Source: Kineosporia mesophila
Lineage (GTDB): Bacteria; Actinomycetota; Actinomycetes; Actinomycetales; Kineosporiaceae
DNA: 64,000 bases
NCBI RefSeq assembly: GCF_021129235.1
Contig: NZ_JAJOMA010000007.1
Location: 186,001-250,000, forward strand
Reading direction: 5' to 3'
The position numbers were made by a program, and so were the translations under genes. The stretch's first letter is position 1. Each line of letters starts with the position of its first letter. Under the pieces are notes generated by a model. It was not told the DNA's origin. It was given only the letters and a program-made list of their open reading frames with translations, and did no database searches. Positions 1 through 64,000 of the stretch are shown in pieces.

Positions 1-875
1 TGGTAGGCGCGGTGGCCGACGTGCCAGCCGACGGCCCACAGCAGGGCGCCGGGCGTCGGGTTCTCCCGCATCAGCTTCAGCGCGGAGGCGACGGGGCTGG
101 AGGGCTGATGCGACTCGGCCACCTGCGAGGCCTTGATCACCGCGATGGACGTGGTGACGGCCGTGACGCTGGCGATCGGCTTGTTGCCGTAGCGGCGCTC
201 GAGCAGGGCCGCGGCGTGGCCGTACGACCAGCCCTGGCGCCACATCTTGCTGAACGAGGTCCGCAGCCGCACGTGCATCACGACGTCGGGGCCGAAGATC
301 AGGGGAGTGCCGGAGAGCTGCACACGCCAGCACAGGTCGGTGTCTTCCAGAGTGCCGACGGCCTGGTCGAAGCCGCCGACGGTCAGGAAGGTCTCCCGCT
401 TGATGCCCATGTTGCCGGCGCCGGCGTGCGGCAGGCCCGGGCCGAAGGGGGACTCCTGGAGTCCGGTGTTCTGCTGCAGCGGGCGCGAGCGCCAGACCCG
501 CTCGGAGTTGAGCTTGCGCGACTCGAAACGGCCGGCCACGAAGGGGTTGCGCTCCAGCGCGGCCATCATCTGGATCAGCCAGTCGTCGGCCACCTCGTCG
601 TCGGCGTCGCAGAAGGCGAGGAAGTCAGCCTTCGATGCGTGGGCGGCCACGTTGCGGGCGTGGCCGGCGCCGGGCCGGTCGGAGGAGTCGATGATCTGAA
701 GGTTAAGAACGCTTTCATAACGCTGGGCCACGACGCGTGTATGGTCGGTCGACCCGTTGTCACTGATGATGACGTCCCAGTCGCCGGTGTAACGCTGGCG
801 GGACAGGGCCTCGAGCTGGATGCCGAGAGTGTCGGCGGCGTTACGGCAGGCGATCACCACGCTCACAGACGGCAT
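1..875 (-). CDS. GT2 family glycosyltransferase (3' end cut by window edge)
   Basis: The reading frame opens with ATG at 875 and stays open to the window edge, so the C-terminus is missing. The protein starts MPSVSVVIACRNAADTLGIQ, the usual first strand of a GT-A fold, followed by SDNGSTD and a DAD-type metal motif (FCDADDEVADDW); GGFDQAVGTLEDTDLCWRVQ matches the acceptor/base region of family 2 enzymes with ED. It should transfer an activated sugar to a growing polysaccharide on the cytoplasmic face of the membrane. It is divergent from the flippase at 1353, within the exopolysaccharide locus. Family assignment is secure; donor and acceptor cannot be told. Confidence 0.88.
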   Translation of the reverse strand, partial: MPSVSVVIACRNAADTLGIQLEALSRQRYTGDWDVIISDNGSTDHTRVVAQRYESVLNLQIIDSSDRPGAGHARNVAAHASKADFLAFCDADDEVADDWLIQMMAALERNPFVAGRFESRKLNSERVWRSRPLQQNTGLQESPFGPGLPHAGAGNMGIKRETFLTVGGFDQAVGTLEDTDLCWRVQLSGTPLIFGPDVVMHVRLRTSFSKMWRQGWSYGHAAALLERRYGNKPIASVTAVTTSIAVIKASQVAESHQPSSPVASALKLMRENPTPGALLWAVGWHVGHRAY

Positions 876-1352
876 TTCAGATCAGGCCTCTCCGTAGGCA
901 ACACATGTGCAACTTACTCTTAAAGACTTGCAGGCACAGCCTAAGGCCAACTGAGAGCGGCCTGAGAGTCTGCCGTCATAGTTAATGCTCCCGATCTGCG
1001 GTTCAAGGGGCGATTGAGCCTGCCTCATCCGTTCGGACGATGTAATCAGCCCTTTAGGTCCTGTTGATGTTCGTTTCCGTAGTTGAACGGCGCCGAACAG
1101 GTGTAACGGAGAGAAACGGGCGTATCTGACGGGACGTAAAGGTAGGCTGGGGCGCCGGAAGCTCCCTGTGGTGATTTCCGGCTGCGCTTCAGCAAGGGGG
1201 CTGGCAGCGCCGATCGAACCGCTCACAGACGTGCCGGTCGATCGTTCGGCGGTCCTGTCCCGGGCCCGTCGACCGCGATCCGAAAGGTGTGCGTGAATGC
1301 CCGGCCGCAGCGGCGCCCCCGAGTCAGGCACCCGCCGATCAGCAGGTGACCC
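876..1352. other. 477-bp divergent intergenic region
   Basis: No convincing gene. It must hold the promoters of the GT2 gene (minus) and the flippase (plus). The only structure I notice is a 7-bp inverted repeat, GCCGGAA at 1154-1160 and TTCCGGC at 1176-1182. GGAGAGG lies about 12 nt before the GT2 start and could be a weak ribosome site. No clear -35/-10 pair was recognised. Confidence 0.5.
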
Positions 1353-3149
1353 GTGGCCATAACCGGTAGGCACGTGCGGGCCGACGAGGCCGACCTGGAG
1401 CCGGACCTCGAGGACGCCCCCTCCAACCGCAGCCGCATCATCTGGACCTTCGCCGACCAGGCCCTGTCCAGCCTGGCCAACTTCGCGCTGTCGATCGTGG
1501 TCGCGCGTGAGGTGTCGGAGAACGACTTCGGCTCGTTCAGCCTGATGCTGGTCACCTTCACCTTCCTGATCGGCCTCGGCCGGGCCATGGTCGGTGACCC
1601 CTACGTGGTCCGGTTCACCGACGCCGACCGTCACACGCGCCGCCGGGCGTCCCGTCAGGCCACCGGTGCGGCCGTCAGCTTCGGCGTGATCGCCGGCGTG
1701 GTCTGCGCGGTCGCCTCGATCTTCCTCGACAAGCAGAGTGCCGCCGGCATCCTCGGTCTCGGCATCGCGATGCCCGGCCTGATGCTGCAGGAGACCTGGC
1801 GCAGCACCTTCTTCGCCGAGGGCCGCCCGCGCACGGCCACCATCAACGACGGCGTGCGCACCGTGATCCAGTTCGCCCTGCTCGGTGTGCTGCTCACCTC
1901 CGACAGCCCGTCGGTCTTCCTGATCACCCTCGCCTGGGGCGCGGGTGGCCTGGTCGCCGCACTCATCGGCATCCTGCAGACCCGCGTCGTGCCCGACCCG
2001 TTCGAGGCGCTCGCCTGGTACCGCGAGACCCGCGACATCAACCTCAAGATGGGTGCCGACTTCTCGCTCAACCAGGGCGCCACCACCCTGGTCAGCTACG
2101 TGATCACCGGCATCGTCGGCACCCTGGCCATCGGCGCCATCCGGGCCGCGCAGTCGCTGCTCGGCCCCCTGAACCTGCTGTTCTCCGGTATCTCCTCGTT
2201 CGGCCTGCCGGTCCTCGCCCGCACCGCCCTCACCGGCCGTTCCCTGGTGAAGCAGGCGCTCCTGCTGAGCGCGGGCATCGGTGGCATGGCCAGCGTCTGG
2301 GTGCTCATCCTCCTGGTGGTGCCGACCTCGATCGGCCGCCAGTTCCTGGGTGACAGCTGGGGCAACGCCCGCGACGTGATGCTGCCGATGGGTCTCATCA
2401 CCGTCACGGTCGGGTTCGTGCTGGGCGCCAGCCTCGGTCTGAAGGCCCTGCGCCGCGCCGACCAGATGCTGCGGGTCACCTTCATCCAGGCGCCGCTCAT
2501 GCTCGGCCTGGGCGCCGGCCTGGGTGCGGTCTGGAGCGCTCCCGGTGCGGCCTGGGGCATGGCCATCGCGCAGGTCACCGGCTTCGTGATGTGCTGGTGG
2601 ATCTTCATCCGGGCCGACCGCATGCCCCGCGACTGGGTCGACGAGGAGAACGAGGACGGCCCGAGCGTCGCGCCGGGTGGCGACCAGCCCCACGGCCGCG
2701 ACCACACCCTCCGTCACGGCCCGCACGACCGGCAAGCCTTCTGGGACCAGGACGAGCAGGACCGCTGGACCCGTGAGGAGCCGGAGGGCATCTACGGCGG
2801 CCGGCAGGCCGAGGAACCCTGGGCGCCGGAACATCAGCCGGGCTACCGGCGGAACTGGGCCGACCCCCGCCAGAACCCGGACCGGTCCGGCGATTTCCCG
2901 GCCTCCGAAGAGACCGTGCAGTTCCGCCAGGACTGGCACACCGGCCAGGCCGCGCCGCCCCCGTCCCGCGGCACGTTCGACCCGGCCGAGCCCACGGTGC
3001 CCTTCATCGAGGAACTCCCCCAGGAGTCGCCGCAGCCGGGCCCGGGCTACGACAACCGTTACGCCGACGACCGCTACCCCGAGGAGCAGTCTCCGCGCGG
3101 CGGCCGGAACTCCTGGCCGTTCCCCGATCCGGAGCACCAGGGCCGCTGA
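1353..3149 (+). CDS. Wzx-type polysaccharide flippase-like membrane protein
   Basis: 598 aa from GTG 1353. After a 25-residue polar N-terminus, residues about 28-425 alternate long hydrophobic helices with short charged loops, in the pattern of MOP/MATE-superfamily O-antigen flippases (about 12 helices). The last 170 residues are hydrophilic, rich in D, R, P, Q and W, and probably cytosolic and disordered; such tails are not part of the core family. Likely role: moving undecaprenyl-linked repeat units across the membrane for the polymerase at 3380. It converges on that gene, with two large palindromes between them. Family call is from topology and context; no catalytic motif exists to confirm it. 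Confidence 0.72.
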   Translation: MAITGRHVRADEADLEPDLEDAPSNRSRIIWTFADQALSSLANFALSIVVAREVSENDFGSFSLMLVTFTFLIGLGRAMVGDPYVVRFTDADRHTRRRASRQATGAAVSFGVIAGVVCAVASIFLDKQSAAGILGLGIAMPGLMLQETWRSTFFAEGRPRTATINDGVRTVIQFALLGVLLTSDSPSVFLITLAWGAGGLVAALIGILQTRVVPDPFEALAWYRETRDINLKMGADFSLNQGATTLVSYVITGIVGTLAIGAIRAAQSLLGPLNLLFSGISSFGLPVLARTALTGRSLVKQALLLSAGIGGMASVWVLILLVVPTSIGRQFLGDSWGNARDVMLPMGLITVTVGFVLGASLGLKALRRADQMLRVTFIQAPLMLGLGAGLGAVWSAPGAAWGMAIAQVTGFVMCWWIFIRADRMPRDWVDEENEDGPSVAPGGDQPHGRDHTLRHGPHDRQAFWDQDEQDRWTREEPEGIYGGRQAEEPWAPEHQPGYRRNWADPRQNPDRSGDFPASEETVQFRQDWHTGQAAPPPSRGTFDPAEPTVPFIEELPQESPQPGPGYDNRYADDRYPEEQSPRGGRNSWPFPDPEHQGR

Positions 3150-3204
3150 CGCCGGCACCACCCTCGACCACCCTGGAGAGGGCGCCCGCGCAACTTCCTT
3201 CCTC

Positions 3205-3287
3205 CGTGATCATGCGAAACCTCCCCGGTGTTCTAGAACTCTCGACCGGACAGTTCTAGAACTCTGGGGAGGTTTTGCATGATCACG
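3205..3287. repeat. CGTGATC-ended palindromic element, copy 1
   Basis: An 83-bp imperfect inverted repeat. The outer arms read CGTGATCATGCGAAACCTCC and the complement of GGAGGTTTTGCATGATCACG; the inner arms each contain GTTCTAGAAC, itself a palindrome. A copy of the same length and order lies at 63441-63523, and related elements are at 23421 and 30628. It lies in the convergent gap after the flippase. It could be a bidirectional terminator or a small non-autonomous mobile repeat. Confidence 0.85.
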
Positions 3288-3317
3288 AAAGGTTTGGGGG
3301 GCCCACGCCCACCACTC

Positions 3318-3363
3318 AATGAGGGACGCCTGTCAGCTCGCGAGCTGACAGGCGTCCCTCATT
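3318..3363. terminator. Bidirectional terminator palindrome (GGACGCC family)
   Basis: A perfect 46-bp palindrome with 23-bp arms and no spacer, centred on CTCG|CGAG, with AAT/ATT at its ends. It sits between the converging flippase and Wzy-like genes. The stem segment TGAGGGACGCC recurs in the terminators at 11563, 19979 and 27251. Confidence 0.8.
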
Positions 3364-3379
3364 CGTGTGGTCGCCGGGA

Positions 3380-4906
3380 CTATGCCACCGGCACCTGATC
3401 TCGGTCCCGCCGCATCACCGCGGCCAGGGCATCGGAGACCCCCACGGTGACGGGTGGGCCCCAGAGGCTGGTCAGGAGCCAGGCCAGGGCGACGGTGTGC
3501 GCCTGCAACAGGCTTCCGGACAGGAAGAAGATCATGAACAGCATGGCCGTCGGCAGCACCGGGATCGGTGGGCCGCGGTACACGCTGACCATCAGGAAGG
3601 CGACGAACACGACCATCGCCACCAGGCCGTACTCGAAGGCCAGCTTGGGGGCGATGGTGTACACCACCGCGTCACCGCCCGAGCGGAACGAGGTCAGCAG
3701 ACGGTCGGCGGAACCCGGGCCGGCCCCGACGAAGAGCCGGGTCGGATTGTCCGACAGCCCGGCCGACACCTCGGTGTACGGCTGGACGAACCGGATGTAG
3801 CCCGAGGAACCCTGCTGGGACGTCTCGTCGCGCCGGTCGAGCAGGATGTTCGCCGCCGGCGTCGCGAAGACGATGGCCAGACCCACCGCCCCGGCCAGGA
3901 CGTAGGCCGGCCGGATGCGGTTGGGGGCCACGACGACCATCAGGCCGACCGCGACGACGAGCAGGATGATGCCGGTACCGGACAGCGTGGAGGCCATCCC
4001 GATGCCGAGCAGGGCCGGCTGCCACGCGGGGGCGCGGATCAGCAGCGCGATCACCAGGGCGAGCGCCAGGTACTGGCAGAGGAACGAGGGCTCCAGGAAG
4101 ACGAACGCGTTCGCCTTCGTGGTGGGGTCGTTCCAGGCCAGTTCGTACGAGACGTTGTAGTCCTGGATGAGCAGGTTCTCCGGGACGAACTTCAGCAGGT
4201 AGTCCTGGTAGACCCAGACGCCGGCGTACTGCGAGCCCAGCTGGAACACGCCGACCACGGCCGCGACCAGCATGATCCGCGTGTAGAAGCGCGCCAGCGG
4301 CACGAACAGGTCGCGGAACTGGATGCTGATGCAGAACACCCAGGGCATCCACAGAATCAGCAGCAGCAGAACCGAGTTCAGCGAGATCGAGTTGCCGAAG
4401 AACTGGCTCAGGTAGGTCGCCAGCACGATCAGCGCCGCCGAGGCGATGAACAGCTCGGTGCGCACCCGGTTGTAGCGCACACCGCCCCGCAGACGGGCCA
4501 GCACGACGAAGACGTACGTGGCCACCAGTGGCAGGGGGATCGGGAAGCTGCCCAGCGGGATCGCGAACCGCATGCCGACGATGCAGACCAGCAGGGTGAT
4601 CTTCAGGAGCCGGAGGATGTACCGCCGGTTCTCCTCGCTGACCTCCTTGGTCGGGCCCACGGCCTCGACCAGCCGCAGCCGGTCGGAGCGCTCGTCGTAG
4701 GCGGCCAGCGCGTCGAGGCTGGGCTGCGGGCTGGAACGGTCGCGGCGCCAGCGCTGACGCACCTTGCGGACCATTCCGGTACCGCCGCCGTCGAACGCCC
4801 GCCAGGGCTGGTGCGGCGTGCCGCCGGTCGGGGGCACGCCGGGCCGGCCCGGCGGCGTACCGCCACCGGGCCGGGGACCTTCCCCGTGTCTGGGGGTCTC
4901 GCTCAC
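3380..4906 (-). CDS. O-antigen ligase/polymerase-like (Wzy-type) membrane protein
   Basis: 508 aa. A Gly/Pro-rich cytosolic N-terminus of about 70 residues precedes roughly ten predicted membrane helices; a large soluble loop between helices (about residues 210-260, containing YAGVWVYQDYLLKF and NDPTTKANAFVFLEPS) is typical of Wzy/WaaL-type proteins. It would polymerise lipid-linked repeat units on the outer face. Start GTG/ATG at 4906 overlaps the stop of the upstream glycosyltransferase by four bases, so the pair is translationally coupled. Wzy proteins have little sequence identity, so the call rests on topology and neighbours. Confidence 0.68.
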   Translation of the reverse strand: MSETPRHGEGPRPGGGTPPGRPGVPPTGGTPHQPWRAFDGGGTGMVRKVRQRWRRDRSSPQPSLDALAAYDERSDRLRLVEAVGPTKEVSEENRRYILRLLKITLLVCIVGMRFAIPLGSFPIPLPLVATYVFVVLARLRGGVRYNRVRTELFIASAALIVLATYLSQFFGNSISLNSVLLLLILWMPWVFCISIQFRDLFVPLARFYTRIMLVAAVVGVFQLGSQYAGVWVYQDYLLKFVPENLLIQDYNVSYELAWNDPTTKANAFVFLEPSFLCQYLALALVIALLIRAPAWQPALLGIGMASTLSGTGIILLVVAVGLMVVVAPNRIRPAYVLAGAVGLAIVFATPAANILLDRRDETSQQGSSGYIRFVQPYTEVSAGLSDNPTRLFVGAGPGSADRLLTSFRSGGDAVVYTIAPKLAFEYGLVAMVVFVAFLMVSVYRGPPIPVLPTAMLFMIFFLSGSLLQAHTVALAWLLTSLWGPPVTVGVSDALAAVMRRDRDQVPVA

Positions 4907-5835
4907 GCCCGGGTCACCGTCCGGCCGCCCACGCTGGCCCGGCCGCTGGTCACGCCGAGGATGTAGCTCCAGTGCTCCTGCGCCCGGGACTTGTCGCCCT
5001 TGGCCAGGGAGGCCAGCACCCGCAGGCCGTACCCGAAGGTGAGGGCCAGACGGATGGCCCGGGCGTTCTGCAGGTTGTTGTGCTGGGCCACGTAGCGCGC
5101 CATCGACGCGCCCCGCAGTCGCAGCATCTCCTTGGACGGGGCGCCCGAGTTACCGGCCGCGTGCTGCACCAGCACGTCGGTGCGCAACGCCTGGGTCATG
5201 TTCTTCTCGCGCACCGCCCGGCCGAACGCGACGTCCTCGTTGTAGACGAAGAACTGCTCGTCGAAGCCCCCGAGGTCGGTGAACGTGCTGACCCGAACGG
5301 CCATGCAGGCCCCCGTGGTCCAGTCCACCCGGATCGGCAGATAGGGCCGCGGACGGGCGAACAGGCCCGCCTGGGGCGCGATCTTGTGTAGACCGATCGA
5401 GTGGATCACGGCCCGCCGCACGGTGGGCTCCCAGCCGCCCGTGCCGATCTCCACCGACCCGTCGGCGCCCACCGTGGTGGCCGCCGAGGAAGCGATGTCC
5501 GGCTCGGCCGCGAGCTGTGAGACCAGCGTCTCGAGCCCGGTCACCGTGGGGCGGGTGTCCGGGTTGACGAAGATCACATACTCGTACGCGGAGCTACGGG
5601 CACCGAGGTTCGCCGCAGTGGCGAAACCCTGTCCCGCGCCTTCCAGATAACGGGCGTTGGGACGGTCGCGGATCAGGTCGCGCAAGCCGTCCGCACCCCG
5701 CGCGTTGTCCACGACGGCGAGTGGGATGTCGTTGGGAAGCCCGGCGAGCAGGCCTTCGATCTGGGACCTGCTGTTGTAGCTGACAATGATCAGCTCGTAA
5801 GCGGGTACGGCGCCGTCCTGGGCGCTTGACTCCAC
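4903..5835 (-). CDS. GT2 glycosyltransferase, rhamnosyltransferase-like
   Basis: 310 aa from GTG 5835, chosen because AGGAGGAA lies 5-12 nt upstream. N-terminal YELIIVSYNSRSQIEGLL and VDNARGADGL are the nucleotide-binding part, FVNPDTRPT the DxD-like metal site (PDT), and GGFDEQFFVYNEDVAFGRAV the ED acceptor site of the GT2 rhamnosyl/galactofuranosyl-type subgroup. No membrane helix. Co-transcribed with the Wzy-like gene downstream (ATGA overlap) and divergent from the chain-length gene at 6125. Sugar specificity unknown. Confidence 0.87.
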   Translation of the reverse strand: MESSAQDGAVPAYELIIVSYNSRSQIEGLLAGLPNDIPLAVVDNARGADGLRDLIRDRPNARYLEGAGQGFATAANLGARSSAYEYVIFVNPDTRPTVTGLETLVSQLAAEPDIASSAATTVGADGSVEIGTGGWEPTVRRAVIHSIGLHKIAPQAGLFARPRPYLPIRVDWTTGACMAVRVSTFTDLGGFDEQFFVYNEDVAFGRAVREKNMTQALRTDVLVQHAAGNSGAPSKEMLRLRGASMARYVAQHNNLQNARAIRLALTFGYGLRVLASLAKGDKSRAQEHWSYILGVTSGRASVGGRTVTRA

Positions 5836-6124
5836 GTCATTCCTCCTGTGAACCGGCTCGGTGCCTCAGCGTTGTTGAGCGCGACGTGACAGCCTGATGG
5901 CCGAGTGTTGCCCTCGCGGACCCAATCGCCGCAATCATCGGGGCGATATAGCCCAAGGCTGCGCAACTCTGCCGCCCAGGCTAGGCGTTCGTGACAGACT
6001 GTCGCACGGATACCGGGTGGCTCAATGTGGAGGAACCCATCCGGCTGCGGGGCATTTACCCATTCGGCCGCACTCGGGGGGTGCTGCGGGCCGGTACAGA
6101 TTTTCGCGACCAGGAGGAGCACGC

Positions 6125-7819
6125 GTGCAGGACATCTTGGCGGCGCGGCAGGCCGACGGCAGTTCGGCCGCCGAAGAGGCGCCCAGCCTGGTGAACGCCA
6201 TCGTGCGGGAACGCTGGGTGGTCCTGGCCTGCGTCGTGGTCGCGGCTCTGCTGGGTATTGGTCTCAGTCAGCTGCAGTCGGCCAAGTACACGGCCGAGAC
6301 CACGGTTTTCATTTCGGCCCAGGGTGATTTCGACCCGATCTCCGAGAACCCGACCACCGACGTCACCCGCTACATCGCCAACCAGGCCGCCCTGATCCAG
6401 ACCAACCAGGTCATGGAGCAGGCGAAGACCGACCTCGGTCTCAAGGGCAGCGCGACCGACCTGGCGAAGGAAATCACGGTCACCACCTCCGAAGATGCCA
6501 GCGTCATCACGGTCTCCGCGACCGACGCCACCCCGGCGGGCGCCAAGTCCGTCGCCGACGGCGTCGTCGCCGCCTACCGCAAGGTGCGCCTGGCCCAGGT
6601 CGAGGCGCAGCGCGACCAGGTCACCGCGTCGAGCAAGTCCGGCGCCACCAGCAGCGCGGTCACGGCCTCGGCCGCGGTCTACGGCGACGGTGTCGGCAAC
6701 GTGCAGGAAGCGGTGGAGCCGACCTCGGCCTCCGAGCCCCAGCCGGTGCGCAACGCCTTGATCCTGGCCCTGATCGGTCTGATCGCCGGTACTGGTTACG
6801 CCCTGTACACGCAGTCATTCACCCGTCGTAAGGTCGGCCCGGCCGAGGCCAGTGCCATCTTCGGCGCCCCGGTGCTGACCCAGGTGCCCGACCGTGGTCG
6901 CATCTCCGCCGACGACGCGATCGCCGCGGCGTACTCCGAGCCGGGTGACGCCTACCGGATGGCGGCCGTCGGCCTCGACTACATCCGCGGCACCGCACCC
7001 GGTGTCTTCCTGATCACGGCGCCGCACGACGGTGCCGGTTCCAGCCTGACCGCGCTGAACCTGGCCGCGGCCGCGGCCGACCACGGCCGTCGGGTGTTCC
7101 TCCTCAACATCGAGGACACGGTCCGCCCGGCCTCCCAGGCCGACGCGGGCATGCTCCGGGTTCCGCTGCACGACCTGGCCCAGGGCCGGATCGACCTCGG
7201 CCACGCGGTCGAGCGCAAGGCGGCCTCCCGGGCCCAGTTCGGCATCATCCGGCTCCAGGTGCTCCAGCCGGTGCAGGGGCACCCGGTGCCCGATGTCCAG
7301 GCGATCCTCGACCAGCTGCCCGACGACACCGACCTGGTGCTCATCGACGCCCCGCCGCTGCCGGCGTCCTCCGCCTCGTTCGTGCTCGCCGGCCAGGTCG
7401 ACGCCGCGGTCGTGGTGATCGACGAGGTCACCACCCCGGCCGATCTCGAAGAGCTGCAGCGTCGTTGCCGTCTCGCCGGTATCCCGGTGGCCGGTGTACT
7501 GGTCAACCACATCCGCCGTCCCAACATGACGAACAGCCGTCGCCGCCAGCGCGCGGAGATGAGCTCGGTCCCCGGCCGGATGTACGACACTTCCCCCCGT
7601 GGTCTGCCGATCATCAACGACAACTCGGGTGGTTTCCCGGCGCTCGGTGGTGACGACCGGGGCTACGGCGCCGGGCAGAACGGTTACGACGGCGGCGACT
7701 ACAACAACGGCGGCCAGAGCCGGCCGGAAGACGCCGACCTGCCGTGGAACAACAGCAACAGCAACGCCCGGGGCAACCAGGGCTGGGAAGAGAGCGAGTC
7801 CCGCGGCCGTCGCCGCTGA
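6125..7819 (+). CDS. Wzz chain-length / BY-kinase-like protein with degenerate P-loop
   Basis: 564 aa from GTG 6125, preceded by AGGAGGAGC; upstream in-frame starts would add a non-coding-looking leader. Helix 1 is about residues 30-50 (WVVLACVVVAALLGIGL), helix 2 about 210-228 (ALILALIGLIAGTGYALYT), with the Wzz periplasmic-type domain between. A cytosolic domain resembling bacterial tyrosine kinases follows. Its Walker A segment is TAPHDGAGSSLTALNLA (about 297-313), lacking the invariant lysine; Walker A' reads FLLNIED; Walker B VLIDAPPLP is kept. The Gly/Asn/Tyr-rich tail has three tyrosines close together, like a phospho-tail. Role: control of polysaccharide length and export. Kinase activity is doubtful. 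A terminator follows at 7869. Confidence 0.85.
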   Translation: MQDILAARQADGSSAAEEAPSLVNAIVRERWVVLACVVVAALLGIGLSQLQSAKYTAETTVFISAQGDFDPISENPTTDVTRYIANQAALIQTNQVMEQAKTDLGLKGSATDLAKEITVTTSEDASVITVSATDATPAGAKSVADGVVAAYRKVRLAQVEAQRDQVTASSKSGATSSAVTASAAVYGDGVGNVQEAVEPTSASEPQPVRNALILALIGLIAGTGYALYTQSFTRRKVGPAEASAIFGAPVLTQVPDRGRISADDAIAAAYSEPGDAYRMAAVGLDYIRGTAPGVFLITAPHDGAGSSLTALNLAAAAADHGRRVFLLNIEDTVRPASQADAGMLRVPLHDLAQGRIDLGHAVERKAASRAQFGIIRLQVLQPVQGHPVPDVQAILDQLPDDTDLVLIDAPPLPASSASFVLAGQVDAAVVVIDEVTTPADLEELQRRCRLAGIPVAGVLVNHIRRPNMTNSRRRQRAEMSSVPGRMYDTSPRGLPIINDNSGGFPALGGDDRGYGAGQNGYDGGDYNNGGQSRPEDADLPWNNSNSNARGNQGWEESESRGRRR

Positions 7820-7868
7820 GCCGCCTTTGAATCAGCCCTGAATCGCCTATGGGCACTGCGATCACGAG

Positions 7869-7905
7869 GAACGGTCACCGGAACCGGTGGCCGTTCTTCG
7901 TTTTT
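7869..7905 (+). terminator. Rho-independent terminator after Wzz-like gene
   Basis: 13-bp stem (GAACGGTCACCGG with CCGGTGGCCGTTC, one G-U pair) and AA loop, followed by TTCGTTTTT. It lies 49 bp after the stop codon. Confidence 0.85.
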
Positions 7906-8039
7906 GCGACCGACCGGAGTCATCGCTGAGTCACCGCTGAGTGGCGGTTGACCGTCTCGTCCCTCCCGGTCAGTCTGGATGAACTGCCCGGTGGACCGGG
8001 TATATCTGCGCGCCATCACACCGAACGGCTTGAACACGG

Positions 8040-9104
8040 ATGCTCGAGCTCCTCAGACGCCACGGGCGTCGTCTCGCCCTTGTGGCGGGCGTTCTCACCC
8101 TCACGGCGGCCGTCGTCGCCGGGACCGGATACTGGCTCTGGCAGCGCGATCCCGTGGGTGACCAGGCCACGTCCGGCGCGTTTCCCGAGCGCACCGTGCC
8201 GCAGCTGCGCAACGGAGTCTTCGTCGGGACCTCGAAGGAGGACGCGGACGCCTTCCAGCAGTGGCTCGGCGGTGATGTCGACCTGGTGGTGGACTTCTCC
8301 ACGCGGGAGACCTGGGAGGACATCTCCGACCCGGACTACATGCTGCAGACCTGGAAAGGGTCGGGGTACCGGCCGGTGTACTCGGTGGCGCTGCTCCCGA
8401 CGGGTGATTCCTCGGCGACGGTGCAGCGGGGTGCCACCGGGGAGTACGACGAGCACTACCGCGAACTGGCGCAGAACCTGGTGAAAGCCGGTCAGCCCCG
8501 GGCTGTCCTGCGACTGGGCTGGGAGTTCAACCTGGAGAGCTCACGCTGGGCCACGCCGGACCAGGACGCGTTCATCGCCTACTGGAAGCAGATCGTCGAC
8601 ACCATGCGGTCGGTGGAGGGGCAGCACTTCGAGTTCGACTGGAACCCCAACAACGGCAAGAACAAGTTCGACGCGGTGAAGTACTACCCGGGCAACGACT
8701 ACGTGGACTACATCGGGGTCGACGCCTACGACGTCTCGTACGCCTGGCGAACCTACCCCTACCCGGGTGACTGTGACAGCGACTGCCGGCTGGAGCGTCA
8801 GCGCCGGTCCTGGGAGCGGGCGATCTACGGCGGCAAGCGCGGGCTGGAGTTCTGGTCCGACTTCGCCCGGCACCGGGGCAAGCCGATGTCGCTGCCGGAA
8901 TGGGGCCTGTGGGAACGCCAGGACGGGCACGGCGGTGGGCTCGACGTCTGGTACCTGCAGAAGATGGGGGAGTTCATCGCCGATCCGGACAACGGGGTGG
9001 CCTACCAGGCCTACTTCGAGTTCAACGGCGACGACGGCCCGCACAAATTGATGACGACGTACCAGGATGCAAAGGAAACTTTCCGTGGTCTTTTCGCGGA
9101 TTAA
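8040..9104 (+). CDS. Membrane-anchored GH26-like glycoside hydrolase
   Basis: 354 aa. An uncleaved signal anchor covers residues about 12-34 (LALVAGVLTLTAAVVAGTGYW), after three arginines, putting the rest outside. The catalytic domain resembles GH26 (beta-mannanase/beta-glucanase clan A): VLRLGWEFN places the likely acid/base at E162 and SLPEWGLWE the likely nucleophile at E287. CDSDC may form a disulfide. GH26 enzymes cleave beta-linked mannans or glucans; next to Wzz and upstream of a paralogue this one probably trims the polysaccharide made by the locus. Substrate is not deducible. No strong ribosome site is visible before ATG 8040. Confidence 0.78.
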   Translation: MLELLRRHGRRLALVAGVLTLTAAVVAGTGYWLWQRDPVGDQATSGAFPERTVPQLRNGVFVGTSKEDADAFQQWLGGDVDLVVDFSTRETWEDISDPDYMLQTWKGSGYRPVYSVALLPTGDSSATVQRGATGEYDEHYRELAQNLVKAGQPRAVLRLGWEFNLESSRWATPDQDAFIAYWKQIVDTMRSVEGQHFEFDWNPNNGKNKFDAVKYYPGNDYVDYIGVDAYDVSYAWRTYPYPGDCDSDCRLERQRRSWERAIYGGKRGLEFWSDFARHRGKPMSLPEWGLWERQDGHGGGLDVWYLQKMGEFIADPDNGVAYQAYFEFNGDDGPHKLMTTYQDAKETFRGLFAD

Positions 9105-9279
9105 AAGTCGTGTAGCTGAACGCGACGTGCGAAGCTATGGGATTCTGCGGGGCGAAGCGGACATTCTCCGAACCGATTACACTCTCTGAGCGTGACCCCG
9201 CAGCGCTCTGACACGCCCGGCGAAAGCTTCTGCGAGCTGTCGAGACGGGCCGTTCAGGGCGTGAGGCCAAGGATCGGTC

Positions 9280-11553
9280 ATGCCTGACCACCCGGCGAAC
9301 CGGCCGAATCCCTACGGGGCGGGTCCCAGCGCGGAACCCCCGTACGACGGCCGTGGCCCCTACGCCGCTGAAGAGGATCGGAACGGGCGTGAAACCGTCC
9401 GTCCCGAGCGGACATCCGGCTACGGCCGGCCGAATCGGGTCTCCCGTGGCCGGGGTGGGCAAGAGCAGCCGAGCACCCACCCCCGCTATGAGTGGCAGGG
9501 CCGGGCATCGGGCGACGAGTACGACCAGCGCCCCGACGGCCAGCGGTCCCGTCGCGAGATCCAGGGTTCCTGGAGCGAGCCCGAAGACGCACGTCGAGGG
9601 ATGCCGGGCTCTTCCCGGCCTGGGCCCGAGCGGCCGCGGGGCGGTGAGGCGGTAAGGCCGCGTGGCAATCCGGCGGAGAGCTCGCGCGGCCAGGAGTGGG
9701 AGAGCTCGCGCGGCGGTGAGGTGGACAGCTCACGCCGGACAGCGCAGGAGAGTGCGCAGCGCCAGCCGAGTCGACCGGGTCAGCCGGGTCAGCCGGGTCG
9801 GCCGGGTCAGCGGGATCGGCCAGGCTGGCAGGACCAGGAGGGCCGCCAAGGCTGGCAGGACCAGGAGGGTCGGCAAGGCTGGCAGGACCAAGAGGGCCGG
9901 CGGGGCTGGCACGACCAGGAGGAACCGCGAGATCGGCGTGGCCGGCAAGACACCTCGGACCGCTCCGACCGTCACGAGCAGCCCTGGGCCGGGCGCTCAC
10001 GCCTGCGCAGCGGCGAGAACCCCCGCGACGACGACGGACAGCGCCGGCCTGACGAGAGTCGGCGCCACCCCGACGAGAGCCGGCGTTCCCGCGGGGAGGG
10101 CCGTCGCCGGGGCGAACCGACGTCCCGGTCGGCCGGCCGTCTCGGCCCGCTGACCGCGGCCACCGACATCCTGAAGCGCATCCGCTCGTCCCGGGGTGGC
10201 GACCAGGCCGACGGGGCTGACCGCACCAACCCCCGGGGTTTTCGACACGACAGCGGCAAAGAACTCAATACCGGAGAGCAGCGGTCGAGCTTCTTCCCTA
10301 TGGAGTCCGAGGCCCGCGACGACGGCAGGACCTCCGGAGAGCAGCGGCACGTCCCCGGCGGAGAGGGCGGGGCGAGCTTCCCGAGCCTCGGAGGCAGCCG
10401 CACCTCGCCGTCCCCGCGTCATCAGCCGTCGTTCCGCCAGCCCAAAGACGACCGGACCAACCGGCGCCGGGTGCCGGTGATCGCGGCCATCCTGGCCGTA
10501 CTGATGGTCATCGGTGGTGTTGCGTACGCGCTGGGCACGGGCGGGAAGAAGGAATCCGGCACGTCGGCCACGCCCACGGTCGCCGCGACGGGCACCTCCC
10601 CGGTCACCGAGACCGCGGCCCCGGTCACCACCGGCGCCGCGAAGAAGGTGCCGGTCGGGGTCTTCCGCGGCACCTCGCCCTCCGAGGTGAGGCAGTTCTC
10701 CGACTGGCTGGGGAAAGACGCCACCTACGCGGTGGACTATTCCAGCCGCACCACCTGGGACGAGGTGGCCAACCCCACCTACATGCTCAGCACCTGGCAG
10801 AACTCCGGTTACACGATGGTCTACGCGGTCGCGATGCTGCCGACCCAGGTCAGCTCGGTGAGCCTGGCCAAGGGCGCCGACGGGGAGTACGACCGCTACT
10901 TCAAGGCACTCGCGCAGAACCTCGTGGCACACGGCCAGGGCGACTCGATCATCCGGCTGGGCTGGGAGTTCAACGTCGGTGGCTGGACCTGGCACCCGAA
11001 GCCCGACGACAACGGGGACTTCGTCACCTACTGGCGCCGGATCGTCAAGGCCATGCGGGCCGTGCCGGGCGCCGAGGGCCTGAAGTTCGACTGGAACGTC
11101 AACAATGGCGGCGACACCTACGACTCGACGGTCTACTACCCGGGCAAGAAGTACGTCGACTACATCGGCGTCGACGTCTACGACATCTCCTGGGAGGAAG
11201 ACGCCTATCCGTACCCGGCCGAGTGCACCTCGGCGTGCCGCCTGTCTCACCAGGAGGCGGCCTGGGCGAACATTCTGGACGCCCGGTTCGGGCTGGTCTT
11301 CTGGTCGGACTTCGCGGAGTCGCAGGGCAAGAAGCTCTCGCTGCCCGAATGGGGTCTCTGGGAGCGCCCCGACGGTCACGGCGGGGGCGACAACCCGTAC
11401 TTCATCCAGCAGATGTACGAGTTCATCGACAACCCGCAGAACCATGTGGGCTACCAGGCGTACTTCGACTTCACCACCGACACCAAGGGCACCCACGCGC
11501 TCGACGGCATGCCCAAGGCCGGGGCCACGTTCAGAAAGCTCTTCTCCAAGTGA
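9280..11553 (+). CDS. GH26-like hydrolase with long Arg/Gly-rich cytosolic arm
   Basis: 757 aa. Residues 1 to about 395 are low-complexity and rich in R, G, Q, S, D and P, including four 9-residue repeats (GWQDQEGRQ type) coded at 9823-9930. A single helix follows at about 398-420 (VPVIAAILAVLMVIGGVAYALG), with no signal peptide, so the arm is cytosolic and the GH26-like domain (about 445-757) is outside. That domain is a paralogue of the preceding gene, with RLGWEFN (E563) and SLPEWGLWE (E690) conserved. The arm could tether the enzyme to RNA, membrane phospholipid or the biosynthetic complex; that is inference. A GGACGCC terminator follows. Catalytic family fairly secure, function of the arm unknown. 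Confidence 0.8.
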   Translation: MPDHPANRPNPYGAGPSAEPPYDGRGPYAAEEDRNGRETVRPERTSGYGRPNRVSRGRGGQEQPSTHPRYEWQGRASGDEYDQRPDGQRSRREIQGSWSEPEDARRGMPGSSRPGPERPRGGEAVRPRGNPAESSRGQEWESSRGGEVDSSRRTAQESAQRQPSRPGQPGQPGRPGQRDRPGWQDQEGRQGWQDQEGRQGWQDQEGRRGWHDQEEPRDRRGRQDTSDRSDRHEQPWAGRSRLRSGENPRDDDGQRRPDESRRHPDESRRSRGEGRRRGEPTSRSAGRLGPLTAATDILKRIRSSRGGDQADGADRTNPRGFRHDSGKELNTGEQRSSFFPMESEARDDGRTSGEQRHVPGGEGGASFPSLGGSRTSPSPRHQPSFRQPKDDRTNRRRVPVIAAILAVLMVIGGVAYALGTGGKKESGTSATPTVAATGTSPVTETAAPVTTGAAKKVPVGVFRGTSPSEVRQFSDWLGKDATYAVDYSSRTTWDEVANPTYMLSTWQNSGYTMVYAVAMLPTQVSSVSLAKGADGEYDRYFKALAQNLVAHGQGDSIIRLGWEFNVGGWTWHPKPDDNGDFVTYWRRIVKAMRAVPGAEGLKFDWNVNNGGDTYDSTVYYPGKKYVDYIGVDVYDISWEEDAYPYPAECTSACRLSHQEAAWANILDARFGLVFWSDFAESQGKKLSLPEWGLWERPDGHGGGDNPYFIQQMYEFIDNPQNHVGYQAYFDFTTDTKGTHALDGMPKAGATFRKLFSK
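9823..9930 (+). repeat. 27-bp in-frame tandem repeat, four units
   Basis: Four consecutive 27-bp units encode GWQDQEGRQ, GWQDQEGRQ, GWQDQEGRR and GWHDQEEPR within the cytosolic arm of the GH26-like protein. The first three are nearly identical, so the tract is probably length-variable between strains. A shorter CAGCCGGGT-type repeat precedes it at about 9780-9810. Confidence 0.85.
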
Positions 11554-11562
11554 CCCGAACAA

Positions 11563-11605
11563 AAATTGAGGACGCCTCTGGAGACTCCCGAGGCGTCCTC
11601 AATTT
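11563..11605. terminator. Bidirectional terminator (GGACGCC family)
   Basis: 15-bp perfect arms, AAATTGAGGACGCCT and AGGCGTCCTCAATTT, enclosing 13 nt. A-tract on one side and T-tract on the other suit termination of both converging genes (GH26-like, plus; oxidoreductase, minus). Confidence 0.88.
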
Positions 11606-11621
11606 GTGGGGTTGACCAGGA

Positions 11622-12908
11622 TCAGGCGAAGAGCCCGGCCTGCTCGATGCGCAGCTTGTCGATCAGCCGGCCCTCGGGCAGCGTGACGTCGGCGTAGGTG
11701 AGCACCTCGTCCTTGGCCACGTCGCGCAGAAGGACACAGCCCTCGGTGACGCCCATCGGCAGCAGGTTCTCGTCCTTGGTGACCGACGCCTTCTCGGCCA
11801 CCGAGTACGTGTCGTAACCACCCAGGCCGTCGATCGTCTGACCGGCCTTCAGGTCGCGCTTGGCGACCGCGACGACCTCGACCGTGGGCGCGCCCAGGGG
11901 CTGCATCACGGCGTCGTTGAACAGCACGGCCCGCGCCACCGACAGCGGAACTTCGAAGTGGCACAGGTGGTACGGCGTGTAGAAGCTGTACAGCGGGCCC
12001 TCACCGAGCTTGTACAGGTTCAGGTAGTGCTTCTGCTTCGGGTCGTCATGCGTGGCGAGTACGAAAACGCCCGGGCCCGGCTGGCTTCCGACGACGTAGT
12101 CGACGTAGCCACCGGCCGCCTTGAGCTCCTCGACGTCGTACGCGCCGGTCAGCTCGTCGACGTGGGCCCGGTGGTCGGAGCCGCGCATGCCGCGCTTCTC
12201 CACGGTCATACCGGTCGCGTTGGCCACGATCGCCTGCTCGAAGGAGATCTTCGTGCCGTCGGCGAAGGAGGTCACCATGTGCGGGTCCTGCCCCCACTGC
12301 TTGGCAAAACCCTCCTGAGTGGTGGGGTTCCGGTACTCGTCCTGCAGGCCCTTGATGTTTCCGCAGACCAGCGGCGTGAGGCCGATGCTCTTCACGAAGC
12401 GCACCAGGTTCATCTGCACGCCCGGCTGGTCACCGTCGCAACCGGTCACGATGACGCCCTTGGCGTCGGCGCGAGCCTTGAGCGCGGAGCCCACGGTGCC
12501 GTCGACCTCGGCGTTCAGCAGCACCACGTGCTTGCCGCCGTCGATCGCCGAAGTCACTACGTGGGCGCCGAACTCGACGTTGCCGGTGGCCTCGACGATC
12601 GCGTCGATGCCCTCGGCCAGGGTGACGGCCTCGTAGTTCGAGGTGATCACCGGGATGCCTGCGGCAACGGCCTTGGAGGTTGCCTCCGCGGTCTGCGTGA
12701 CCTCCCACGACGTCACGCCGGCCTCGGTGTACGCACGCTCGGCGTTGGCCTGCGTGCGGTTCACGATGGCGGCGACGACCATGCCGGGAACCGAGTTCAC
12801 GACCTGGTTGACGAAGCCGCGGCCCATGAAGCCGGCGCCGACCAGGGCGACCCGGACCGGGTTGCCCTCGGCCTCGCGCTTGGCCAGCGCGGTGTCGACG
12901 ATGATCAC
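11622..12908 (-). CDS. NAD(P)-dependent oxidoreductase with C-terminal SAF domain
   Basis: 428 aa. Rossmann motif VALVGAGFMGRGFVNQV at about 19-35, then a homoserine-dehydrogenase-like domain; the C-terminal segment from about residue 345 (AVAKRDLKAGQTIDGLGGYD) is an SAF domain, as in antifreeze/AFP-like and UxaA proteins. Substrate unknown. ATG 12908 overlaps the stop of the sugar epimerase upstream by four bases, and three preceding genes are nucleotide-sugar enzymes, so it probably acts late in making an unusual NDP-sugar or on the free sugar acid. SAF-type oxidoreductases of this kind have no settled reaction that I can name. Confidence 0.72.
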   Translation of the reverse strand: MIIVDTALAKREAEGNPVRVALVGAGFMGRGFVNQVVNSVPGMVVAAIVNRTQANAERAYTEAGVTSWEVTQTAEATSKAVAAGIPVITSNYEAVTLAEGIDAIVEATGNVEFGAHVVTSAIDGGKHVVLLNAEVDGTVGSALKARADAKGVIVTGCDGDQPGVQMNLVRFVKSIGLTPLVCGNIKGLQDEYRNPTTQEGFAKQWGQDPHMVTSFADGTKISFEQAIVANATGMTVEKRGMRGSDHRAHVDELTGAYDVEELKAAGGYVDYVVGSQPGPGVFVLATHDDPKQKHYLNLYKLGEGPLYSFYTPYHLCHFEVPLSVARAVLFNDAVMQPLGAPTVEVVAVAKRDLKAGQTIDGLGGYDTYSVAEKASVTKDENLLPMGVTEGCVLLRDVAKDEVLTYADVTLPEGRLIDKLRIEQAGLFA

Positions 12909-13444
12909 TGGGCGGCACCTTCCAGCAGCGCCCAGGACTTGTCCTTGTCGCTGATCACGGTAACCTCGTGCGGCCAGGTCAGGCCCAGGGCCGGGTCGTC
13001 GTACCGCTGGCCGCGCTCGGCGTCCGGCGTGTACTTACCGGTGACCTGGTACATCACCTCGGTGTCGTCGACCAGGGTCTGGAAACCGTGGGCGAACATC
13101 GCGGGCACGTACAGCGCCTTGCGGTTCTCCGCGGTCAGCTCGACCGACACGTGCTGGAGGTAGGTCGGCGAGTCGGGACGCATGTCCACGATCTGGTCGA
13201 CGACCGCGCCGCGCACGCAGCGGATCAGCTTGACCTCGGGGGCGTACGCCAGCTGGTAGTGCATCCCGCGAAGGGTGCCCGCCTTGTGGTTGTACGACAT
13301 GTTGCACTGCTCGACGGCCGGGTTCAGGCCCGCGGCCTCGAACTCGGCCACGTCGAACGTCCGGGCGAAGAAGCCCCGGTCGTCCTCGCGACGGTCGAGC
13401 TCAATGATCGCGACGTCGGGGATGTGCGTCTTGGTGATGATCAC
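12905..13444 (-). CDS. RfbC-like NDP-4-keto-sugar 3,5-epimerase
   Basis: 179 aa from GTG 13444; this start gives a GTGA overlap with the preceding stop and begins VIITKTHIPDVAIIELDRR, matching the cupin family's usual N-terminus. DDRGFFARTFD, QCNMSYNHKAGTLRGMHYQ and the KLIRCVRGAVVDQIVDMR strand are diagnostic of dTDP-4-dehydrorhamnose 3,5-epimerases; the catalytic His is in LRGMHYQ and the Tyr lies near VMYQVTGKYTP. Since the neighbouring nucleotidyltransferase is a cytidylyltransferase, the substrate may be a CDP-sugar rather than dTDP. Confidence 0.85.
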   Translation of the reverse strand: MIITKTHIPDVAIIELDRREDDRGFFARTFDVAEFEAAGLNPAVEQCNMSYNHKAGTLRGMHYQLAYAPEVKLIRCVRGAVVDQIVDMRPDSPTYLQHVSVELTAENRKALYVPAMFAHGFQTLVDDTEVMYQVTGKYTPDAERGQRYDDPALGLTWPHEVTVISDKDKSWALLEGAAQ

Positions 13445-14478
13445 TGGGCCACCGCCTCCTTGGTCCAGAACAGGTCGGCGTCGAGCTGCTTGGTGCTGAT
13501 CAGGTGCTCGAGCTGCTTCAGGCGCGTGTGGCCGCGACCGGTGAAGGTGGCCTCGTCCATGTCGATGGACTGGAAGACCTGGTGCAGCTGGGCCGCGCCC
13601 TTCTGGGCGTCCCAGTCGCAGGAGAAGCCGGGCAGCTGCGAGGAGATCTTGTCGAAGTTCACCTTGTAGCTTCGGTTGTCGCCCCCGGCCGGGCCGAAGG
13701 TGACCTCGCAGCCCGGGAACTCGGCGCCGACGGTCTCGGCGATCGTGCGCACCTGGTAGTTCTGCTCGTTGCTGCCCACGTTGAACTTCTCGTTGTGGAC
13801 GGCCTCGCGCGGGGCCTCGAGGGCGCAGTAGATCGACTTGGCGATGTCCAGACCGTGGACCAGCGGACGCCACGGCGTGCCGTCCGAGTTCATCGCGATC
13901 TTCTTGGTGGTCCAGGCCAGGCCGGACAGGTTGTTCAGCACGATGTCGAAACGCTGCCGCGGCGAGGCGCCGAAGGCGGTGGCGTTACGCATGAACGTGG
14001 GGGAGAAGTTGTCCGAGGCCAGGGCGCTCAGGTCCCGCTCGACCAGGGTCTTGCAGTCGGCGTAGGCGGTCTGCGGGTTGACCGGCGAGTTCTCGTCGAC
14101 GGTGCCCTCGGCGACGCCGTACACGCTGCAGGAGCTCATGTAGACGAAGCGCTCGACGCCGGCCTGGATGGCCATCTCGGCGAGCTTGACCGAGCCCTTG
14201 TGGTTGACCGTGTAGGTGACCTCGGAGAGCAGCTCGCCCAGGGGGTCGTTGGACAGCTCGGCCATGTGCACGATCGCGTCGACACCCTCGAGGTCGCCGA
14301 CCGTGATGTCACGGATGTCCTTGGCCAGCGTCTGGGCCGTGAACGGGACGCCGTTGTACAGCCAGCCCTGCCGGTAGTAGCCGGTGTCGACGCCGATCAC
14401 TTCGTGACCACGCTTCATCAGCTCGGGCGCCACCAGGCAGCCCAGGTACCCCTCGGTGCCTGTCACCAGGACCTTCAT
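13441..14478 (-). CDS. NAD-dependent epimerase/dehydratase (extended SDR)
   Basis: 345 aa from ATG 14478, with AAGGAG nine bases upstream; a TTG two codons earlier is less likely. N-terminal MKVLVTGTEGYLG is the NAD-binding TGxxGxxG; SSCSVYG gives the catalytic Ser, and YADCK (Y-x3-K) the Tyr/Lys pair. It acts on an NDP-sugar, plausibly as a 4,6-dehydratase or epimerase between the cytidylyltransferase and the RfbC-like enzyme. It does not show the TGHTGFKG N-terminus I associate with CDP-glucose 4,6-dehydratase (RfbG), so the exact step is open. Part of a tight minus-strand operon. Confidence 0.82.
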   Translation of the reverse strand: MKVLVTGTEGYLGCLVAPELMKRGHEVIGVDTGYYRQGWLYNGVPFTAQTLAKDIRDITVGDLEGVDAIVHMAELSNDPLGELLSEVTYTVNHKGSVKLAEMAIQAGVERFVYMSSCSVYGVAEGTVDENSPVNPQTAYADCKTLVERDLSALASDNFSPTFMRNATAFGASPRQRFDIVLNNLSGLAWTTKKIAMNSDGTPWRPLVHGLDIAKSIYCALEAPREAVHNEKFNVGSNEQNYQVRTIAETVGAEFPGCEVTFGPAGGDNRSYKVNFDKISSQLPGFSCDWDAQKGAAQLHQVFQSIDMDEATFTGRGHTRLKQLEHLISTKQLDADLFWTKEAVAQ

Positions 14479-14536
14479 GGTCAATTGCTCCTTGTCGTAC
14501 GTACTCGGGTATGTGTGCGGTGCGGGGTGGGGCTGC

Positions 14537-15355
14537 TCAGTCCTTCCAGAACTTCCAGACGGCCTCGCCCTTGTCCCACATCTTGTTCAGCTCGGTCCAG
14601 TCCCGGTAGGTGTCCATCCCCAGCCAGAAACCCTCGTGGCCGTTCAGCGTGAGCTGACCGTCGCGGGCCAGCTGCTGGAGCGGCACCTGCTCGAGCATCA
14701 TCGAGTCGTCGTCGATCGGCGCGAGGTAGTCGTCGATGAAGCTGCGCTCGAACATGAAGAAGCCGCCGTTGACCCAGCCGGTGGCCAGGGTGGGCTTCTC
14801 GTTGAACTCGACGACCTGCCCGTCCTGCACGTGCATCTCGCCGTAACGGCTGGTCGGGTGCACGGCGGTGACGGTGCCGATGCGGCCACCGGCGCGGTGC
14901 GTCTCGACCACCTTGCTGATGTCGACGTCACCGACGCCGTCGCCGTAGGTGAGCATGAACTGGTCGGCCTTGAGGTGCTCGGCGACCTTCTTCACGCGGC
15001 CGACGGTACCGGTCTGGAGGCCGGTCTCGACGAAGGTGATCTCCCAGTCCTCGACCTGGCCGGCCGAGTGGTACACCGGCTGGGCGCCGTCGTGCGTCAG
15101 GGTGAAGTCACCCATCTGCTCGCGGTAGTCGAGGAAGTAGCGCTTGATCGTGTCGCCCTTGTAGCCCAGGCAGATCACGAACTTACGGAAGCCGTGGGCG
15201 CGGTACATCTTCATGACGTGCCACAGCACCGGCCGGCCGCCGATGTCCACCATGGGCTTGGGCAGCTTGTCACCGCTGGCCTCGCGGAGCCGGGTACCCA
15301 TGCCCCCTGCGAGCAGGACCACGGGGATCTCGGAGACGGGCAGCTGTTCAGTCAC
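14537..15355 (-). CDS. rfbF: Glucose-1-phosphate cytidylyltransferase
   Basis: 272 aa from GTG 15355, preferred over an ATG six codons upstream because GAGGA lies eight bases before it. VVLLAGGMGTRLREASGD is the nucleotide-binding loop; KPMVDIGGRPVLWHVMKMY, YGDGVGDVD and EGFWLGMDTYRDW are characteristic of RfbF, which makes CDP-glucose from CTP and glucose-1-phosphate. First gene of the four-gene sugar operon; 58 bp separate it from the SDR. The CTP preference is inferred from overall similarity and not from one residue. Confidence 0.85.
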   Translation of the reverse strand: MTEQLPVSEIPVVLLAGGMGTRLREASGDKLPKPMVDIGGRPVLWHVMKMYRAHGFRKFVICLGYKGDTIKRYFLDYREQMGDFTLTHDGAQPVYHSAGQVEDWEITFVETGLQTGTVGRVKKVAEHLKADQFMLTYGDGVGDVDISKVVETHRAGGRIGTVTAVHPTSRYGEMHVQDGQVVEFNEKPTLATGWVNGGFFMFERSFIDDYLAPIDDDSMMLEQVPLQQLARDGQLTLNGHEGFWLGMDTYRDWTELNKMWDKGEAVWKFWKD

Positions 15356-15547
15356 AGGGCATTCCTCGCACATGGGGGGTGAACGGTCGGGTTCGGGGGT
15401 GCTCGGCGCATTACCGCATGGTGCTGCGGTGGCCTCGGCGACCCAGTATGACGGCGCCTGTTGTGGTTCCGGCCAGGGTTGACCGGTTCGGCCCAGGGCA
15501 CCGCCACCGGTGTCTGACGCATCGGGTCAGCACACCGTTGCGTCGGA

Positions 15548-17203
15548 TCAGCCGCCCTCGGCCCGGATCACGGACATCGCCGTCCGCATCAGGATCTTGA
15601 TATCGAGCCAGAGCGACCAGTTCTCGATGTAGTAGTTGTCGAAACGGGCCCGCTCGGCGATCGAGGTGTCCCCGCGCAGGCCGTTGACCTGGGCCAGGCC
15701 GGTGAGACCACAGGGAACCCGGTGCCGGGCGACGTAGTGCGGGTGCTGGCTGCGGAACGTGTCGACGAAGTGCGGACGCTCCGGCCGGGGGCCGACGAGG
15801 CTCATGTCCCCGCGCAGGATGTTCAGCAGCTGCGGCAGCTCGTCGAGCGACGAGCGACGCAGGAACTTGCCCACCGGACCGAGACGGTCGTCCAGGGCGA
15901 TGTTCCAGTTGGTGGCGGACTCGGTCTCGTCCACCGGCTTGAGGGAACGGAACTTCATCACGGAGAAGTGCTGACCGTCGACACCCACGCGCTCCTGCTT
16001 GAACAGGATGCCGGGGCCACCCTCCATGCGCACGAGGGCGGCGATGACCGCCATCAGCGGCGAGAGGCACATCAGGGCGAAACCCGAGAAGGCGATGTCG
16101 ATGGCCCGCTTCACCTGCCAGGCGCGGCTGCGGTAGGCGGCGCGGCGCAGGCGGATCAGCGGCATGCCCCACGCGGTGTCCATCTCGCCACCGACGTGGT
16201 GGAGCTCGAACAGGCGCGGTACCACGAAGATTTCGCAGTGCAGACGGTCACAGGTGCGGATGATGTCGACCAGCTCGGACTCGCGCATCGAGCCGAACGC
16301 GACGATCACGTTGCGCACCTGGTGGTCGAGCAGGACCTCGACCAGCTGCTCGGGACGGCCCAGGATGCGGTGCGAGGCGCTGACGCCCGGCCGCGGCGGG
16401 TCGATGTCGAGGAAGCCGATCGGCTGGAGGCCGTACTGCGGGTGCTGGGAGAGCGACTCGGCCAGGTAGGTACCGACCCGGCCGGCGCCGAGGATCAGGG
16501 TGCGGTGCGCGATCCGGCCGGTGCGGCGGGCGTAGCGCACCAGGCCGTAGGCCATGCTGCGCAGGCAGACCGTGGCGACCCCGGTGACCGCGGCGGCGAC
16601 CAGCAGCTTCCAGTCGACCATCTCGACGTCCCAGCGCAGCTGGTTCAGCGTGAGCTGGCCGGTCACGGTCAGGGCCAGGACCACCAGGAGGCGGCCGGAC
16701 AGGGCCGGGAGGTCGTCGAGGATGCCCGGCGACAGCCGCGAGCGGTACAGACCGGCGGTGGCGTAGGCGGAGATCAGCAGCAGGGTGAAGAGACCCATGA
16801 TCGGCCGGACCCCGCCCGAGGCCAGGGCCCCGGCCAGGCAGGCGATCAGGTCGAGCAGCACCAGCATCGGGCGGATGCCGGCGCGGACCAGCGGCCCGGT
16901 CCAGGAACCGGCCGGCGGGTCGTCGTCCTGCGCACCCTGGGTGACGTGGAGGTCGGCGCCGGGTCGCGAGGCCTGATTCAGCTGCGGTAGCTGGATCGGC
17001 TGGGTCGCGGTCTGCTGGTTGAACGGGGCCTGCGGAGCGTAACCCCCGTAGCCGGGCTGGGCCGCGCTCTGACTGGTCAGCTGCCGGTCGGGGACGGAGC
17101 CCCCACGAACATCGATGACCAGCCGTGGTTCGTCCGGGCGGGTGTCCGGGACAGTACCCCCGGCGTCTCGCGAAGCCCTGCCCATCGGATCACGGAGCGT
17201 CAC
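15548..17203 (-). CDS. Polyprenyl-phosphate sugar-1-phosphate transferase (WbaP/PssY type)
   Basis: 551 aa from GTG 17203, preceded by GGGAGGG. A disordered, Gln/Pro-rich N-terminus of about 100 residues precedes four or five membrane helices (about 115-235), a Rossmann-like CoA-binding-type domain (LILGAGRVGTYLAESLSQHP, about 240-350), then the C-terminal transferase: KRAIDIAFSGFALM, GPGILFKQERVG, VMKFRSL, RRSSLDELPQLLNILRGDMS and VGPRPERP. It moves hexose-1-phosphate to undecaprenyl phosphate, the first committed step for the repeat unit. Monocistronic-looking. Which hexose is unknown. Confidence 0.92.
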   Translation of the reverse strand: MTLRDPMGRASRDAGGTVPDTRPDEPRLVIDVRGGSVPDRQLTSQSAAQPGYGGYAPQAPFNQQTATQPIQLPQLNQASRPGADLHVTQGAQDDDPPAGSWTGPLVRAGIRPMLVLLDLIACLAGALASGGVRPIMGLFTLLLISAYATAGLYRSRLSPGILDDLPALSGRLLVVLALTVTGQLTLNQLRWDVEMVDWKLLVAAAVTGVATVCLRSMAYGLVRYARRTGRIAHRTLILGAGRVGTYLAESLSQHPQYGLQPIGFLDIDPPRPGVSASHRILGRPEQLVEVLLDHQVRNVIVAFGSMRESELVDIIRTCDRLHCEIFVVPRLFELHHVGGEMDTAWGMPLIRLRRAAYRSRAWQVKRAIDIAFSGFALMCLSPLMAVIAALVRMEGGPGILFKQERVGVDGQHFSVMKFRSLKPVDETESATNWNIALDDRLGPVGKFLRRSSLDELPQLLNILRGDMSLVGPRPERPHFVDTFRSQHPHYVARHRVPCGLTGLAQVNGLRGDTSIAERARFDNYYIENWSLWLDIKILMRTAMSVIRAEGG

Positions 17204-17681
17204 TTAAAGCCCTCCCTGTCGCACTGTGTCATCCGCAGCCCCGCACTGCCGTCACTGCCAACGTACGGTCTCGTCATCTTCATCGTGAGCCAATGCAGAC
17301 TTCGTTACCGCAACGCAGGTGTCGAGTGACGGTACTGGCATCATTGACTACCTTGCGTAGTCACTGGAGAAACACTGGTCTCAGAACCAGGCAACCGAAA
17401 CCTATCTTTCGGAGCTTTGCCGGTCGAACCACCGATCCCGGGCCGCCAGTAATTTCTGGCTGTTCGGATGAGGTTTGGCATCTCCCGTTCACCCGGCTGG
17501 AGCGCCCGGCGGAACGACAGCAGCGCTGCTGCCCCCTGGCGTAAGCATGCCAGGGTGCCGGAGGCGATGCGCTCACGCCTTGGAAGAAAGGATGAAGAAT
17601 CCGGATATGCGCAACACCTGTCACAGGCCGTGAGATCGTTCGCGCTCGCGGATCTCACGGCCCGTGCCGCCGGGAGGTGCC
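17204..17681. other. 478-bp region upstream of the sugar-phosphate transferase
   Basis: No gene recognised. It holds the terminator of the FAD oxidase at 17626-17662 and presumably the promoter of the transferase. An inverted repeat, TGACTA at 17345-17350 and TAGTCA at 17358-17363 with a 7-nt spacer, could be an operator about 140 bp upstream of the transferase start. Confidence 0.5.
17626..17662 (-). terminator. Hairpin terminator after LhgO-type oxidase
   Basis: Perfect 12-bp arms GGCCGTGAGATC and GATCTCACGGCC around a 13-nt loop, 20 bp beyond the stop of the minus-strand oxidase. No U-tract on that strand, so efficiency is uncertain. Confidence 0.65.
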
Positions 17682-18896
17682 TCAGCTGGTCGCGGAGACC
17701 ATCAGGTCGCGCAGTTCGTCGGTGATGTACTCGGCGATCGCCAGCGACGACGTGGCGGCCGGGGAGGGCGCGTTGCGCACCGCCATGACCTTGTCGAGCT
17801 TGGAGATGCGGAAGTCGTCGACCAGCGAGCCGTCGCGGTCCACGGCCTGGGCCCGCACCCCGGCCTGGGCCTTCACCAGGTCGGCCGCCTGGATCTCGGG
17901 CACGTACTGCTGGGCGAACTTCACGTACAGCTTCTTGCTGAACGAGCCCGCCATCTCGCCGGCACCCATCCGCCAGTGCTGCTGGGCCAGCTTGCGCATG
18001 CCCGGCCACTTCAGCGTCTCGAACAGCTCCGAGGGCTTGATCGTGCCCCGGGAGTAGCCCTCGCGGGCGAAGGCCAGCACGGCGTTCGGGCCGAGGTCGA
18101 CGCCGCCGTGCACGCGCTTGGTGTAGTGCACGCCCAGGAACGGGTAGTCCGGGTTCGGGACCGGGTAGATCAGGCCCTTGACCATGTGGGTGCGCTCGGG
18201 CACCAGCTGGAAGTACTCACCGCGGAACGGCACGATCGCGGGGCCCGCGTCGTCACCCGCCCAGGTGGCGACCTTGTCGGACTGCAGGCCGGCGCACACC
18301 ACGAGCCGGTCGAAGACCAGGGTGCGGCCGTTCGACTTCACCTGAACCTTGCCGTTGTACTGGGTGATCCCGTCGACCGGGAAGTTGAACTCGATGGTGC
18401 CGCCGGCCGCGCGCACGTCGTCGGCGTAGGCGTCGGTCACGGCCACGTAGTCGGTGATCGCGGTGTGCGGGGAGTGCAGGGCGGCGACACCGGCCGCGTA
18501 CGGCTCCAGTTCGCGCAGACCCACATTGTCGAGCCAGGTGACGTCGGGCACGCCGTTCGCGGCGGACTTCTCCTGGATCTTCTTCAGCCCGGCGATCTCG
18601 TCCTCGTTGATCGCCACGACGAGCTTGCCGCACTCGTCGTAGGGGAGCTTCTTCTCCTGCGTGTACTCCTTCAGCAGCCCGACGCCGCGGCGGCAGAGCG
18701 TGGCCTTGAGGGAGCCCGGGGTGTAGTAGAGGCCGGCGTGCACCACGCCGCTGTTGTGGCCGGTCTGGTGGACCGCCGGACGGTCTTCCTTCTCCAGCAC
18801 CGTGATCTGGGTGCCGGGGTAGACCTCAGTGATCCTCCGGGCGACGGCGAGACCGACGATTCCGGCGCCGATGACGCCGACGTGCTGAACGGACAT
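17682..18896 (-). CDS. lhgO: L-2-hydroxyglutarate oxidase-like FAD enzyme
   Basis: 404 aa from ATG 18896, chosen because GGAGGA lies seven bases upstream. HVGVIGAGIVGLAVARRI is the FAD-binding GxGxxG; HQTGHNSGVVHAGLYY and ITDYVAVTDAYADDV fit LhgO/YgaF, and FLGVHYTKRVHGGVDLGPNA lies near the flavin site. LhgO oxidises L-2-hydroxyglutarate to 2-oxoglutarate, passing electrons to the quinone pool. It sits alone between polysaccharide genes, which is unexpected for a metabolite-repair enzyme; a sugar-acid substrate cannot be excluded. Confidence 0.82.
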   Translation of the reverse strand: MSVQHVGVIGAGIVGLAVARRITEVYPGTQITVLEKEDRPAVHQTGHNSGVVHAGLYYTPGSLKATLCRRGVGLLKEYTQEKKLPYDECGKLVVAINEDEIAGLKKIQEKSAANGVPDVTWLDNVGLRELEPYAAGVAALHSPHTAITDYVAVTDAYADDVRAAGGTIEFNFPVDGITQYNGKVQVKSNGRTLVFDRLVVCAGLQSDKVATWAGDDAGPAIVPFRGEYFQLVPERTHMVKGLIYPVPNPDYPFLGVHYTKRVHGGVDLGPNAVLAFAREGYSRGTIKPSELFETLKWPGMRKLAQQHWRMGAGEMAGSFSKKLYVKFAQQYVPEIQAADLVKAQAGVRAQAVDRDGSLVDDFRISKLDKVMAVRNAPSPAATSSLAIAEYITDELRDLMVSATS

Positions 18897-19104
18897 CTGG
18901 AAATCCTCCGAAATCAAGAAGAGCTCGAGGGTATCCAGCGCCGCGGTGTGGTGATGACCGACTTCGGTCCCCCGTAGCCGGTTCGGTGTACTCCTTCAAC
19001 GCATTGTGAGTGCCGGATCCCCCGAACGTTGTCGTTCTGCTCCACCTCGGTGGCCCTGGGTGATGGCCCCGGGAACCGGCAGACCCGGTCGATAAGGTCG
19101 CACC

Positions 19105-19968
19105 ATGACTGGTGCCCCCGCTCAGGCCGCCCGGCGGCCCGTCCTGGATCTCTCTGCCACGCTGGTGCGCCGCGGATACGTCTGCGACTACGAGGTCGGC
19201 GAGCGGCCGCTGCCCGGGCCGGACAAGGTGCTCACCTACGGCCGCCCCGCCCTGCTCGCGGTCAGTACGGTCGCCTGCGTCGCGACCACCGAGAAGGTCG
19301 TCGGCCTCACCTACGACGACGGCCCGAACCCGGAGTACACCCCGCAGGTGCTCGACGCGCTGGCCGCCGCCGGTCAGCGGGCCACCTTCTTCGTGCTGGT
19401 CGAGCAGGCGGAGCGGTACCCGAACCTGATCCACCGGATCATCGGCGGGGGTCACGAGGTCGCGCTGCACGGCATCGACCACACCCGGCTCAGCTCGCTG
19501 CCGCTGAAGAAGGCGCTCTCACTGATCAAGGACGGCAAGGGTCGTCTGGAGCAGGTCGCCGGACGTCGGGTCACGCTGTTCCGTCCCTGCTACGGAGCGC
19601 AGACCGTGGGGCAGTACCTGGCCACCCGGGCCCTGGGCCTGGAGGTCGTGGTCTGGTCGGCGTGGGCGCGCGACTGGGACAGCGCGGACGCCGGCGTGAT
19701 CGCCGAACGGGCGATCGGTTCGCTGCATCAGGGCGGTTTCGTGCTGCTGCACGACCACTCGGGCGACGGCGTGGGCGCCCTCGACCCGGTCACCGGGGCG
19801 GAGCTGGAACGCGGTGAGGCGACGCGGGTGCTCCTGCGGGGGATGGCCGAGAAGGGTTACACCTCGCGCACGGTCGGCGAGCTGCTGAACCAGTACCCGG
19901 CCGTGCGCACGGTCTGGGCGGAGAAGCGCGACCTCAACCGTCCTGGTGGCATGCCCGCGTCCACCTGA
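19105..19968 (+). CDS. NodB-type polysaccharide deacetylase
   Basis: 287 aa. Motif 1 TYDDGPN gives base D71 and metal ligand D72; motif 2 LHGIDH gives metal ligands H122 and H126; motif 3 RPCYG and motif 5 LLHDH are present. CE4 enzymes remove N- or O-acetyl groups from chitin-like, peptidoglycan or capsule sugars using a divalent metal. No signal peptide or membrane helix is visible in the first 60 residues, so it may act in the cytosol on lipid-linked or nucleotide sugars. TAAGGT at 19093-19098 is six bases before ATG, without a ribosome site: probably leaderless. Confidence 0.87.
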   Translation: MTGAPAQAARRPVLDLSATLVRRGYVCDYEVGERPLPGPDKVLTYGRPALLAVSTVACVATTEKVVGLTYDDGPNPEYTPQVLDALAAAGQRATFFVLVEQAERYPNLIHRIIGGGHEVALHGIDHTRLSSLPLKKALSLIKDGKGRLEQVAGRRVTLFRPCYGAQTVGQYLATRALGLEVVVWSAWARDWDSADAGVIAERAIGSLHQGGFVLLHDHSGDGVGALDPVTGAELERGEATRVLLRGMAEKGYTSRTVGELLNQYPAVRTVWAEKRDLNRPGGMPAST

Positions 19969-19978
19969 GCCGAACCAG

Positions 19979-20014
19979 CAAAAAATGGGGGACGCCGGCG
20001 TCCCCCATTTTTTG
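19979..20014. terminator. Bidirectional terminator (GGACGCC family), perfect palindrome
   Basis: 36-bp perfect palindrome with no loop: C, six A, TGGGGGACGCC, then the complement ending in six T and G. A and T runs flank the GC stem, so it can terminate both the deacetylase and the converging glycosyltransferase. Confidence 0.92.
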
Positions 20015-20032
20015 TTCGGTTCAGTTCCGCGG

Positions 20033-21466
20033 TCAGAGACGGGGCAGCTGGATCGGCCGGGTCTCCGGCGGGATCGGCCGGGCCAGACCGAAGATGTCGT
20101 CGTAACGCCGGCGCACCACCGCGGGGGAGTACTTGGTGTCCCAGGCGGTGCGGGCGGCGGCCGAGAGCTGCTGGTTGCGGATCGGGTCGGTGGCCCGCAG
20201 CATGGCCGCGGCCAGGTCTTGCGGGGTCTGGCCGACCAGCAGACCGCTGCTCTCGTTGCCGTCGATGCCCTGCACGCCGGCCGGGGTGCCGACCACGGGC
20301 AGCGCCCGGGCCAGAGCCTCCAGCACCTTGATCTTCACGCCGCTGCCGGTACGCAGTGGGGAGAGCAGCGCGGCGCTGCCGTTCAGCACGGTGTCGAGGT
20401 CGTCGACCCAGCCGAGGAACCGCACGGCGCCGCCCCAGGCCTCACCGGAGGGCAGACCGGCGTCGGTGCCCGGGCCCACCACGTTGATGACCACGTTCGG
20501 CAGCACCTGCTGCACGGCCTGACGGCACTCCTTCAGGAACCAGTCCAGCCCGTCGCGGTTCGGGGCGTAGTCGAAGCCGCCGATGAAGGTGAACTCCGGG
20601 GCGCCGGTGTAGTAGCGCACCCGGCTGTTCGACGGCTCGCGCAGCAGCGGGGGCAGGGTGCCGATGTTCGCACCGGGCACCTTGGACTGAAGCCGCGCCG
20701 TCTCTTCGGGGCTGATCAGGTAAGTGCCGTCGAAGTACTCCGGCTGACGGGTCTCCGAGGCCGCCACCAGGTCGCGCTCCAGGCGTAGCAGCGGCCGGTG
20801 CACCCGGGGGCTGGCCAGCAGGCGTTTGGCCGGGCCGGGCAGCAGCTTGGCGAACTCGCCACCGGGGTTGCCGGAGCCGCCCTGCTCCTTCAGCATCGCG
20901 TCGTAGCGCTCGGAGAACAGGTCGTCCGCGTAGAGGATGCGGCGCTTCACCTGGTGACCGAAGCTGGTGCCGGGCCACAGGGCCGAGCGGTCGCGCGCGG
21001 TCTCGCCGCGCTCCAGCACGTACTGGCCCATCCGCACGGTGTCCCAGATCTCCAGGTCGGCCTGGATCTCGTCCACCGCCGAGAAGATCCGGCTGCCCAG
21101 GGCCGGGGAGTGCAGCACGGCTTCCTGCAGCGGGTGCCGGTAGCGCCCACCGGCGTGCTCACCGGCGGCCTGGCCGAAACCGGCCGGCCGGAACCGGGGC
21201 GGCAGCACCACGTTGGCGAGCACCGAGGTGGCCTGCTCCACGGTGCCGGGCTTGGAGAGGACGTGCCGCCGGTAGGGCACGTCGGGCCGCTGGATGTCGG
21301 CGCGGCCGACGAGCACCAGGTGCACGTTGTCCGGCCCGAGCCGCTCGCACAGGTGGTCGAGGATGCCGCCGATCACCACCGGCTTGCCGTACTTGCGCGG
21401 TTCCGGCTCGGTAGCCGTGATGAAGACCGCGCTCGAGATCGTTCCGTCGTTCGTGCCCGCGTCCAT
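20033..21466 (-). CDS. GT4/GT1-type glycosyltransferase
   Basis: 477 aa from ATG 21466. N-terminal AVFITATEPEPRKYGKPVVI is an acceptor-domain GT-B start; PEFTFIGGFDYAPNRDGLDW and VVGPGTDAGLPSG are the start of the donor domain; LLSPLRTGSGVKIKVLEALA and PVVGTPAGVQGIDG are the donor-binding segment of GT-B retaining enzymes, with E in KVLEALA. It likely adds a sugar in the cytosol. TAAGGT (21479-21474) is seven bases before ATG with no clear ribosome site, as in the deacetylase. An upstream in-frame start at 21520 exists but lies before that box. Confidence 0.85.
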   Translation of the reverse strand: MDAGTNDGTISSAVFITATEPEPRKYGKPVVIGGILDHLCERLGPDNVHLVLVGRADIQRPDVPYRRHVLSKPGTVEQATSVLANVVLPPRFRPAGFGQAAGEHAGGRYRHPLQEAVLHSPALGSRIFSAVDEIQADLEIWDTVRMGQYVLERGETARDRSALWPGTSFGHQVKRRILYADDLFSERYDAMLKEQGGSGNPGGEFAKLLPGPAKRLLASPRVHRPLLRLERDLVAASETRQPEYFDGTYLISPEETARLQSKVPGANIGTLPPLLREPSNSRVRYYTGAPEFTFIGGFDYAPNRDGLDWFLKECRQAVQQVLPNVVINVVGPGTDAGLPSGEAWGGAVRFLGWVDDLDTVLNGSAALLSPLRTGSGVKIKVLEALARALPVVGTPAGVQGIDGNESSGLLVGQTPQDLAAAMLRATDPIRNQQLSAAARTAWDTKYSPAVVRRRYDDIFGLARPIPPETRPIQLPRL

Positions 21467-21546
21467 GCCCCGCACCTTATCTGCGGTACCGGTATCGGCA
21501 GCCGGGGAACAACCGGGCAATCAGCCACCCGGATCATTCCCGAAGC

Positions 21547-22980
21547 TCACCGTAGCCGGGCCGCGAGCTCCTGGGCCGGGGCGTTGATCGCCTCGGCCCA
21601 CGACGGGAAGGCGTGCGGCTGGTCGGCGAGTGCCTGCACGGTGACACGGGCCCGCACGGCCAGGGCCAGTTCGGCCGCCCAGGCGTCGGCCTCCGGGCCG
21701 ATCGCGGCCGCCCCGATCAGCACGCCGGTGTCGGCGTCGGCGATCAGTTCCAGCCCGGCCGGGCGGTCGTCGTCGGGGTCCAGCGTGCGTTCCACCGCGC
21801 TGCGGGTGGTTTCCGTGGCGTCGGAGCGGGCTGTCGCGGTACGGACGCCCCGGTCGGCTGCGGTCTTCTCGGTGTCACCGACGGCGAACACGGCCGGGTC
21901 GGTGTAGACCACGCGTGGCGTACCCGAATGGTCGGCGTCGCGGCCCCGCCCGAGCAACTCGTCGGCGACCACGCGGGCCTGGTGGTTGGCGCCGTGCGTG
22001 TAGGGGTTGATCGCGGTCAGGTCGCCGATCGCGAACACGTCGGTACGGCCGTTGACCCGCATCCGGGCGTCGACCAGCACCTCGCCCTTCTTACCGGTCT
22101 CCAGGTCGAGGTCTTCGAGCCCGTCGAGCACGGGCTTCTTCCCGACGGCCACGAGCAGCCGGTCGACCGCGAACGTCTCGCCGTCGGTGGTCAGCGTGGT
22201 GCCGTCGACCCGCTTGAGCTCGGTGCCGGTGCGCACGTCCACCCCGAGCCGTTCCAGTGACGTGGCCATCGCCTCGCCCAGCCAGGGCTGCTCGCGGTCG
22301 AGCAGCGTCGGCGCCGACTGCAGCAGCGTGACCCGGCTGCCGAACGAGGCGTAGACCTCGGACAGCTCGCAGCCGATCGCCCCGCCGCCGAGGATCGCGA
22401 GCCGGCCGGGCAGCTCGGCGGTGGACAGGGCGACGTCGGAGGTCCAGATGCCCGGGGCGCCCCGCTCCAGCCCGTCGACGGGTGGCATCACCGCGGCCGC
22501 CCCGGTGGCCAGCACCAGAGCGGTGTTCCAGTGCACGGTTCCCGTGGTCGAGTCGTCGTCCAGCCGCACCCCGCCGGGCCCGGCGGTGGCCCGGGCCCGC
22601 ACCAGCTCCACGCCGTCCTCGAGCATCCCGTGGGCGGCCAGGGTGTCTTCGCGGTGGTGGACGGTGTCGTCGCGCACGCGCACTGCCCGGGCGAAGGCCT
22701 CGAGGTGAGGCACGGCCGAACCGGCCGAACGGTGTCGCCGGGCGGACAGCAACATGGATTTCGACGGTACGCAGGCGACGTAGGCGCACTCCCCGCCGAT
22801 CCGGTGCCGTTCCACCGCGAGCACCCGCAGGCCGGCCCGGGCCAGCTCACCGGCCAGCGGTTTACCGGCCGAACCGGTGCCGATCACGATCACGTCATAG
22901 CGTTCACCGTCGATTTCCGCCGGGGTTTTCCCGGCTTTTCCGACAGCCTCTGCCACTTCTTCGTCGCCCGAGCCGCTCAT
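21547..22980 (-). CDS. Pyridine nucleotide-disulfide oxidoreductase (mercuric reductase-like)
   Basis: 477 aa from ATG 22980; ATGs at 22992 and 23016 are possible alternatives. FAD motif VIVIGTGSAGKPLAGEL, redox pair C65 and C70 in GGECAYVACVPSKSM, NAD-binding LAILGGGAIGCELSEVYASFG, and FAIGDLTAINPYTHGANHQARV for the second flavin contact. Family I flavoproteins use NAD(P)H to reduce disulfides or metals. The dimerisation domain near the C-terminus has no His-x4-Glu pair that I can place, and no Cys pair ends the chain, so mercury reduction is unlikely. Substrate unknown. Confidence 0.82.
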   Translation of the reverse strand: MSGSGDEEVAEAVGKAGKTPAEIDGERYDVIVIGTGSAGKPLAGELARAGLRVLAVERHRIGGECAYVACVPSKSMLLSARRHRSAGSAVPHLEAFARAVRVRDDTVHHREDTLAAHGMLEDGVELVRARATAGPGGVRLDDDSTTGTVHWNTALVLATGAAAVMPPVDGLERGAPGIWTSDVALSTAELPGRLAILGGGAIGCELSEVYASFGSRVTLLQSAPTLLDREQPWLGEAMATSLERLGVDVRTGTELKRVDGTTLTTDGETFAVDRLLVAVGKKPVLDGLEDLDLETGKKGEVLVDARMRVNGRTDVFAIGDLTAINPYTHGANHQARVVADELLGRGRDADHSGTPRVVYTDPAVFAVGDTEKTAADRGVRTATARSDATETTRSAVERTLDPDDDRPAGLELIADADTGVLIGAAAIGPEADAWAAELALAVRARVTVQALADQPHAFPSWAEAINAPAQELAARLR

Positions 22981-23070
22981 ACCCCGAATCATGCCGACGA
23001 CCTGCTGATTCGGCATCCCGGGGAATTCCGCGCCGGATGCCTTCGATCTTCTGAGCGGTTAGTTTGGGGC

Positions 23071-23391
23071 ATGGCCGGTTTTCTCGGGAAGTTCAGTGCG
23101 TTCGCCCGCTCCCCTCAGGGCAAGAAACTGATCCAGCAGGTCCAGACCGCCGCCAAGGACCCGGCCACCCGGGCCAAGGTGCAGGCCCAGGCCCAGCAGA
23201 TCAGCAAGCAGCTCAAAGACCCGGCCACCCGGGCCAAGGTGCAGGAGCAGGCCCGCGGCCTGACCAAGCGCCTCAAAGACGCCAAGGGTGAGAAGCCGAA
23301 ACCCGGGCAGTCTCCTCAGGCGAAAGACGCCCCGGTCTACGGCACCCCGCCGAACGAGGCACCGAAGTACGGTCGGCCTCCGCAGCACTGA
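23071..23391 (+). CDS. Small basic repeat protein, function unknown
   Basis: 106 aa from ATG 23071. After FLGKFSAFARSPQGKKLIQQ come two tandem units starting KDPATRAKVQ (about residues 32-51 and 52-72), each helical and rich in K, Q and A, then a Pro/Lys-rich tail with VYGTPP and KYGRPP. No membrane segment or cysteine. TAGTTT ends five bases before ATG, suggesting leaderless expression. It is divergent from the disulfide oxidoreductase and convergent with an SDR. I do not recognise a named family; coiled-coil or nucleic-acid contact is possible from composition alone. Confidence 0.7.
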   Translation: MAGFLGKFSAFARSPQGKKLIQQVQTAAKDPATRAKVQAQAQQISKQLKDPATRAKVQEQARGLTKRLKDAKGEKPKPGQSPQAKDAPVYGTPPNEAPKYGRPPQH

Positions 23392-23420
23392 TCCCGGCGC
23401 TACGGCCTTCCCCCTCTTCG

Positions 23421-23468
23421 TTCGCGATCAGGCAAAATCTCCCCGGGGAAATTTTGCCTGATCACGAA
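23421..23468. repeat. CGTGATC-type palindromic element, copy 2
   Basis: 48-bp near-perfect palindrome: TTCGCGATCAGGCAAAAT, CTCCCCGGGGAA, ATTTTGCCTGATCACGAA, two mismatched positions. It shares the terminal CGTGATCA and the GCAAAA/CTCCCC order with copies at 3205 and 63441 but lacks the inner GTTCTAGAAC arms. It occupies the convergent gap between the small repeat protein and the SDR and may terminate both. Confidence 0.82.
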
Positions 23469-23512
23469 CAAGGTGGCGGGCGCATCTCTTCACGCCTTGC
23501 CGCCGCCTCGCA

Positions 23513-24400
23513 TCACGGCCGCGAGCCGCTCTCAGGGGCTGGGTCCGGGTCGTTGGCGCGGGCCTTGGTGTCCGCCCGCCCGCCGGGGCCGATGGGTGAC
23601 GACGCCTGCGGCCCGGCCTGGGCCAGGGCCGTCTCGAACCGGGCCGCGGGACCCCGCCCGAGCAGGTGCACCACTCCCGGCATCAGGCCGCGCACCGGCC
23701 GCAGCAGCCGGATGAAGGCCTGGCCGTAGACGTAGGTCGACCGGTGTTCGATGCCGTTCACGATGCGGGTGATGGCCGCGTCCAGGTCGTGCAGGCGCAG
23801 CCGGCCGGAGCGCCCGGCCACGCGGCCCATGTCGGTATCGGTGAACGACAGGTAGGCCACGCCCACCCGCACGCCGTGACCGGTCAGTTCGGTGCGCAGG
23901 CCCAGGGCGAAGGCCTCCACGCCGGCCTTGCTGGCGCCGTACGCGGTGATCATCGGGGTGGGGGCGAGCGCGGCCAGCGATGCGATCTGGAGGTAGTAGC
24001 CCCGATTGCGGACGAGGAGGGGCAGGAACGCACGGACCGTGCGGATGCTGCCGAGCAGGTTGACCTCGATCACCCGGTCGTAGGCGGCCGGGTCGGACAG
24101 GCTCAGCGGGCTCCCCATCGCGATCCCGGCGTTGGCGACCAGCACGTCCACCCCGCCGAAACGCTCCTGCACCCCGGCGACGGCGGTGGCCAGGGCGTCG
24201 GGGTCGGTCACGTCGCACTCGAACCAGGCGGCCCGGTCGCCGCAGCGGGCGGCCGCGGCGGCCAGCTGTTCCGGCTCCAGCCCGAGCAGGGCGACCTGGG
24301 CACCGCGCTCGGCCAGCCTCTGGGCCAGCGCGGCACCGATGCCTCGCGCCGCGCCGGTGATGACAACGACCTGGCCGGCGATCGGCTGCGGGATGCGCAT
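23513..24400 (-). CDS. Classical short-chain dehydrogenase/reductase
   Basis: 295 aa from ATG 24400 with GAGGAG about ten bases upstream. VVVITGAARGIGAALAQRL is the cofactor motif TGxxxGIG; VLVANAGIAMG the NAG motif; IASLAALAPTPMITAYGASK supplies Ser and the YxxxK pair (YGASK). The C-terminal 50 residues beyond the core are polar and variable. Likely a cytosolic NAD(P)(H)-dependent alcohol/ketone oxidoreductase; its overall look is that of actinobacterial SDRs acting on lipids, but no substrate is implied by neighbours. Divergent from fbiC. Confidence 0.87.
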   Translation of the reverse strand: MRIPQPIAGQVVVITGAARGIGAALAQRLAERGAQVALLGLEPEQLAAAAARCGDRAAWFECDVTDPDALATAVAGVQERFGGVDVLVANAGIAMGSPLSLSDPAAYDRVIEVNLLGSIRTVRAFLPLLVRNRGYYLQIASLAALAPTPMITAYGASKAGVEAFALGLRTELTGHGVRVGVAYLSFTDTDMGRVAGRSGRLRLHDLDAAITRIVNGIEHRSTYVYGQAFIRLLRPVRGLMPGVVHLLGRGPAARFETALAQAGPQASSPIGPGGRADTKARANDPDPAPESGSRP

Positions 24401-24691
24401 CGCGCTGAGTCTCCTCGGGGGACGGGGGGAGAGAAAAGGCTCAGAAAGTACCTGTGAACGAAGATGCCGTCGGCGGCGCGCCTGATACGCGCGCAGGGCA
24501 CGATGTGACGAGCGCGACGTCCCCCATGATGTCCCTGGATGTCCGCGGAACCGGTGCAGTGAGGCACGGGCGGAATGCACCGGGTGCCAGAGCGGGTTCG
24601 CACCGGTGCGAGCAGTCGCAGACCCGTAGCAAACCAGGCAGACCAGTTGCTTGCGCACGACCCGTGCACGATCACCGCAGAGGAGTCTTTC

Positions 24692-27241
24692 GTGACCCAG
24701 ACGCCGACCCCGTCCTCCGGCCCGGCACCGACCGAGGCCGCGTTACGGCGGGCACTGCGGCGCGCGTCGGACGGTGTCACCCTCGACCAGGCCGAGGCCG
24801 AGGTGCTGTTGCAGGCCCACGGCGAGCACCTGGACCGGCTGTTGCACGCGGCCGGGGCGGTGCGGGACGCCGGGCTGGCCAGTGCCGGGCGCGAGGGGAT
24901 CGTCACCTACTCGCGCAAGGTGTTCGTGCCGGTCACGCACCTGTGTAACGACCGCTGTCACTACTGCACGTTCGTCAAGACCCCGAAGCAGCTGGAACGT
25001 GAGGGCAAGTCGCTCTACCTGAGCCCGGACGACGTGCTCCGGGTGGCGCGTCAGGGCGCGGCGCTGGGCTGCAAGGAAGTGCTCTTCACCCTCGGCGACC
25101 GCCCGGAAGACCGCTGGCCCGAGGCCCGTGAGTGGCTGGAGGAGGCGGGCTACTCCTCGACACTGGGCTACATCCGCGCGCTCGCGGTGCAGGTGCTCGA
25201 GGTCACCGGCATGCTGCCGCACCTCAACCCGGGCGTGATGAGCTGGCAGGACCTGGGCCGGGTGAAGCCGGTCTCGCCTTCGGTCGGGATGATGCTGGAG
25301 ACCACCTCGCGTCACCTCTACGAGACCCCTGGCCAGGCGCACTACGGCAGCCCGGACAAGGACCCGCAGGTGCGGCTGCGGGTGATCGAAGATGCCGGGC
25401 GGCACAACATCCCGTTCACCACCGGCCTGCTGATCGGCATCGGGGAGTCGTTCGCCGACCGGGCCGAGTCGCTGTTCGCGCTGCGCCGGCTGGCCCGCGA
25501 GTACGGCCACATCCAGGAAGTGATCATCCAGAACTTCCGGGCCAAGCCGAAGACCGCGATGCGGTCGGTCGCGGACGCCGAGGAGGACGAGTACCTGGCC
25601 GCGGTCGCGGTGGCCCGGCTGGTGATGGGCCCCCGGATGCGGATCCAGGTGCCGCCCAACCTGTCCGAGCCCGAGCAGCTCGGCCGGCTGCTGCAGGCGG
25701 GTGCCGACGACTGGGGTGGCGTCTCCCCGCTGACCCCCGACCACGTCAACCCCGAGCGCCCCTGGCCGCATCTGGACGACCTGGCCAAGTACAGCGCCGA
25801 CGCGGGTTTCGAGCTCACCGAGCGGCTCACCGTGCACCCGGAGTACGCCGCGGTGGGCGAGCCCTGGCTCGACCCGAGGGTCTACGGCCACGTGAAGGCC
25901 CTGATGCGGGAGGACGGCCTGGCGAACCCCGCCGCGCTCCCGACCGGAATGCCCTGGCAGGAGCCGGATCCGGAGTGGGGCAGCAGCGGTCGCATCGACC
26001 TGAACGTCACGATCGACACCACCGGCCGCACCAGCGACCGGCGCAGCGACTTCGACGACGTCTACGGTGACTGGCAGGCACTGCGGGAGAAGGCCGTCCA
26101 CACCGGCGCCCCCGAGCGGCTCGACGGCGACATCGTCAAGGCCCTCAGCGTGGCCGAGAGCGACCCGCAGGCCCTCGCCGAAGACCAGTCCGTGCTGCTG
26201 GCCTACGCCGAGGGCGACGCGCTCAAGCAGCTCGCCCGGATCGCCGACGACCTGCGCCGCGAGACGGTGGGCGACGACGTCACCTACATCGTCAACCGGA
26301 ACATCAACTTCACCAACGTCTGTTACACCGGCTGCCGCTTCTGCGCCTTCGCCCAGCGGCGCAACGACGACGACGCCTTCACCCTCTCACTGGACGAGGT
26401 GAAGAGCCGGGTCCGGGAGGCCTGGTCGGTGGGCGCGACCGAGGTCTGCATGCAGGGCGGCATCGACCCGCACCTGCCCGCCACGGCCTACTTCGACATC
26501 GCCCGCGCGGTGAAGGAGGCCGTGCCGCAGATGCACATGCACGCCTTCAGCCCGATGGAGGTCATCAACGGCTCCACCCGCACCGGCCTGCCGATCCGGG
26601 AGTGGCTGGAGCAGGCCAAGGAAGCCGGGGTCGACTCGATGCCCGGCACCGCCGCGGAGATCCTCGACGACGACGTGCGGTGGATCCTGACCAAGGGCAA
26701 GCTGCCGACCGCGTCCTGGATCGAGTGCGTCACGACGGCACATCAGGTGGGCCTGCCCACCTCGTCCACCATGATGTACGGCCACGTGGACAACCCCTCG
26801 CACTGGGCGAGGCACCTGCGGCTGCTCGCCCAGTTGCAGGAACAGAGCATGGAGTACGGCGCAGCGCGGTTCACCGAGTTCGTGGCGCTGCCGTTCGTGC
26901 ACCAGAACGCGCCGATCTACCTGGCCGGCGTCGCCCGGCCGGGGCCCACCATGCGCGACAACCTGGTGGTGCACGCGCTCGCGAGAATCCTTCTGCACGG
27001 CCGGATCGACAACATCCAGACCTCGTGGGTGAAGCTCGGGGTGGACGGCACCCGGGCCATGCTCCAGGCCGGCGCCAACGACGTGGGCGGCACGCTGATG
27101 GAAGAGACCATCTCGAGAATGGCCGGTTCGCAGTACGGTTCGCTGAAGACCCGCGAAGAACTGGAAGAGATCTCCGAACACCTCGACCGGCCCGCGCGGC
27201 AGCGCAACACGCTGTACGAAGAGGTCGAGCTCCAGCACTGA
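24692..27241 (+). CDS. fbiC: FO synthase, bifunctional CofG-CofH type
   Basis: 849 aa from GTG 24692, preceded by GAGGAG eight bases earlier. Two radical-SAM domains: the N-terminal CofG-like half has LCNDRCHYC (C85, C89, C92), the C-terminal CofH-like half has VCYTGCRFC (C544, C548, C551). Fused FbiC joins tyrosine to 5-amino-6-ribitylamino-uracil to make FO, the deazaflavin part of coenzyme F420. Length and order match actinobacterial FbiC. Implies an F420-using organism. No other F420 gene is in the window. A GGACGCC terminator follows. Confidence 0.96.
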
Positions 27242-27250
27242 ACCGAAAAA

Positions 27251-27297
27251 CAGAATTGAGGACGCCCACCAGCCTCTGGTGGGCGTCCTCAATTCTG
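27251..27297. terminator. Bidirectional terminator (GGACGCC family)
   Basis: 20-bp perfect arms (CAGAATTGAGGACGCCCACC and its complement) with 7-nt loop AGCCTCT, in the 62-bp gap between converging fbiC and ung. Confidence 0.92.
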
Positions 27298-27303
27298 GTG
27301 GTT

Positions 27304-27978
27304 CTACAGAGACCAGTCGATCGGCTCGGCGCCCAGGTCTTCGAGCTCGGCGTTGGCCCGGCTGAACGGGCGCGACCCGAAGAAGCCGCTGCTGGCCGAG
27401 AGCGGGCTCGGGTGGGCGCTCTCGATCAGCGGAATGTCTTGCAGCGCAGGGGCGAGCGAGCGCGCATCGCGGCCCCAGAGGATGGCCACCAGGGGCTCGT
27501 CCCGTTCCGCCAGCGCATGGATCGCCTGGGCGGTGACCTCTTCCCAGCCCTTGCCCTTGTGCGAGGCGGAGGCGCCGGGCGCGACCGTCAGCACTCGGTT
27601 GAGCAACAGCACACCGCGCTGCGTCCAGGCCGTCAGGTCACCGTGCTTCGACGGCTCGATGCCCAGGTCGCTGTGCAGTTCCTTGAAGATGTTGTTCAGG
27701 CTGCGCGGCAGCGGGCGGACGTCCGGCCCGACCGAGAACGACAGCCCGACCGCATGACCGGGAGTGGGGTAGGGGTCCTGCCCCACGATCAGCACCCGCA
27801 CGTCCTTGAACGGCTGCTTGAAGGCCCTCAGCACGTTGGGGCCGGAGGGCAGGTAGGTCCTGCCGTCGGCGATCTCCTTGCGAAGGAAGTCGCCCATCTC
27901 GGCGATCTTCTCCTCGACCGGGGCAAGTGCCGCAGCCCAGCCCGGGTCGATCTGCTCAGCGAGTGGTCGGCGTGTCAC
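27304..27978 (-). CDS. ung: Uracil-DNA glycosylase, family 1
   Basis: 224 aa from GTG 27978, which starts [20 protein letters not shown] like other actinobacterial Ung; a more upstream ATG at 28005 lies beyond the -10 box. Catalytic Asp D68 is in [13 protein letters not shown], the uracil-binding segment [12 protein letters not shown] follows, and the DNA-intercalation loop is [21 protein letters not shown]. Removes uracil from DNA to begin base-excision repair. TACTGT (27992-27987) lies eight bases before GTG without a ribosome site: predicted leaderless. Shares a 42-bp promoter region with the divergent decarboxylase. Confidence 0.95.
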
Positions 27979-28020
27979 GGCCGCCGACAGTAGCGCCGTG
28001 CACACCTAGACTGCACATCC
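27979..28020. promoter_or_regulatory. 42-bp overlapping divergent promoters (ung / decarboxylase)
   Basis: Rightward: CCGACA (27984-27989), 17-bp spacer, TAGACT (28007-28012), then GTG at 28021. Leftward: TACTGT (27992-27987), then GTG at 27978. The rightward -35 overlaps the leftward -10, so polymerase cannot occupy both at once. Neither gene has room for a ribosome site. Confidence 0.65.
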
Positions 28021-29379
28021 GTGCACCGTTATGACGCCGGGACCGAGGTTCTCGCCGAGGCCGTGATGAGTTACTCACGGCAGCGCATGAGTTACCAGGA
28101 CGTTCCCCTGGACGCTCCACTCACAGCCGCGCAGCTGCGGGCCCGGGCCGGTCAGACCATCACGCCCCAGGGCCTGGGCGGCGAGAAGGCATTGCGGCTC
28201 TTCGGCGACGTGCTGGCCCAGGCCTGCATCTCCACCGACCACCCGCGCTACCTCTCCTTCATCCCGTGCGCCCCGACCAAGGCCGCCACCCTGTTCGACC
28301 TGGTGGTGAGCGCGTCCGGGCTGTACGCGGGCACCTGGATGGAGGGCTCGGGCGCCGTCTACGCCGAGAACCAGGCGCTGGCCTGGCTCGCCGGGCTGGC
28401 CGGCCTGCCGGAGACCGCGGGCGGGGTGTTCGTGCCGGGCGGTACCACCGGCAACCTGTCCGCCCTGGTCGCGGCCCGGTACCAGGCCCGGCTGGACCGG
28501 AAGGAGCACCCCCGGCGCTGGGCCGTCGCGGGCACCGCCAACGCGCACTCGTCCATCGTCAGTGCCTGTGACGTGATGGACGTCGACTTCATCGGGGTGC
28601 CGGTGGGCGAGGACGGCCGGCTGACCGGTACGGCCCTGCGCGAGGCGCTGGAGAAGTCCGGGCACGACGGGGTGTTCGCGGTGGTGGCCACGGCCGGCAC
28701 GACGAACCTGGGCATCGTCGACGACCTGGAGTCGGTCGGCGCGGTCTGCGAGGAGCTGGGTCTCTGGTTCCACGTCGACGGCGCCTACGGGCTCGCCGGT
28801 CTGGCTGCACCGAGCGTGCGGCACCGGTTCAGTGGCATCGAGCGCGCCGACTCGTTCGTGGTCGACCCGCACAAGTGGCTGTTCGCCCCGTTCGACTGCT
28901 GCGCCCTGATCTACCGCGACCCGACGGTGGCCCGGGCCGCCCACACCCAGCGCGCGGGATACCTGGACGTGGTCACCGACGGCGCGGCGCACGACGAGAT
29001 CAATCCCTCCGACTACGCGGTCGGCCTGACCCGCCGGGCCCGGGGGTTACCCTTCTGGTTCTCGCTCGCGACGCACGGTACGCAGGCTTACACCGACGCC
29101 GTCGAGCGCACCCTGTCCGTGGCGCGCTACGCCACGGAACGGATCCGGCACAGCGACGTGCTCGAACTGCTGCACGAGCCGGAACTGTCGGTGGTCGCCT
29201 TCCGCCGCCAGGGCTGGACCCCCCAGGACTATCGCGCCTGGTCGGACCGGTTGCTGGCCGACGACATCGGGTTCGTGGTCTCCACCACCCACGCGGGGGA
29301 GACCGTGACCCGGCTGGCGGTGGTGAACCCGGAGACCAGCGAGGCCGATATCGACGCGATTCTGGACAGTCTGGTTTGA
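28021..29379 (+). CDS. PLP-dependent group II amino-acid decarboxylase
   Basis: 452 aa from GTG 28021. Fold-type I features: GGVFVPGGTTGNLSALVAAR (phosphate-binding), WFHVDGAYG (Asp contacting the pyridine nitrogen) and SFVVDPHKWLFAPFDC with the PLP lysine at K285. Related to aromatic-L-amino-acid/tyrosine decarboxylases and glutamate decarboxylases; the DPHKW form is closer to aromatic-type enzymes. It would convert an amino acid to an amine and CO2 in the cytosol. Substrate cannot be fixed. Predicted leaderless (TAGACT eight bases upstream). Confidence 0.85.
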   Translation: MHRYDAGTEVLAEAVMSYSRQRMSYQDVPLDAPLTAAQLRARAGQTITPQGLGGEKALRLFGDVLAQACISTDHPRYLSFIPCAPTKAATLFDLVVSASGLYAGTWMEGSGAVYAENQALAWLAGLAGLPETAGGVFVPGGTTGNLSALVAARYQARLDRKEHPRRWAVAGTANAHSSIVSACDVMDVDFIGVPVGEDGRLTGTALREALEKSGHDGVFAVVATAGTTNLGIVDDLESVGAVCEELGLWFHVDGAYGLAGLAAPSVRHRFSGIERADSFVVDPHKWLFAPFDCCALIYRDPTVARAAHTQRAGYLDVVTDGAAHDEINPSDYAVGLTRRARGLPFWFSLATHGTQAYTDAVERTLSVARYATERIRHSDVLELLHEPELSVVAFRRQGWTPQDYRAWSDRLLADDIGFVVSTTHAGETVTRLAVVNPETSEADIDAILDSLV

Positions 29380-29444
29380 ATGACACAGGTCGGCCGCGGT
29401 TCTAGAGTGAGCGCGACAGATCTTGAGGTGGGTTGAGGAGCGGG

Positions 29445-29729
29445 ATGGATTCGCAGGAGCAGCCGGAGGCCGGTCCGGCCGGTCTGACTGCGCGGGAGGC
29501 TGAGATCCTGGCCTTCGAGCGGCAGTGGTTCCGGTTCGCCGGTGCGAAGGAGCAGGCCGTCCGTGAGCTCTTCGACATGCCGGCGACCCGCTACTACCAG
29601 GTCCTGAATACGCTGATCGACCGACCCGAGGCCCTTGCCGCGGACCCTATGCTGGTGAAGCGCCTGCGCCGGATGCGGCAGACGCGGCGCCGGAGTGGAT
29701 CCGCACGGTCACTGGATGCTCACGGCTGA
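29445..29729 (+). CDS. DUF3263 domain protein
   Basis: 94 aa from ATG 29445, with GAGGAG four bases before the CGGG spacer. GLTAREAEILAFERQWFRFAGAKEQAVRELFDM and ATRYYQVLNTLIDRPEAL form the helical domain, reminiscent of a sigma-like helix-turn-helix; the C-terminus is Arg-rich. Function unknown. A DUF3263 gene followed by a LytR_C gene also occurs in mycobacteria, by my recollection Rv0430-Rv0431, not far from groEL2; here groEL is also nearby. TAGAGT at 29403-29408 could be its -10. Confidence 0.85.
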   Translation: MDSQEQPEAGPAGLTAREAEILAFERQWFRFAGAKEQAVRELFDMPATRYYQVLNTLIDRPEALAADPMLVKRLRRMRQTRRRSGSARSLDAHG

Positions 29730-29871
29730 GTATCCAAAGCGTCCGATGGGGCACACCACAGTGATATGGCGTTCTGAGATGCCCGGCCGGGAGGGGCCGG
29801 GTCGGTAGTCTCAGGCCGTCGGGTACCCCTGAACCGGGTGGTGCTCGTTCCATCGTTCTGGGAGTCATGCG

Positions 29872-30525
29872 ATGACCGCCACGAGGCCTCCGGGCTACGA
29901 CGACCGCTCCGCCGCGCCGGTGGAGGCGAGCCGCCGCGGTGCACACCGCGCGCGGCCGAAGACGATTGCCGCGCTCCTGCCGGTACTCGCGGGCGTTGCC
30001 GTCGTGCTGCTCGTGCTCGGTGCTGTCTACACGGTGGCCAGCAATCGTTCCGGTGGCGACTCATCCAGCACGGCGGCCGGTGGGCTGAGCGACGAGACCG
30101 AGGCCACTGCCACGGCCACGGCGACCGCCGGTGGCAAGGGCGGCGACAAGACCCCCACGGCCGACGACGACACCACGGCCGAGCCGACAGCGGAAGCTTC
30201 GGCGACCGAAGATGCGGGCGCCGGTGGCGGTGCCGGCACCACGGCCGACCAGACGATCCCCGTCGTGGTGCTGAACTCCCTCGACGTAGGCGGGCTGGCG
30301 AGCACGTACAAGGCGAAGCTCGAGGCCAAGGACTGGACCGTCTCGCGCACCGACAACTCCGTCAACCGTGACCTGGCGACCACCAAGATCTACTACCAGG
30401 ACGCCGAGATGAAGGCCTCGGCCCTGGCGGTGAAGAAGGCGATCGGCGGCATCGGCACGATCTCCGAGAACGCCTCGGTCAACGCCGGCAGCATCACGGT
30501 CGTGCTGGGGCAGGACTCTCAGTAG
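29872..30525 (+). CDS. LytR_C domain membrane protein
   Basis: 217 aa. Cytosolic basic N-terminus (about 1-30), one helix at about 31-55 (TIAALLPVLAGVAVVLLVLG), a Thr/Ala/Asp-rich linker, then from about residue 127 the LytR C-terminal domain (VVVLNSLDVGGLASTYKAKL; TKIYYQDAEMKASALAVKKA). The domain is outside the membrane and usually accompanies cell-wall glycopolymer ligases; alone it may bind wall polymer or partners. Follows the DUF3263 gene by 142 bp on the same strand. Confidence 0.87.
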   Translation: MTATRPPGYDDRSAAPVEASRRGAHRARPKTIAALLPVLAGVAVVLLVLGAVYTVASNRSGGDSSSTAAGGLSDETEATATATATAGGKGGDKTPTADDDTTAEPTAEASATEDAGAGGGAGTTADQTIPVVVLNSLDVGGLASTYKAKLEAKDWTVSRTDNSVNRDLATTKIYYQDAEMKASALAVKKAIGGIGTISENASVNAGSITVVLGQDSQ

Positions 30526-30627
30526 CCCGACCGGGGCGCCCTGGGATCGGCCGGGCGAACCTCGTGGGTCGCTTGCGTCATGTCCACGCCTGGTGTGTGT
30601 CCCCAGGCCGTCTCAGCAGGTCTTGAA

Positions 30628-30682
30628 CCGTGATCGGGTGACTTCCGTGCGGCCAGGACGCACGGAAGTCACCCGATCACGG
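30628..30682. repeat. CGTGATC-ended palindromic element, copy 3
   Basis: 23-bp perfect arms around a 9-nt loop: CCGTGATCGGGTGACTTCCG plus TGC, then GGCCAGGAC, then the complement. Termini CCGTGATC/GATCACGG match the other family members but the interior is unrelated to the CTCCCC type. Lies 103 bp after the LytR_C gene and could also terminate it. Confidence 0.75.
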
Positions 30683-30722
30683 ACGCGAGCCGGTCGAGAT
30701 CGTGGTCGGCTCCCGGGCGTCA

Positions 30723-30743
30723 CCTTCTTGTTCGTGATCATGC
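30723..30743. repeat. Solo end of the CGTGATC element family
   Basis: The 21 bases from 30723 (CCTTCTTGTTCGTGATCATG and one more C) are identical to the reverse complement of 63513-63533, the right end and flank of copy 4. No matching second arm is seen beyond it, so this looks like a truncated or degenerate copy. Confidence 0.65.
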
Positions 30744-31237
30744 GCAGGAAGGGCTGGGCGCCCTCGCCTTCCCCCGTCGGCGGAGACGTTGTCTCCGCGC
30801 CGACGGCTGGGGGCCACGTCGGAGGCTGTGGCGGTGCGCTCACTGCCTGCACACGACGGGCTTCAGGACGTTGGTGATGGCGGTTGGCTGACCAGCGAGG
30901 ATAGTTCTGGTTCAAATAGTCCTACGTTTCGGACCGTCATCATTCTGACTTTTATCCGGTCCTGGAGAAAGGCCGTTCCCATTCCTCGAACGGTTCTCGG
31001 TCTAAGTGCGGTTCACGAACATCGCTAAGAACTGGTATCTCCCGCATGTCGCATTCAGGCGCTACTGTAGGCGTCGGTCGAACAGTTCGATGAGCAATGT
31101 CCTCTCCAGCTTTCACGCCAGAGGCCCGCACGTTGGACCATCCCGGATCTGCCCGGTCGGGTGGAAACGGTGAGCGTGAGACCCGGTTCGTGTGCAGTGC
31201 GCGAACCGCGCCGCGGTTACAGCACGCAGGAGTTGGA

Positions 31238-31444
31238 ATGGCTCAGGGAACCGTCAAGTGGTTCAACGCCGAAAAGGGTTATGGCTTCATCACCGTTGAC
31301 GGTGGTGGCGCGGACGTCTTCGTGCACTGGTCGGCCATCCAGATGGACGGCTACCGCTCGCTCGACGAAGGTCAGCGGGTGGAGTTCGAGGTCGGTCAGG
31401 GGCAGAAGGGCCCGCAGGCCGAGGCCGTGCGCCCCGCATCCTGA
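31238..31444 (+). CDS. cspA: Cold-shock protein
   Basis: 68 aa, a single cold-shock domain. [15 protein letters not shown] carries RNP-1 (KGYGFI) and [10 protein letters not shown] carries RNP-2 (VFVHW); the length is that of CspA-type RNA chaperones, which melt mRNA secondary structure. CAGGAG lies about six bases before ATG. Followed by a terminator hairpin at 31493. Long leader upstream fits post-transcriptional control. Confidence 0.95.
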
Positions 31445-31492
31445 TTCGTCGGTCGTTGGCCCCTTCGACGGGCTTATGGCTTGACTCGTCAC

Positions 31493-31529
31493 CGAAGCCG
31501 TTCCCGGCTCGATCCCGGGGGCGGCTTCG
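31493..31529 (+). terminator. Hairpin terminator after cspA
   Basis: Stem CGAAGCCG with CGGCTTCG, extended by inner CCCGG/CCGGG; followed by TGTGTTT. 48 bp past the cspA stop. Confidence 0.7.
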
Positions 31530-31731
31530 TGTGTTTGCGCAGGTTTTACATTCCGGAGACCGGGTCGTACTAATAGCCCGGCGGCGCGGAATGGAACGCT
31601 GTCAATGGCCGACAGTGGTCGTCCGTCGGGAAGTGACCCGGATCGGGCCCGGGCCTGATCAATAACGACGGATGATTGTTGGGGCAACGAGCCGGAAAAG
31701 CCATGGCCAGATGCCGGAATGCGCCGAGCGG

Positions 31732-33909
31732 CTAATTCTTCTCGGCATAGGACGCGATCGGCGAGGCATCCAGCGGGATGCGAACACCGCGGTTCCCGAG
31801 AACCAGGGAAGTGGCTTCGGAACCGCTGTCGACGATCGCGGTGACGGCCTCTCCGGCCAGGTGCGCGGGGAGATGCACGATCACCTCGTCGTGCTGGAAG
31901 AAGACCAGCTCGGGTCGGCCCTGCTGATCGGGCAGGGCCGACAGCCGGCGGCGCAGTCCGGCCACGAGCGCATTGGCCCAGTCCGCCGCCGAGGCCTGGA
32001 TGACGAAGTTGCGCGTGAACCGGCCCCGGGCCCGGGAGCGGGCCAGGGCCTGTTCCGGCGGCCCGTCCTGCCAGGTCGGCTCCGGCGGTGGGCAGGTGCG
32101 CCCGAGCACGCTGCGCACGATGCCACCGTCTTCACCGGTGCGGGCCGCGCGCTCGAGCAGATCCAGGGCCTGCGGGAATCGCCGGCGCAACGCCACCATG
32201 GCCAGGGAGTTGGCCCGGGCGCCGTACATGGCGGCCAGCAGACCGATCTTCGCCTCGTTGCGGGCCTCGGGCTTGCCCAGGGCCTGCCGGGCCAGGGCGG
32301 TGTACATGTCCGGGTCGGCCGTGGCCGCGATCATGCCGCGGTCACCCGACAGCGCCGCCAGGATGCGGGGCTCCAGCTGACCCGCGTCGGCCGCCACCAG
32401 CACCCAGCCCGGATCGGCCACCACGCACGCCCGCATCACCTTGGGAATCTGCAGCGCCCCGCCCCCCGACGTCGCCCAGCGCCCGGTGACCACCCCGCCC
32501 GGTACGTACTCGGCGCGGAACCGGCCCCCGCTGACCCACTGGTCCTGCCAGGCCCAGCCGTGAGCCACGTGCAGCCGGGCCAGTTCCTTGTAGCGCAGCA
32601 GGGGCGGCACGGCCGGATGGTCGATGCCCTTCAGTTCCCAGGCCCGGGTGGTGTCGACCGTGACCCCCTGCCGCCGGAGCGCCTTCAGCACCTCGGCGGG
32701 GGAGTCGGGATTCACCTGCAGCCCGGGCCCACTGCTGCCCGGGGCCAGCTCCCGCGAGACCTCTTCGGCCAGCGCCTGCAGCTTGCGCGGCCGCCCGTGA
32801 TGCGCAGGACGCGGCCCGAGCAGTTCGGTGAGCACCTCGTTGTGGACCCGCACGCTCCAGGGCAGCCCGGCCCGCCCCATCTCCACGGCAGCCAGGCAGA
32901 CCGCGGACTCGGCGGCCACCAACAGCGGGAAGCCAGGATGAGCACCACGAATGTCAGCGATCTGCTCGACCTGGGCCGCGTAGAGACGGAGCAGCCCAGC
33001 CAGACCATGGGGCTGTTCCCCGCGTGGAGTGGGGGCGGCCACTGGTTCGGCCTCGTCGAAGGGGTCGATGCGGTCGGCCGGGTCGGGGTGATCGGCCGGG
33101 TCGGGGAGATGGGCCGGGTCGAGGTGGCCTGCCGTGTCGCTGCCGCGAGTCCGGCCGCGAGGGTCGGTGGGGCCGGCCTGATCGCTTCCTGGAACACGGC
33201 CGGTAGCCGTTTCGGGTACCGGCATCCCCGCATCGTCGAGCTCCTCGGCCCACGTGGCCACCTCGTCCGGAAAGGCAGGCAGGCCAGGGGCAGTCTCGTC
33301 AGTGCCTGGTCCACGCAGCCCCGGCCCGGCCGATCCAGGTTCACCCGCGCCGGTCCCACCCGCGCCGGTCCCACCCGCGCCGGTCCCACCCGCGCCGGTC
33401 CCACCCGCGCCGGTCCCACCCGCGCCGGTCCCACCCGCGCCGGTCCCACCCGCGCCGACAGGCGTCCCTACTGCTGTGGTTGCCCCCGAGCCCCCACCGG
33501 CGCCCTCCCCGAACGCGCCCTCCCCGAACAATGAGATCTGCGTGGCGCGCCCGGCAACCACCGGCTCGCGGACAGCGGACTGGGGCGGCACGAACGGCTC
33601 GCCCTCGTACGTGCGCAGCAAGTTCTCCACCGCGGCCAGGTCGTGACACCGCTCGACCCGCACCCCCGCTTCGAGCAACGCCGGATACATCTCGGCCGTC
33701 CGCCACCAGATCCACCGGGGGCGCGCCTGGAGCTCGAGCCGGCGCACCTCCGCGACCGGATCGGCCGCCCAGGTGACCGGACCGACCGGGAGACCAGATG
33801 CGTTAACCAATTGCCACTGGACACCATCCCCGGAGGGCACCACCAGCACACGCCCCGCCGCGACCACATTCGCACCGGCCGAACCGCTCGTCACCGCACC
33901 GCCCGCCAC
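31732..33909 (-). CDS. Pol I-family DNA polymerase with large low-complexity insertion
   Basis: 725 aa from GTG 33909 (start uncertain, no ribosome site). N-terminal about 100 residues resemble the reduced 3'-5' exonuclease-like domain of the actinobacterial 'bifunctional exonuclease/polymerase' group. Residues about 125-300 are a Gly/Thr/Ala- and Asp/Pro-rich insertion with seven GAGGT-type repeats. The polymerase domain keeps motif A (VAADAGQLEPRI), motif B (ARNEAKIGLLAAMYG) and motif C (FFQHDEVIVH), so it should be active. QISLF at residues 124-128 matches the beta-clamp-binding consensus. Usual length is nearer 560 aa; the excess is the insertion. Likely a repair or translesion enzyme; separate from the replicative polA. 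Confidence 0.85.
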   Translation of the reverse strand: MAGGAVTSGSAGANVVAAGRVLVVPSGDGVQWQLVNASGLPVGPVTWAADPVAEVRRLELQARPRWIWWRTAEMYPALLEAGVRVERCHDLAAVENLLRTYEGEPFVPPQSAVREPVVAGRATQISLFGEGAFGEGAGGGSGATTAVGTPVGAGGTGAGGTGAGGTGAGGTGAGGTGAGGTGAGGTGAGEPGSAGPGLRGPGTDETAPGLPAFPDEVATWAEELDDAGMPVPETATGRVPGSDQAGPTDPRGRTRGSDTAGHLDPAHLPDPADHPDPADRIDPFDEAEPVAAPTPRGEQPHGLAGLLRLYAAQVEQIADIRGAHPGFPLLVAAESAVCLAAVEMGRAGLPWSVRVHNEVLTELLGPRPAHHGRPRKLQALAEEVSRELAPGSSGPGLQVNPDSPAEVLKALRRQGVTVDTTRAWELKGIDHPAVPPLLRYKELARLHVAHGWAWQDQWVSGGRFRAEYVPGGVVTGRWATSGGGALQIPKVMRACVVADPGWVLVAADAGQLEPRILAALSGDRGMIAATADPDMYTALARQALGKPEARNEAKIGLLAAMYGARANSLAMVALRRRFPQALDLLERAARTGEDGGIVRSVLGRTCPPPEPTWQDGPPEQALARSRARGRFTRNFVIQASAADWANALVAGLRRRLSALPDQQGRPELVFFQHDEVIVHLPAHLAGEAVTAIVDSGSEATSLVLGNRGVRIPLDASPIASYAEKN
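33346..33450. repeat. 15-bp minisatellite, seven perfect units
   Basis: Seven uninterrupted copies of CGCGCCGGTCCCACC inside the Pol I-like gene, each coding five residues (GGTGA on the minus strand). Being a multiple of three, changes in copy number keep the frame. Confidence 0.95.
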
Positions 33910-34012
33910 AACCCCATGCTGGCAGCCACCACCGACAGTTCTGAGCGCCCGGCGCCGGTTACGCGGTCAGGGGAAACAGTGCGCGAACGGCCGTTCGGAG
34001 GGGCTCCGGAGG

Positions 34013-34039
34013 TTTGCACTCACCATGGTCGAGTGCTAA
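34013..34039 (+). promoter_or_regulatory. CIRCE operator overlapping the groEL promoter
   Basis: TTTGCACTC, nine bases, GAGTGCTAA: eight of nine plus nine of nine matches to the CIRCE inverted repeat bound by HrcA. TTGCAC (34014-34019) and TAATCA (34037-34042), 17 bp apart, form the likely promoter within it, so HrcA would block polymerase. About 160 bp of leader precede ATG 34201. Confidence 0.92.
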
Positions 34040-34047
34040 TCATTGAA

Positions 34048-35826
<1,779 letters not shown>

Positions 35827-35843
35827 TCCATCTGCACCACAGT

Positions 35844-35873
35844 GGGGCGGCTCTCCTTCGGGAGGGCCGCCCC
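35844..35873 (+). terminator. groEL terminator
   Basis: 13-bp stem GGGGCGGCTCTCC/GGAGGGCCGCCCC (one G-U) closed by a stable TTCG tetraloop, followed by TCGTGCTTTCT. 17 bp after the groEL stop. Confidence 0.88.
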
Positions 35874-36028
35874 TCGTGCTTTCTGATTGAGGACGAGGAT
35901 GCGCACCTGGGATGCCCCTCCCGGAACCGGGCCGGCCGACGTCCGCAATTACGTCTCTTCGCGGTCGATCCGCACGTAGACACGGATCGGTGCGCAGCCT
36001 TGCACCAACGCTGCTTACCCTGGTTCCC

Positions 36029-36496
36029 GTGCCGATCGAGACCACACGCGACCACAGCCGGATCGTCCCGCCCGCCCGGCAGGTGCTGCTGACCCAGGTG
36101 ACGGATCAGCCGATCGACCTCCAGGAGCTCGCCTCACGTGTCGGGGGAGCGTCGTCGGGGGCCGTGGTCACGTTCGGCGGGGTGGTGCGTAACCACGACA
36201 GCGGCCGCGAGGTGACCGGCCTGGAGTACGTCGGCCACCCCACCGCGCAGGCTGTGCTGGAGCGGGTCGTCGCCGAGGTCACCGCCGCCAGTGACGCCGA
36301 GGCGGTCGCGGTCTCCCACCGCATCGGCACGCTGGCCATCGGCGACACGGCGCTGGCCGTCGCGGTCGCCGGGGCCCACCGTCAGGAGGCCTTCGAGACC
36401 GCCATGCGTCTGGTCGACGAGGTCAAGGCGCAGCTGCCGATCTGGAAGCGCCAGGTGCTGGCCGACGGCACCGACGAGTGGGTCGCCTGCCCCTGA
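36029..36496 (+). CDS. moaE: Molybdopterin synthase catalytic subunit MoaE
   Basis: 155 aa from GTG 36029. AVVTFGGVVRNHDSGREVTGLEYVGH and VSHRIGTLAIGDTALAVAVAGAHR are MoaE signatures; LPIWKRQVLADGTDEWV contains the active-site lysine (WKR). With MoaD (38353) it inserts sulfur into cPMP to give molybdopterin. TACCCT (36016-36021) ends seven bases before GTG, no ribosome site: predicted leaderless. It converges on the GT39-like gene with three bases between stop codons. Confidence 0.93.
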   Translation: MPIETTRDHSRIVPPARQVLLTQVTDQPIDLQELASRVGGASSGAVVTFGGVVRNHDSGREVTGLEYVGHPTAQAVLERVVAEVTAASDAEAVAVSHRIGTLAIGDTALAVAVAGAHRQEAFETAMRLVDEVKAQLPIWKRQVLADGTDEWVACP

Positions 36497-36499
36497 GTG

Positions 36500-38092
36500 C
36501 TACTTCTTGGAGCCGGCGTTCTTGATGCCGGCTTCCTTGCTGCTGCGCTGGTACAGCTGAACCTGGTAAGTGCCCAGGTCGGTGGCCTTCTTGGCGTGGA
36601 AGTTGTTGCTCAGCAGCCGCTGCTTGTCGGCCTCGGGGTCTTCGGCGCTCTCGCCCAGACGGGTGTTGCTTGTGACCACCCAGACCCGGGTGCGCTTGCG
36701 CAGGGCCTTGGTGATGTCGGCGGTCGAGGCCTCGACACCGAACAGGGTGGCGGAACGGGCGCCGGTCTGGGCCAGGGCGATGTCGTCGACCTCGTCGAAC
36801 GCCGCCGGGTAGGCCAGCTTCACGACGCGCCGGGACTCGGGCAGGAAGATCACCGCATCGCCCGGCTGGGCCTGCGACTCGATGGTCTGGGCCACGCCCC
36901 GCAGGTTCTCCGAGTGGCCGGTGGCCCGCCAGCGGTAGACGGCCTGCATGTGGGCACCGCCGAGGACGAACACGAGCAGCATGATCGCCAGGTACCGGAC
37001 CCGCAGCAGGGTGGCCAGCGAGGCCAGGGCCAGCGCGCCACCGGGCACGGTGAAGAAGACGTAGCGCCAGTCGTAGAGCGGGTGCACCTGCGAGACGCTC
37101 CAGAGCATCACCGTCGGCAGCACCGCCCAGGCCAGGCCGAGCGCCAGGGCCGGGTTGTGGGTGCCCCGGCCGATGCCCGCGAAGGCCAGCACCAGGAGGC
37201 CGATGACGACCCAGGTGAGTTCGTACTGGGCCTCGAAGAAACCGGTCAACCGGTTCCAGTGTGGCACCGGCAGCCAGGCCACCTGGGCGCTCTGCCGGCT
37301 GGAGAACCAGAGCAGCGGGCTGAGCAGGGCCACGGACAGGCCGCCGGCCAGGAACCAGCGGTGCCGCACCGGGGCGGCCGACGTGGCCAGCACGTAACAG
37401 AGGTGGACGGCCAGGATGGTGAGGCCGATGACATTGAGCAGGCCGAGCGCGGTCACACAGCCGATGTAGACCGCCCAGCGCGTGCGCAGCCACGGCTTGC
37501 GGCAGACCTGCACCAGGGCCAGCGTGGCAGCGGTGGCCATCAGGGCGACCAGCGCGTAGGGCCGGGCCTCCTGGGCGTAGCGCGAGGACAGCGGCGCGAT
37601 CACCCAGAGCAGGCCGGCGACGAGGCCGACCCGGCCGGAGCCCAGTTCGCGCCCCAGACGCACCAGCAGGACACCGGTGACGGTCGCGGCCGCCGCGGAC
37701 AGCAGGCGGATCGGGGTGATCGAGGCGCTGTCGCCGACCAGGGCGTGCACGAGCAGGTAGTAGGTGGCGTGGACGAGGTCGACGCTCTTGGTCAGGTCGA
37801 GGATCTCGCCGGTGCTGCGCGACACCACGTCGCGGGTCACGGCCTCGTCCCACCAGGGGCTGGGCCGGTTGATCCACCAGGTGAAGACCACGGCGCCGAT
37901 CAGCGCGACCAGGCTCTCGGCCATCCCGGGCCGGGCCAGGACATCGTGCGCGCGCCCCTCGAGGCGCTCGAGACGACCCGGGCGGGGCCTGGTGCTGAGA
38001 GGAGTGGTCTGCGGTCCGGCGAGTGCGGTGGTCTTCCGGCCCGAATCAGCCGGTACGGCCCCGTCGGGTCCCCGCCCCGTGGTCTGCGTCAC
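36500..38092 (-). CDS. GT39/ArnT-like membrane glycosyltransferase
   Basis: 530 aa from GTG 38092; AGGAGA lies about ten bases upstream. N-terminal 60 residues are polar, then about eleven membrane helices. The first external loop has SPWWDEAVTRD, the acidic DE motif of GT-C mannosyl/aminoarabinosyl transferases (PMT/ArnT), and a conserved-looking YAQEARPYALVAL follows. A C-terminal soluble domain (about 390-530) contains VIFLPESRRV and RVWVVTSNTR. It should transfer a polyprenyl-linked sugar outside the membrane to protein or glycolipid. Not obviously linked to the Moa genes around it. Confidence 0.78.
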   Translation of the reverse strand: MTQTTGRGPDGAVPADSGRKTTALAGPQTTPLSTRPRPGRLERLEGRAHDVLARPGMAESLVALIGAVVFTWWINRPSPWWDEAVTRDVVSRSTGEILDLTKSVDLVHATYYLLVHALVGDSASITPIRLLSAAAATVTGVLLVRLGRELGSGRVGLVAGLLWVIAPLSSRYAQEARPYALVALMATAATLALVQVCRKPWLRTRWAVYIGCVTALGLLNVIGLTILAVHLCYVLATSAAPVRHRWFLAGGLSVALLSPLLWFSSRQSAQVAWLPVPHWNRLTGFFEAQYELTWVVIGLLVLAFAGIGRGTHNPALALGLAWAVLPTVMLWSVSQVHPLYDWRYVFFTVPGGALALASLATLLRVRYLAIMLLVFVLGGAHMQAVYRWRATGHSENLRGVAQTIESQAQPGDAVIFLPESRRVVKLAYPAAFDEVDDIALAQTGARSATLFGVEASTADITKALRKRTRVWVVTSNTRLGESAEDPEADKQRLLSNNFHAKKATDLGTYQVQLYQRSSKEAGIKNAGSKK

Positions 38093-38352
38093 CGAACGAT
38101 GTCTCCTACTTCGACGTGGTGAGTCGGCGCTTATGAGAGTGCCTATGGTCACGCACGGCGACATTGCCGCATCCTGATCCGTGGTCACCCACGGCGGACA
38201 TCGTCGACAACGGGAGACCGTTACGGCGCCTTCGGAAGGAGCGCCCACGATCAGCCTACGTCAGGCCGGACGCTGTCACCCGCCGGAAGGGTCACGGGAG
38301 GACAACGGTCGACTGAGAGATTCCTGGGAGTCGAAAACCCAGGAAAACCGGA

Positions 38353-38658
38353 TCAACCGCCAGCAAATGGCGGCAGCACATCGACGACGGCGCCGACCGG
38401 GACGACTCTCCGGCGGTCGCCCGCGACCTCGTCCACCAGGAACGACGACGCCTTGAGAACCCGTGCGAGATCCGCCCCGTGGCGCTCGGCAAGGTGCAGC
38501 AGGAGTTCATCGAGGGGGGTGGGCCCGGCGATGGACAGATGCTCCGACTCCACTCCGGCCGCGGCCCGGGCCCCGGCGAAGTAGCGGATCGTGACCAACC
38601 CTGTCGTGAGGTTGCTGTGATCTGTGGTGTTGTCACTGGTGGTGCGGGTGTCACCCAT
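38353..38658 (-). CDS. moaD: MoaD, molybdopterin synthase sulfur carrier
   Basis: 101 aa with beta-grasp fold: VTIRYFAGARAAAGVESEHL, TPLDELLLHLAERHG, and the C-terminal VDVLPPFAGG whose terminal Gly-Gly is adenylated and thiocarboxylated. About 22 extra residues precede the core, so translation might start nearer the VTIRYF segment. Starts nine bases after the moaA stop, hence same transcript. Confidence 0.92.
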   Translation of the reverse strand: MGDTRTTSDNTTDHSNLTTGLVTIRYFAGARAAAGVESEHLSIAGPTPLDELLLHLAERHGADLARVLKASSFLVDEVAGDRRRVVPVGAVVDVLPPFAGG

Positions 38659-38667
38659 GGGAACGGC

Positions 38668-39756
38668 TCAGCCTCCGATAGCGCTCATCGGCCGGTCCGG
38701 CTGGATGAACGAGGTGTCGTTGATGCCATGGCCCGCCGCCTTGCCCCACATGGCCGCCCGCCAGATCTGGGCGAGCTCCGCGTTGTCGGCACCCGAGCGC
38801 AGCAGGGCCCGCAGGTCGGTCTCGTCGCGGGCGAACAGGCAGTTGCGGATCTGGCCGTCGGCCGTCAGCCGGGTGCGGTCGCAGTCGCCGCAGAACGGGC
38901 GGGTCACCGAGGCGATGATGCCCACGGTGCCCGTGTTGCGGCCGTCGGTGGCGGTCCAGGTCTGGGCCGGCGAGGCGCCCCGGGCCCGGGCGTCGACCGG
39001 GATCAGCTCGAACTCCCCGGCCAGGGCCTGCTGGATGTCGTGAGCCGTGACCATCTGCTCGCGCTGCCAGGCGCCCTGCGCGTCGAGCGGCATCTGCTCG
39101 ATGAACCGCAGCTCGTAGCCCTGGGCCAGGGCCCAGCGCACCAGGGGTACGGCCTCGTCGTCGTTGATGCCGGGCAGCAGCACGGTGTTCACCTTGACCG
39201 GCCCGAGCCCGGCCGCGGCCGCCGCGGCCAGTCCGGCCAGCACGTCGCGGTGCCGGTCGCGCCGGGTGATCCGGTGGAAGCGTTCCGGGTCGAGCGTGTC
39301 CAGGGAGACGTTGATCCGGTTCAGCCCGGCCGCGGCCAGGGCGCGGGCGCGCTTGTCCAGGCCCACACCGTTCGTGGTGAGCGCGGTGACGGGGGCGCGG
39401 CCGGTCTTCGTCCGTAAGTGGGCGGTCGCCTCGACGATGCGTTCCAGGCCGCGCCGCAGCAGCGGCTCGCCGCCGGTGAAGCGGACCTCCTCGACGCCCA
39501 GCTCGTGCACCGCGAGGGTGATCAGCCGGATCAGCTCGTCGTCGGAGAGCACCTGGTCGTCGGGCAGCCAGTCCAGGCCCTCGGGCGGCATGCAGTAACC
39601 ACAGCGCAGCGAGCACTTGTCGGTCAGGCTCACCCGCAGATCGGTCGCCACCCGTCCATAGGTGTCGATCAGGCGGGAGTCTTCGGGGCGCCCCGTGGGC
39701 GCGGGGGTCCGCCCCTCTCCACGAGTCCTCGGGAGGCCGAGCATCACCGTTGCCAC
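38668..39756 (-). CDS. moaA: GTP 3',8-cyclase MoaA
   Basis: 362 aa from GTG 39756. Radical-SAM cluster DKCSLRCGYC (C48, C52, C55) near the N-terminus; second cluster from FCGDCDRTRLTADGQIRNCL; C-terminus ends SAIGG with the conserved double glycine. Catalyses GTP to 3',8-cyclo-H2GTP, first step to molybdenum cofactor. TACAGT (39768-39763) is six bases before GTG, predicting a leaderless message; an ATG four codons in (39744) is the alternative. Upstream of moaD in one operon. Confidence 0.94.
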   Translation of the reverse strand: MATVMLGLPRTRGEGRTPAPTGRPEDSRLIDTYGRVATDLRVSLTDKCSLRCGYCMPPEGLDWLPDDQVLSDDELIRLITLAVHELGVEEVRFTGGEPLLRRGLERIVEATAHLRTKTGRAPVTALTTNGVGLDKRARALAAAGLNRINVSLDTLDPERFHRITRRDRHRDVLAGLAAAAAAGLGPVKVNTVLLPGINDDEAVPLVRWALAQGYELRFIEQMPLDAQGAWQREQMVTAHDIQQALAGEFELIPVDARARGASPAQTWTATDGRNTGTVGIIASVTRPFCGDCDRTRLTADGQIRNCLFARDETDLRALLRSGADNAELAQIWRAAMWGKAAGHGINDTSFIQPDRPMSAIGG

Positions 39757-40117
39757 CTCGCCACTGTAAACAACGCTGGGGAAAACGCGTGTTCGAGGCC
39801 GAGCCGGGCACCCCCGGCTCGGCCGTACCGGGGGTGGGGTCGCCCAGATGAACCGGAAGAACCTGTTTCGGTGCCGTCCGGCGACGCTGTGACGTGGCCC
39901 TCTTCCAGCACTTTGGGCAGGTGATCCGGGTTGGTTCAGCCGGTCGGCGGCCTCCGGAAACACCCGTCTGCGTGCTGATATGACAGAGAGTAAAAATTGG
40001 TGACGCGGCTGGGCTCCCCGGTGGTGAGCGTTGCCTGTGAGCTCCCAGTGTTGTCTCACTTGACCAGGTGCTAACCTGAAGGTGAACAAAAGATGAACGA
40101 GAGGTGGCTAGGGGACT
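39757..40117. other. 361-bp divergent intergenic region (moaA / small gene)
   Basis: No gene seen. It carries the moaA -10 box at 39763-39768 and probably the promoter for the gene at 40118 (TAACCT at about 40073-40078 is a -10 candidate). A weak inverted repeat begins near CTGGGCTCC at about 40010 and ends GAGCTCCCAG. I looked for a known Moco RNA-type fold and could not recognise one. Confidence 0.45.
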
Positions 40118-40336
40118 ATGAAGCGAACCTATGGTCTTGAGACGGTCTCCGGCGCGTCGTCTACGGAATCGGCTTCCGCGACGAATGACTCGTCGCTGCA
40201 CGAGGGGCACCCGGAGTGGACGGCCGCAGGGCTGCGCCCGGTGGCTCACTGGGTGAAGCTGCCCGACGGTAAGGGTGGCCGCCGGCTGTCCATGGTGTGG
40301 GAGGTTCCGAACCCCATGCCCTACGCCGCGCACTGA
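40118..40336 (+). CDS. 72-aa protein of unknown function
   Basis: Starts MKRTYGLETVSGASSTESAS; N-terminal half polar and Ser/Thr-rich, C-terminal half compact with Trp and Pro (WTAAGLRPVAHWVKLPDG, RLSMVWEVPNPMPYAAH). Codon use matches neighbouring genes. No membrane helix, signal or metal motif. It has its own terminator at 40456. I do not recognise the family; the tryptophan-rich end suggests a small folded binding domain. Confidence 0.68.
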   Translation: MKRTYGLETVSGASSTESASATNDSSLHEGHPEWTAAGLRPVAHWVKLPDGKGGRRLSMVWEVPNPMPYAAH

Positions 40337-40741
40337 GGTCCGTAGCGACCCGTAACGACCCGGACCGGCGGTCCGGCCCGTGCGCTCGCGTCGGACCGGT
40401 CGAGAGGTCCCGTCCCGACCGGTCCGATGAGTGCCGGCTGACCGCTGTCCTTCCGCCGCCGCGCGTGGCTCCCTGACGGGAGCTGTGCGCGGCGGTGTCG
40501 TTTTGCTGGGGTCCCGCGTTCGATCCGGCCCCGTGACTCATACAAACCCGGGGTTTTCCACAGGCGCGGATTCTGTGGACAGTGCCGGATGCCTGCTGGC
40601 GGAAGCTGTCATGGTCGTTCCACGCCACCTGAACCGGTGGCGGAACGGCCGCTCCCGCCCGTGCGCACCCCCAGGCCGCAGGCGGGAGCGGTCCCTCGGA
40701 AAGACATTTCGTGATGCTGGGGGTTCGGCGGAGGGGAGAGC
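40337..40741. other. 405-bp gap before the WXG100 gene
   Basis: Contains a terminator hairpin at 40456-40495 followed by TGTCGTTTT, and the unmarked promoter of the WXG100 gene. No gene or further structure seen. Confidence 0.5.
40456..40495 (+). terminator. Rho-independent terminator
   Basis: Stacked stem CCGCCGCGC/GCGCGGCGG plus inner GCTCCC/GGGAGC with TGAC loop, then TGTCGTTTT. Terminates the 72-aa gene. Confidence 0.8.
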
Positions 40742-41032
40742 ATGCCCAGGTTCGAGGTGGACAGCGTCCAGGTGGTGCAGGCGAGTGCCGCGGTGCAGGC
40801 GTCGGCCCAGCAGATCGGTACCGAGGTCGACCGCATGATGCGGCATCTCGTGCAGTTGCAGGGCAGCTGGAGCGGATCGGCGGCCACGTCGTTCCAGTCG
40901 GTGGTCGGTGACTGGCGGGTGACGCAAGAGCGGGTGCGGGTGGCTCTGGAGCAGATCCAGGCCGCGCTGGCCCAGGCGGGGCGGCAGTACCAAGAGGTGG
41001 AAGACGCTGCGGTGCGGATGTTCACGGTCTGA
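40742..41032 (+). CDS. WXG100-family (ESAT-6-like) protein
   Basis: 96 aa, helix-turn-helix hairpin with the turn motif WSG at 43-45 (LQGSWSGSAATSF); N- and C-terminal helices are amphipathic. GGAGGGGAG precedes ATG. WXG100 proteins are substrates of type VII (ESX) secretion as helical dimers. No EccC-type ATPase, partner WXG gene, PE/PPE or LXG toxin lies nearby, so it is an orphan here. The YxxxD/E export signal is present in form only as YQEVE near the C-terminus. Confidence 0.88.
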   Translation: MPRFEVDSVQVVQASAAVQASAQQIGTEVDRMMRHLVQLQGSWSGSAATSFQSVVGDWRVTQERVRVALEQIQAALAQAGRQYQEVEDAAVRMFTV

Positions 41033-41146
41033 CGGGGAAGCTGGCGTCAGGGGTTGAGGTGCCTTGGTGGCCGTGGCGGCGGGCGAGTGCGGGGCGGGCG
41101 GTGGACCGGAGCGTTGGTGTCCGGTCCGGATCGGTCGGGGGCAACG

Positions 41147-41190
41147 CGAAAGGCCTCCGGTGATCCTGGCGGATCTCCGGAGGTCTTTCG
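41147..41190. terminator. Hairpin, probable bidirectional terminator
   Basis: 14-bp arms CGAAAGGCCTCCGG and CCGGAGGTCTTTCG (one mismatch), 16-nt loop. Confidence 0.7.
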
Positions 41191-41191
41191 G

Positions 41192-41218
41192 GAAAGGGCT
41201 GCTCGGATCAGCCCTTTC
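41192..41218. terminator. Hairpin, probable bidirectional terminator
   Basis: 10-bp perfect arms GAAAGGGCTG and CAGCCCTTTC, 7-nt loop, one base after the preceding hairpin; followed by GTTGTG. Confidence 0.72.
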
Positions 41219-41350
41219 GTTGTGACGGCCGTGGGGATCGGCCGTCGGGACCGTCCGCCCCGGGTGGGGGCCAGGGCGGACGGTGGTGCGGTGTGGCCGG
41301 CCAGTGGCTACCTCATGGCCCTCTCGGGCCGGGCGGGGTAGTGGGCGGGG

Positions 41351-43189
41351 TCAGTTGGCGCTGTCCGGGCGGGTGTCCAGGGTGACCTTCACGTCCTGGG
41401 TCTTACCGTCCCTGACGATCGAGACGGTCACTTCGGTTCCCGGGGTGCGCTCGCGGACCTGGGCCATGAGCGACTCGGCGCCGTTGATGTACTCACCGTC
41501 GATGGCGATGACGGTGTCGCCCTTCTTCAGGCCGGCGGTCTCGGCCGGGGAGTCGGCGACCACGGACTGCACCGAGGCGCCGTCCCGCTCGGCGTTGTCC
41601 ACCTTCACGGTGGCGTCGCCGAGGGTGATGCCCAGCCACGGGTGCTGGGCGCTGCCGTTCTCGATCAGCTGGTTGGTGATGTTCTTGACCTGGTCCACCG
41701 GGATCGCGAAGCCCAGGCCGATGCTGCCGGACTGGCTGGAGCTCTCCTGGCCGAAACCGCTGCTCTGGCTCAGGGTGGCGATCGAGGAGTTGATGCCGAT
41801 CAGCTTGCCCTGTGCGTCCACCAGGGCGCCGCCGCTGTTACCGGGGTTCACGGCCGCGTCGATCTGGATGGCGTTGGTGACGACCGTCTCGCCGGAGCCG
41901 CTGGACGAGGAGTCGCTGCTCTCGGAGGACGAGGTGGTCACCGGGCGGTCGACGGCGCTCACGATGCCGGTGGTGACGGTGCCGGCCAGGCCCAGCGGGT
42001 TACCGACGGCCATGACCGAGTCGCCCACGCTGACCGAGTCGGTGTCACCCAGGGTCGCGGGCTTCAGGTCGCTCGGCGGGTCTTCCAGCTGGATCACGGC
42101 CAGGTCGGTGGCGGAGTCGGTGCCGACGACCTTGGCGGTGTACTTCCGGCCGTCGTTCAGTACCACCTCGATGGTCTGGGCGCCCGTGACCACGTGGTTG
42201 TTGGTGACGATCCGGCCGTCGGTGTCAAGGATGACGCCGGAGCCCTCACCCTCGGACGACTGGCTGGTCACCTGCACCGAGACCACGCTCGGCTCGACCG
42301 CGGAGGCCACGGCCTTCCAGTCCGCGTTCTCGGAGGACGAGGTGGTCACCGGTGCTTCGGCGGAGTCGCCGCTCTGGGAGGACGAGGTGAGCGAGCTGGT
42401 GGCGGAGGAGGGGTCGTCGTTGTTCACGGCGAGCACCACGCCCGCGGTGAGCAGGCTGGCGATCAGGGCCGCGCCGAGACCGGTCGCGATCACACCGCGC
42501 CATCCGGGCTGCCCGGCCTCGCGGCGCTTCTTGCCGTTCGGCGGGAGCGGAGGCTGCCCACCCTGACCGGGCTGACCCAGCTGACCGTTCGAGCCGGGCT
42601 GGCCCCAGCCGGCCTGCGGCAGGGCGCCGGTCTGCGTGCCGACCGGGGCTCCCGTCTGGGTGTCGGTCGTGGTCGGGTAGGCGGTGAGGGTCTGCGTACC
42701 GCCGCTGGTGTTCTGCATGTTCTGGCCTCCGCTGCTCCAGCCCGTCTGCTGTGTCTGCCCGTACTGGGGGCGTGTGTACGGGCTCTGCCACTGGTTCTGG
42801 TCGTGCTGCTGGCCGTACTGCGGGGCGCCCTGCGGCTGCTGCCCGTAGGCCTGCGGGTTCTGCTGGGTCTGGCCGTACTGCTGGCCGTAAGGCTGCTGTC
42901 CGTACGGCTGGGCGCCCGGCTGGGACTGTGCGGCCTGCGGCGCCGGGGGTGCCTGCGGGGTCTGTACCGCCTGCGTGTCCTGCGTCGCGCTGTATCCCGG
43001 GGCTGCGCTGTACGCCGGTGTGGCCGGCGCCGTGGCGGTTTGGGTCTGTGCCGGCGTCTCGTGCGTCGGGCCGGCCGGAGCGGAGGAAGCCTGCGCAGCC
43101 GGAGCCGGGTTGGTGGCGGACGAGTCGTCACCGGGGCGGTTACCCCAGGAGGACGTGTTCTCGTCGTGGTTGTTCGTGGTCTGCGACAT
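41351..43189 (-). CDS. HtrA/DegP-type serine protease (PepD-like)
   Basis: 612 aa from ATG 43189. A Gln/Pro/Tyr-rich cytosolic N-terminus of about 225 residues precedes one helix (RGVIATGLGAALIASLLTAGVVLAV); the trypsin-like domain has its triad at H332 (TNNHVV), D362 (ATDLAVI) and S452 (PGNSGGAL); a PDZ domain ends the protein (LKKGDTVIAIDGEYINGAES). It degrades or refolds damaged extracytoplasmic proteins. The order response regulator, kinase, protease matches mycobacterial mprA-mprB-pepD (Rv0981-Rv0983 by recollection), so it is probably under that two-component system. A tandem TTCTCA repeat lies upstream (43265-43282). Confidence 0.92.
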   Translation of the reverse strand: MSQTTNNHDENTSSWGNRPGDDSSATNPAPAAQASSAPAGPTHETPAQTQTATAPATPAYSAAPGYSATQDTQAVQTPQAPPAPQAAQSQPGAQPYGQQPYGQQYGQTQQNPQAYGQQPQGAPQYGQQHDQNQWQSPYTRPQYGQTQQTGWSSGGQNMQNTSGGTQTLTAYPTTTDTQTGAPVGTQTGALPQAGWGQPGSNGQLGQPGQGGQPPLPPNGKKRREAGQPGWRGVIATGLGAALIASLLTAGVVLAVNNDDPSSATSSLTSSSQSGDSAEAPVTTSSSENADWKAVASAVEPSVVSVQVTSQSSEGEGSGVILDTDGRIVTNNHVVTGAQTIEVVLNDGRKYTAKVVGTDSATDLAVIQLEDPPSDLKPATLGDTDSVSVGDSVMAVGNPLGLAGTVTTGIVSAVDRPVTTSSSESSDSSSSGSGETVVTNAIQIDAAVNPGNSGGALVDAQGKLIGINSSIATLSQSSGFGQESSSQSGSIGLGFAIPVDQVKNITNQLIENGSAQHPWLGITLGDATVKVDNAERDGASVQSVVADSPAETAGLKKGDTVIAIDGEYINGAESLMAQVRERTPGTEVTVSIVRDGKTQDVKVTLDTRPDSAN

Positions 43190-43264
43190 TCTTCTCACCC
43201 TCATGGCCAGCTTGCTGACATGGACTAGTTCAAGCCCCGCCCCTCGGCGTTCGCTGCACCACGT

Positions 43265-43282
43265 CTGTGAGAAGCCTGAGAA
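43265..43282 (-). promoter_or_regulatory. Tandem 9-bp direct repeat upstream of HtrA-like gene
   Basis: On the minus strand two adjacent units read TTCTCAGGC and TTCTCACAG, 76-93 bp before the protease ATG. MprA-type regulators bind loosely conserved short direct repeats; this is a candidate site for the response regulator at 45491. I saw no matching copy before the regulator itself. Confidence 0.4.
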
Positions 43283-43310
43283 CGTGAATCCGGCCTGCGG
43301 GAGAGATCGC

Positions 43311-43351
43311 AAAAACGGCGATGCCCCGGTCGTGAGACCGGGGCATCGCCG
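43311..43351 (-). terminator. Rho-independent terminator of the 46-aa gene
   Basis: Perfect 16-bp arms (CGGCGATGCCCCGGTC and complement) with a 4-nt loop, followed on the minus strand by TTTTT at 43315-43311. It separates the small gene from the protease gene, which must therefore have its own promoter. Confidence 0.9.
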
Positions 43352-43386
43352 TTCGAACGCAAGCGTTCTAGGCGTCCATAAGCGCT

Positions 43387-43527
43387 TTACTCAGCGGCGG
43401 ACGGAGTGGCCGGAACGTTCAGCGGCCGGCCGTCGGCGCCGAGGCGCGTGCGACGGGGGTTGGCGACGGAGGCGGATCGAGGAGCCTCAGTGTCGTCACG
43501 GTCCGGGGTGGTCGCGGTGTGAAGCAT
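43387..43527 (-). CDS. 46-aa small protein between sensor kinase and HtrA
   Basis: ATG 43527 is preceded by GGAGGAAAG, the best ribosome site in the area, and the frame runs 46 codons to TAA. Sequence begins MLHTATTPDRDDTEAPRSAS and ends in NVPATPSAAE; it is hydrophilic, basic in the middle (NPRRTRLGADGRP), without Cys or membrane helix. A strong U-tract terminator follows. These signals, not similarity, support it. Location inside an envelope-stress locus suggests a regulator or accessory of the kinase or protease; it could also be a leader peptide. Family not recognised. Confidence 0.72.
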   Translation of the reverse strand: MLHTATTPDRDDTEAPRSASVANPRRTRLGADGRPLNVPATPSAAE

Positions 43528-43879
43528 CTTTCCTCCTTAACAAAGGGTCGTAGGCCGTTGTGCTCTACCGATACCCAGGCTCTCGCAACTCTGTGACCGC
43601 CTGGTTTCGATTCAGGGAACGCAGTGTTCTCCCGGAAAATGCCCGGGGGAGTGTCGGCATCACCTGTACGGACAAGCATATCCCCGCAGGCCAGGCCGTA
43701 CGAGTCGGATTGACGAGATCACCCTGTGGTTGGTGTCACGCCGTAGTGCCAGTTTCCCCTCACCCTGCGGGAATGCCCAGGAGAGAGCGCTGTGACGGAT
43801 GGGGAACGGGACCAAAGGACCGCCCGCCCGATGGTCGGCCATTCGGGCGGGCGGTTACTGAAGGTCAGCGATCTTGCGC
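43528..43879. other. 352-bp gap between kinase and small gene
   Basis: Holds the kinase terminator (43820-43854) and presumably the small gene's promoter. On the minus strand TTGCGA and TAGAGC lie at roughly promoter spacing upstream of the small gene's ribosome site, a weak candidate. Confidence 0.45.
43820..43854 (-). terminator. Hairpin terminator after the sensor kinase
   Basis: 12-bp perfect arms CCGCCCGCCCGA and TCGGGCGGGCGG with an 11-nt loop, about 25 bp past the kinase stop; followed on the minus strand by TCCTTTGG. Confidence 0.8.
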
Positions 43880-45484
43880 TCAGGTAGACGGACTGGCACC
43901 GGGTGACAAGGGCCTGCCGTCCAGCTCGTCCGGGGTGTCCGGGGCGTCGGGAGCCTCGTCCGGGGCGGTGCTGACCAGCGGCAGCTCCACCCGGAACGTG
44001 GCACCGCCACCCGGTGTCTGGGTCACCCCGACCCGTCCGCCGTGCGATCCGATCACGGCCGAGACGATCGACAGACCGAGACCGGAACCACCGCCCTGGT
44101 GCCGCGCCCGGGACGCGTCCACCCGGTAGAAGCGCTCGAAGACCCGGCTCGCGTGCTCGGGGGTGAGCCCGTCGCCGTGGTCGCGGACCTCGAGCACCGC
44201 GACGTTGTTCTGCTGCCCGGCGGCCACCTCGATCGGACTGCCCGCCGGGGTGTGCCGCACGGCGTTGGCGACCAGGTTGGCCACCACCTGACGCAGGCGG
44301 TGGTCGTCACCCGTCACCACGGCCGGGACCGGGCCGTGGCCCTCGGCCAGCCCGACCAGCCGGACCTGGCGGTCGGGCGCCAGACCCCGCGCGTCGTGCA
44401 CGGCGTCGCCGGCCAGCACGGCCAGGTCGACCGGTTCGGCGCGGGCCGGGCGCTGCTCGTCCATGCGGGCCAGCAGCAGCAGGTCTTCCACCAGCGCACC
44501 CATGCGGCGCGACTCGTCCTCGATCCGGCTCATCGTGCGGGCGACGTCTTCCGGCTCGGAAACCGCTCCCTGCCGGTAGAGCTCGGCGAAACCCCGGATG
44601 GAGGCCAGCGGCGTACGCAACTCGTGCGACGCGTCCGCGGCGAACCGGCGTGTCCTCTGCTCGGAGGCTTCCTGCTGGTGGAACGCGCTCTCGATCTGGG
44701 CGAGCATGCCGTTGAGCGAGTGGGTGAGCCGGCCGACCTCGGTCGTCGGCGGGTGCGCGGGCACCCGGCGGGACAGGTCGCCCGCGGCGATCGCGGCGGC
44801 GGTCTCCTCGACCTCGGTGAGAGGCTTGAACGAGCGCCGGATCACCAGCCAGCCGAGGCTCGCGAACAGCACGGTCACCATCAGGCCGAACATCACGATG
44901 AGGATGCGCAGGCGGTTCACCGCGTCCTCAACGTCGTCGAGAGGGATCGCGATCTGCACGCTCCCGGTGGTACCGACCGGGCTGCTCCACCCGGAAGCGA
45001 TGACCCGCCAGCTGGAGTCACCCTCTTCCGAGCCGACGGTGTAGATCTTGTTCTTCGTGGCCCAGGCCTGCGTGGCGGTCATGTCGCTCAGGGCCGGCAC
45101 CGAGCCCTCGGCCGGTACGTCGTCGTCGCCGATTCCGCCGCCGTCCACGCCGATCTTGATCACGTAGCGGACGAGGCCCCACTTGAGCGCGTCGCTGTTG
45201 TTCCCGCCCCCGTTGAGAGCGTCTTCGGCGACCGGTTTCAGGCTCTTGGTGAGCTGGCTGTCGACCTTGCCGACCAGGTAGCTCTTCAGCACGTACTGGC
45301 TGGCGAAACCGGTCAGGGCCAGGCCCGCGACCAGCAGCACGACCATGATCCCGACCAGCCGGGCGCGCAGCGGCGCCTGGTTCCACTGATGGCGGACGCG
45401 CTGCACGGCTCGCGGGCGTTTCGCCGGGGCCGGCGGGGGCCCGAGTTCGATCTCGGGCGGAAGGTTCTGGGTCTGGGTGCTCAT
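43880..45484 (-). CDS. Sensor histidine kinase (MprB-like)
   Basis: 534 aa. Polar N-terminus (1-40), helix 1 about 42-65, extracytoplasmic sensor about 66-185 with an Asp/Gly-rich stretch, helix 2 about 186-210, HAMP, then HisKA with the phospho-accepting H287 (DASHELRTPLAS) and HATPase_c with N-box (VANLVANAVRHTP), G1 (VRDHGDGL) and G2 (GGGSGLGLSIV). It senses envelope stress and phosphorylates the regulator encoded six bases upstream. C-terminal tail is Asp/Pro-rich. Confidence 0.93.
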   Translation of the reverse strand: MSTQTQNLPPEIELGPPPAPAKRPRAVQRVRHQWNQAPLRARLVGIMVVLLVAGLALTGFASQYVLKSYLVGKVDSQLTKSLKPVAEDALNGGGNNSDALKWGLVRYVIKIGVDGGGIGDDDVPAEGSVPALSDMTATQAWATKNKIYTVGSEEGDSSWRVIASGWSSPVGTTGSVQIAIPLDDVEDAVNRLRILIVMFGLMVTVLFASLGWLVIRRSFKPLTEVEETAAAIAAGDLSRRVPAHPPTTEVGRLTHSLNGMLAQIESAFHQQEASEQRTRRFAADASHELRTPLASIRGFAELYRQGAVSEPEDVARTMSRIEDESRRMGALVEDLLLLARMDEQRPARAEPVDLAVLAGDAVHDARGLAPDRQVRLVGLAEGHGPVPAVVTGDDHRLRQVVANLVANAVRHTPAGSPIEVAAGQQNNVAVLEVRDHGDGLTPEHASRVFERFYRVDASRARHQGGGSGLGLSIVSAVIGSHGGRVGVTQTPGGGATFRVELPLVSTAPDEAPDAPDTPDELDGRPLSPGASPST

Positions 45485-45490
45485 CGCCGA

Positions 45491-46213
45491 TCAGCCCTGG
45501 GGAGGAAGACGCAGCACGTAGCCGACGCCGCGCTTGGTGTGGATCAGCGGGGGCTCGACATCGTCGATCTTGCGTCGCAGGTAGGAGATGTAGGACTCGA
45601 CGATCCCGGCCTCGCCGTTGAAGTCGTAGGCCCAGACGTGGTCGAGGATCTGCGCCTTCGACAGCACCCGGTTGGGGTTCAGCATCAGGTAGCGCAGCAG
45701 CTTGAACTCGGTGGGGGAGAGCTCGACCAGGCGGTTCGCGCGGCGGACCTCGTGCGAGTCCTCGTCCAGCTCGAGGTCGTGGAAGACCAGGCGCCCGCTG
45801 GCGGCGTCGGTCGCGACACCGGTGCGGCGCAGGACGGCGCGGATCCGGGCGACGACCTCTTCGAGGCTGAACGGCTTGGTCACGTAGTCGTCACCGCCCA
45901 CGGTGAGACCGGTGACCTTGTCGCCGGTCTCGTCACGGGCAGTCAGGAATACGACGGGTATGTCCCGGCCGCGTTCGCGCAGTTTGCGGGTGACTGTGAA
46001 GCCGTCCATGTCCGGCATCATCACGTCCAGCACCACGAGGTCGGGGCGGTGCTGCTCGGCGAGCGCCAGGGCCTGGGCGCCGTCCGCAGCACCCACGACG
46101 TCGAAACCGGCGAACCGCAGACTCGTGGTCAGCAGTTCGCGGATATTCGGTTCGTCGTCCACGACCAGCAACTTCGCTTCAAACGTCTTCTCAGCCACGG
46201 CTCTAGCGTGCAC
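45491..46213 (-). CDS. OmpR-family response regulator (MprA-like)
   Basis: 240 aa from GTG 46213 (GTG 46198 is possible). Receiver: acidic pair in LLVVDDEPN, phospho-accepting D63 in VVLDVMMPD, conserved Thr and Lys (FLTARDE, YVTKPFS). C-terminal winged helix: ELSPTEFKLLRYLMLNPNRVLSK and VESYISYLRRKIDD. Forms an operon with the kinase (stop and start six bases apart). Expected to control itself and the HtrA-like gene. Confidence 0.95.
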   Translation of the reverse strand: MHARAVAEKTFEAKLLVVDDEPNIRELLTTSLRFAGFDVVGAADGAQALALAEQHRPDLVVLDVMMPDMDGFTVTRKLRERGRDIPVVFLTARDETGDKVTGLTVGGDDYVTKPFSLEEVVARIRAVLRRTGVATDAASGRLVFHDLELDEDSHEVRRANRLVELSPTEFKLLRYLMLNPNRVLSKAQILDHVWAYDFNGEAGIVESYISYLRRKIDDVEPPLIHTKRGVGYVLRLPPQG

Positions 46214-46245
46214 CTGGTTTCTGGGAAGTTCCTGGACGCCGACCG

Positions 46246-46683
46246 TTAAGGCTGCTGGGTGTCGGGGCGGCGCAGGAGGCCGATGATCCGGGCCAGTTCG
46301 CGACGGTCGGCCTCGTCGAGCCGGTCGAAGAACTGTTCGGCCTCGGCCGCCCGGGCCTTGCGCACCGCCTCGGCGATCTCCTCGCCCTGGCTGCTGAGCG
46401 TGACCAGCGTGGCGCGCCGGTCGTCCGGGTCGGGTGAGCGCAGCACCAGGCCGCGCACCTGGAGGGCGTCGACCACCTCAGTACCCGAGCGCGGGGCGAT
46501 GCGCAGGTGGTCGGACAGCGAGCTGATGCGCATGCGGCCGTGCCGGCGCAGTACGCCGATGGCCCGGGCCTGGGCCGGGGTGATACCCAGCGGGCTGATG
46601 CTCTCGTGGCTGCGGTGGCGCAGGGTTCGCGACACCGACCAGAACGCCTCGGCCAGGGTCTCGTCCTCTTCCTGCGTACTCAC
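46246..46683 (-). CDS. MarR-family transcriptional regulator
   Basis: 145 aa from GTG 46683. Winged helix with ISPLGITPAQARAIGVLRRHG, ISSLSDHLRIAPRSGTEVVDAL (recognition helix) and the wing RSPDPDDRRATLVTLSSQG. Divergent from an ABC exporter with a 19-bp palindrome between (46720-46738), so it very likely represses exporter and itself until a ligand binds. TACGGT (46695-46690) ends six bases before GTG: predicted leaderless. Confidence 0.93.
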   Translation of the reverse strand: MSTQEEDETLAEAFWSVSRTLRHRSHESISPLGITPAQARAIGVLRRHGRMRISSLSDHLRIAPRSGTEVVDALQVRGLVLRSPDPDDRRATLVTLSSQGEEIAEAVRKARAAEAEQFFDRLDEADRRELARIIGLLRRPDTQQP

Positions 46684-46719
46684 CGGAATACCGTAGCCGA
46701 GGTTGCGGTTGGAGCCTCA

Positions 46720-46738
46720 TAGTGAGGTAACCTCACTA
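46720..46738. promoter_or_regulatory. MarR operator palindrome
   Basis: TAGTGAGGT A ACCTCACTA: perfect 9-bp arms around one base, in the 82-bp gap between the divergent marR and ABC genes. It lies against the -35 side of the marR -10 (46695-46690) and upstream of TAAATA (46737-46742), a possible ABC -10, so one dimer could block both promoters. Confidence 0.85.
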
Positions 46739-46765
46739 AATATTCGCCCAACCCGGAGGTCGCTC

Positions 46766-48556
46766 TTGCCCCGCCCTTCCCGTTCCCCCGAACTCGGTCC
46801 CGCCCAGCGTGCCGCCGAGAAGGCGCAGGCCCGCGAGGTCTCGCTGCGCCGTGTCGGTGCGCTCTTCGTCCACCACCGCTCCCCGCTCGCCGTGGTGGTC
46901 GCGATCATCGTGGCTTCGTCGATCATCGCGATGGCCTCGCCCTTCCTGCTCCGCGAGATCATCGATGTGGCGATCCCGCAGCAGAAGGTCTCCCTGCTGG
47001 TCCGGCTCGTCGGCGGCATGGTCGCCGTGGCCGCGGTGACCAGCATCTTCGGTGTGCTCCAGACCTGGATCAGCACCCGCGTGGGCCAGGAGGTGATGCA
47101 CCGGCTGCGTACTGACGTGTTCACGCACCTCCAGAAGCAGTCCATCGCCTTCTTCACCCGCACCCGCACCGGCGAGGTGCAGTCCCGCATCACCAACGAC
47201 ATCGGCGGCATGCAGAGCGTGGTCACCTCGACCGCCACCTCCATCGCCTCCAACCTCACCACCACGGTCGCCACGGCCGTCGCGATGATCGCGCTCTCCT
47301 GGAGACTGTCGCTGATCTCGCTGGTTGTCATGCCGCCGGCCATCTACCTGAGCCGCCGCGTCGCCGACCTGCGACGGGCTATCACCGCCCAGCGTCAGCG
47401 CGAGCTCGCCGACCTGAACGTCACCATCGAAGAAGGCCTTTCGATCAGCGGCGTGCAGCTGAGCAAGACCCTCGGCACCAGTGCCGCGCTGATCGAGCGG
47501 TTCACGAAGACCTCGGAACGGCTCATCGACCTGCAACTGCGCTCCGACCTGGCCGGCCGCTGGCGGATGGCCTCGATGAGCGTCATCTTCGCCGCCATCC
47601 CGGCCGCGATCTACCTGAGCGCCGGGCTGCCCGCGACCGCCGGCCACATGACCATCGGCACCCTGGTCGCCTTCACCGCCCTGCAGCAGAACCTGTTCCG
47701 GCCCCTGATGAGCCTGCTCAACGTCGGGGTGTCGATCACCTCGTCGCTGGCCCTGTTCGCCCGCATCTTCGAATATCTCGACCTGCCCGTGGAGGTGGAC
47801 GACCCGGCCGACGCGGTGCGGATCGACCCGTCCTCGATCCGCGGCGACGTGCGTATCGAAGACGTCACCTTCACCTACCCCGGCAACGACACCGCGGCCC
47901 TGGCCGGTGTCGACCTCACCGTCCCGGCCGGTGACACCCTCGCGCTGGTCGGTGAGACCGGTTCGGGCAAGAGCACTCTCGGGTCACTGGTGGCCCGGCT
48001 GGCCGACCCCACCGCCGGCCGGATCACGATCGACGGCATCGACCTGCGCCGGTTCCGGCTCGAAGACCTGGCCCAGGTCGTCGGCGTGGTCAGCCAGGAG
48101 ACCTACCTGCTGCACACCACCGTGCGAGAGAACCTGCGCTACGCCCGGCCGGCCGCGACCGACGAGCAGATCGAGGCCGCGGCCCGCGCCGCCCAGGTGC
48201 ACGACCTGATCGCCTCGCTGCCCGATGGTTACGACACCATGGTCGGCTCCCGGGGCCACCGGTTCTCCGGCGGGGAGAAGCAGCGCCTGGCCATTGCCCG
48301 CACGCTGCTGCGCGACCCGCGGGTGCTCGTACTGGACGAGGCCACCAGCGCTCTCGACACCGCCACCGAGCGGGCCGTGCAGCTGGCCTTCGACGAACTG
48401 GCCCGGGGCCGCACCACGATCACCATCGCCCACCGTCTCTCCACGGTGCGCGACGCCGACCAGATCGCGGTGCTCGACCACGGCCGGATCGTCGAGACCG
48501 GCACCCACGAAGCACTGCTGGAGCGGCACGGGCAGTACGCCGCCCTCAGCGTGTGA
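46766..48556 (+). CDS. ABC exporter half-transporter (fused TMD-NBD)
   Basis: 596 aa from TTG 46766, preceded by CGGAGG at seven bases. Six helices with the type I exporter fold (about 35-315), then the NBD: Walker A GETGSGKST at 396-404, Q-loop VVSQETYLL, signature FSGGEKQRLA from 500, Walker B VLVLDEATSALD and H-loop IAHRLS. Works as homodimer or with a partner; exports drugs, lipids or peptides. Control by the divergent MarR suggests an induced detoxification pump. Ends six bases before the converging XPB gene. Confidence 0.93.
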   Translation: MPRPSRSPELGPAQRAAEKAQAREVSLRRVGALFVHHRSPLAVVVAIIVASSIIAMASPFLLREIIDVAIPQQKVSLLVRLVGGMVAVAAVTSIFGVLQTWISTRVGQEVMHRLRTDVFTHLQKQSIAFFTRTRTGEVQSRITNDIGGMQSVVTSTATSIASNLTTTVATAVAMIALSWRLSLISLVVMPPAIYLSRRVADLRRAITAQRQRELADLNVTIEEGLSISGVQLSKTLGTSAALIERFTKTSERLIDLQLRSDLAGRWRMASMSVIFAAIPAAIYLSAGLPATAGHMTIGTLVAFTALQQNLFRPLMSLLNVGVSITSSLALFARIFEYLDLPVEVDDPADAVRIDPSSIRGDVRIEDVTFTYPGNDTAALAGVDLTVPAGDTLALVGETGSGKSTLGSLVARLADPTAGRITIDGIDLRRFRLEDLAQVVGVVSQETYLLHTTVRENLRYARPAATDEQIEAAARAAQVHDLIASLPDGYDTMVGSRGHRFSGGEKQRLAIARTLLRDPRVLVLDEATSALDTATERAVQLAFDELARGRTTITIAHRLSTVRDADQIAVLDHGRIVETGTHEALLERHGQYAALSV

Positions 48557-48562
48557 AGGTCC

Positions 48563-50218
48563 TCAGGCCTCCGGCTTCTGGGCGCCGATCTCCTCGGCGT
48601 CCATGATCCGGTAGGCGTACCCCTGCTCGGCCAGGAAGCGCTGCCGGTGGGCGGCGAAATCCTGGTCGAGGGTGTCGCGGGAGATGACGGCGTAGAACCG
48701 GGCCGTCTTCCCGTCGTGCTTGGGACGCAGCAGCCGGCCGAGGCGCTGGGCCTCTTCCTGGCGTGACCCGAAAGAACCCGAGACCTGAATGGCCACACTG
48801 GCTTCCGGCAGGTCGATGGAGAAGTTCGCGACCTTGCTGACCACCAGGGTGTGAAGCTCGCCCGAGCGGAACGCGTCGAACAGCCGCTGCCGCTCGGCCA
48901 CCGAGGTCTCACCCTTGAGAACCGGTGCGTCCAGCCGGTTCCCGATGTCGTCGAGCTGGTCCAGGTACTGCCCGATGACCAGGATCTGCTCACCGGCGTG
49001 CTGGCGCACCAGCTGCTCGACCACCTTGGTCTTCATGTCGCTGGTGGCGCAGAGCCGGTACCGCTCCTCCGGTTCCGCGGTGGCGTAGGTCAGCCGCTCC
49101 CGTTCGGGCAGGGTGACGCGCACCTCCACGCAGTCGGCGGGGGCGATGTAGCCCTGGGCCTCGATGTCCTTCCACGGCGCGTCGTAACGCTTCGGGCCGA
49201 TCAGGCTGAACACGTCACCCTCGCGGCCGTCCTCGCGCACCAGCGTCGCGGTCAGGCCCAGACGGCGCCGCGCCTGCAACGAGGCCGTCATCCGGAACAC
49301 CGGCGCGGGCAGCAGGTGTACCTCGTCGTACACGATCAGGCCCCAGTCGCGGGCGTCGAACACGTCGAGGTGGGCGTACGCGCCCTTCCGCTTCGTCGTC
49401 ATCACCTGGTAGGTGGCGATGGTGACCGGGCGGATCTCCTTGCGGGAACCCGAGTACTCGCCGATCTCCTCCTCGGTCAGCGACGTGCGCGCGATCAGCT
49501 CGTCGCGCCACTGCCGGGCCGAGACCGTGTTCGTCACCAGAATCAGCGTGGTGGTGCCGGACTTCGCCATCGCGGCGGCCCCGACCAGGGTCTTGCCGGC
49601 GCCACAGGGCAGCACGACCACCCCGGAACCGCCGTGCCAGAAGCCGTCCACCGCATCGGCCTGGTACGGCCGCAGCTCCCAGCCGTCGGGGGCCAGCTCG
49701 ATCGGGTGCTTCTCGCCGTTCACGTAACCGGCCAGGTCTTCCGCCGGCCAGCCGAGTTTCAGCAGCACCTGCTTGAGATTGCCGCGCTCGCTGGGGTGCA
49801 CCAGCACGTTCTCCGGGTCCAGCCGGGCCCCGACCAGGGGTGCGACCTTCTTGCTGCGCAGCACCTCCTCGAGCACCGGCACGTCGAGCGCACGCAGCAC
49901 CAGGCCGTTGTCGGGGTCTTTGATCAGCTGGAGCCGCCCGTAGCGGGCCATGGTCTCGGCCACGTCGACGAGCAGCGCGTGCGGCACCGGGTAGCGCGAG
50001 TACTCCAGCAGCACGTCGACGACCTGCTCGGCGTCATGACCGGCGGCCCGGGCGTTCCACAGACCCAGCGGCGTGAGCCGGTAGGTGTGCACGTGCTCGG
50101 GCGCGCGTTCCAGCTCGGCGAACGGCGCGATGGCCCGGCGGCAGGCCGCCGCCTGGTCATGGTCGATCTCCAGCAGCAGCGTCTTGTCGCTCTGGACGAT
50201 CAGTGGTCCGTCAGTCAC
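48563..50218 (-). CDS. XPB/Rad25-type DNA repair helicase
   Basis: 551 aa from GTG 50218 with AGGGAGA upstream. N-terminal about 175 residues form the damage-recognition-like domain; Walker A PCGAGKT at 204-210, DEVH at 298-301, RED motif R328-E329-D330 (TLVREDGREGD) diagnostic of XPB, and helicase motifs V-VI (TLVVSKVANFSIDLP; QRLGRLLRPK). 3'-5' superfamily 2 helicase. Preceded by the helicase-associated gene at 50261 on the same strand, an order also seen in mycobacteria (Rv0861c-Rv0862c by recollection). Confidence 0.95.
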   Translation of the reverse strand: MTDGPLIVQSDKTLLLEIDHDQAAACRRAIAPFAELERAPEHVHTYRLTPLGLWNARAAGHDAEQVVDVLLEYSRYPVPHALLVDVAETMARYGRLQLIKDPDNGLVLRALDVPVLEEVLRSKKVAPLVGARLDPENVLVHPSERGNLKQVLLKLGWPAEDLAGYVNGEKHPIELAPDGWELRPYQADAVDGFWHGGSGVVVLPCGAGKTLVGAAAMAKSGTTTLILVTNTVSARQWRDELIARTSLTEEEIGEYSGSRKEIRPVTIATYQVMTTKRKGAYAHLDVFDARDWGLIVYDEVHLLPAPVFRMTASLQARRRLGLTATLVREDGREGDVFSLIGPKRYDAPWKDIEAQGYIAPADCVEVRVTLPERERLTYATAEPEERYRLCATSDMKTKVVEQLVRQHAGEQILVIGQYLDQLDDIGNRLDAPVLKGETSVAERQRLFDAFRSGELHTLVVSKVANFSIDLPEASVAIQVSGSFGSRQEEAQRLGRLLRPKHDGKTARFYAVISRDTLDQDFAAHRQRFLAEQGYAYRIMDAEEIGAQKPEA

Positions 50219-50260
50219 GAAGTGCAGTCTCCCTCATTGCCGGCGGGACCGGACATGGCC

Positions 50261-52762
50261 TCAACCCGATTCCTGCCCAGGTTCATCCCCGGTGGCGGAG
50301 GCGGCCCCGGCCACCGCGATCACCCGGTGCACGGAGTACCCCCGCACCTTGCCGGTGCTCAGTTCCAGGGCCCGGATCCGGCCGCCCTCCACGGCCAGCG
50401 GCTCGATGATCTGCCGCACCGGCCTCCCGGCGTCCTCCAGGTAGCCGATCCACAACGCACGACGCGAGGCCGCGGCCTCCCGCAGCACCGCGATCGCCCC
50501 GGCCGGGTCCATCGGCACCAGCGGCGGGGGCTCGGATTCGCTCGCGACCGGTCGCCGCACGTTCGCGTCCACCGCCCGCATGGCCCGCACCGCCTGGTAG
50601 AGCGCCTCCGCGGTGGCGGTGGGCGGGGGCTGACGCCGGGCGACCAGCGAACCGCCCGAACGGGCGCGGCGCGGCGGCACCGACTGGATCACCAGGTCGC
50701 CGTCCGGTGACTCGGCCGCCGGGGCCAGGCCCATCTCCCGCAGGGCGGCGAGCACCAGGTCGGGCGGGGCCCCGGCCGCGAGCACGGTCGGGGCGAGCCG
50801 GCGCAGCCGCAGCCCCGCGGCCCGCCGGTCGGCGAGCACCTCCGCAAGGAGGCCTTCGTCGTCCGCACGCAGATACGCGGAGGCGACACCGACCCGCAGA
50901 CGCCCGTACCGGCGCGCGCTGTCGGCGATCAGGTACCCCAGCGGCTGCGGCACCGGGGTGCGACTGTGCCTGGCCAGCCACCCGGTCAGGTCTTCACCCG
51001 TACGCCCGGCGTCGAGCGCCCGGCGCACCGAGGCCGCGGTGAAACGGAAGACCGAGGCACCGCCCCGGCTCTCCACGTCGGCCATGAGCAGCAGCTCGCG
51101 CTCGGTCGCGGTGGGCAGCCGGCCGGGCGCCACCACGGTCAGGTCGGCCTGGAGCAGCACGTGGTCGACCGGGTCGGGCAGGGTCTCGTCGAGCAGGTCG
51201 GCCGCGGGCCGGGCTCCGACCGTGCGGCGCGACACCTCGGCGGCCGAGGGTTGCGGACCGGACCCCGAGCCGTAGCCGTGCACCGCCTCGGTGGACTCGA
51301 TCAGCGCCCGCCCGAACGACGAGATCGCCGCCATCCCGGTGATTCCCAGCCACGCCGCCTCGGTGAGCGCCCACCGCACCAGCTCCGGCTGCGACGTCGA
51401 CGACCGGCGGGGAGAGGTCCACACCAGCCGCTCCACGAGACCGGAGCCGGACGCGTCTTCCATGGCACTGAAGGTGTCTTCGCTCCGGGAGGGCCGGTTG
51501 ATCGTCTCCACCGAGAGATCGGTGAGCACCTGCTGGCGCACGATCCGCGCCTGCGGACGCTCCACCAGGGGCCCGAGCGCCGCGATCGGCCCGTCCTTCG
51601 GACCGCGCGAGCCGATCAGGGCCGCCGCCCGGGGACTGTCCCACCACGCCAGCGCGATCCGGGCCCAGCGCTCGCCGATGCTGCCGGCCAGCCAGACGTC
51701 GAAGTCGGGGGTGGGCAGCCACGACGGGTCGGCCTCGCCGTCGTCGGCGATCAGCCCGGCGGCCAGGGCGATCTCCACCACCAGGGCGGCCGGCGTCTCG
51801 TCGATGTCGAGCTGCGTTGCCACCCGGCGCAGGTCACGCACGCTCAGCCCACCGGCCCGCAGCAACGGCGGCGGGTCGGTGCCCCAGGCGCTGCACAGCT
51901 CCTCGACCAGCCGCACCGCCTCGGCCGCGGACAGGGCCGCCGTGTCGTCGACGTGCCGGGCCTTGCGCTCTCGCACCGGCAGGGCGGGCGGGCTCTGCTC
52001 AGGACGGCGGTGCACCCGGCCCCCCCGCAGCGCCAGCCCGATCTCCCGGGGCAGCACCACGTGGCCCGGGTCGGCGACGGCGAGCAGGCCGTGGGCCAGC
52101 AGCCACTCCACCGGGGAGCCCGCGGTACCGGCCCGCACCGGGCGGTCGGCGTCGGGCACCTGCCCCACGGGCGGCCCCCAGACCAGCCGCTCCAGCACCT
52201 GGGCCGCGTTCGCCGGGGCCTTCTCCAGCAGGGCCTTCACAGTGTCCGGGTCGCCCAGGTGCGCGGCCAGGCGGGCCAGCGCGGTGTCCGGGTCGCCGGA
52301 GGGCGGGAGCCCGAGATCTTCCATCACCTCGGCCAGGCGCTGCGGTGAGCGGCGGCCCAGGGCCTCGTCGAGCGGCGGGCCCAGACCGGCGGGGTGCGGG
52401 CCAAGACTCTCCCGGGCGGCGCGCACCAGGTGCAGGGACCGGATCCCGCCCCAGACCAGGCCCAGCCCGCGCAACCGGGCCAGCGGTGCGCTCACCGGGG
52501 CGCCCCAGCGGCGGCTCAGCTCGCCCGACGACACCGGCTCGGGGCTGACGGACAGTACCTCCAGCACCTGCAGCGTGCGCGCTTCCAGCCCGTCGACGGC
52601 ACGCTGCACCGACAACCGGCTCACGGCGGCCGTGGCCAGGCCGCCCAGATCGACCGGCGGCGGCACGGTCAGGTCGGGGCGCTGTTCCAGGAGCGAGACC
52701 AGCGCCTCGTCGTCCCAGCTACGCAGTTCGTCGGCCAGGCTGCGCACGGGGGTGGGAGGCAC
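50261..52762 (-). CDS. Helicase-associated domain protein, XPB partner
   Basis: 833 aa from GTG 52762. N-terminal winged-helix-like region (SLADELRSWDDEALVSLLEQRPDLT), long middle rich in Leu/Arg/Pro, a helicase-C_3-type segment (VLLQADLTVVAPGRLP, FRFTAASVRRALDAG), and a C-terminal part with WYL-like features (ALWIGYLEDAGRPVRQIIEPLAVEG). No Walker motifs. Probably binds or guides XPB on DNA. TACCGT (52774-52769) is six bases before GTG, a predicted leaderless start. Gap to XPB is 42 bp, so co-transcribed. Confidence 0.83.
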   Translation of the reverse strand: MPPTPVRSLADELRSWDDEALVSLLEQRPDLTVPPPVDLGGLATAAVSRLSVQRAVDGLEARTLQVLEVLSVSPEPVSSGELSRRWGAPVSAPLARLRGLGLVWGGIRSLHLVRAARESLGPHPAGLGPPLDEALGRRSPQRLAEVMEDLGLPPSGDPDTALARLAAHLGDPDTVKALLEKAPANAAQVLERLVWGPPVGQVPDADRPVRAGTAGSPVEWLLAHGLLAVADPGHVVLPREIGLALRGGRVHRRPEQSPPALPVRERKARHVDDTAALSAAEAVRLVEELCSAWGTDPPPLLRAGGLSVRDLRRVATQLDIDETPAALVVEIALAAGLIADDGEADPSWLPTPDFDVWLAGSIGERWARIALAWWDSPRAAALIGSRGPKDGPIAALGPLVERPQARIVRQQVLTDLSVETINRPSRSEDTFSAMEDASGSGLVERLVWTSPRRSSTSQPELVRWALTEAAWLGITGMAAISSFGRALIESTEAVHGYGSGSGPQPSAAEVSRRTVGARPAADLLDETLPDPVDHVLLQADLTVVAPGRLPTATERELLLMADVESRGGASVFRFTAASVRRALDAGRTGEDLTGWLARHSRTPVPQPLGYLIADSARRYGRLRVGVASAYLRADDEGLLAEVLADRRAAGLRLRRLAPTVLAAGAPPDLVLAALREMGLAPAAESPDGDLVIQSVPPRRARSGGSLVARRQPPPTATAEALYQAVRAMRAVDANVRRPVASESEPPPLVPMDPAGAIAVLREAAASRRALWIGYLEDAGRPVRQIIEPLAVEGGRIRALELSTGKVRGYSVHRVIAVAGAASATGDEPGQESG

Positions 52763-52931
52763 GGCCTAACGGTAATCGCCCGCAGCGATCCGCCCGACCT
52801 GCGTGGGCATGTCGTGGGCCGGGCATTGACATCGCGTTGGCATCTCGACAAGCGGTTTGCCCGATGTGTGGGGATGCTCGATCAAGGAAAACGCTCCGGG
52901 TCGTCCGGACGCGTCTGAAGAAGGAGGACGC

Positions 52932-53741
52932 ATGGTTACGGCGATCGTCATCATCGTCTTGCTGGCTTTGCTGCTGCTCGGTCTCTTCGCCTTCCAGAAG
53001 GCCCGCCGTAACGCGGAACTCCAGCAGCGACGGTCAGAGCTGAAAGACCGCTTCGGGCCCGAGTACGAGCGGTACCTGGCCGGTTCGGACAACCGGACCA
53101 AGGCCGAGCGTCGCCTGGCGGCCATCGCGGACCGCCGCGACAAGCTCCAGATCCGCGACCTCAGCACCGAGGAGAAGGCGCGGTTCGGCGCCCGCTGGTC
53201 CGCCGCCCAGGCCCGTTTCGTCGACGAGCCGCCGGCGGCCGTGGACGACGCGGAGACCCTGATCAACACGGTGATGAAGGAACGCGGTTACCCCGTGGAA
53301 GACTTCGCCACCCGCTCCGACATGGTCATGGTCGACCACGCCGAGATCGTCCAGGAATACCGCAGCGCTCACGAGTCGCACGAGCGTCACCGCAACTCCG
53401 GCCAGCTGGAGACGGAAGACCTGCGTCAGGCGTTCATGCACTACCGCAAGCTGTTCCACGCGCTGGTCGGCACGCCCGAGCCGGTCTCCACCACCCGGCC
53501 GCCGGCTGCGGGCAAGCACGCCGACGCCCCCGTCGGTGACGCCGCGGTCAGTGATGACCCGGCCGGCGACGGCTCGGTTCGCGACGGTGACACGCCCGTG
53601 CGCGACACGGTGCCGCTCCCGGCCCGCGACGCCGACCGCCGTCCGCCGGTCAGCCCCACCCGTCACGAAGGCACCGGTGAGAGCACCACGGTGAACGCTG
53701 ACCACGAGAACACCAACCGGCACCCGCAGGAGACCCGATGA
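52932..53741 (+). CDS. Membrane-anchored protein with a repeated C-terminal helical domain
   Basis: 269 aa from ATG 52932 after AAGGAGG. One helix at 2-22 (VTAIVIIVLLALLLLGLFAF), then a charged coiled-coil-like stretch and a domain at about 80-185: RWSAAQARFVDEPPAAV, DAETLINTVMKERG and EDLRQAFMHYRKLFHALVG. The remaining about 85 residues are Asp/Thr/Pro-rich and probably disordered. The C-terminal half of the next gene repeats parts of this domain. I do not recognise a named family. ATGA overlap with the next gene. Confidence 0.82.
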   Translation: MVTAIVIIVLLALLLLGLFAFQKARRNAELQQRRSELKDRFGPEYERYLAGSDNRTKAERRLAAIADRRDKLQIRDLSTEEKARFGARWSAAQARFVDEPPAAVDDAETLINTVMKERGYPVEDFATRSDMVMVDHAEIVQEYRSAHESHERHRNSGQLETEDLRQAFMHYRKLFHALVGTPEPVSTTRPPAAGKHADAPVGDAAVSDDPAGDGSVRDGDTPVRDTVPLPARDADRRPPVSPTRHEGTGESTTVNADHENTNRHPQETR

Positions 53742-54658
53742 CGACCCCCACCAACGGCACGGACAAGGACGTCAGGAACCCCGACGAGCTGCGTCCGGAC
53801 GGGGCGGTCGCCGCTGATCAGGCCGCTCGCGCCGCAGCCGGCCGGAACGCCCGGGCAGAGCGGGACGCCGGGGCGGACCAGGACACCAGGGAGCCGGTGA
53901 CCGCCGGCCGTCCGACCCCGCAGGATGCCTCCGCCGAGACCCGGCCCAGCTGGCCCGGGCCGAGTTCGGCGAGTTCGGTGGGGCAGGCGGGGCCCGGTGA
54001 GCGCCCGGTGGGCGGCACTGTCGACGAGCCCGTCGACAGGCCGGTCGACGGGTCCAGGAGCGGCGAATCACGGACGTCGTGGGCGGGTCCCACGGTCGTG
54101 TCGCCGGATCAGGGCGACCAGTCGGTGCGGGAGGACTACGCACACGGCGAGGCCCACCGGCGCGCCGGTTCCGGCGGGGTCTCCGGTGTGGGTAAGGACG
54201 AGGTCATCGGTAAGGACCCGGTCGTCACCCGGGTTCCCGCCGAGCGGCCCCCGCAGCCCGACCCGGTCGACCCGGACGACACGGACACCGTCGGCACGGA
54301 CCCGGTCATCGCCGAGGACTCGGACCGCGACGTCGTGGCCGGTGCCGCCGAGGGCGAGAAGATCAGCGACACCGACGACGACACGCCGTCGGCCCCGGTC
54401 ACCTCGATCAACAGTGGCCGGCGTCGTTCCGAGGCCGCGCCCGACGCGGTCGACGGCCGTACCGACGTCACCTCGGACGACGAATGGCGTGATCTGCAGG
54501 CGAAGTTCGTGGACGACCCGGAGTCCACGGTCACCGAGGCGGCCACGCTGATCGAGCGTGACCTCGCGGGCCTGCGCTCGAAGCTGGCCGGTGGCTCGAC
54601 CGAAGACCTGCGTAACGCGTTCAAGCGTTATCGCGGTCTGCACGAGTCGCTGCGCTGA
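53738..54658 (+). CDS. Acidic disordered protein with the same C-terminal helical domain
   Basis: 306 aa. Residues 1 to about 245 are low-complexity (Asp, Thr, Ser, Pro, Gly, Val) and likely unfolded; the last 60 form EWRDLQAKFVDDPESTV, AATLIERDLAGLR, EDLRNAFKRYRGLHESLR, aligning with the first and last parts of the domain in the preceding protein but missing its middle 35 residues. No membrane segment, so it is the soluble partner of the anchored paralogue. Translationally coupled (ATGA). Unknown function. Confidence 0.8.
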   Translation: MTTPTNGTDKDVRNPDELRPDGAVAADQAARAAAGRNARAERDAGADQDTREPVTAGRPTPQDASAETRPSWPGPSSASSVGQAGPGERPVGGTVDEPVDRPVDGSRSGESRTSWAGPTVVSPDQGDQSVREDYAHGEAHRRAGSGGVSGVGKDEVIGKDPVVTRVPAERPPQPDPVDPDDTDTVGTDPVIAEDSDRDVVAGAAEGEKISDTDDDTPSAPVTSINSGRRRSEAAPDAVDGRTDVTSDDEWRDLQAKFVDDPESTVTEAATLIERDLAGLRSKLAGGSTEDLRNAFKRYRGLHESLR

Positions 54659-54777
54659 TCAGCAGCTGACCAGCACCCGCACCACCGGACGGCGAGGGGC
54701 CCGCAGGGGCGCCTCGTCGTCCTCTGCTGTGCCGCGGTTGTGCCGGGCCGTGCCGAAACCCCCCTAAACTGGCGGTC

Positions 54778-55449
54778 GTGCCCACTGAACAGCTGGTGGT
54801 CGGCTTCGACCTCGACATGACCCTGGTCGACTCCGCCGACGGCATCGTGGCCACGCTGGCACAGGCACATCAGCAGGTCGGCGGGGGTGCGCCGGGCACG
54901 GTCGTCGATCGTGAGCGGGCCTGGCCGCTGATGGGGTACCCGCTCGACCGGATCATCTCCGAGCTGATGCCGGGGGTGGACGTCGAGCTGATGGCCGACA
55001 CCTACCGCTCGCTCTACTCCACCACCGGGCTGGCGCGGAACACGCTGCTGCCCGGTGTGCTGGAGTCTTTCGCGGCCGTCCGCGAGGCCGGCGGGCGGGT
55101 CCTGGTGATCTCGGCGAAGTCCGAGCCGGGGGTCCGTTCCGTACTCGAGGCGATCGGCCTGCTCGACCACCCGCACCGGCCCGACCTGATCGCCGGGGGC
55201 CGGTTCGGCACCGCGAAGGGTGAGCTGCTCGTGGTCGAGGGTGCGTCGGTCTACGTGGGTGACCACGTCGGTGACGTGGCCGCGGCCCGATTCGCGGGCG
55301 CCACCAGCGTCGGTGTGATCACCGGACCGCAGTCGGCCGGCGAGCTCACCGCGGCCGGTGCCGACGTCGTCCTCAATGATCTTCTCGGATTCCCCCGGTG
55401 GCTTTCGGGTCATCTGGCCGGATTAAGCCGTTCGCACGTCGGCAACTGA
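54778..55449 (+). CDS. HAD-superfamily phosphatase
   Basis: 223 aa from GTG 54778. Motif I FDLDMTLVDS gives nucleophile D11 and D13; motif II is VISAKS; motif III/IV lie around VYVGDHVGDVAAARFAGA. Phosphoglycolate-phosphatase-like fold with a helical cap (LIMP-type region about 20-90). A cytosolic small-molecule phosphatase. TAAACT (54765-54770) ends seven bases before GTG: predicted leaderless. Confidence 0.88.
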   Translation: MPTEQLVVGFDLDMTLVDSADGIVATLAQAHQQVGGGAPGTVVDRERAWPLMGYPLDRIISELMPGVDVELMADTYRSLYSTTGLARNTLLPGVLESFAAVREAGGRVLVISAKSEPGVRSVLEAIGLLDHPHRPDLIAGGRFGTAKGELLVVEGASVYVGDHVGDVAAARFAGATSVGVITGPQSAGELTAAGADVVLNDLLGFPRWLSGHLAGLSRSHVGN

Positions 55450-55543
55450 CGGCTAATCTTGAGGAAACGACAGATCGTGAGCAAGAGCGGTTGCCGCGGA
55501 TAATAAGGTCCGCGGCAATCATCACGTGACAGGGGAAAAAGAC

Positions 55544-55927
55544 GTGCCGACTGGCAGGGTCAAGTGGTTCGACGCCGAGCGAGGCTTCGGTTTCGCCAGC
55601 AACGATGACGGTGGCGAGGTGTTCGTGCACGCCTCCGCGCTGCCCGAGGGCACGACCACGCTCAAACCGGGCGCCAAGATCGAGTTCGGGGTCGCCGAGG
55701 GCCGTCGTGGCCTGCAGGCCCTGAGCGTGCGCCTGGTCGAGGCCAGCCCGTCCGTGGCCCGGGCGATGCGGAAGCCGGCCGAAGACATGACGGTCATCGT
55801 CGAAGACCTGATCAAGCTGCTGGACAATGTTTCCAACAGCCTGCGCCGTGGGCGTTACCCCGACCGTTCTTCCGCGAGCAAGGTGGCAACCGTGCTCCGC
55901 GCCGTAGCGGACGACCTCGAGGCGTGA
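55544..55927 (+). CDS. Cold-shock-domain protein with C-terminal extension
   Basis: 127 aa from GTG 55544 (AGGGGA upstream; GTG 55526 is the alternative). Residues 1-65 are a cold-shock domain with RNP-1 (GFGFASN) and RNP-2 (VFVHAS); 70-127 add a helical tail (ARAMRKPAEDMTVIVEDLIK). Resembles the CspB-like genes with extended C-termini near DUF3027 in Actinobacteria. Binds single-stranded RNA/DNA. First gene of a conserved-looking group with DUF3027 and the sacsin-like ATPase. Confidence 0.92.
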   Translation: MPTGRVKWFDAERGFGFASNDDGGEVFVHASALPEGTTTLKPGAKIEFGVAEGRRGLQALSVRLVEASPSVARAMRKPAEDMTVIVEDLIKLLDNVSNSLRRGRYPDRSSASKVATVLRAVADDLEA

Positions 55928-56094
55928 TCGGCCGACCGGCTCGCCGCCCGCGCCTGCTCGACACCCTGCGCGGATGGGGGAGACTGGCGGGCGCGGCCAC
56001 TGCCAGATCGGCGCCGCCCCCGTCGTCGTCGACGGGTGGCACGGCAACCGGTGAACGGTGGCAGGCAGGTCGGGGTGCAGCAGGAGTGGAGCAG

Positions 56095-58011
56095 ATGGTG
56101 GACCAGCAGGTGACCGGAACGATCGACGAGGTTCAGGCCCCGATCATTCCTGAGCAGGCCGAACCGCAGGTGCCGGCTCCGGCCGCGCTGCCGACCGAGC
56201 CCGACCCGGTCGCAGCGGCCGCGGTCGACCTGGCCCGTGGCGCCGCGGAGGATGTCGCCCAGCCGGACACCGTCGGCCGTCACCTCTCGGTGTCGGTCGA
56301 CCAGGCCGGGCTGACGATGCACGCCTTCGACTGCACCGCGAAGGGCTACCGGGGCTGGCGCTGGGCGGTCACGCTCGCCCACGTTCCCGGGTCCGATCGG
56401 GTGACGGTCTGTGACACCGTTCTGCTGCCGGGCGCCGAGTCGATCATGGCTCCGGACTGGGTGCCGTGGTCCGACCGGCTGGCCCCGGGCGACCTGGGCC
56501 CCGGTGACGAGCTGCCGTTCCGGCCCGAAGACCCGAACCTGGTCCCGGGCTACACGGTCACCGACGAAGACGACTCCGACCAGCAGCTCTTCTGGGAGCT
56601 CGGTCTGGGGCGCGAGCGGTTGCTCGGGCCCGAGGGGGTCTCGGGTGCGGCTGACCGCTGGCACCGGGGTCCGCACGGTCCCACGGCCGACATCGCCGTT
56701 CAGTCCGCCGCGTCCTGTGTGACCTGCGCGTACTTCGTGCCGCTGTCCGGCCGGTTGCGTCAGTCGTTCGGTGCGTGCGCCAACGAGTGGTCTCCCGCCG
56801 ACGGCTCGGTGGTCACGGTCGACTTCGGCTGTGGTGCGCACAGTGAGACCGACCTGGAGATGCCCGCCCCCGAACCGCTGAGTGATCACATCCTCGACGA
56901 CACGGTCGTCGAGGAGTTCGACCTGTCGGCCCCCGAGCCTTCGGCTGAGTCTTCGGCCGAGCCGGCTCCCGGCATCGAGACCGGGTCCATGGTGGACGAC
57001 GACGGGCCCCAGACCCCCGGCAACCGTTCGGACGGGGTCGGCTCGGAGTCGTCGGCCGACGCTGAGACTGGTGCTGAGGCGTCTGGCGATGCTGATGCGC
57101 AGGCCGAGGTGCCGACACGCCGGACCCCGCGGGACGCCGGTGGCACGATGAAGGATCTGGTCGAGCCCGACACTGCCCCTCCGGTGCAGATCGCGGTCGA
57201 GCCGACGATCGATCCGGAGCCGGTGGCTTCGCCGGAAGACCTGATCACGGTGCATCCGCTGGGTGAGTCGGCGGTGAGTGAGCCGGTGACGAGTGAGTCG
57301 GCGGTCGACGAGAACACGGTGAACGCGTCGGTTGCCGACGAGGTCGCTGGGGTTGAGCCGGTTGTGGACGAGGCGGTTGCCGAAGAGGCGGCGCCCGTTT
57401 CTGTCGAGCCGGTTCAGTCGGCTGAGCAGGACGAGTCGGCTGAGCGGGTCGAGTCGGCTGAGCCGGTCACTGAGGTCGTTTCGTTCGGGGGTGTTCCCGA
57501 GGAGCGGACGGTGAAGGCCGAGCCGGAGGAAGACCAGGCTCCGCCGGTCGCGCTGGGTCCAGATGCTCGGGTGGCAGACGTCGATGCTCCGGAAACGGTT
57601 GCGTCAAGCGAGGTTTCCCAGGGGCAGGCGCTCGAGCCGGTGAGCGAGTACAACTCGCCCGCCGATGGTTCGGTCGCGACGCCGGGTCAGTCCATCCGGG
57701 AGTCGGACGGTGCGCTGGCCGCTTCGTCCGAGACGGCAACGCCTTCCCTGAGCAGCGGCACTGCCGGTGCCGCGGTGGACGCGGTGACGGGGCCGGACCA
57801 CGGCGACGCCGCCTCCGAGCCGGTTCGGGCCGGATCGGCCGAAGCCGACCCCGCTGGTCGTGGCGCCGTCGAAACCGACTCTGTGGCAGACGTCCTCAAT
57901 TTTGAGGCGACGGAGAGCCAGGCGGCGACACCGGTGACGGAAGCCGCGCAGGCACCGGACGACGACGAGCGCACGCCTGAGAGCCGGACCGAGGTGCCGC
58001 CGCAGTCGTGA
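56095..58011 (+). CDS. DUF3027 protein with long acidic tail
   Basis: 638 aa from ATG 56095 with AGGAGTGGAG upstream; an upstream GTG at 55924 overlaps the previous stop but the added residues have atypical codons (AGA, GCA, GGA). The conserved DUF3027 core is about residues 40-250: AVDLARGAAEDVAQPDTVGR, YRGWRWAVTLAHV, and a four-cysteine set C208, C211, C228, C246 that could bind zinc. Residues about 260-638 are Glu/Val/Ser/Asp-rich and disordered. Function unknown. The stop overlaps the start of the ATPase. Confidence 0.87.
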   Translation: MVDQQVTGTIDEVQAPIIPEQAEPQVPAPAALPTEPDPVAAAAVDLARGAAEDVAQPDTVGRHLSVSVDQAGLTMHAFDCTAKGYRGWRWAVTLAHVPGSDRVTVCDTVLLPGAESIMAPDWVPWSDRLAPGDLGPGDELPFRPEDPNLVPGYTVTDEDDSDQQLFWELGLGRERLLGPEGVSGAADRWHRGPHGPTADIAVQSAASCVTCAYFVPLSGRLRQSFGACANEWSPADGSVVTVDFGCGAHSETDLEMPAPEPLSDHILDDTVVEEFDLSAPEPSAESSAEPAPGIETGSMVDDDGPQTPGNRSDGVGSESSADAETGAEASGDADAQAEVPTRRTPRDAGGTMKDLVEPDTAPPVQIAVEPTIDPEPVASPEDLITVHPLGESAVSEPVTSESAVDENTVNASVADEVAGVEPVVDEAVAEEAAPVSVEPVQSAEQDESAERVESAEPVTEVVSFGGVPEERTVKAEPEEDQAPPVALGPDARVADVDAPETVASSEVSQGQALEPVSEYNSPADGSVATPGQSIRESDGALAASSETATPSLSSGTAGAAVDAVTGPDHGDAASEPVRAGSAEADPAGRGAVETDSVADVLNFEATESQAATPVTEAAQAPDDDERTPESRTEVPPQS

Positions 58012-61000
58012 CCGACGACCGGTTCGGGGTGGCGGACATCCGGCACCGGGTTCTGGCGGCCTGGGCGGCCTCACCGACCCGGTTCCGGGAAGACGCCAAT
58101 GCCGAGGAAGAGCTCGTCCTGGGCGGTTACCGGGATCGCCTGGTGATCGAACTGGCCCAGAACGCGGCCGATGCCGCGTCTCGGGGCGAGGTGTCCGGGC
58201 GGTTGCTGCTGCGACTGACCGAGTCTGTCGACGGTACGGGCGGACCGGTGCTGGTCGCGGCCAACACCGGTGCCCCGCTCGACGCCGACGGCGTGCAGGC
58301 ACTGTGCACGCTGCGGGCCTCGGCCAAGCGTGACGGCGGCACGGTCGGCCGGTTCGGCGTCGGTTTCGCCGCCGTGCTGGCGGTGTCCGACGAGCCGGCG
58401 GTGCTGAGCCGCTCCGGCGGAGTTCGGTTCTCGGCTGCGGACACCCGCGAACTGGTGAGCCGCAAGGCTTTCGAAGACGATTCACCGAAGCTGACGGAAG
58501 AGCAGCAGCGCCGCGACGGCAAGGTTCCGGTGCTGCGACTGCCTTTCGAGGCCGAGGGGGTGCCGCCGGAGGGGTACGACACAGCGGTTCTGCTGCCGCT
58601 GTCGGGTCCGGAAGCCACCGCCCGGGTGCGGCAGTTGCTGGCCGAGGTCTCCGACGTGCTCCTGCTGGCCCTGCCCGGGCTGGACGAGATCATCGTCGAG
58701 CAGCCCGGTGAATCACCGCGGGTGCTGCGCGATGTCGCGCACCGCTGGCGGATCCTGCGGCGGGAGGGCGATATTCCGGCGGAGCTGTTGGCCGACCGGC
58801 CCACCGAGGAGCGGGCTCTCACCCGCTGGAGCCTGACCTGGGCGCTGCCGTCCGGCGAGGCCGACCGGCCCCGGCCGGCGGTGCTCAACGCGCCTACGCC
58901 GAGTGACGAATCCCTGCCCTGGCCGGCGGTTCTCGTGGCCACCGTGCCGATGGACGTGACCCGGCGGCACGTGGTGACCGGACCGGTCACCGACCTGATC
59001 GTGGCGAACGCCGCCCGGGCCTACGCCGACCTGCTGGGTGAGGTGGTCGCCGAGGGCGGCGAGGCCTGGCCGCTCGTCGTCACCGGCCTGCCCGCCGGAG
59101 CGGTGGACGGTGCTCTGCGTGAGGCCGTGCTGGCCCTGCTGCCCGGCATCCCGCTGCTGCACTCGGCTGAGGACGCCTCGGTGCTGTTGCGGCCGACGCA
59201 GGCCCTGGCGCTCGCCGGGCCGGTCGGGGCCGACCGTGCGGTGGTGAGTGTTTTTGCTTCCTGGCTGGTCGGTCTCGTGCATGCGCCGCGTCCGTCATGG
59301 CCGGTGCTCGAACATCTGAACGTGCGTCGCCTGTGGCTCTCCGACGCGGTCGAGTCCCTGCCGGCGCTGCCCGACCCGCAGCGCTGGCGTGCGGCCTACG
59401 AGGCGCTGGCCGGGCTGACGATCGATGAAACGGTTCGCGAGGCACTGGCTTTCCTCCCGGTCCCGCTGGCCGACGGCACGGTCGCACGCGGCGCCCGGGG
59501 GTTGCTGCTGGCCTCCCCGGAGACCGATGTCGACGCGGGGGCGCCGATCTCGGTGCCCGAGGCGCTGAGCGTGCTCGGGGCGAAGGTGGTGCATCCCGAC
59601 GCGGTGCATCCCCTGCTCGAACGGCTGGGCGTCACCGTGGCCGGTCCGCGAGCGCTGGTCGAGCTCCCGGTGGTGCGCTCGGCGGTCCGCGAGATTGGCG
59701 ACGAGCCGGGTGCTTTCGCTGATCTTGACCGTTCGCCCGACGAACTGCGCGACGCCGTGCTGGCCCTGGTCGCGGTGGCCGTGGCCGCGGGTGAACTGGG
59801 TCCGGGGGAGTTGCCCTGGCTGGGCGAACTGGAACTGAGCGACGAGGACGGTGAGCCGACCCCGGCGTCCGCCCTGGCCATCGAGGGCAGCCCGGCCGCC
59901 GACTGGTTCCATCCCGACGACGTGGGCATCCTGCCCGAGTGGTGGGCGCAGCGCTGGGGTGAGAGCGCCCTGGTCGCGGTCGGTGTGCTGCGGGGGCCGG
60001 GTGCCTTCCTGGCGTCGGAGGCGTCGCTGGAGCCCGATCTGCTGGGTCTGGACGACGAGGAGGGCACGCCCTCCACCGAGCTCGACGCCTGGGACGACTA
60101 CACCGCCTGGATTCAGGCGGCCCATCCCGAGATGCTGCCTGGCGGGACGATTTCCGAGCTCATCGCGGTGCGCGACCTGGACCTGGTGCGACCCGAGGCG
60201 CTGCCCGACGTGGTAACGGCGATCGCCGCCGACCCGCTGCTGCGGCCCGCGCTGGTGCGCCCGGCGCACGTGGTGTCGGGCGGCCGGGGCTTCGACGTTC
60301 CCTCGTACACCTCCTGGTGGCTGAGATCCGAGCTGACCGACGGCGACGAGGAGGGCGGTGTCCTCGCGGCGCCCGACGCCGAGCCGTCGCTGCGGGCTCT
60401 GCTGGCTCCGGCGCCGGACTGGCTGGCCGGGCTCGATGCCGCCGCAAGCCGCGCGGTCGGAGTGGTCACCGGGGTGGACGACCTGGATGCCCAGGGTCTG
60501 CACGACGTGCTGGACCGGCTGGCCGATCCGGAGGTCGAGCTGACCGCCGCGATGTTGCTGCCGCTGCTCGAGCGCATGGCCGACCTGGCCTCCGGTCCGG
60601 TTGTGGAAGAGACCGCACGTCCCTTCTCCGTGCGGGCCCTCGACCCGGACGACCCGGCCCGCACCGTGGTGGTGCCGGTCGCGGAGGCCGTGATCGTCGA
60701 CTCACCGATGTACCGCCAGCGTCACGACCTCGGGGCGCAGGTGCCGGTGGCGCCCGGCCGGGCCGGTGCGCTGACCGGCCTGCTCGGCGTCTCCCGCGCG
60801 GGGGACCTGGTCTCCGGCGATCTCGACGATGCCGCCGGCACGGAGCAGCCGGTGGGCGAGGCGGTGCGGGCCCTGCTGCCCGATGCCCCGGTCACCTGGT
60901 GCGAGCACGATTCGCTCGTCGTGGATGGTGTCGAGGTGGACTGGTGGGTCGAGGGTGAGGGCACGACGGCGAGACTGCACGCGTCCACCGTCGACGGTCT

Positions 61001-61115
61001 GGCCCGGGCGCTGGCCTGGTCGGGGGAGCGCTGGGACCTGCGCGACCTCCTGGCGGGGGTGCTCGCCGACCCGGATCTGGGCCCGGACGCGCTGGTCGAC
61101 CAGACCTTCGGCTAG
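58008..61115 (+). CDS. Sacsin-like GHKL ATPase
   Basis: 1035 aa from GTG 58008, overlapping DUF3027 (GTGA). The N-terminal 200 residues are an Hsp90-type fold: N-box IELAQNAADAA (E48, N52, D55), G1-like VAANTGAPLDADG and G2 GRFGVGFAAVLAVSDEP. The remaining 800 residues are alpha/beta with no recognised domain. Sacsin-type N-domains hydrolyse ATP and act as chaperones in eukaryotes; bacterial proteins of this type are uncharacterised. Coupled translation with DUF3027 points to a shared function. Confidence 0.87.
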   Translation: MTDDRFGVADIRHRVLAAWAASPTRFREDANAEEELVLGGYRDRLVIELAQNAADAASRGEVSGRLLLRLTESVDGTGGPVLVAANTGAPLDADGVQALCTLRASAKRDGGTVGRFGVGFAAVLAVSDEPAVLSRSGGVRFSAADTRELVSRKAFEDDSPKLTEEQQRRDGKVPVLRLPFEAEGVPPEGYDTAVLLPLSGPEATARVRQLLAEVSDVLLLALPGLDEIIVEQPGESPRVLRDVAHRWRILRREGDIPAELLADRPTEERALTRWSLTWALPSGEADRPRPAVLNAPTPSDESLPWPAVLVATVPMDVTRRHVVTGPVTDLIVANAARAYADLLGEVVAEGGEAWPLVVTGLPAGAVDGALREAVLALLPGIPLLHSAEDASVLLRPTQALALAGPVGADRAVVSVFASWLVGLVHAPRPSWPVLEHLNVRRLWLSDAVESLPALPDPQRWRAAYEALAGLTIDETVREALAFLPVPLADGTVARGARGLLLASPETDVDAGAPISVPEALSVLGAKVVHPDAVHPLLERLGVTVAGPRALVELPVVRSAVREIGDEPGAFADLDRSPDELRDAVLALVAVAVAAGELGPGELPWLGELELSDEDGEPTPASALAIEGSPAADWFHPDDVGILPEWWAQRWGESALVAVGVLRGPGAFLASEASLEPDLLGLDDEEGTPSTELDAWDDYTAWIQAAHPEMLPGGTISELIAVRDLDLVRPEALPDVVTAIAADPLLRPALVRPAHVVSGGRGFDVPSYTSWWLRSELTDGDEEGGVLAAPDAEPSLRALLAPAPDWLAGLDAAASRAVGVVTGVDDLDAQGLHDVLDRLADPEVELTAAMLLPLLERMADLASGPVVEETARPFSVRALDPDDPARTVVVPVAEAVIVDSPMYRQRHDLGAQVPVAPGRAGALTGLLGVSRAGDLVSGDLDDAAGTEQPVGEAVRALLPDAPVTWCEHDSLVVDGVEVDWWVEGEGTTARLHASTVDGLARALAWSGERWDLRDLLAGVLADPDLGPDALVDQTFG

Positions 61116-61127
61116 CGGGTCAGCGGG

Positions 61128-61496
61128 TCAGGGCAGGGTGCCCGGCCCGCCGCCGGGCCGGGGTACGGGCTTGCGCCGCAGCTTGGGCAGCCCGGTGGGT
61201 TCCCCGTTGTTGCGCGGCACGTCGTCGACGTCACCCGTGTAGCCGCTGGAGGGGATGACCTCACCCGGTTTCGGCTTGGGACGGCGCAGGAGCAGGTACG
61301 TGTAGCCCACGAAGCCGAGCGCCACTCCGGCCAGGGCCGTCCACACCCACCAGCCGCGTCCGGTGGACTCCAGCTCGGGGCGCAGGATCAGTCCCAGCAC
61401 GAACAGCAGCGCCCAGATGCCGGTGCCGACTGCCACCGGCAGCCGCTCGCCCGGACCACCCTGGGTGACCTGGTAGGGCACTTCCTGTTCTCCCAC
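61128..61496 (-). CDS. DUF2530 membrane protein
   Basis: 122 aa from GTG 61496 (GTG 61481 after GGGAG is equally possible). Two helices, GTGIWALLFVLGLILRPEL and WWVWTALAGVALGFVGYTYL, with a basic, Gly/Pro-rich cytosolic tail (RRKPVPRPGGG). DUF2530 is a small actinobacterial membrane family of unknown role, commonly near MarR and MFS genes. Converges on the ATPase gene with 12 bp between. Confidence 0.8.
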   Translation of the reverse strand: MGEQEVPYQVTQGGPGERLPVAVGTGIWALLFVLGLILRPELESTGRGWWVWTALAGVALGFVGYTYLLLRRPKPKPGEVIPSSGYTGDVDDVPRNNGEPTGLPKLRRKPVPRPGGGPGTLP

Positions 61497-61616
61497 TCTT
61501 TCGAGGTTACCTGTCCGAACGGGCGGACCTGGGGTTATGTGCCCCACAGCGTGATGATCTCGCGTCCGACGGCCCGAACGGGCGACCGGAAACCACCCCG
61601 AGGGGAGGGGGAATAG

Positions 61617-61629
61617 TTAGCACGGCTAA
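61617..61629. promoter_or_regulatory. Candidate MarR operator
   Basis: TTAGC ACG GCTAA, 5-bp perfect arms, ending nine bases before TAGACT (61639-61644), the -10 of the marR-MFS operon, so it overlaps the -35 region. Position suits autorepression. The arms are short, so the call is moderate. Confidence 0.6.
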
Positions 61630-61650
61630 GCAGTTCGGTAGACTGTGAGC

Positions 61651-62061
61651 GTGCTCGAGGAAACAGACCTGCGCGTGTCCCTGATGAAGGTGACGCGCCG
61701 GTTGCGCGCGGAGAAGTCCGACACCGAACTCACCGACAGTCAGATGTCGGTGCTGGCCGTGCTGGACCGCTCCGGTCCCCTGACTCCCCGGGCCCTGGCC
61801 GATTTCGAGCGGGTGCAGCCGCCCTCGATGACGCGCACGCTCGCGTCCCTGGACGCCCGCGGTCTGGTCGACCGCGAGCCCGACCCGGCCGACGGCCGGC
61901 AGATCATCGTCCGGATCACCCCGTCCGGTGCGGCCGCCGTCACGGCGACCCGTCGTCAGCGTGACGCCTGGCTGGCCCGGCGGCTGGCCGACCTCGACCC
62001 GGAAGAGCGAGCCGTTCTCGCCCGTGCGTCACAGATATTGAGGAGGATCGCCGACTCGTGA
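61651..62061 (+). CDS. MarR-family regulator of MFS gene
   Basis: 136 aa from GTG 61651, with TAGACT ending six bases upstream and no ribosome site; a GTG two codons earlier would lie against the -10 and is rejected. Winged helix: LTDSQMSVLAVLDRSG, TPRALADFERVQPPSMTRTL (recognition helix), wing DREPDPADGRQIIVRITPSG. It probably represses itself and the MFS gene, whose start overlaps its stop (GTGA). Confidence 0.93.
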   Translation: MLEETDLRVSLMKVTRRLRAEKSDTELTDSQMSVLAVLDRSGPLTPRALADFERVQPPSMTRTLASLDARGLVDREPDPADGRQIIVRITPSGAAAVTATRRQRDAWLARRLADLDPEERAVLARASQILRRIADS

Positions 62062-63422
62062 GTCCCATGTTCAGGGCCCTGGGCATCCGTAACTACCGAC
62101 TCTGGGCAACCGGAGCCATCGTGTCGAACACCGGCACCTGGATGCAGCGCGTGGCCCAGGACTGGCTGGTCCTCACCCAGCTCACCGACAACTCCGGCGT
62201 CGCGGTCGGCATCACGACCGCGCTCCAGTTCCTCCCGGTGCTCCTGCTGGCCCCCTGGGCCGGCGCCGTCACCGACCGGTTCGACCGCCGCCGCGTTCTC
62301 ATCTTCACGCAGGTGGCCTTCGCCGTTCTCGGCCTGACCCTCGGTCTGCTCGTCGTCACCGGCCTCGTGCAGCTCTGGATGGTCTACACCCTCGCCTTCG
62401 GCCTCGGTGTCATCGCCGCCGTGGACGGTCCGGCCCGCCAGGCCTTCGTCTCCGAACTGGTGCCGGTCGACTACCTGCCCAACGCCGTCGGCCTGAACTC
62501 CGCCTCGTTCAACGCCGGCCGCCTGATCGGCCCCGGCCTCGCCGGCCTGCTGATCGCCTCGTTCGGCACCGGTCTGGTGTTCCTCATCAACGGTGTCAGC
62601 TTCGTCGCCGTGGTGTTCTCCCTGACCCGGATGAACCGCGCCGAGCTGAGCGCCCAGCAGCGCCCGCCCCGCGGCAACCGCTCGGCCCGCGCCGGCCTGG
62701 TCTACGTGCGCAGCCACCCCGAGATCGGCCTGATCATGGCCATCGTCGGCACGGTCGCGATGCTGGGCCTGAACTCGCAGATCACCATCGCCCTGATGGC
62801 CCGGCTGGTCTTCGACAAGGGCGCCGGTGAGTACGGCATCCTCGGCTCGGTCATGGCCATCGGGTCGCTCGGTGGCGCCCTGCTCGCGGCCCGCCGCGAA
62901 CACCCCACGGTGAAGCTGGTGATCACGGCCGCCGCGGCCTTCGGCGTCACGTCGATCCTGTCGGCGGTGATGCCCACGTACTGGTCGTTCGGCCTGATGC
63001 TGATCCCCGTGGGCCTGTCGGCGCTGACCATGCTCACCGCCGCCAACGCCACCATCCAGCTCTCCACCGAGCCGGCCATGCGAGGACGCGTGATGGCCCT
63101 CTACATGGCGGTGATCATGGGTGGCACGCCGATCGGCTCGCCCATCATCGGGTGGGTCGGCGAGACGTTCGGCCCGCGCTGGACCGTGCTCATCGGCGGT
63201 ATCGGCACCCTGCTCGTCGCCGTCGTGGCCGTGCTCGTGCTGAGCCGTTCGCCGGGCCTGCGAGCGGCGGTGGCCCAGGCCGAGAAGGGCCCGGCCGTCA
63301 CGGTCACGGCCACCACCGAGCGGGCCCGCGCCACCCGCACCCCCGAGGCCGAAACGGTGGCCCGGACCACGGCAGCCCACAAGACGGCAACCTCCGAGGT
63401 GACGGAGAACTCCGTCGCCTGA
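62058..63422 (+). CDS. MFS exporter (DHA3/EntS-like)
   Basis: 454 aa from GTG 62058. Twelve predicted helices. WMQRVAQDWLVLTQLT in helix 1, GAVTDRFDRRRVLIFTQ as the MFS loop 2-3 signature, GPARQAFVSELVPVDYLPNAVGLNS in the loop 4-5 region, and NAGRLIGPGLAGLLIASFG form the pattern of the EntS/bacteriocin-immunity-type efflux group. C-terminal 40 residues are Thr/Ala/Glu-rich and cytosolic. Regulated with the upstream MarR. Confidence 0.92.
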   Translation: MSPMFRALGIRNYRLWATGAIVSNTGTWMQRVAQDWLVLTQLTDNSGVAVGITTALQFLPVLLLAPWAGAVTDRFDRRRVLIFTQVAFAVLGLTLGLLVVTGLVQLWMVYTLAFGLGVIAAVDGPARQAFVSELVPVDYLPNAVGLNSASFNAGRLIGPGLAGLLIASFGTGLVFLINGVSFVAVVFSLTRMNRAELSAQQRPPRGNRSARAGLVYVRSHPEIGLIMAIVGTVAMLGLNSQITIALMARLVFDKGAGEYGILGSVMAIGSLGGALLAARREHPTVKLVITAAAAFGVTSILSAVMPTYWSFGLMLIPVGLSALTMLTAANATIQLSTEPAMRGRVMALYMAVIMGGTPIGSPIIGWVGETFGPRWTVLIGGIGTLLVAVVAVLVLSRSPGLRAAVAQAEKGPAVTVTATTERARATRTPEAETVARTTAAHKTATSEVTENSVA

Positions 63423-63440
63423 CCCCGCCCTCCAACCCTC

Positions 63441-63523
63441 CGTGATCATGCAAAACCTCCCCGGAGTTCTAGAACTTTGGAAGCAGCAGTTCTAGAACTC
63501 CGGGGAGGTTTTGCATGATCACG
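63441..63523. repeat. CGTGATC-ended palindromic element, copy 4 (best copy)
   Basis: Perfect 36-bp inverted repeat around an 11-nt loop: CGTGATCATGCAAAACCTCC then CCGGAGTTCTAGAACT, TTGGAAGCAGC, then the complement. Length (83 bp) and order equal the copy at 3205. It fills the convergent gap between the MFS and CPBP genes. Confidence 0.92.
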
Positions 63524-63534
63524 AACAAGAAGGG

Positions 63535-64000
63535 TCAGGTGCCCAGGAGCTTGTCCAGGACTCCCTGGAACAGCTGGTATCCCACGAAGCTAATGATGTC
63601 GAGGATGGTGTGGGCCACGATCAGGGCCCAGACCCGGCCGCCGCGCCGGTACCACTCGGCGAACACCAGGCCCATGATCGCGTTCCCCACGAACGCCCCG
63701 AAGCCCTGGTACAGGTGGTACGAGCCGCGCAGCAACGCGCTCGCCACGATGATTCCCCGCCAGGTCCAGTTCTGACGGCGCAGCCGGTTCATCAGGTACC
63801 CGACCACGATGATCTCTTCGAGCACCGCGTTCTTGACGGCCTGCAGAATCAGCACCGGGACGGTCCACCAGTACTCGCCCAGCCCGGACGCCACGACCGT
63901 CGTGGTCAGGTTCAGCCGGTTCCCGATGATGTACAGCGCCAGACCGGGCAACCCGATCAGCGCCGCCAGCCCGGCCCCATGAGCCAGATCGCGCCAATAG
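63535..64000 (-). CDS. CPBP-family intramembrane protease (5' end cut by window edge)
   Basis: The reading frame enters from the right edge and ends at 63535. It shows at least three helices and the CPBP motifs: EE in AVLEEIIVVGYL, followed by the second motif around RGSYHLYQGFGAFVGN and the third HTILDII. CAAX-prenyl-protease/Rce1-like proteins cut within or near the membrane; in bacteria many process peptides or act in immunity or signalling. Upstream residues (RDLAHGAGLAALIGLPGLAL) confirm that the start lies outside the window. Confidence 0.88.
   Translation of the reverse strand, partial: YWRDLAHGAGLAALIGLPGLALYIIGNRLNLTTTVVASGLGEYWWTVPVLILQAVKNAVLEEIIVVGYLMNRLRRQNWTWRGIIVASALLRGSYHLYQGFGAFVGNAIMGLVFAEWYRRGGRVWALIVAHTILDIISFVGYQLFQGVLDKLLGT

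Follow-up and report, generated by a model that had tools for sequence, protein, structure and literature searches.

A REPIN-like palindromic repeat family with conserved ends and exchangeable interiors at gene ends of Kineosporia mesophila and a sister species

REPINs have conserved inverted ends that enclose a less conserved spacer of nearly fixed length; they show compensatory changes, and their singlets are remnants (Bertels and Rainey, 2011; PMC3116915). CGTC-tagged REPs are high-copy short palindromes for which no dedicated transposase is known (PMC3733652). In this work, we found a family of palindromes in a window of 64,000 nucleotides (the whole stretch of DNA analyzed) from Kineosporia mesophila and followed it through the draft genome of this strain (G000; 7.78 Mb in 61 contigs, about 70% G+C), the genome of its sister species G005, and those of the congeners G001 to G004. 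The assembly of G005 is also a draft, and in draft assemblies contig breaks may coincide with repeats. The sequence read comprised 1.63 Mb of G000 (about a fifth) and 0.75 Mb of G005 (about a tenth), with genes called by a simple codon-based method. The family probably consists of REPIN-like, non-autonomous mobile palindromes that have come to occupy the positions of terminators; its interchangeable interiors and this apparent takeover are its less usual features.

The features of the window are given below, with fold energies for its four main palindromes; all four form long hairpins upon folding, and shuffled sequences were never as stable.

3205–3287, unstranded: 83-bp element of the GTTCTAGAAC class with a few mismatches between its arms, between convergent genes (-65.1 kcal/mol).
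3318–3363, unstranded: native-type perfect palindrome AATGAGGGACGCCTGTCAGCTCG/CGAGCTGACAGGCGTCCCTCATT, separate from the family and adjoining the element at 3205–3287.
23423–23466, unstranded: 44-bp short-form element (core CGCGATCAGGCAAAATCTCCCCGGGGAAATTTTGCCTGATCACG) with a few mismatches between its arms, between convergent genes (-24.7 kcal/mol).
30629–30681, unstranded: 53-bp palindrome with 23-bp perfect arms, from a second family (TGATCGGGTGACTTCCGTGCG-N7-) and not a member of the main one (-48.2 kcal/mol).
30731–30743, + strand: solo half-site TTCGTGATCATGC lacking a partner arm, adjoining the palindrome at 30629–30681.
63426–63440, unstranded: left outer part of the 63441 element, C/T-rich with the degenerate consensus CCCCCAACCYTYKTT, based on family-wide flank composition and consensus.
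63441–63523, unstranded: 83-bp element of the GTTCTAGAAC class with perfect 36-bp inverted arms and an 11-nt loop, between convergent genes (-71.6 kcal/mol).
63524–63538, unstranded: right outer part of the 63441 element, A/G-rich (AACAAGAAGGG...), likewise based on family-wide flank composition and consensus; its final few bases extend into the end of the gene on the right.

By codon-based gene calls, the stops flanking the three family members lie at 3149/3380, 23391/23513, and 63422/63535. The initial annotation of this DNA had described two 83-bp elements, one of them a perfect 36-bp inverted repeat, and had placed three of four elements in convergent gaps; the elements at 3205–3287 and 63441–63523 agree with the former statement and our own gene calls with the latter. 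Its fourth member, the palindrome at 30628–30682 that was said to keep the termini only, belongs to a separate family. This palindrome sits between two genes on the + strand. Its own family (TGATCGGGTGACTTCCGTGCG-N7-palindrome, TGATCGGGTGACTTCCGTGC) has five forward and five reverse half-sites, or approximately five copies, in G000, and relatives are present in G005 and G003 (loci L178, L187, L185, L188, and L186). The ends of these copies are often CATGATC, CGGTCGG, or GGATCGG in place of CGTGATC. Given this small family and these ends, we rejected the reading of 30629–30681 as a main-family copy with a new interior. Rfam covariance models had no match in the window.

At a threshold of at most three mismatches, the half-site CGTGATCATGCAAAACCTCC occurs 189 times in the forward and 196 times in the reverse orientation in the 7.78 Mb of G000, compared with zero occurrences of its reversed control pattern in the same sequence at the same threshold. 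These counts confirm the interspersed palindrome family that had been proposed. The outcomes that had been named as contrary to it were a copy number expected by chance and copies at a single site by segmental duplication; both were checked, and neither refuted the family. The 11-mer CGTGATCATGC is found 135 times in 1.63 Mb, versus a mean of 0.9 (maximum 13) for permutations of its bases. Three contiguous, unselected stretches of G000 (1.35 Mb in total) contain 54 paired elements, a density of 40 per Mb that extrapolates to about 310 copies in the whole genome. G005 has 128 forward and 132 reverse half-sites and an equal density of paired elements (40 per Mb). Elsewhere, half-sites number one in each orientation in G003 and zero in the three other congeners (G001, G002, and G004) and in order relatives. 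A search of named genomes, among which near relatives of the source may be missing, returned a single chance match, from a Treponema bin, and nothing else. The expansion of the family is specific to the lineage of the two sister species G000 and G005, and its spread seems recent.

Adjacent half-sites are arranged as LR in 56 cases in G000 (versus five RL and one LL) and in 27 cases in G005 (versus two RL, three LL, and one RR). Occurrences are distributed as 149 intergenic and 10 coding. Uptake sequences, such as the Neisseria DUS, are located largely in genes, and the abundance in coding DNA that would mark a DNA uptake sequence is not seen in these counts. Such sites for a sequence-specific DNA protein (for uptake, nucleoid, or segregation), paired only incidentally, could explain why the 11-bp end is nearly invariant and far above chance, and why solo half-sites and tail-to-tail pairs exist. 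However, the intergenic distribution is unlike that of uptake sequences, long shared interiors and outer arms extend past the site, and the family is absent from close congeners, such that we regard this explanation as very unlikely indeed.

The elements are 44–112 bp long, with CGTG/CACG at the two ends and a near-invariant end sequence of CGTGATCA(T/G)GC. The most frequent form measures exactly 83 bp (CGTGATCATGCAAAACCTCCCCGG-N-GTTCTAGAAC, a loop region of 13 nt, and then the reverse), and the second most frequent measures 44 bp (CGTGATCATGC-6 nt-TCCCC/GGGGA-6 nt-GCATGATCACG). Forms of 60–62 bp contain a single GTTCTAGAAC, whereas the 83-bp main unit contains two GTTCTAGAAC palindromes. The outer ~15 nt are degenerate, being C/T-rich on the left and A/G-rich on the right, and background composition is found beyond them. 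Among the 83-bp copies, deviation from the consensus amounts to 3.4% for the outer stem, 6.3% for the GTTCTAGAAC blocks, 40% for the loop, and 40–47% for the outer 15 nt. In contrast to a classical transposon, conservation is lowest at the outermost tips of the element. The interior modules include the short form, GTTCTAGAAC palindromes (one or two), a UUCG module (TCCCCCAGCCTTCGGCCGGGAGGTGCCCCCA, adjoining CGTGATC-type ends in nine of nine sampled copies), and a gene of 1.07 kb carried in the loop. The swapping of interiors suggested by the initial annotation is real in other copies, but its main example (30628–30682) comes from the different family described above.

The gene-bearing element is located at C1:144962–146086 of G000 (L034:4962–6086), where a lone gene encoding an AbiEi_4 domain and a restriction-endonuclease-like C-terminus parts the two halves. 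In G005 (C1:1543645–1544828), the gene-bearing segment is inverted relative to G000, with 92% identity and collinear flanks. Both arms of the G005 element carry the UUCG module; therefore, arms that are 1.1 kb apart have changed together. This DUF559/AbiEi-like gene was considered as a mobiliser and rejected, because a tblastn search found no other relative in the sampled sequence and this is the sole copy bracketed by arms. We keep it only as cargo. We also rejected a "Russian-doll" insertion of elements into the centres of older palindromes, because the flank complementarity of an element's own pair was no higher than that of permuted pairs (P about 0.9).

Other arrangements of half-sites were also observed. 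A tandem array in G005 (C19:106092–106310; L148:6092–6310), located between convergent genes, contains three left half-elements with outer flanks at a period of about 56 bp and closes with a full 60-bp element. Tail-to-tail (inside-out) half-site pairs were found in G000 at C5:51661–51718 (L107:11661–11718) and C10:29841–29898; about 14 bp lie between the half-sites, the arms also match each other, and the pairs recall the two orientations in REP clusters.

G005 is collinear with G000 at 92–96% identity, and G001–G003 are at about 83% in the compared region. Among 32 aligned G000 sites, which include a few chance coding repeats, a paired element is present in both sister species at 20 and in only one of them at 12. 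Where a site is shared, the ends persist and the interior is often different, with both arms compensated. For example, the interior at C1:526729 is AGAGTG in G000 and CAAGGG in the sister, each paired with its own complement. Nine orthologous pairs of 83-bp elements have identities of 96.7% in the arms, 71% in the loops, and 59% in the outer flanks. In 16 short elements, eight of the 20 stem pairs are doubly changed (32 cells versus 10.2 in shuffles, 0/500), and the covariation score is 0.275, compared with 0.101 for shuffled sequences and at most 0.082 when the sequences are slid. Such stem compensation can arise from hairpin selection or from arm-to-arm conversion.

The element at 23423–23466 is absent from the orthologous place in G005, and the site of 3205–3287 there contains two half-arms that lie apart from each other. 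The corresponding site of the outgroup G002 carries a hairpin comparable to that at 3318–3363; therefore, the element at 3205–3287 was added beside a terminator-like hairpin. The solo half-site at 30731–30743 is a probable remnant, and the corresponding intergenic region in G005 holds an element with the UUCG module. For the 63441 element, the G005 counterpart TTCCAACAAGAAGGG could be taken as a pre-insertion empty site. We rejected this interpretation because outer-arm sequence flanks a 3-nt overlap (AAC) on either side, and the counterpart is therefore better read as a deletion footprint. A deletion in the sister was also found at the site of C10:114709, where the ends are fused to CGTGATCACG. 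At G000 C1:532239–532350, about 650 bp of the sister sequence, including most of a small gene, are absent, and the break lies beside an element; the elements may seed deletions of this kind. Separately, repeated motifs of the TTGGATCCA type are located upstream of genes (L041:6789–6960, corresponding to G000 C1:526789–526960, and L041:12726–12794). These motifs occur at orthologous places in several congeners and may be operators for a regulator that these species have in common.

Regarding gene context, 29 of the 76 placed copies are in convergent gaps, versus 11.3 expected by intergenic length, and three are in divergent gaps, versus 23.7 expected. Of 61 copies in tandem context, 46 lie closer to the upstream stop; the median distances are 38 nt to this stop and 139 nt to the next start. 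A strong hairpin is present in 93 of the 112 convergent gaps without an element, whereas another hairpin outside the element was found in just 10 of the 33 gaps with one. Occupied gaps leave little room outside the element (median 24 nt), which weakens this test of hairpin exclusion; the latter count therefore indicates that the element is usually the sole hairpin and gives no reason why. The placement after stop codons and the scarcity of other hairpins fit a terminator-like role for the family, and, judging from sequence, the elements may act in termination. An intrinsic-terminator scan of 60001–64000 made no call. The stem is followed by an A/G-rich 3′ flank with no U-tract, and UUUU is found only inside the stem. 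RNA-level selection through an excess of G-U pairs was considered and rejected, because stem mismatches in tandem context are evenly split between G-U (29) and A-C (28). This split shows no RNA-strand bias and does not favor selection at the RNA level along the transcribed direction. The bidirectional terminator family that had been offered as one of two options is thus favored by placement and by the few other hairpins but not by these RNA-level features.

The single full element in the 8.1 Mb of G003 is located at the 3′ end of the acetate kinase gene ackA (named from its sequence). This site has a hairpin in all six species; the hairpin belongs to the family in G000, G005, and G003 and is unrelated to it in G001, G002, and G004. 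Either the ackA terminator founded the family, or one copy reached G003. It is conceivable, as a tentative scenario, that the ackA 3′ hairpin terminator turned mobile in the ancestor of two of these three species, that it now moves independently of RAYT, and that it has displaced native terminators, swapped modules, and once carried a gene. The same site invites another explanation, in which the elements are bidirectional terminators owned by the host that have one origin (perhaps ackA) and were spread and homogenised by gene conversion with no transposition enzyme. The hairpin at ackA in all six species, the usual lack of another hairpin in occupied convergent gaps, the compensated stem changes, and the orthologous sites that keep the element while interiors and immediate flanks are exchanged are all in line with it. 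Nevertheless, the arm sequence is conserved beyond mere pairing and more than termination needs, U-tract and G-U excess are lacking, some copies lie beside existing hairpins, and one copy was cleanly inserted into a compact gap together with outer sequence. We thus consider host-owned terminators rather doubtful.

This clean insertion, the only such case, is an 84-bp copy at C1:1559782 of G005. The stops at the counterpart overlap or abut in G000 and G002. The copy came with 12–24 nt of outer sequence and is associated with an approximate duplication of 8–9 bp (CTAGCGCGC/TTAACGGGC), the match being imperfect. A duplication of this kind, as well as the inverted-repeat architecture, the lineage-specific burst, the high copy number, and the copy with a gene between its arms, would be expected of MITEs of a DDE-type insertion sequence, in which a transposase encoded elsewhere recognises the ends and produces a target duplication. 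Yet the tips are the least conserved positions, the target duplication is imperfect, and the sequence read (1.63 Mb of G000 and 0.75 Mb of G005) yielded no full-length parent with a transposase between family ends; DDE-type MITEs are therefore quite unlikely. For the other candidate mobilisers, a profile search for Y1_Tnp (PF01797) had zero matches in G000 (97% complete) and G005 (99%), with control genomes being positive, and RAYT/Y1 was rejected on this basis. A transposase beside element clusters was also rejected, because the genes at the inspected clusters resemble host genes by sequence. The mobile palindromic family, the other option of the initial annotation, is consistent with the dispersed copies, the lineage-specific expansion, and the one clean insertion, but no transposase could be tied to it. 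The remaining sequence of the two genomes, outside the fifth and the tenth that were read, may contain a mobiliser gene. Both options have partial support and need not exclude each other.

In our preferred interpretation of a REPIN-like mobile family, the moving unit would be the whole inverted pair, which consists of a degenerate outer arm of ~15 nt, the end CGTGATCA(T/G)GC with its stem, and an interior that is free to vary. A trans-acting enzyme, which is not the usual Y1/RAYT as far as the profile search shows, would recognise the ends, probably in the form of a folded hairpin, and would copy the unit to the 3′ ends of genes. A hairpin is the normal feature of a gene end in this genus, so an inserted copy could assume the role of the native hairpin and the old hairpin could decay, such that the element would become a local bidirectional terminator or 3′-end stabiliser. 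Complementarity of the arms may be kept by hairpin selection, arm-to-arm conversion, or both. If true, a mobile repeat would now serve the 3′ ends of hundreds of genes in this lineage, and sister species that are 92–96% identical would differ in the means by which transcripts end. The family provides a tractable system for studying how RAYT-less REP-like palindromes move and whether mobile hairpins take over termination, and the orthologous pairs with different interiors are natural replacements that are ready for testing.

Among the described systems, REPINs (PMC3116915) share with this family the inverted conserved ends, a variable interior of near-constant length, extragenic location, hundreds of copies, compensatory stem changes, remnant singlets, and some tandem clusters. 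In the family studied here, the inverted pair forms a hairpin, doublets outnumber singlets, the ends are more conserved than the interior with its compensatory changes, and the copies are extragenic, dispersed, and numerous. The differences are that the RAYT/Y1 transposase with adjoining ends expected of REPINs was not detected in G000 or G005, that the foot is CGTG/CACG with a C/T-rich outer flank in place of the expected GTAG tag, and that the interiors are discrete exchangeable modules, one with a gene, in a main unit of 83 bp with two GTTCTAGAAC palindromes. We file the family as REPIN-like rather than REPIN because the defining transposase was not found in either sister genome with controls positive. 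MITEs and other small mobile sequences (PMC2229807) are similarly non-autonomous inverted repeats in intergenic DNA, whereas this family has unconserved tips, no clear fixed target duplication, and no parent in the sampled sequence. Mobile hairpins of organelles (PMC2800124 for sponge; PMC4478555 for yeast mitochondria) are likewise reported as short intergenic hairpin elements with no known enzyme; compared with these double-hairpin elements, the family is bacterial-chromosomal, has much longer conserved arms, and is located after stop codons. CGTC REPs (PMC3733652) are likewise high-copy short palindromic repeats with no known dedicated transposase, so the lack of a transposase is not new in itself. 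However, those repeats are 20–40 bp with a CGTC tag at one end, whereas the family described here extends over 44–112 bp, carries CGTG...CACG at both ends, and has a paired-end architecture with swapped interiors.
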